This document shows positions 1 through 24,869 of a DNA stretch of 24,869 nucleotides, one piece after another. This DNA is from Acanthamoeba castellanii str. Neff. Its lineage: Eukaryota; Discosea; Longamoebia; Acanthamoebidae. A model generated the notes under the pieces. That model worked only from the letters and a program-made list of their open reading frames with translations. It was not told where the DNA came from and did not search any database. The position numbers and the translations under genes were made by a program. Positions within the stretch are counted from its first letter, which is position 1; each line of letters starts with the position of its first letter. The stretch lies in NCBI RefSeq assembly GCF_000313135.1, contig NW_004457573.1, forward strand, positions 68,008 to 92,876. The letters are read 5' to 3'.

Positions 1-152
1 GAAAACTTCACCACTGTCTCGCACATGGTCTCACATACCTCTGTGTAGGGACCATTGGCCGTGTGCACGTCCTCCACCAAGGTGCCAGCTCCATGTACAC
101 CATCTGCGCTTCCCTGTGTGACCGCGACCTCGTCCTCGCCCATATGCGACAT
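1..152 (-). CDS. 5' end of an unrecognised gene (partial)
   Basis: On the minus strand an ATG at 152-150 opens a frame that stays open to the left edge (about 50 codons). The first residues read MSHMGEDEVAVTQGSADG, acidic and hydrophilic, with mixed codon use typical of a real N-terminus in this window. A possible splice donor (GTATGT) lies at about 19-14, so the coding exon may end there rather than run off the edge. A 6-codon upstream ORF (172-152) ends in TGATG, its stop overlapping the proposed start. I do not recognise a family; the visible part is too short. It could also be chance, since the only support is the open frame, the start context and the donor-like site. Confidence 0.4.
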   Translation of the reverse strand, partial: MSHMGEDEVAVTQGSADGVHGAGTLVEDVHTANGPYTEVCETMCETVVKF

Positions 153-573
153 CACCACCAACCACACACCATCAAAAAGCCCATGCCAAGGTACTTCAAT
201 TTCAATCAAACATTGACAAATCTACATACCGAATCTCACTTGTACATGGCCACAGGACCCCCCTACCATCGCGACTTAAGAAATGGCATCACAGCCTGCT
301 TTACACCGCGCAACACACCAATCTAGATCTTCAGCGAGGATGAACAAAACTAGTTTCTTCTCCATTTCCCGTTGTGACGCAGTGTTGCGCCATCAGTCTA
401 CAAAAATCCGATTCAGTGGCCAATGGCGCTACTGGCGGAAGCCGCCTTAATAAAATAAAAAAGAAAGAAAGTGCGCCGTGTTGTGCGTTCTGGGAAGGTG
501 TGTGTGTGTGTGGGCTTTGTACAACAGGTGTGGTGCATGGATGCGTGCGTGTGCGGCGCGTGCTCCTCCTTCT
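153..573. other. Intergenic: upstream of the left-edge gene and 3' flank of YJU2
   Basis: This 421-base stretch has no convincing gene. The left part (about 153-330) would be promoter and 5' UTR of the left-edge minus-strand gene. The right part is the 3' flank of the minus-strand YJU2 gene. It holds an A/T-rich patch at about 446-472, which could serve in 3' end formation although no AATAAA is present on the minus strand there, and a short GT dinucleotide run at about 498-512. Short ORFs here have no recognisable protein features. Confidence 0.6.
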
Positions 574-1524
574 TCAGTAGTCGAGACCCAACAGTCCGCC
601 GCCCGGGCCTTCGCCATCGCTCTCGGAATCGGCGCCGCCGCCGTTCTCGACCTTGACGCCACGGGAGGCCGCCGGCACGGATGGAGAGGGTGGTGGCTCC
701 ACCTTGACCTTCTTCACCACCGCTCCGGCCTTGGGCTTGACCACGAGTGGGACGAAGGGGAAGGGCGCCTTTCGCTTCTTCTTGGCGTCCTCGGCCTGCG
801 CGAGCGGTGCTGCCGTGGGTCGAAGCGTGGGAGCCAGAGGGGCCACTACGGCGGGGTCGAGAGGCTTGCTGCTGCTGCTGAAGGGGTCGGCATCGTCGTC
901 CCCGTCATCGTCGAGTCGCTTGACGTGCTCGCTGCGAAAGAGGGTCTGCACGAGGTGTTCCTCCTCGTCGAGCTCCCTCTGCCGATCCTCCTTGGCGCGC
1001 TCCTCGATCAGCTTGTCCAGGTCGAGCTTGGCGTTGCGCGTGTTCAAGCTCTTGATGTCGGCCAAGGCGTCGAGGATGTCGAGCTCCACCTTGGAATCGG
1101 TCGTTTTGTTCTCCAGCTGCTTCATCACGTCGCCCTCCTCCTCGAGCTTGCGCTTCTCCTTCTGCTCCTCGATCTGGCTCTCGGTGTTGCGCCAGGGTTC
1201 GAAGTTTCGAGAGACGTTGAGCTCGGCGATGTAGTCAGCCCTCTCTGGATCCGTCTTAATCGTAAATTCGCCCTTGCATCGCGTGCATTTCATGTAGAAG
1301 CGGAAGATCTTGATGCCCAGGTACTCCTCCCCCGCCACTGTCTCCTTCTTGGCGTTGAACTTCTTGCCTCGATAGAGGTACTCTCCGCACACGAGGCAGC
1401 GGACGCTCATCGGCATCATCATTCGCACCGTCTGCTGATCATTCTTCGGTTTCTTGCCTCGCGGGATCAACGAGGGATCGAAATCCGGTGGATAGTATTT
1501 GTTGATCACCTTACGTTCTCCCAT
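574..1524 (-). CDS. YJU2: Splicing factor YJU2 / CWC16 (CCDC94) homolog
   Basis: 316 residues in a single exon. The N-terminus (GERKVINKYYPPDFDPS, residues 2-18) is the conserved start of the CWC16/YJU2 family. Four cysteines follow as two CxxC pairs: C43/C46 (CLVCGEY) and C80/C83 (CTRC). This is the family's zinc-binding core, with the GKKFNAKKETV and KTDPE blocks in the right order. A charged, helical middle part (about 110-215) is followed by a low-complexity tail with basic NLS-like KKKRK and KKVKVE patches. In the family, YJU2 joins the spliceosome around Prp2 action and supports the first catalytic step (branching), in the nucleus. Human CCDC94 has a very similar core and length. The absence of introns contrasts with neighbours such as the 13-exon gene next door. 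It is divergent from that gene, with 184 bases between the two start codons. Confidence 0.95.
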   Translation of the reverse strand: MGERKVINKYYPPDFDPSLIPRGKKPKNDQQTVRMMMPMSVRCLVCGEYLYRGKKFNAKKETVAGEEYLGIKIFRFYMKCTRCKGEFTIKTDPERADYIAELNVSRNFEPWRNTESQIEEQKEKRKLEEEGDVMKQLENKTTDSKVELDILDALADIKSLNTRNAKLDLDKLIEERAKEDRQRELDEEEHLVQTLFRSEHVKRLDDDGDDDADPFSSSSKPLDPAVVAPLAPTLRPTAAPLAQAEDAKKKRKAPFPFVPLVVKPKAGAVVKKVKVEPPPSPSVPAASRGVKVENGGGADSESDGEGPGGGLLGLDY

Positions 1525-1708
1525 CCTCTGGCACGCCTTCTCTCTGCCAAGCTTCGCAGTTGATCTGAATGATTTTGATCTTTCTCTCGTCCGAGGAAAT
1601 AGGCAGAGAAATGGCGAATATCTGAAATATCTCAGAATTCATTTTCTGGGCTAATTTCTTGTTGGCAGATCTTCTGTTGTTGGCCGGAACGCGTAGCGTG
1701 ACGAAAGA
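1525..1708. promoter_or_regulatory. Shared divergent upstream region (YJU2 / F-box gene)
   Basis: These 184 bases separate the start codons of two divergent genes, so both promoters and both 5' UTRs must lie here. The middle (about 1560-1670) is clearly richer in A/T than the flanking coding DNA. I see no certain TATA box or other named element. Confidence 0.5.
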
Positions 1709-4700
1709 ATGGCGGACGATGGGGACCTGCACAAGCTGCATGGCCTGCTGGAGGCCATGCTCGGCGAGCAGGTGCACCTGGGCCAGTCTCTTGATCGGCA
1801 TCTCCAGAATGCCCAAGAGGGCAGATTGGAGGAAAATGGACACCTGTCTGAAGATGAAAAAATGCAATCGATTCTTCGTCATCTGCAAGGCGTGGAGACA
1901 GAGGGCAGCAAGCTCAAGCACGACCTGCAGATCTTGACGGCTAGCCAGCACGGCCATCATCTCACGGAGGCATACGATGAACAACTGGAACGGTTGAAGG
2001 AAGACGTCAGCCGCATGGCCCACACACAGCAAGAAACGGAAACCCACCTCACGGAGCTAGGCCACGTACTCTCGGCCTGCTTGGCCGGTCTCGAGCAGCG
2101 CTCCCCCGCTCCCACCGTGCCGGCAGTTGGCCCACGTACCGTACCCTTCATTTTATTCATTTTTTGCAGCTTCTTGCCTTCTATTTATTTACGCGTTTTT
2201 TTAAATTATTTTTCCTCATTGATGAACAGGAGAGGCAGAGCTTGCTGCCGAAGTGGAGGCAACGCACAAGGCGCTGCAGGAGGAGCGCGCTCGGAACGCC
2301 GAGCTCACCCAAACGATCGCTTCGCTCCAGCAGGCCACCGAAGAAGGTATCCGCTCCCGTGGTGTATGCCTGCAAGCGGCGCACGAGATTTGACGCCGAC
2401 CATGGTGCGCCGTTACAGGGAAGCAAACAAAGTCAACGCTGGAGAAAGCCTTGGCCGATTGTGCCGACGAAGCTAAGCGCGCCATCACCGCTCGGCTCAA
2501 ACTGCAAGCCGAACTCGACGAAGCCGAGCGTGCCCTGAAGAAGGTTCGTGCTACACACACACGCGTTTGTGGGGCGGCCTTGCTTAAGTCACGCGCGTGA
2601 TGTCCTCCAGGAGCGAAAACTGGCGACCAAGGCGAAGAAGCGGCACGATGAGGAGAACAAGAAGAACATGGCTACGTTCAAGGAGCTCCGAAAGGAGCAG
2701 TTCGGTCAGCTCGCCGCGCTCGAGGGCCAGATCGAAGGGCTCCAGCAGGAGCTGGCCGGCGAGAGGGCCCGGTCGCAGGGCGTACAGGAGCAGGTGGGCG
2801 AAGCACGGCTCGCGTACGAGCAGAAGGAGCGCGAACTCCAGGAGATGCTGCGAATTGCGCGCGAGGAGGCGTCGGCCCTGGAGAGCGCGGCGGCCCGAGC
2901 GGGCACGCGAGAGAGCGAGATGGCGACGCGACTTGACGAGCTGGAGGCGCAGCTGGCGCGTCGATCGGAGGAGGAGGCGGTGGTGATTCCAAGCGCGGCG
3001 GCCGCCCAGCGGAGCGACGAGGATCGAGAGGCGCGCCTTCGCGAGCGAGAAGAAGAAATGCGAACAGCGACGGAGGAGTGGGAGCGAGAGCGAGGGGAAC
3101 GCGATGCGCGCGTCGAGGCGCTCACCGCGCAGCTCACCCGGGCGAACGGAGAGCTGGCGCAGCTCAAGGCGGCACTGGCGGAAGGCGAAGAGCGGGCAAG
3201 GCTCACCGAGGAACGGGCGGCAGTTGCAGAGCGGACCCTGGCGACGGCCACGGCAGAGTGGGCCGAGCGCCAGGGCCAGGCCGAGCGACTCTACGCCGAG
3301 CAAGGCGCCGCGTTGGCCGAGCTGGGGGCGCGACTGGCCGCCTTTGAGGAGAGGCTGCCCGAAATCGAGAGCCGGGCCGTACGCCGAGGCCGCGAAGAAG
3401 GTACCCCCAGCTCCTCCGCCATCTCCTTGTTGTGTTGAGTGTCTGATCGAATGACGTGCTTCGTTGTTTTCTGTTGCAACGCGCGTGTCAGTGCAAGGCG
3501 ACCTGGATCGACTGCAGGCCGAGCACGCACTGCTCAGCTCGCAGCTGAAGCAAGCGGAGAAGGAGGCCCGAGCATACAAGGCAGAAGCAGAGGCACTGCG
3601 CAATGAGCTCGCCCAGGTCGCGCAGAAGCCCGCAGGCGCAGCGCTCGCCTCGCACCCCGGCTTTCAGACGAGGAGGAGGCTGGAGCCCGAGATGCGCGCG
3701 GCAGCCGACGTCAGCAGTCCAGCAGCCGCCTCGGCGGACCACGACACGAGAAAGGTAAGGAGGCGCAGCGAGCCCGACAAGGAGCAGGACATAACCGACC
3801 TCCTGCAGAGCGACGACGTGGTCCAGACGCGGCCCCGAACCATGCCCGCCACAACCAGCGGGCAGAGCCTGCCGGCCGCAGCGTCTGCCGATCACCGCAC
3901 CGACCCTGTAGAGTATTTGAGCGAAGAACTGGTACGTCGCTTCTCATCAAAGCCTCTCTTTATTAGAGTCGAGCCGCTCACGCTTGCACCACCCACCACC
4001 CACCACGTCAGGTGCTGTATATGTTCTCGCGCTTGTCCGCACGCGACTTGCTGTCTCTGACCCGCGTCAATCGCAAGTACCGGCGGTACGTACTCTCGGA
4101 TTGCGCCGGCTCTCCCGGCTTTATTGACACGCTCCGCGGACGGGTGGGCGATCTTCCCGCTGCACAGAATTGCGAGCGACGCCTCGCTGTGGCGACCCAA
4201 ATGCCAGCGCCTTTGGCACTTTCAAGAGAGCGAAGGCTCCGCCTACACAGACACCGGTGCGCCTCTACCCCCACGGGTCATTTCCCGGTAAATACCGGTT
4301 GCGGCTGACGTCTGTTCCGCACATTCATTCCAGACTGGAAGGAGGTGTACGTCTACCGGCACACCCACTACAAGCAGGTCTCGTGCGTCGTCGTGGGCGA
4401 CGAGAATGTCGGAAAGAAAACGCTCATCACCGCCTTCGAAGGTGCGCCCTACCGCCCCGTCATCGCGTTTGGTCGGGAGAGGCTCGGTTCGTTGCTCACG
4501 CCTCTCCCTTTGTTCCACGCGCCAGGCATGGTCACGCAAAAGGGGTGGAAGCGGGGCCAGGAGAGGGAACGCTGCACGGTGTGCGTGGAGTCGCTCTTCG
4601 GAGTGCCCACCATGTTCCACCTCACCGTACTGAAAGCAAATCGTACGGTTCCCTCCCCCTTCCATCTGCCATTGTTTTTTTAAAAAAACACCAGCGACTC

Positions 4701-5898
4701 ACGTCACCGCCGCCACAGCGCCGGACCCCTGCTCGGATCTCATGCACCATTTAGCAGACCACCTCACGCGCACGAAGGTCGACGTCTTCCTTCTGTGCGT
4801 TCCGGCCAGTGGCAGCGTCGAAGCCACCAAGTCCCGGTACACGACACGACCAACCAACGACACGACACACCGCACAACCGCACACGCTAACCGAACGCTA
4901 TGATGTTCAGGCTCGATGCGCTGGAGAGTAAGGTGTTGCCCGCACTGGACGCCCTGTGTCCAGATGTCCCGCGCATCCTGGTGGGCACCGAGACCGATAT
5001 CAAGGAGGAGCACTACGACCACAGCCACCCCACGGCGATCCCCATGTCCTTCTCCAACTTTGTCGAGAGGCACCACTGCCACGCCGCTGTCCTCACCTCC
5101 GCCATGAGCAATCGGTACGGACCCCGTACGCATCTGTGCCCCCAATCGTCTTCGTGATCGGTTCTCCTCCTGACACTCGCGCCGTGCTTGCAACTTTGTT
5201 TTGAAACAGGAACCTCGTGGAGTTGTTCGACATGGCGCAGAGCTTGGTGGCCACCCCGAACCTCAGGCTCAAGGTGTCGCACGACCAGGTCGTGGTCATG
5301 AACCAAACCATCCGCAGCAAGGTGCCACCCCCCACCCGCCGCCTCGTCAGTCCCTTGGCTTACCCTCACGTCATTCCCTCCCCGAAAAAAGCTGCAGGAG
5401 AGGAAGCCGCCACGGAGCACGGCGCTCGGACCCAGGGCGTCGACCCAGTACGGCCACCCCGACGCGGTGGCCCCGCTGCCCACGCCCCTCCAGACGTCGC
5501 CGTCGTCGCCCAGGCGGCAGGGCGGCGCGCCCGCAAGGGGTGCTGCCTCGCCCTACGTCGCTCCGGCCACGGCCACGCCCTCGCCGTCCACGCCCTACGG
5601 CGGCCGGGGAGGACCGAGCGCCACGCCCTACACGCCCTACGGCGCCTCGTCGTCGTCCCTCTTCACACCGTCGCCGTCGACGCCGGCCGACGGCCCGCCG
5701 CTGTCGCCCTACCTCTACAACCATCCCGTCTCGCAATCGACCCCGCTCCCCACCACTGGTGCGGGCTCGCCCCTGGCGTCGGCGGCGTCGACGGGAACCA
5801 CCACGCCCGGGAGCACGACGCGTAATTGGCGGCGCTTGCGGTCCTCCGCCTCCGACACGCCTCGCTCCCAACGCGACAACAAGTGCGCCCTCCAGTGA
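1709..5898 (+). CDS. Coiled-coil / F-box / Rho-like GTPase fusion with C-terminal CaaX box
   Basis: Thirteen exons: 1709-2135, 2230-2346, 2419-2543, 2611-3400, 3492-3931, 4012-4085, 4168-4256, 4334-4441, 4526-4642, 4719-4836, 4911-5114, 5210-5321, 5398-5898. All introns are GT-AG and the sum is exactly 1074 codons (1073 residues). Residues about 20-600 are Glu/Ala/Arg-rich coiled coil. Residues about 625-685 are an F-box (YLSEELVLYMFSRLSARDLL, then NRKYRRIASDASLWRPKCQ), which in the family binds SKP1 in SCF ubiquitin ligases. Residues about 703-905 follow a Rho-type small GTPase: strand plus P-loop VVVGDENVGKKT (G709-T717), VDVFLLCVPA, a G4-like stretch VPRILVGTETD and a G5-like TSAM. A Pro/Ser/Thr/Ala-rich tail ends in CALQ, a prenylation-type CaaX box. 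Key GTPase residues are changed (see findings), so GTP hydrolysis is doubtful. The last intron could instead end 6 bases earlier at 5391. Function is inferred: a membrane-anchored substrate receptor for ubiquitination. Confidence 0.85.
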
Positions 5899-6108
5899 TG
5901 GTCGTCACCCGCGACAAAAACCACGTCCAGCCCCCTTCCCTTCTTCCACACACACATACACATACACACACATGAAGAGCTCTAATGAAGCAGTGGCTGG
6001 TCGTGTCGTTGCGATTATTTATTCAGTTAGAAAATCATTTGTTGGTGGTGTGGTTGTGATGTTGTTCTGTACAGCTGGCTCTGGCTCCCCGCGGTTACGG
6101 TTGGTTGG
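5899..6108. other. Convergent 3' UTRs with minus-strand poly(A) signal
   Basis: Two genes converge here with 210 bases between their stop codons. On the minus strand AATAAA occurs at 6023-6018, suitable for the 6109-7083 gene. No plus-strand AATAAA is seen for the F-box gene. A CA-rich imperfect repeat covers about 5950-5972. Confidence 0.6.
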
Positions 6109-7083
6109 TTAGGGAGCGGGCGAGGGAGGGGGCGGCGGCGGCGGCAGGTGGCTCGGGGCCGGGAGCCCATCCTTCGCATCGGGCACGGGCGCCGCGGGGC
6201 GGCCTCGCGAGTCGGCACCGCCCGGCACGGGAGGAGGCGCCCGCAGAGATGGGGCCTCATCATCGCGGTCGCGGTCGCTCGCTTCGTCGCTGTCGAGGTC
6301 ATCCCAGGGGCCGTCGGTCGAGGGCGGCGGAGGGGCCGAAGCCTCGAGCGAGACGACCCGCGCGTTCTCGCCGCTGTCGAGCTTGACGCGCGCCCGCGGG
6401 TCGGGGCACATGGCCAGGTGGGCGCTGATGAAGTGGTCGGTCGTGCGCCGGAAGGTCTCCAGGTGCGGCCCGCTGATCTCAACGTCGCCGCTCTCCCTCT
6501 CCCCCTTCTTCGTCTTCTTCGTCTTCTTCGTCGTCGCGATCTTCTCCATCTCGTGCCGGTGCTGGGTCGCCTGGCGAGCCTTGAGGTGGGCCAGGTCGGC
6601 CTCGACCCGCCTCTGCAGCTCCTCGCTGCCCACCTCAGGCCGCCGCGGCCACGGGGCGGGGTTGAGCCACGCCGGGGTGCCCAGGCACCCGATCCGGGCG
6701 AAGCCGCACGAGAAGATGGACTCGCCTTGGCTCGCCTCTCGCCCGCGGTGATGGGCGTCTTGGTCGTCGTCGTCGTCGTCAATGGACCGCGTGGGCGCCA
6801 TGCAATTGCCCAGCGAGCACGAGACGAGACACGGCCGCTTCATCTTCGTGGCCGAGGGCGGCTTGCGCGCCATCTTGCCCTTGATGGGCTCGTCAAGGCC
6901 GCGACTGCGCTCCCACTCGGCGCTGCCTCGGTCGTCGTCGTCGTTGTGTTCGACACGGCCGCTGGTAGCCGGCTGCTGTCGGCCGAAGCAGCCGCCCGCG
7001 CCAAAGGAGACGAAGCAGAGATCGCCCTCGTAGTGCGCGGCCTCGTCGTGTATCCTTCTCTCGATCCCCTGCGCGTTGCCCAT
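6109..7083 (-). CDS. Unknown protein with N-myristoylation-type start and Cys/Gly motifs
   Basis: I chose the ATG at 7083 because it gives MGNAQGIER, a classic N-myristoylation context (Gly2, small residue at 6); the frame is open further upstream to 7308 but that part looks like 5' UTR. The product has 324 residues. Two blocks share the exact pattern C-x-V-S-x5-C: residues 23-32 (CFVSFGAGGC) and 85-94 (CLVSCSLGNC). A looser third copy is at 123-133 (IFSCGFARIGC). Acidic runs (DDDD, DDDDDD), a Lys/Arg/Glu helix (about 165-210) and a long Pro-rich C-terminal tail follow. I do not recognise the family. The N-terminus plus cysteines suggest a lipid-anchored, peripheral membrane protein; that is inference. 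No intron is needed. Confidence 0.7.
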   Translation of the reverse strand: MGNAQGIERRIHDEAAHYEGDLCFVSFGAGGCFGRQQPATSGRVEHNDDDDRGSAEWERSRGLDEPIKGKMARKPPSATKMKRPCLVSCSLGNCMAPTRSIDDDDDDQDAHHRGREASQGESIFSCGFARIGCLGTPAWLNPAPWPRRPEVGSEELQRRVEADLAHLKARQATQHRHEMEKIATTKKTKKTKKGERESGDVEISGPHLETFRRTTDHFISAHLAMCPDPRARVKLDSGENARVVSLEASAPPPPSTDGPWDDLDSDEASDRDRDDEAPSLRAPPPVPGGADSRGRPAAPVPDAKDGLPAPSHLPPPPPPPSPAP

Positions 7084-7496
7084 CGTGGCGGTTGCGGCGG
7101 ACGAACTGGTGTTGTGGAGGAGAAGAAAGATGCAAGTAGCCAGCCGATGTGGCGCAGTCTCTTCTGTCAACGTTGTGCAAAAGGACCGGAGGGGTGTTTG
7201 CTCGAGGAGGAGGTGTGGGTTGTGAGTCTCTTTGTCTTGGGCGCCCAGTTCTTGGGCTTTGGTCTTGGTGTCTGTGGTCATGTCACCCCAAACTGACCAA
7301 GCGAGCAACGAATGGGGAGCGGAGGGGAGATTCAGAACACCCCGCGTCTCCTCCCTTGGCCGGCGTCAAGCCCATCACGGAGACGGTGCCTCTTGGGAAG
7401 TACCAAGTTCGGAGTTATAATAAGAAAATCCAACCAGGTCGTTTATTGCGTTCAGTTGGGCGAAGCAGCCAAGAAATCGGAGGGCCAGGCGATAGG
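7084..7496. other. Intergenic: upstream of the myristoylated-type gene, then tRNA 5' flank
   Basis: This 413-base stretch holds the promoter and 5' UTR of the minus-strand gene that starts at 7083. The frame of that gene stays open up to 7308, but no conserved features appear. A short A/T-rich patch (about 7414-7430) lies about 70 bases upstream of the tRNA. I see no further gene. Confidence 0.5.
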
Positions 7497-7589
7497 GGCG
7501 TCGTAGCTTAGTTGGAAGAGCGTGCTAATGCCACCAAGAGCGCAAGCCATGGATGCAAGCAGGCCCCGGTTCGATTCCGGGCGACGCCA
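7497..7589 (+). tRNA. tRNA gene, probably intron-containing; isotype uncertain (Gly-GCC or Ile-AAU candidates)
   Basis: The ends form a perfect 7-bp acceptor stem, GGCGTCG (7497-7503) with CGACGCC (7582-7588), plus discriminator A at 7589. The D arm is GCTT/GAGC around AGTTGGAA. The T arm is CCCGG-TTCGATT-CCGGG (7565-7581). The internal Pol III promoters match the consensus: A box TAGCTTAGTTGG (7504-7515) and B box GGTTCGATTCC (7568-7578). At 93 bases it is about 20 longer than a plain tRNA, so an intron or an unusual variable region is needed. With canonical numbering, U33 is 7529 and the anticodon is GCC (Gly), with an intron of about 7534-7555, four of five anticodon-stem pairs and a short variable loop. 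A competing loop, CTAATGC (7525-7531), would give AAU (Ile) with only three stem pairs. Neither fold is perfect. Confidence 0.75.
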
Positions 7590-7603
7590 TAGCCTAACAT
7601 ACC

Positions 7604-7608
7604 TTTTT
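7604..7608 (+). terminator. Pol III terminator of the tRNA gene
   Basis: A run of five T begins 15 bases after the discriminator base of the tRNA. Runs of four or more T on the sense strand terminate RNA polymerase III. Confidence 0.7.
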
Positions 7609-7698
7609 GGGCGAGGCTATCGTGCTTGTGTACATCGTACTTCCCCAAAAGAATGAGTGTGGTGGAAAGGAGATTATTGAGTGTTTTGGTGTGTCACA

Positions 7699-8956
7699 TC
7701 AGCGAAGCCACTCGGTGAGGGCGACGGCCCACTTCTCTCGGACGTCGGGTGTCTTAGACTTCTCGCCCAGGTAGACCTCGAAGAACGCTCGGCTCAGCGC
7801 CGGCGAGTCCACCACGCCCACCTCCTTCCCGTCCACAGACACTGCGCAGGGGCAAACGGTTTCCATCAGCTTGACCGCAGACTCACTCACACACATCACT
7901 CACAAGAGAAGATGAGGAGGAGGAGGAGGAGGAGAAGAAGAGGCTGTGAGGTGGTGTGCGTACCACTGAGGCTGCCCCCCTTCTTCCAGGTGAAGTCGAT
8001 CAGCATTCCCTTCTTGAGCTGGGCCGGGAAGAAGTTGCCAAACTCCTTCAGGGCCTCTTCCTTGTTGTCCTGCATCCGCGCGGCCACGGCCGACACCAGC
8101 CCGTTGCGCAGGTGGGACCCCGAGGTGTCGCCCGTAGGGATCAGTCGAATGGTCTTCGTGAACGGTCCGTCCCGCAGAGCGTCGTACACGGCCTGGTTCT
8201 TCTTCAGGTCCTCAGCCGAGTGCTCCTGCCCAACCATACACGCACGCACGCGCCATTCGATGATCAGCCATCGCACAAGGGAAGGAGCGAGGGAAGGATG
8301 AGGGGTGGCATGCCCAACCTTGAAGCTGGACAAGGCGCTTCGCACGTCCTTCGGGTCGGCGTAGAGGGCGATGGCGTAGGTGGTGAAGAAGACGTACATC
8401 GTCCTGATGCCCACGGCCAGCACTTGGCCTGACACACCGCGGGGGGGGGGGAGTGAAGGGTGAGGCCAGGTGGTAGCTCGTCGCAGCCGTGCCACGGGAA
8501 GAACGCACCTTCGGTGGAGTCGTCCAGACGAAGCGTCTTGGGGAAAAGGAAGCCGGAGCGCTCTTCCTTCACTGAGTCCGCGGGCACGTCTCCGGCGGCC
8601 GCGGTGGCAGCGAGCACGGTGGCGAGAGGCGAGAGGGGGCTCTCGTCCGCGCTACGGCACGAAGACGCGAGGGCCGCAAGGGCCACGCCACTGGCCAGGC
8701 CCCAGCCCCACGAGGTGGTGCTCCGCACAACGGGAGATCTCTGGAGAACAGGGAGGGCGTAAGTCCTGGTGGCAGCTGGACCAGCAGCATGCCCAGAAAG
8801 GAATGGAAGAATCGTGCGCACCAGTTGGTTGCTCAAGCATCTTTGCGCTGATCCGACGGGCCGATTTGCGACGCGTAGAGCGGCGGAGGAGGAATAGCCC
8901 AGGCTCCTTCGCCCCACGCCAGTCCCGATTGTGCAGGCCGAAGACGCGCGTCTCAT
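7699..8956 (-). CDS. Chalcone-isomerase-like (CHI/FAP family) protein, mitochondrial
   Basis: Four exons on the minus strand: 8956-8509, 8428-8319, 8225-7964, 7841-7699, all GT-AG, giving 320 residues. The N-terminus (MRRASSACTIG, then many Arg/Ser/Ala and no acidic residues for about 50 positions) is a mitochondrial targeting type. A short hydrophobic stretch follows (WGWGLASGVALAALASS). The core matches the chalcone isomerase-like fold family: GIRTMYVFFTTYAIALYAD, then LRDGPFTKTIRLIP, GSHLRNGLVSAVAARM, KKGMLIDFTWKK, and SPALSRAFFEVYLGEK near the C-terminus. Non-plant members of this family are not flavonoid enzymes; fungal Aim18/Aim46 are mitochondrial and plant FAPs bind fatty acids. A mitochondrial lipid- or heme-related role is possible but not shown here. 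A GAGGAG-rich run at 7917-7934 lies in the last intron. Confidence 0.88.
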
Positions 8957-9373
8957 TGTGCAGGATGGACAATGGAGTATTTCTCGAGATCGCGTAAGAT
9001 CGGCAGAGTGTGGCTCGAGGAAAATCGAATTTCTTTTTTCTCTCCTTGTTCGCAATTTGGTAATCAGCACGTCACCTAACGGTTGTGTTAGGAATTCGGA
9101 GAACGTGAGATGTTCTGGGTTTTTTCCTTCGACGCCTGCCAACAAAACGCGTCTGGCGCTTTTTTCCCCTTTGTTGAGGTTCCACCTAACGACATCAGCT
9201 TTTTTCAACACCATCATCCTCTCGGGGCAGCTCGATCCGCAGCAGCGACTATAACTGCCAGCCAGACCAGCTCGGTCACGGATCTCTACCACTTTTAGAC
9301 ATTCTCGTTTTTTTCTTCTTCTCTTCTTTTTCATCCGACACAGCCAAGAAGGCCAGAGATCGCGAGCGAGAAG
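8957..9373. promoter_or_regulatory. Divergent upstream region (CHI-like / DIS3L2)
   Basis: These 417 bases lie between the start codons of two divergent genes and must carry both promoters and 5' UTRs. The part nearest DIS3L2 has pyrimidine tracts (about 9307-9332). I see no certain TATA element and no gene in it. Confidence 0.5.
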
Positions 9374-12300
9374 ATGAATCCCAACACTAGAAGCGTGCTC
9401 AGTTCCTGGTTCTCCTCGGAGGAGAGACCTGCGGCTGCCACGCCAGGCCATCACCAGGAAGCACCCGACTACGTCTACGCGCCCATGCATCCTACGCTCG
9501 CCAAGAAGATGGAGAAGCGAGGAGCAGGGCGAGGCAGGGGTGCACCGTACGGCAGCAAGCCTGCGCCACGAAGTGCGGGTCCTAGCCCCATCCGCCCCAG
9601 CGCCTCATCAACATCAGGGCGCCCACCACGCGCGCTTGACGACGGAGAGGTTGCCATGGGCCGCGGCCCTCGTCGACAGCTACGAAGCTCGCACGATGGT
9701 GGCCTTAAGGACGATCATCAGCGTGGGCATCAGAACCCTGATGCTATCAAAGGTAGAAAATCCATCAATCTTTCCATTTTCCAGCCGTCAGTCGGGCCGT
9801 GTCACTCACGATCTTTTTTCACGCAACCTCTGCAGCGGGACGTAACTACAACACCGAAGCGTTTGACTACAACGGCTCGTCGGGATCTGGTGCTGATGCG
9901 CCGTCGTGGCGCGCTGCGCGATCCCTTCCCTCGTCGGCATCGTCGACGCCCAAGAAGCCGTTCCAGCCGCCCAGGCAGCGACGATCGCGATTCAAGGAGC
10001 ATCTCTCGTCCGAGGAGGTCGAGCAGGGGCTCAAGGACGGCACGCTGCTGCAGGGCGTGCTGCGCGTGAACCACAAGCGCATGCGCCTCGCCTACGTCTC
10101 GGTCGAAGGATTTGACAAGGACGTCCTCATCGACGGCGTCTTCGCGCGCAACCGCGCGTTCGAGGGCGACGTTGTGGTCATTCGGCTCAACGACCCCAGC
10201 GAGTGGGAGGTGGTAAAGGACGACAAGGACGACGAAGAGGACGAAGCCGAGCCATTGGGCGACGATGACGACGAGGTCGACGACGACCTCCTCAAGCCGT
10301 CGGCCCTCGACGATTCCGTTGTGGACGTCATGACCGACACCGATGACGACGAGGTGCCCGAAAGCGACACCGTCAGCATCAAGGCCGACGCGGAGAGCTG
10401 CACCGCCACCGCCACCGCCACCGAGAAGGCCACCACCGCGGAGAGCGTGCCAGTGCGCGACGGCAAAGTGCCGGACTACGAGGAGGCTCTGGAATCGGAG
10501 GAGGCCACCTCTTCCGCAGCTCCCGCCAGAGGCTGGTGGCAGCCCAGCGCTGCGACGGCGGAAGTCGCCGTCGAGGTCGAGAGCGGCGCCACTACCACTG
10601 CTGCCGAATCCACGGTTCCGGTTGTGGTGGTCAGCAGCAGCCAGCCCACCACGCCTCGGGCGAAGGGCAAGAGGTGCTGGAAGTGCCAGGAGGTTGGCCA
10701 TATCTCGCGCGACTGCACGAACCCGAAGAGCGCGGACAAGACCCCCGTCAAGAAGGAGAAGAAGGAGAAGAAGCCCGCTAAGCAGCCCGCGGAGATCAAG
10801 GAGGGTGAGGAGACGAAGCTGAGGCGCACCGCCAAGGTCGTCGCCCTCGTCAAGCCCAACCACGTCGAGGAGATGGTGGGCTACCTCAAGCCGTGCGGCC
10901 TCGCCGAGGAGGAGCTCGGCCGAGGCAACTTCTACGCCTTCTTCGTGCCGCTGGAGAAGCGTATGCCGCGCATTCTGGTGCCCGTCAAGCGTCTGTCGGC
11001 CTCGATCATCAACCACCCCAACGAGCTCACCACCAACCTCTTCGTGTGCAAGCTCACCGGCTGGCCGGCCTCGAGCGGACACCCCCGGGGCGAGCTCATC
11101 AAGAACATGGGTCCGTCGGGCGACATGGAGGTCGAGCTTCGCGTGCTGCTCCAGGACAACAACATCGACTGGGAGGACAGCTTCGCGCCCGAAGTGGTGG
11201 CCTGCCTGCCCCGCATCCCGCCGGCCCCCGCCCGCTGGGAGATCCCCGCCGAGGAGTTCATCACCAGGAAGGATCTGAGGAAGGAGCGCATCTTCACCAT
11301 CGATCCGGCCACGGCCAAGGACATGGACGACGCCGTCTCCTGCAAGCGGCTGCCCGACGGCACCTACCTCGTGGGCGTGCACATCGCCGACGTTACCTAC
11401 TTCGTGAAGCCCGACACGCCGCTGGACGAGGACGCCAAGATGCGCGCGACCACCGTCTACATGGTCCACCGCTCCATCCCCATGCTGCCGCGTCTCCTCT
11501 CCGACAACATGTGCTCCCTCGTGCCCGGCGAGGACCGCCTGTCGTTTTCCGTCACCTGGAAGATGGACAAGGAGGGCAACGTGCTCGAGGAGCCCTGGTT
11601 CGGCCGCACCATCATCCGCTCGTGCGTCAAGATGTCCTACGAGGCCGCGCAGGAGATGCTCGACGACCGTTTCAGCCCGCCTTCTGCGGAGCCGCCGGCT
11701 CCCGAGGCTGCGGCCAAGCCCGTGGTCAAGCGCGGTTCCGTCTTCGCCAAGGACCTCACGGCGCCGGAGCACACGGTCGAGGAAATCGTCGACGACGTCA
11801 AGGTGCTCAACGCGATGGCCGAGTCGCTCCGCAAGAAGCGCTTCGAGGACGGTTCGCTCACGCTCGACGACGCCAAGATGTACTTCTGCCTCGACGACGA
11901 CAAGATGCCCATCGACGTGGGCGTGTACGTGCGCACGGCCAGCCACTTCCTCATCGAGGAGTTCATGTTGCTGGCCAACAAGAGCGTCGCCAAGCGGATC
12001 CACTCGGCCTACCCCGACCGCGCGTTGCTCCGTCGTCACCCGGCGCCCAACGACAACAAGCTCGCCGAGTTCATCTCGATGTGCAGCGCCAACTCAATCA
12101 GCTTCGACACGAGCAGCTCCAAGGGCTTCCAGCGCTCGCTCCTCGCGCTCAGCTCGCTGCCCAACCCCGACATTGCCGCCGTGGTGACGCGTCTCGCCAT
12201 GAAGCCCATGTCCGTGGCCAAGTACACGTGCACCGACGAAGAGGCCGGTGAGGGCGCCTACAGGCACTACGCCCTCGCCTTCGACCACTACACCCACTTC

Positions 12301-13659
12301 ACGTCGCCCATCCGTCGGTACGCCGATGTGATCGTCCACCGCCTGCTCGACGCCTGCCTCCAGGGCCTGCCCGCGCCGCTCGAGAAGGAGGAGCTCTCGG
12401 ACATCTGCGACAACTGCAACATGAGGAAGACCAAGGCCGACAAGGCCCAGGACAAGTGCGACCTGGTGTTCCTCTGCACCCTGCTCAAGAACCACCCGCC
12501 CAAGGACCTCGAGGCGACCGTGATTACCGTCAACAGCCGCAGCTTCGAGGTCTACGTGCCCCTCTACGGCGTGGAGAAGCTCGCCCGCGCCGAGGACCTC
12601 CCCCTGGCCAAGCTTGACCACGACAAGAAGAACCAGGCCCTCTACCTCCACTGGCGCGCCGCAGCCAACGGCACTTCTTCCACCGCAGCGGAGGAGGAGG
12701 AGGAGGAGGCCGCGGCTGGCAAGAAGGTCATCGTCCAGGAGATCAAGCCCTTCACACGCCTGAGGGTGAGGCTCTACCCGGACCTCCAGAGGCGCCCCAT
12801 CGACGTGCGGCTCGCCATTGTCCCGCCCGAGGGAGCCGCCGTGCCCGACAACTACTACGACGCGCCCGTCCAAGAGTCGGCCAAGCCCAAGACCCCGGCG
12901 AAGCAGCACGGCCGCAGGCAGCAGAACCACCAGAAGCCGCCTCGCCCCGACCACCTCGAGTCTGCTGCGGATAACCACGACAACCACGTCGAGAACTGGG
13001 TCAACGAGGCCAGGGACGATGAGGCGATGCAGAGGCAGCAGATCACCGATCGGATCAAGCTCTTCCTTGCCGATCCGACCCAGACCAAGCTTCATCTACC
13101 CGCCGAGCTGACATCATTCGAGCGGCTCATCGCCCACGAGGTGGCCGAGGATCACGGCCTCCACCACCAATCGTCGAACTATTTCTGTTCCGAGACCGGC
13201 ACCAAGGAGAGGCGCCTGACTCTCTTCAAGCAGGCGCCCCCTGCCGCCGCACGAGCCCGCTCGCGTTCCGTCCCCGGCTCTGCGCCCGGCGCCGACCCCT
13301 CGGCCGCGGGCGTCAAGACCCCGACCCGTACCGGCGCCAAGAGGGCTGCCAAGCCCAAGCTGCCTACTCGCGCAGCTCACGCTGAAGGAGGATCGGTTGA
13401 TGGCGAGCCGCACGCCGACGGAACAAGGACGACCCCCAAGAAGAGGCCCGCCCGCAAGACCAAGGAAGGCGCCAAGGAGCGCGCCGCTGCGGTGGAGGCC
13501 GCGGTCGGCGAGGACGGCGCTCCCGTCGAGGTGCGCACGAAGGTGCACCGCCCTAAGAGGACGCCAAAGAAGCGCCCTGTTACGGCAACGACCGTCGCCC
13601 CCGCCGAGCAGCAGGGTCAGCAGGAGCCGCAACAACATCCGCCCCAAGAGGCAGCATAA
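9374..13659 (+). CDS. DIS3L2: DIS3L2-type 3'-5' exoribonuclease with added CCHC zinc knuckle and R3H domain
   Basis: Two exons, 9374-9752 and 9836-13659 (GT-AG intron), give 1400 residues. Order: a low-complexity basic N-terminus (1-165); the first cold-shock domain (about 170-240, FKEHLSSEEVEQGLKDGTLL and VLIDGVFARNRAFEGDVVV); an acidic linker; a CCHC knuckle with C407, C410, H415 and C420 (CWKCQEVGHISRDC); a Lys-rich stretch; a second cold-shock domain; the RNB domain with the metal-binding aspartates D616, D622, D624 and D625 (DPATAKDMDDA) and SPIRRYADVIVHRLL (950-964); an S1 domain (about 1015-1105); an R3H domain (about 1195-1258, ERLIAHEVAEDHGLHH with R1223 and H1227); and a Lys/Arg/Ala/Pro-rich tail. 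There is no PIN domain, which separates it from DIS3. DIS3L2 enzymes degrade 3'-uridylated RNAs in the cytoplasm without the exosome. The catalytic residues are all present. Human DIS3L2 is about 885 residues, so this copy is greatly extended. Confidence 0.93.
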
Positions 13660-14001
13660 GTTGCCTTGGGCTTTGTCGATAGTGTAACTAGACCCTCTCT
13701 GCCTTCTTCCCTTTCCTTTTTGTTCCAACTCCCTGTACGTCTTGTAGCCAAACGCACAATGGACCACGAGTGAAACACCCCCTCGCGCCCTCCCCTCACT
13801 CCTTCTTCGTGCACTTGCTGAAGTGGCTGGGGTGGCTATCGTGGCCGCTTCGATAGGCAGGTCATTGAAAGTTGGGCGAGATTTGTGTAGGGTGCCAGCC
13901 GGCAGGGTACGCGTCTTGGCAGAACCACTCACTCTTACAGTGCACACAACAGACCACAAAACGCTCGGCAAGGCACCCCGTTCAGTTTGATCTTTACCTT
14001 G
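13660..14001. other. Intergenic: 3' UTR of DIS3L2 and upstream of the CBS gene
   Basis: These 342 bases contain the 3' flank of DIS3L2 and the promoter/5' UTR of the CBS gene. A weak CAG acceptor and pyrimidine stretches exist, so a short 5' exon of the CBS gene cannot be excluded. No AATAAA is seen on the plus strand. Confidence 0.5.
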
Positions 14002-14521
14002 ATGCGAAGAATGAGCCGCTACCAGTACGTGCGCGATATAATGGCGAAGCCAGTCCTCACGACTACCCCCGACACGGCGCTCAACGTGGCGCTGGGCACC
14101 ATGTTGCAGAAGCGCATCCACCGCCTGCCCGTCGTGGATTCGAGCAATCCAAACAAGGTGGTGGGCATCGTTACTGAGCGCAATCTGCGCTTGGCCGCCG
14201 ACAGCCCGTTCCTCGAGGAGAGCGCGCAGGAGGTGCTGGAGCACCTGGCCAAACACAAGGTGGGTGAAATAATGCGCAGCTCCGTGACCACCGTCACTGA
14301 AGACGCCTCCATCGTCGAGGCAGCCAAGATGATGCGCGTCTCCAACGTGTACGTGCTTACCCGCCTCACCACATCACACCAAAGATCCTTACCCTCCATT
14401 CAGTGGTGGCGTGCCCGTGCTCGACAAGCAAGGCCAGTTGGTGGGGATCATTACCCGAACGGACATGATCGACCACCTCATCCGCGTTCTGGAGCCTCTG
14501 GACGAGGGACAGAGAGAATAA
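14002..14521 (+). CDS. Small CBS-domain pair protein
   Basis: Two exons, 14002-14348 and 14404-14521 (GT-AG intron of 55 bases), give 154 residues. It is essentially one Bateman module. The first CBS motif runs VRDIMAKPVLTTTPDTALN to RIHRLPVVDSSNPNKVVGIV and TERNLR. The second runs VGEIMRSSVTTVTEDASI to VGGVPVLDKQGQLVGIITRT and DMIDHLI. CBS pairs bind adenine nucleotides and sense energy or redox state, either within enzymes and channels or as stand-alone regulators (plant CBSX type). The start is the first ATG in frame; a second ATG at 14011 is equally possible. An extra upstream exon, such as a targeting peptide, could be missed. The partner protein cannot be told from the neighbours. Confidence 0.85.
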
Positions 14522-14522
14522 T

Positions 14523-14528
14523 AATAAA
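14523..14528 (+). terminator. Poly(A) signal of the CBS gene
   Basis: AATAAA begins just after the TAA stop at 14519-14521 and only about 46 bases before the HGH1 start codon, so the two genes are very tightly packed. Confidence 0.5.
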
Positions 14529-14573
14529 AAAACTCAATCTTTCTTTTATTTTTGCAACTCCGCCCAAGACAAG

Positions 14574-16079
14574 ATGGAAGAGCTCGGCGAGCTTGTTGGC
14601 TTTCTGGTGAACTCTAAGCCTGAGGTAGGTTCTTGTGGGCGGTGCAATGTACCTCGCCTGAGGCTCACAGGTAGGGGATCTACAATTATCAGGTTCGCCA
14701 AATTGCCCTGCAGCACTTGGTCTCCTTCACAGGTTCTTCCGATGGGAGAGAGCAACTAAAGCCCACTCCTGTGCTGCCCAACCTCTGCCGCCTCCTCGGC
14801 GATCTGCGGGTACTGATTAATTTGTCATCTCAGCATTCAATCTCGATTATCTCACAATTGTACTTTTTGATCCGACAGCCGATCGCTACGCTGGCTTACA
14901 CCTGCCTGATCAATCTTTCGGAAGACAACGAATACGCCGGTATGATGCTGCAAAGGCCTCGATTCTGCGTTTCGCTTGTCCGCAATCTTACGGTGGGTGC
15001 TCTCTTCCCTTCACGCCGGTGTGTCACTTCTTGGTGGCTAATGCAAGCTTCTCGTGGGCCACCTGCAGAACGAAGAGCACCAACTGGGCGAACTGGACGT
15101 CCTCCTGCTCAATAACCTGACGCGGCTCGAGGAGGGCAGCAGACAGCTGCTGCAGGTGGGTGAATCACTGGAGGGCTTCTACCTGGAGAAGCTCGTCGAG
15201 ATCCTCGTAAGCAAGAGAGGCGACGAAAGGAAGGACCCATACGCCTGGATCGCGCGAGTGCTCATGAACGTCTCCCAGCTGCCCGAGGCCAGAAAGATCC
15301 TGTTGGATGAGAAGAGGGACATCTTCAAGGACCTTCTGAAGGACATCCAGCACCGCAACCCTATCCGGAAGAGGGCTGTCCTGGGCGCCATCAAGTACCG
15401 CCAGCCTACCCTTTACCCGCCCTCACCCCTCACCACTCACTCACTCACTCCGCAACGCAATCGGCATTCAGGAACTGTTGCTTCGAGCAGAGGAAGCACG
15501 CCTGGTTGCTGGCCGAGGACAAGGTGAACATCTTGCCCTACCTCCTCTATCCTCTGGTCGGACCCGAGCCGCTCAGTGAAGACGACATCGAGGGCATGCC
15601 CGCGTTTTTGGCCAAGCTCGGCCCCAACAAGATGCGGGAGGAGGACGTGGAGAGCAGGAAGCTGCTCGTGGAGGCCTTGACCCTGCTCACGGGCACCAGG
15701 CGCGGGCGCGACTTTATGCGAGCCAAGAAAGCGGTACGCCCAAGCTACAAGCGAGCCAATATGCCTTACCATCGCAGGTGACGTAGACGCTGACTTGTTG
15801 TCGATTGTCGTGCAGTACCCGATCGTACGAGATGCGCACCGAGTGGAAGACAACGAGGCGATCGGCGAGCTCTACTTCATCCTGGTCGACCACTTGATGC
15901 GGGACGAAGAGCCGCTCCCCGCCGCGGAACCGATCGAAACGCCAAGCATGAATCAGGAAACCGAGGCCGAAAAGAAGCTCCTAGCGGATGCGCAGCACGA
16001 AGAGGAGATGCCCGAGATGGACGTGCTCGTGAGTGACTCTGAGGACGAGGACGAGGGGGAGAAGGAAAGCGTCGACTAA
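14574..16079 (+). CDS. HGH1: HGH1 homolog (eEF2 folding adaptor, armadillo-type)
   Basis: Six exons: 14574-14624, 14693-14809, 14879-14992, 15048-15394, 15472-15733, 15816-16079. The sum is 385 codons, 384 residues. Family blocks appear in order: EELGELVGFLVNSKPEVRQ, LAYTCLINLSEDNEYA, VLLLNNLTRLEEGSRQLLQ, DPYAWIARVLMNVSQLPEAR, AIKNCCFEQRKHAWLL, and the long HGH1 C-terminal signature ILPYLLYPLVGPEPLSEDD to RKLLVEALTLLTGTRRGRD and YPIVRDAHRVEDNEAI. The tail is acidic (DSEDEDEGEKE). In yeast and human, HGH1 (FAM203) is an armadillo-repeat adaptor that recruits the TRiC/CCT chaperonin to newly made eEF2, in the cytosol. Length is close to that of family members. The intron before the last exon contains a competing CAG at about 15775-15777; the CAG at 15813-15815 keeps the frame. 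Confidence 0.93.
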
Positions 16080-16090
16080 ACCATTACATA

Positions 16091-16101
16091 AATAAAATAA
16101 A
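16091..16101 (+). terminator. Tandem poly(A) signals of HGH1
   Basis: Two overlapping AATAAA hexamers (16091-16096 and 16096-16101) lie 12 bases after the HGH1 stop. The second overlaps an ATG at 16101 that is in frame with MLH3; this is one reason to prefer the later MLH3 start at 16173. Confidence 0.6.
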
Positions 16102-16172
16102 TGTCGGCAAGTCGTGGTTTGCGCGGGCGAAAGAAGAAACGAAACGCAGGCAAACGCGAATGCTGGCAACAG

Positions 16173-19102
16173 ATGCAGAGATTGGAGCAGCATGTCGCGG
16201 ATCTGGTTCGTTCCTCGCAAGCGATTGCCTCGATATCACAAGCGGTCGAAGAACTAGTGCTCAACAGTACGCCCATATTCTTCTATGTAAATGAAGCTGC
16301 GCGATTTACCAGAATCTCCCCCATTAGGCGTTGATGCGGGGTCTACCGCGGTGGAAGTAAGCGTCGCAGTCGAAAGGCACTGCTTTGAAGTGCGAGACAA
16401 TGGTACCGACGTTTTAGACTGCACTGCACCTTGCGATATGGTTTCCAAGGCCTGAGTGTTCGTAGGCCACGGCATAACACAGCACGATCTTGAACTCATT
16501 GGCGAAAGATCTGGTACTTCCTCAGCTTTGAGTGCAATGACCTTGTCTGACCAAGCGTTTCATTCTCAGCCACGTCGAAGCTGAGAACTCTCGGCGACAT
16601 GGCGCGCGTCACGACATATGGCTTTCGAGGGTTCACTTCTCCTTCTTTATCTCCTTCACAAAGAGGTAGCTAAACGGCATCTGTAGGGAAGCACTGAGCA
16701 GTCTCTGCACGCTTGCTTCTGTCGAGGTTGTGACCAAGTGTTCCGACTCAGCTCTCACCTTCGTCAAGATGGTACAAAGAGGGAAAGTTGTAAGGAAGGG
16801 TCCGGCCGATGCCCACAGGACCCTCGGTACCACCGTTTCCGTTCGAGACTTCTTCTACAACATGCCGGTTCGCAGGAAGCAAATGTCGTCGGGCTACGAG
16901 CTCGAGAGGATCAAGCAGACGCTAGAACGAATTGCGCTGGTTCATCCTCAAGTGCGATTCTCCCTGTACGACACAACAAAGGGCTCCACGATACTGCATA
17001 CTCGGCAGGTGCGTTCCCTTCTGTCGTACCGTAGTGAAGTTTGCGCTAACCCTGTTGGCCTTAGCTTCGTACTCTGCGGGCCAGCTTCGAGCAGCTCTTC
17101 GGATCGGTCGATGGGCTATGCGAGGTGGAGCACTGCGCTGGGCCTTACACCTTCCGTGGTTTGCTGTCGTATCCCAACCTAGGCCACCACTCCAAGGTTT
17201 CTCTTCTCCACATCCTTCTCACTCAAGGTGGTCTACCGTTTGACTCTTCATTCGTCGGTGCAGAGCCTTCAATTCCTGTGTACGTACCTGGGCGAACAAC
17301 GCAGTATCCACGCCAAGCGCTGAAATCGCGCCTCCCCATAGATGTGAACAAGCGCAGCGTCAAAGCCAAAGAGTTGCGCAAGTTCATCAACGAGAGCTAC
17401 CTCAGTCTTTCGCTACGGACAGTCAGCGCCCTCACTACAATCGAAGACCATCTCGATGCTGCCAACGGCTCTGCAGTCACGAGCATACAGGACGCTGATG
17501 CGAAGACGATATTCAACAAGTACGCTGTGTTCTTGTTGGACATATCCTGCCCGCCCTCAGCGTATGACGTCACGCTAGACCCCACCAAAACGCTAGTCGA
17601 GTTCAAGGTATACCGAACCTCAAAACCGTTATCACGTGCTCGCTATGACACTCTTCCTGCAGGACTGGAGCCAGGTACTACAGGGAACAGCGTCCATGCT
17701 GTGCGAGGCCTGGGCTGGAGAAAGCCTTGCTCGTGCGCCTCAACCGGACAACCAAGAGAGCGAGCACTTCTACGGCACACGCGAGGCCGCACTCATCGAG
17801 GAAACTACCGCCGACCCCGGTTCTCTCCACGCGAGCCGGAGAACAGCTCCCGACCTGAATGACTTACCTAGCGATCCATTCCCAAAGCGTCAAAAGCGAG
17901 GGGCTGACCGACCTTCGTTGGTGGCCTCAAGTACCGCCCAAGAAGTGACCACGCGCAAAGTGGATCACCAGAGTGCCAGCACTCGCATCGCTCTTCATCT
18001 GAGCTCGCACGCCCTCCAGGTACGCTACACTACACACCAAGGTACGACTCGAATGCCGGCTCACCAAGACTTGCGCAGAGGAAGCCGTTTCTAGGCAAAG
18101 CCGAAGCTTCCATCCTAAGCACGGACTGCACTCACGACCGAGGCACGCAGCTGGCCGTGAGCAAGGATGTGCTGAAGAAGATGCGTGTGATCAATCAAGT
18201 CGACACCAAGTTTATTCTGGCCAAGGAGGGCGATATGCTGTACGCATCTTCCTCCAGCCCTTTGTGCTCTCCAACGGACTCACAGCGTCCTACCACAGTT
18301 ATATCCTGGACCAGCACGCGGTCGACGAGAGGATCGGTCTTGAGAAGCTCGAGTCCGAGGCTTGGGGGAGCGACGGTGAACCAGCGAATGTGAGTTCAGC
18401 GATCGCTGAGCTCGAGTTTGCAACAACCGCTCCCGAAGCCCGGCTACTAGAGCGGTACCACGAAAGGATCGATGCGTGGGGGTGGAAGTGCAGTGTTGAG
18501 ATCTGGTACGAACAGTCCCACCTCGCCTTTCTTCCCCTTTGTGGCCTCACCGCAGATGGTACAGTGGTAGCCGAACCCAAGTGCTTGTGCGCGCCGTGCC
18601 TGCCGTCGACGGCGTGCCGCTCACGAATGTGGACAACCTGAGGGAATTCGTGACCCAGCTGGAGGCGACCAACGGCTCCGCTGCGACCAAGCCCCGATCC
18701 ATCGTTCGTCTGCTGCAAAGCAAGGCCTGCCGCGGTACTGCTGTGCGATCGTTTGCTTTTTTCCGCTTTTCTTTTTCTCGCCCGGAAACCGAACGACATC
18801 CAATCGTCGCGGTGTGTACCAGGAGCGCTCATGTTTGGCGATCGCTTGTCGCGTGAAGACTGCCAAGCCCTCATCGACCGCGTCTCTGCCTGCGCTCTTC
18901 CCTTCCAGTGTGCGCACGGTAAAGTACCACTCACACTCACCCAGATAGCCGCCCAAGCCCATTAACCCGTCACCCAGGCCGGCCAAGTGTGGTGCCATTG
19001 CTGCACCTGACTACGCTGCCGCGGCAGAGCGAGAAGGCGCGGAAAAGAGCGAAACCGAAGAGGCTGCCCGACCACCTCCGGCGAGCCTCGCGGCCAAAAT
19101 GA
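16173..19102 (+). CDS. MLH3: MLH3, MutL-gamma mismatch-repair / meiotic endonuclease subunit
   Basis: Fourteen exons: 16173-16266, 16328-16402, 16466-16513, 16570-16630, 16687-17008, 17065-17196, 17264-17279, 17342-17607, 17663-18019, 18079-18229, 18286-18505, 18565-18734, 18823-18918, 18978-19102; 710 residues. The start at 16173 (MQRLEQHVADLVRSSQAI) gives the same spacing to EELVLNS as in known MLH3; an ATG at 16101 would add 24 residues but sits inside the HGH1 poly(A) signal. ATPase motifs are present: EELVLNSVDAG, VRDNGHG, TTYGFRGEALSSL, then SLQFLYVNKR and LDPTKTLVEF. The C-terminal half keeps the nuclease motif DQHA-x2-E-x4-E (DQHAVDERIGLEKLE), KACRGA and FQCAHGRPS. MLH3 pairs with MLH1 to nick DNA in mismatch repair and meiotic crossover resolution. 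Weak points: the 16-base exon at 17264, and the exon end at 18229, where no GT donor fits and a GC-AG intron or a frame error must be assumed. Confidence 0.9.
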
Positions 19103-19242
19103 CGTGAGAACAGCAGAGGTGTCGCCGCAGACACTGCCATTGGCTGCCGCTAATGAAACGTGAGGTTTCTGTTCGCCAGGCAGCAGCCAAACGTTTTTGC
19201 GTGGCTGCGAAAGAAGAAAACAAGCGCAAGGCGAACAGCGGC

Positions 19243-22200
19243 ATGGGCCGAAGAGAAGGGCGGTGGGGGTGTGGCCTTCTCCTTCCTCAATCTCTTCTCC
19301 TTCTCCTGCTGCTTCTTTTATGCGGCCACGCCCACGCTACTCTCGTGGCATACTATTCCTTTGATAGTACGACCTCCTTCCAATCTTTAGATGCAAAGCC
19401 AGGCCCAGCTTCTCTTACATTCTCTCTCCTTTCTCTAGATGCAACGGTAGACTCTATCCCCGCACTATCTGGATACTGCCCGGCCAACGTGCCCGGTGCG
19501 TGTTCTCTTCGCTCTTCTTTCTTTCCCCCCCGCTTTCCGTAATTCCGCTTCTCTTTTCTCCTCTGTTCTCAAGGCATGAAAGTCAGCTTATTGTTGTCTC
19601 CCGGTTGCCCTCCCATTTATTAGTTGCGCTTGCTGGCCCTGCCTTTGCGGCAGTCAATGATTCGGGCATGTTCAACCAAGGCCTTTGCTTCCTGTCCAGC
19701 CGCGGCTACATGGGCACGTGTCTGCCAACCTCCCTTCTGGTTTGTAGCTGCAGCGCGAGCATGCAGGGCTAAGTGAGTCTCGTCCGTGTGCCGTGGGCTG
19801 TTTTCAGATACGTCATTTTTGAACACGGCGCCGGCTGGAACGGTTGGGGCGATTTCGTTGGCCGCGTGGGTCATGGTGCCCTTCCCTCGCGCGACCAACG
19901 GCACGCGTGTGCTCCTCTTCAAGAACGCGGCGCTGCAATGGCAGATAGCCACCGTGAACAACAGAACCGGGTTCTACAACAACGTACGCCTCCACCAACA
20001 GCTCAGCCTCTTCAACGCGCGTGTCCGAGGCAACCTCTCGAGGCTCACCTCCACGGCCGACTGTCTACGATCGTACGTGCGTGCAGGTGTACTGCATGAT
20101 GCAGTTCTCTCTCACTGGCCAAAACCGGTTCACAACTACGACCAGGAACTTCGGACCCGACCCCTTCAACTACTGGACGCACGTGGCGTGCGTCTACAAC
20201 TCGACCAACATCTGCGTCTACGTGAACGGGACCCGCCTGTCGTGCAGCGCCGCTATTTCGCGCCTGACTTTCCCCTACAATCCTGTGACCACCCTCATCG
20301 GCAACACTGCGGTCAATGGGACAGTCGGCCTGTGGGGCTGCATCGACGAGCTCAAGATCTACGACCACGCCCTGAGCGATAGCCAGCTCTATGCCCTGGC
20401 CCACCCCACCGCAGGCAATGTGCCACCGGCGGTCACCATAGGTACTGTGGCCACGACCACAGCGAGGGGAGAGGGACGCGCATGGACTAACCCCAAACTT
20501 GCTCCGTAAGGCCTCAACACGGTGCTTAGCGTGCCGCAGGCCAAGATCGACCAGAACGGAATCACCGCTCCGGCGCTCTCCTCCATCGTGTTGAACACCA
20601 CGAACCTCGACACCACAGCGGCCTTCAGCGGCAGCCCGAACGTGAGCACGCTCTACTCGTGGACGATACTCAGTAGCAACTGCGGCCTCGTCGATTCCAA
20701 CCAGACCACCACTGAGTCGCCGCTGCTCAGCCTGTTGGACGTCGGCAACTTCCAAGTGCGCTCTCGTCCCTCTCTCCGCATTCTTGATGTAGATCTGGCC
20801 ATTACTCACCCCGACCCCTTGGGTGCGGCGCGTGCAGCTCCAGCTCTGCGCCTCGGACGGTGAGACCGCGAGTGTGTTCTACGTGCAGGCCTTTATCAAC
20901 CCCAGCGTGCCCTACTTCTCCGTGACGCCTGTTACAGCTGTGACTGTCGAGCTCGGTGCGGCCGTGGAGCTCCATGTCGAAGCGGTGAGTGTGCCGGCGG
21001 CCTCCTATCAATGGCAGTACCTCACCTACGAGAACTCGACCGATACCACCAACTCGACCGAAACGACTACCTTCGCGACGATGGAGAGAAGCTTCGAGTA
21101 CCTGAGCCTCGCGATGCACGACCCCAATCAGTCCTACCGGTACCTTCGCGAGGTGCCGTACGTCGAGGAGAGGGACGACCTGATCCAGGTCTGGGTGAAC
21201 TTCCCCAACCAGACCAGAAGCACGTTCCTCATGAACTCGACTGACATCGCCAACGGCACGGTCGTGCGCTGCCGGATTCGCAACGGAGGCGGGGCGGCCG
21301 TCACCAGCGGGACCACAATCACCACCTTCGTGGCCCCGCCGACCCCCTCCCCAACACCGTCGCCCTCCATGTTCATCCCTCCCTCCCAGCGGTACGGCCT
21401 CGCCCCTCGTCCCCGCCTTTGCTGGGCTCTCGATGCGACTGACATCTTTCGTCGGCGAGCAGACCTTTGCCCGGCACAACAAGCTCGGATTCCGTGGGGG
21501 CGATCGTCGGCGGCGTCATAGGCGGCGTCACCGGACTGGCCGCGTTCCTGGCACTCATACTCGCCGTCCTCGCGTTCCTGTTCGCGCGCAGGCGGTTGGC
21601 CGACCGGCACAAAAAGCTCTCGCAGCCCGACTACGAGCAGCTGATCTACGGCGATGTCGCCGACGTCGCCCTCTCCAAGAAGAAGGCCGAGGTAACCTCC
21701 TCTTCTCCACTCCCTTGATTTGAGCGTCTGAAGGGGTGGGAGGGGGGAACACCATTCTCACTGGAGATGCCGATGGTCGGTTGGTCATTCCTCTGCAGGC
21801 CTACAGGGAACTCGAGCGGGTACTCCTGGCCGACGAGGGCAGGCTGGCGCACGCCATATTCGCTTCGATACGCCCCAACCAATCGGAGAAGGTGCCCCAT
21901 CGAACACTTGGTGAACGCTGTGAAAGAATGAAAGAAAGAAAGCACTCACTCACTGTTGGTTTCTACGTAGATGGCCAAGGCCATCATTCGCGTGTTCGAG
22001 GCCAACCAGCAGGGCAGCGCGCTCATGATCAAGCGCATTTCCCATGAGGTCGACCTGGCGACCGAGGAGTCGACCCTCTTCCGCTCCAACAGCATCGCCG
22101 CCAAGATGTACTCGGCCTACGTGCGGATGGTGGGCCTGCGGTACCTGTGGCACACGCTCGTCCTCTCGGTGCACTCCATCAACGACCGCGCCTTTGAGGC

Positions 22201-23047
22201 GAGCGGCGACGCGGCCGAGGCCGGCGACCCGGAGCACTCCTCGACGGGCTCACTCACAACCGCCTCGTCGTCCAAGTCGAAGCGGCGCTCGCGCGCCCTT
22301 CACGCGCGCTATAAGCTCGACACCGACGACAACTCGGGCCACACTTCGGACGTGCTCGCGCTGTCGAGCATGGAGATCGACCCGCTGCGGATGAACCAGG
22401 AGTCCGACTCCACCATCAACACGCTCGAGCTGTGGCTCGTGGCCCAGAAGATGCTCAAGGTCATCGTCGACAGCGAGCGCGCGATCCCCGTCTCCATCCG
22501 ACGCATCCTGCGGCACGTCAACGAGGAGATCGGCGCGCGCTACGGCGACCTCACCCAGTACCGGGCCATCGGCGGCTTCTACTTCCTGCGGCTCATCTGC
22601 CCGGCCCTCATGGCCCCTCAGGTCTACGGCCTCCTCGAGGAGCCCCCGCACCCGATGGCACAGCGGCAGCTGATCCTGATCGCCAAGGTCATCCAGAACC
22701 TGGCCAACGACACGATGCCCGGCGCGAAGGAGGAGTACATGGAGAAGCTGAACGCGTTCATCACGTCCAACAAGCCCACGCTCGAGCGCTTCTACAGCCG
22801 CATCCTGGACAACCCGGACAACGGGAAGGACGCCCACCCGATGCCCGTGCCCGACCACGCGCGCGACAGCGCCCTCATCACCATCCACCACTTCCTCGCC
22901 CAGCACCGGGAGACCGTGGAGCAGGCCATCCGCGAAGACCAAGAAGACAGCAGCGGCGGTGGTAGCGACGACAGCGAATCGCTCGTGGAAGAGCTCCGCA
23001 GGGCGTTGGACGCTCTCGGCGACCCGTCCGGCGACGAGGCCGTCTGA
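19243..23047 (+). CDS. Receptor-like RasGAP: signal peptide, LamG/Ig-like ectodomain, one TM helix, cytoplasmic RasGAP
   Basis: Nine exons: 19243-19495, 19654-19743, 19808-19983, 20087-20441, 20511-20755, 20838-21391, 21463-21691, 21799-21891, 21971-23047; 1023 residues. A signal peptide (SLLLLLLLLLCGHAHA) precedes LVAYYSFDS. A LamG/concanavalin-like domain follows (ISLAAWVMVPF, YWTHVACVYNSTNICVYVNG, GLWGCIDELKIYDHALS). Next come two beta-rich Ig-like segments (one with SYQWQYL) and a Pro/Ser/Thr stalk. The TM helix is at about 569-594 (VGGVIGGVTGLAAFLALILA), followed by FARRRLADRHKK. The RasGAP domain (about 635-950) carries TLFRSNS with the putative arginine finger R703, and the signature GGFYFLRLICPAL (866-878, R872). 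RasGAPs switch Ras off by speeding GTP hydrolysis. The donor of exon 2 (GTAGCT at 19744) is the least certain join. Fourteen N-glycosylation sequons fall only in the ectodomain part. Confidence 0.88.
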
Positions 23048-23059
23048 TCATCGACATTA

Positions 23060-23080
23060 CATAAATGTTGGATATTTATT
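23060..23080. terminator. Overlapping 3' end signals of convergent genes
   Basis: Only 75 bases separate the stop codons of the RasGAP gene (+) and the CorA-like gene (-). The plus strand has CATAAA at 23060-23065; the minus strand has AATAAA at 23080-23075. Both genes must form their 3' ends within or beyond each other's transcript. Confidence 0.5.
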
Positions 23081-23122
23081 TTTCTATTTATGTACACACT
23101 CACTTTTCGATGGAAATGTTTT

Positions 23123-24864
23123 TTATCCGGAGGGTCGACAGGTGGGTGGGGCGAAGGGGGTCATGGGGGCCTCCAGGTCGACGGCGCCGTAGGAGACGTG
23201 CTTGCGGGGCTTGTGCGACCGCAGGACGGACTGGAGCTCGTCGTTGCTGACGCCGCGGCGCACGGATCGCAGGCCGGTCAGGAGCACGCTTGGGTCTGGC
23301 CCGCTCCTGGTGGGCCGGTGCGGCGTCACCCCAGGCCCCACAGTGTCCCACACGCCGCTCGCCTTCATATTGTCGCCTCGCAGTTGGGCCGCCTTTTGGT
23401 CATCACCCTCGAGGCCTGCCCCAACAAGCAATGATGAGCAACACCACACACCACAGGGAAAAAAGCGCGGCGAGGAGTACCTGGCACGGGCAGCAAGTCC
23501 ACATCTTGGCTGGGTGCGTATTGCCAGTAGAGGAGCGCGCCGGCAAAGAGCATCGAGAGCAGGACGACGCCCACGAGCAGGTGCCAGAAGGCCACCGCGG
23601 GAGGCGCCACCACCTCAATCGGCAGGCCCGACACCACCACGATGGGAATCGTCACCGCACCTGCACCCACACAGCGTGTACAGTCAGCTTACGGCATGAG
23701 AACGCCGCAGGGCTCGATCCACACAGTACCGATCACCGAGATGAGCCTTTCGATTCGCTTGGTCTTCTCGTCGCGGCGCGTCTCGGCGACCTGCTGGGCG
23801 AACTCGCGCAGCTTGGCGGTCCGCTTCTCGCTCGCGGCCTGCCGGCGCTGCTCCTCCATGTAGCCCGACTCGACGATACCCAGCACGTCCTGGATCTCGT
23901 CGCGGATCTCCTGCCGCGCCTCGGGGATGCCCAGCATCTTCCGCATCGTCGAGAAGAAGTTGGAGTACTCCGGCAGTCCGCCACAGTCATCGCTGCTCAT
24001 GCCCAGCGAGTACTTGATCATCAGCATCTGCGTCGTGTGTGTGTGTGCGTGTGTGCGTGTGTGTGTGTGTGTGTGTGTGGTCGATACCGCAGACGTGTGC
24101 GGGGGCGTTACTTCATCGAAGAACGCGGCACACTTGAAGAAAAAGTGGGTGTGTACGGCGAGGTAGCGGAGCTCGGCTCGGTGGCGCTCGAGGTACTCGA
24201 TGTTGTCCGTGCAGTCCAATCGCAGGTGTTCGGCGGCACTAGCTGCAGCACACATGGGCGAGATTAGATCATCATCCACACATGAGCGCGATCTACACAT
24301 CCACCACCACGTGGTTGACCTTACCCGACAGATTGGAGAGCTCCGACAGCACCACAGCCTCGCCTCGCCTGTTAAGAGTAGTGGTGGACCGCGGTGAGAC
24401 AATGGTTAGGCGGCGGCGGTGGGTGGGTGGGTGAAGGGGGGGTGGAGGTAGTACGCGTGGAGGGCGAGGATGAGGTAGACGCCCTGGAAGAGCTTGGGCC
24501 AGGTGACCCGCTCGAACTGGACGTTGCTGTCGTCGGTGGGCCAGCTCAGCGCCACCGAGCCCTCGCGCGATATTCCGATGTACCGGTTCTGCCGGTGCAC
24601 CAGCATCTGGTCCAGTCGCGAGCCCGCCTTCTTGACCGGCGGCGGTCGATTGCGCTGCCCAAACGCTTTTTTTAAAAGATGGCGCCCAACGGGTGAGAGA
24701 CACGACACTTAGTGAGCCGGCGACGATCGCCTACGATGGCGCAGGCCAATGGATTGAGCCAAGCGGTCGGGGTACGTACCTCGCGTGAGATGGAACAGAT
24801 ACTCCTGCAGGTCCTCCTCCGCCGGCTCCCGATCGAGCACCACCGTGGAGTGGTGGTTGGCGTG
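23123..24864 (-). CDS. Two-helix membrane protein with CorA-like layout (5' end outside window)
   Basis: Seven exons on the minus strand: 24864-24780, 24665-24455, 24368-24325, 24242-24112, 24027-23730, 23660-23481, 23415-23123, totalling 413 residues here. A TTTAG acceptor at 24869-24865 shows that more exons lie upstream, beyond the window. The N-terminal part is mixed (HHSTVVLDREPAEEDLQEYL, RLDQMLVHRQNRYIGISREG). A long charged helical region (RQEIRDEIQDVLGIVESGYM, KLREFAQQVAETRRDEKTKR) runs straight into two hydrophobic helices: RLISVIGAVTIPIVVVSGLP and FWHLLVGVVLLSMLFAGALL. This long-helix/TM1/short-loop/TM2 plan is that of CorA/Mrs2 magnesium channels, but the GMN motif after TM1 is replaced by GLP. 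I infer a distant 2-TM relative; another unrelated 2-TM protein is possible. The acceptor at 24666 (AAAAAAAG) lacks a pyrimidine tract but is the one that keeps frame. Confidence 0.7.
24034..24079. repeat. TG/CA microsatellite inside an intron
   Basis: An almost pure GT dinucleotide run with a few GC interruptions fills more than half of the intron at 24111-24028 of the minus-strand gene. On the transcribed strand it is a CA tract directly before the CGACGCAG acceptor, where a pyrimidine tract is expected. Confidence 0.9.
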
Positions 24865-24869
24865 CTAAA

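What the first reader, a model, noticed from the sequence alone, without database searches (positions are those of the whole stretch)
19243..23047. A single-pass receptor carrying its own RasGAP domain
One continuous model links a signal peptide, LamG-like and Ig-like ectodomain, one TM helix and a RasGAP domain with its arginine finger. RasGAPs are normally cytosolic and are recruited to receptors by SH2 or PH domains. A direct transmembrane LamG-RasGAP would turn Ras off (or release it) in response to a surface ligand such as bacterial glycans or neighbouring cells. I know of no characterised receptor of this type.
Basis: partly seen in the sequence, partly recalled or inferred. Interest (0 to 1): 0.88.

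Follow-up and report, generated by a model that had tools for sequence, protein, structure and literature searches.

The report
Amoeba surface receptor carrying RasGAP domain
This amoeba gene appears to encode a cell-surface receptor whose inner end is a complete switch-off enzyme for Ras-type signalling proteins, and it belongs to a family of such receptors that resembles, but is not, the plexin receptors of animals.

Summary
At 19243-23047 one spliced frame (1009-1033 aa) encodes a signal peptide, LamG (E 4e-14), PKD-like and Ig-like domains, one TM helix, a juxtamembrane motif and a RasGAP domain (E 3.5e-25) with its catalytic motifs. The fusion is not a model artefact: the genome holds at least seven more genes of this design, all modelled with the same 93-nt linker exon between TM and GAP. 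Relatives occur in Balamuthia and on transcript-like contigs; P0003 matches the spliced form of a paralog with 20 modelled introns. This family differs by its ectodomain and its canonical p120/NF1-like GAP. An extra: plexin-like PSI/IPT ectodomains sit on the same TM-JM-GAP module in Thecamonas and two unnamed records; both types group apart from the sampled RasGAPs without shown TM (98/96; 92/92 with nine rows dropped). Sequence profiles do not tie the family to plexins specially. Ligand, substrate, regulation and a transcript of this very gene are untested or not found.

The parts
19243..19366 (+). exon 1: start codon, signal peptide (cut about AHA|TLVAY), start of the LamG fold
   Evidence: hydrophobic h-region
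   Evidence: GTACGA donor, pyrimidine-rich acceptor, stretch mostly absent from three relatives; the profile alignment also splices out from 19366
19840..20386 (+). LamG (Laminin_G_3) match, across an intron
20600..20870 (+). PKD-like domain, below Pfam cut-off
   Evidence: 17.5 bits against 27; K319L-like PKD in 4 of 13 relatives at E<=0.01
20910..21337 (+). Ig-like domain (Pfam match 20910-21062, below cut-off; end approximate)
   Evidence: 15.6 bits against 30; Ig_3 in 3 of 13 relatives at E<=0.01; beta-rich region in the model of P0003
21463..21691 (+). exon with TM helix and juxtamembrane region
21527..21583 (+). core of the single TM helix VTGLAAFLALILAVLAFLF
   Evidence: hydropathy 2.74; K/R 0 outside, 6 inside
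21614..21658 (+). conserved juxtamembrane motif KLSQPDYEQLIYGDV
   Evidence: family alignment and juxtamembrane list
21799..21891 (+). 93-nt phase 0/0 linker exon between TM exon and GAP exon; same size and phase in the seven paralog models
21971..23047 (+). last exon: RasGAP domain and C-terminal tail
   Evidence: AF2 model pLDDT 76, pTM 0.73
22037..22708 (+). RasGAP Pfam match
22082..22084 (+). arginine finger codon (TLFR)
   Evidence: aligned to the TLFR of p120GAP; TLFR or TIFR in the full-length LamG and PSI/IPT members scanned
22589..22591 (+). arginine of the FLR motif (FLRLICPAL)
   Evidence: invariant column R207 in alignment A1

Best explanation
The gene is a member of an amoebal family of receptor-type RasGAPs. 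Shown from sequence: one spliced frame joins a LamG/PKD-like/Ig-like ectodomain, one TM helix with positive-inside flank, a conserved juxtamembrane motif and a complete canonical RasGAP domain, and the order is kept in a multigene family. Inferred: the protein sits in the plasma membrane (or phagosome membrane) and its ectodomain binds a ligand on prey, substrate or another cell. Binding or clustering changes the packing or local density of the juxtamembrane-GAP part, and the GAP uses its arginine finger to speed GTP hydrolysis on a Ras-family GTPase at that patch of membrane. This would locally shut down Ras-driven actin protrusion, macropinocytosis, phagocytosis or chemotaxis, a role like that of the soluble RasGAP NF1 in Dictyostelium but wired straight to a surface cue. 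In outline it works like a plexin.
For: Model and domains. Seven paralogous genes in the same genome; LamG and RasGAP over the Pfam cut-offs in the four models scanned directly (C203, C9a, C9c, C9d) and at E<=0.01 in P0002, P0003 and P0026, the close records of the other three; the 93-nt phase 0/0 linker exon in 8 of 8. P0003, a 951-aa ORF on a 2987-nt contig, agrees with paralog C9b over 926 of 940 residues although that gene is modelled with 21 exons, so it looks like a spliced transcript. P0032 bears a TRINITY transcript name. 13 of 13 full-length LamG-type relatives in alignment A3 have both domains; the members were mostly picked because their records listed both. K/R excess on the inner side of the TM in 22 of 22 proteins, of which three pairs are near-copies. 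TLFR, FLR..CP and QNLAN aligned with p120GAP and kept in paralogs. Fold: p120GAP, SynGAP and NF1 are the top matches. Ectodomains diverge faster than GAPs (window against the seven paralogs: ecto 28-32%, GAP 55-59% identity; C9c/C9d 67% against 96%), as expected if ligand binding diversifies while output stays fixed. dN/dS of three tandem genes is 0.12-0.37 by region. Dictyostelium NF1 limits macropinocytosis and its arginine finger is needed for that (passages of PMC4374526).
Against: No biochemical or localisation data. No full-length record of the window's own gene in three protein searches. No ligand-binding evidence. Ligand control of the GAP is by analogy with plexins, yet profile comparison does not support a special kinship with plexins (probability 4% against the LamG profile, 2.5% against the combined receptor profile, 0.2% against the PSI/IPT profile, but 80% against a profile of other RasGAPs). 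PKD and Ig matches are below cut-off. Signal peptide and TM rest on hydropathy and charge, not on a trained predictor; the C203 model does not reach a signal peptide.
Confidence: 0.72

Rival explanations
1. Membrane-tethered, always-active GAP: the ectodomain is an adhesin that only places the GAP (for example at the phagocytic cup or at contact sites), with no allosteric switching.
For: RasGAP domains of the p120/NF1 type need no activation for catalysis (general knowledge). No further Pfam domain lies between TM and GAP.
Against: The juxtamembrane motif (KLxQPDYxxLAYG) is kept in most LamG members and recognisable in the PSI/IPT member P0037, more than a passive spacer would need; it has diverged in P0036 and is not clear in P0040.
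Confidence: 0.3
2. The target is Rap (or both Ras and Rap), so the receptor mainly controls adhesion, as plexins do.
Against: The residue four after the FLR arginine is proline, as in p120, NF1 and the dual GAPs, not the plexin asparagine; this does not exclude dual action. Sequence similarity is to p120/NF1/SynGAP; no plexin chain is among the 35 found at E<=10 by the profile.
Confidence: 0.3
3. Two genes wrongly joined: a LamG membrane protein and a soluble RasGAP.
For: Exon 9 opens with an in-frame ATG; a methionine stands there also in P0001, C9b and C9d. One public Neff gene model of a paralog (P0028) lacks the LamG half.
Against: The TM-linker-GAP exon pattern is kept in 8 of 8 gene models; transcript-like records span the whole order; that methionine is replaced in C246, C101, C203, C9a and C9c.
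Confidence: 0.03
4. The GAP domain is a scaffold without activity (pseudo-GAP).
For: The first half of the GAP domain scores low against p120 (14.3 bits).
Against: Finger, FLR, CPAL, QNLAN and GAKE..YM are intact in the window and in nearly all relatives scanned.
Confidence: 0.07

Closest known systems
Plexins (semaphorin receptors of animals and choanoflagellates)
   Different: No Sema, PSI or IPT match in the window protein; the GAP is canonical PF00616 with proline at the plexin asparagine position; sequence profiles give no special kinship.
PSI/IPT-TM-RasGAP proteins P0037, P0038 and P0040 (Thecamonas trahens AMSG_02148)
   Same: Same TM-juxtamembrane-RasGAP module (LamG against PSI/IPT profile: probability 99.9%, E 9e-34 over 157 columns); grouped with the LamG type apart from the other sampled RasGAPs (98/96; 92/92).
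   Different: Ectodomain of PSI and IPT/TIG repeats with matches to plexin (P0037, P0040) and HGF receptor (P0037) ectodomain chains, not LamG/PKD/Ig.
p120GAP / neurofibromin / SynGAP
   Same: RasGAP domain, catalytic motifs and fold.
   Different: Cytosolic proteins brought to membranes by other domains (general knowledge); no TM or ectodomain.
Annotated relatives: 'GTPase activator protein for Ras-like GTPase' (P0002, A. castellanii Neff) and Balamuthia P0031, P0033
   Same: LamG, TM and RasGAP in the same order.
   Different: Named only by the GAP domain (or as Ira2 / BUD2), not as receptors; the Neff model P0028 lacks the LamG half.

Membership tests
RasGAP domain family (PF00616) | Profile match over the curated cut-off | tested here: met
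   89.6 bits against 28.3
RasGAP domain family (PF00616) | Arginine finger, FLR and QNLAN motifs | tested here: met
   TLFR, FLRLICPAL and QNLAN aligned to p120GAP; 22082-22084 and 22589-22591
RasGAP domain family (PF00616) | All-helical RasGAP fold | tested here: met
RasGAP domain family (PF00616) | Stimulation of GTP hydrolysis | not testable with these tools
   needs an assay
Single-pass type I receptor | Signal peptide, one TM helix, N-out topology | tested here: met
   Hydropathy and charge only, no trained predictor: K/R 0 outside and 6 inside, sequons 16 against 2
Single-pass type I receptor | A ligand that changes the output | not testable with these tools
   no binding data
Plexin | Sema, PSI and IPT ectodomain | tested here: not met
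   Pfam finds LamG, PKD-like and Ig-like only
Plexin | Plexin-type GAP sequence | tested here: not met
   PF00616 is the match; no plexin among 35 chains at E<=10; plexin against receptor profiles probability 0.2-4%
Plexin | Single TM followed by juxtamembrane segment and RasGAP-fold domain | tested here: met
LamG-TM-RasGAP receptor family (defined here) | LamG, TM, PDY-type juxtamembrane motif and RasGAP in one protein | tested here: met

The most novel reading that the evidence does not exclude
Receptor-type RasGAPs are an old eukaryotic receptor class in which one TM-juxtamembrane-GAP output module has been kept while the ectodomain was exchanged: LamG/PKD/Ig in Acanthamoeba and Balamuthia, plexin-like PSI/IPT in Thecamonas. 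The PSI-IPT-TM-RasGAP layout would then predate plexins, which gained the Sema ligand-binding domain (and a changed GAP) later, so amoebae and apusomonads would preserve the pre-metazoan form of guidance-receptor signalling.
Probability: 0.2. Interest if true: 0.87.

Novelty: new variant of a known kind. Interest (0 to 1): 0.68.

Why it matters
It gives a one-protein link from the surface of a phagotrophic amoeba to Ras shut-off. Ras control of feeding matters in Dictyostelium (PMC4374526 passages), and the receptors for the chemotactic cues tested in Acanthamoeba were still called unidentified in 2026 (PMC13359236 passages). It shows that direct receptor-GAP coupling is not confined to plexins. 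The PSI/IPT members put a plexin-like ectodomain on a canonical RasGAP in an apusomonad, whereas plexins were proposed as a Choanozoa synapomorphy formed by domain shuffling (PMC6374515 passages); how that layout arose becomes testable.

Tried and rejected
Two-gene artefact: rejected on the conserved linker exon and the transcript-like records. Special kinship with plexins: fold alignments of the family model to ten plexin entries start at model residues 549-552, further into the juxtamembrane part than those to p120 (564-574), which suggested a shared module; profile comparison gave 0.2-4% for plexin against the receptor profiles and 80% against a profile of other RasGAPs, so it is not claimed. 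The PSI/IPT type alone did not form one side of a branch (2 changes).

Limits of the trees. The group called cytosolic has 12 rows, 10 of them distinct: seven proteins in which no TM-like segment was seen in the 160 residues before the GAP and frames of three own-genome loci (C15, C235, C48) whose gene models were not built, so their label is assumed; a later scan of those loci gave hydrophobic stretches that I could not assign to exons. With nine rows dropped the split fell from 98/96 to 92/92 (seven such rows). The rows were found through likeness to this protein, so other cytosolic RasGAPs could fall inside. P0041 (broken domain match) and many partial proteins were left out before the first tree. 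The receptor profile also matches the other RasGAPs over the GAP part (99.1%, 108 columns), so only the TM-juxtamembrane part separates the two.

Other. Own-genome RasGAP loci beyond the eight were not modelled, so eight is a lower bound. The C9b model contains a wrongly spliced stretch, which affects its GAP figures. Lower dS in the cytosolic than in the ecto half of the tandem genes looks like gene conversion; not pursued. P0006 (97% identical, 440 aa) reads through an intron and is no transcript evidence. That contigs of P0003, P0026 and others are transcripts is inferred from ORF and contig length; the contigs were not read. LamG-part matches include unrelated lectin-like folds, among them clostridial toxin binding domains; listing rows only. 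Papers: ten searches ran; those aimed at such a protein in amoebae listed none by title. Passages only were seen of PMC4053784 ('rasgap' 0 times in the main text), PMC13359236, PMC3787391, PMC4374526, PMC6374515, PMC4758236 (a LOV-domain RasGAP of Physarum) and PMC12686525; supplements and the other listed papers were not read.

Full report
What is there. The segment 19243-23047 (+) holds one spliced gene. With GT-AG borders chosen by hand it gives 1033 residues and one terminal stop. Residues 1-32 look like a signal peptide; Pfam finds Laminin_G_3 (136-283, E 4.3e-14) and RasGAP (698-921, E 3.5e-25), with weaker PKD-like (0.0043) and Ig (0.023) matches between them, both under Pfam's cut-offs. 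The strongest hydrophobic segment, and the only one above 1.8 after residue 60, is VTGLAAFLALILAVLAFLF at 21527-21583.

Is the fusion real? I aligned the window with a profile made from P0001, P0002 and P0003 only; without the window's protein it chose the same exons 21463-21691 and 21799-21891 and the acceptor 21971. The window's genome contains at least seven further genes of the same kind: C246, C101, C203 and four in tandem on C9. LamG and RasGAP pass the Pfam cut-offs in the four models scanned directly (C203, C9a, C9c, C9d); the other three correspond to the records P0002 (848 of 855 residues identical to C246), P0003 (926 of 940 to C9b) and P0026 (844 of 900 to C101), which match both families. 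The 93-nt exon between the TM exon and the GAP exons has the same size and phase (0/0) in all eight. P0003 is a 951-residue open frame on a 2987-nt contig; its pieces match C9:388314-392609 exon by exon, and that gene is modelled with 21 exons. The contig therefore looks like a processed transcript from signal peptide to the end of the GAP. P0026 lies on a 3007-nt contig, and P0032 carries a TRINITY transcript name. This is family-level, not gene-level, transcript evidence: no full-length record of the window's own gene came up.

Source. P0002 is named A. castellanii str. Neff, so the window comes from that strain or a very near one. The own-genome RasGAP search lists 53 six-frame matches, which are exon pieces, not genes.

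The family. 13 of 13 LamG-type relatives in alignment A3 match both families, including two of Balamuthia mandrillaris named Ira2 and BUD2; the partial P0009 and P0028 were not in it. Ectodomains diverge quickly (28-32% identity between the window and the other seven genes) while GAP domains keep 55-59%; C9c and C9d share 67% outside and 96% in the GAP. Region dN/dS values of three tandem genes are 0.12-0.37, with synonymous sites near saturation in the ecto part of two of the three pairs.

A wider class. The search with the GAP side also returned P0037, P0038 and P0040 (Thecamonas trahens AMSG_02148) with PSI and IPT/TIG domains, a TM and, in P0037, the motif KLTPPDYPLVAFG. P0037 and P0040 match plexin ectodomain chains and P0037 also the HGF receptor. 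LamG-type and PSI/IPT-type TM-juxtamembrane-GAP regions align with probability 99.9% over 157 columns. The tree puts both types together against 12 rows (10 distinct) without a shown TM (98/96), with the LamG type on one side of a branch (98/98); after removal of nine rows the split holds at 92/92. That comparison sample is small, was picked by likeness to this protein, and three of its loci were not checked for a TM by gene model. Plexins themselves could not be tied to the class by sequence.

How it probably works. By anatomy the protein is a receptor whose own inner domain is a Ras-family GAP. The precedent is the plexin, whose GAP shows structural homology to RasGAPs, has an arginine finger, acts on Rap and is activated by semaphorin-induced dimerisation (passages of PMC3787391). 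Where plexins carry an asparagine that contacts Rap, p120GAP, NF1 and the dual GAPs have proline (same passages); the window has proline, so I expect Ras, or Ras and Rap, as substrate. In Dictyostelium the RasGAP NF1 limits macropinocytosis and affects phagocytosis (title and passages of PMC4374526), so a surface-gated RasGAP in Acanthamoeba plausibly tunes the same processes. Ligand, gating and substrate are inference.

Verdict. A LamG/PKD/Ig receptor family with a canonical RasGAP, and its link to PSI/IPT receptor-GAPs, I did not find described in the paper searches.

Noticed in passing
P0037, P0038, P0040 (protein records): PSI and IPT/TIG repeat ectodomains on a TM-juxtamembrane-canonical RasGAP module, in Thecamonas and two unnamed records; P0040 residues 286-359, which start before its first PSI, align with plexin-A4 433-504, by recall the end of the Sema domain and the PSI, so a Sema-like propeller should be looked for.
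   Followed up: partly
L045-L048 (G000:C9:383500-403500): Tandem array of four LamG-TM-RasGAP genes; synonymous divergence is lower in the cytosolic half than in the ecto half, which looks like gene conversion.
   Followed up: partly
P0028 and G000:C9b: Public Neff gene model lacks the signal peptide and LamG half and departs from the family around the FLR motif; the transcript-like record P0003 shows the fuller protein.
   Followed up: partly
23030-23044: The protein ends GDEAV; several Acanthamoeba relatives also end in valine after a mostly acidic or polar stretch (P0001, P0002, P0008, P0027), a possible PDZ-ligand-like tail.
   Followed up: no
21614-21658: The juxtamembrane PDY tyrosine is kept in most members (F in some); the amoeba has tyrosine kinases and many SH2 proteins (PMC4053784 passages), so it might be a phosphorylation site.
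   Followed up: no
22232-22411: About 60-residue low-confidence insert inside the GAP domain (pLDDT mostly under 50, residues 88-147 of exon 9), variable in length between relatives.
   Followed up: no
18003-19107 (+): Upstream gene with a weak MutL_C-like match (E 0.0079, below cut-off); open frames there end near 19102-19107, some 135-140 nt before the receptor's ATG, so the receptor's promoter would be very compact. Its gene model was not built.
   Followed up: no
23200-24869 (-): What looks like a multi-exon gene on the opposite strand with a hydrophobic segment near 23560-23660; three pieces gave no Pfam match at E<=0.1.
   Followed up: no
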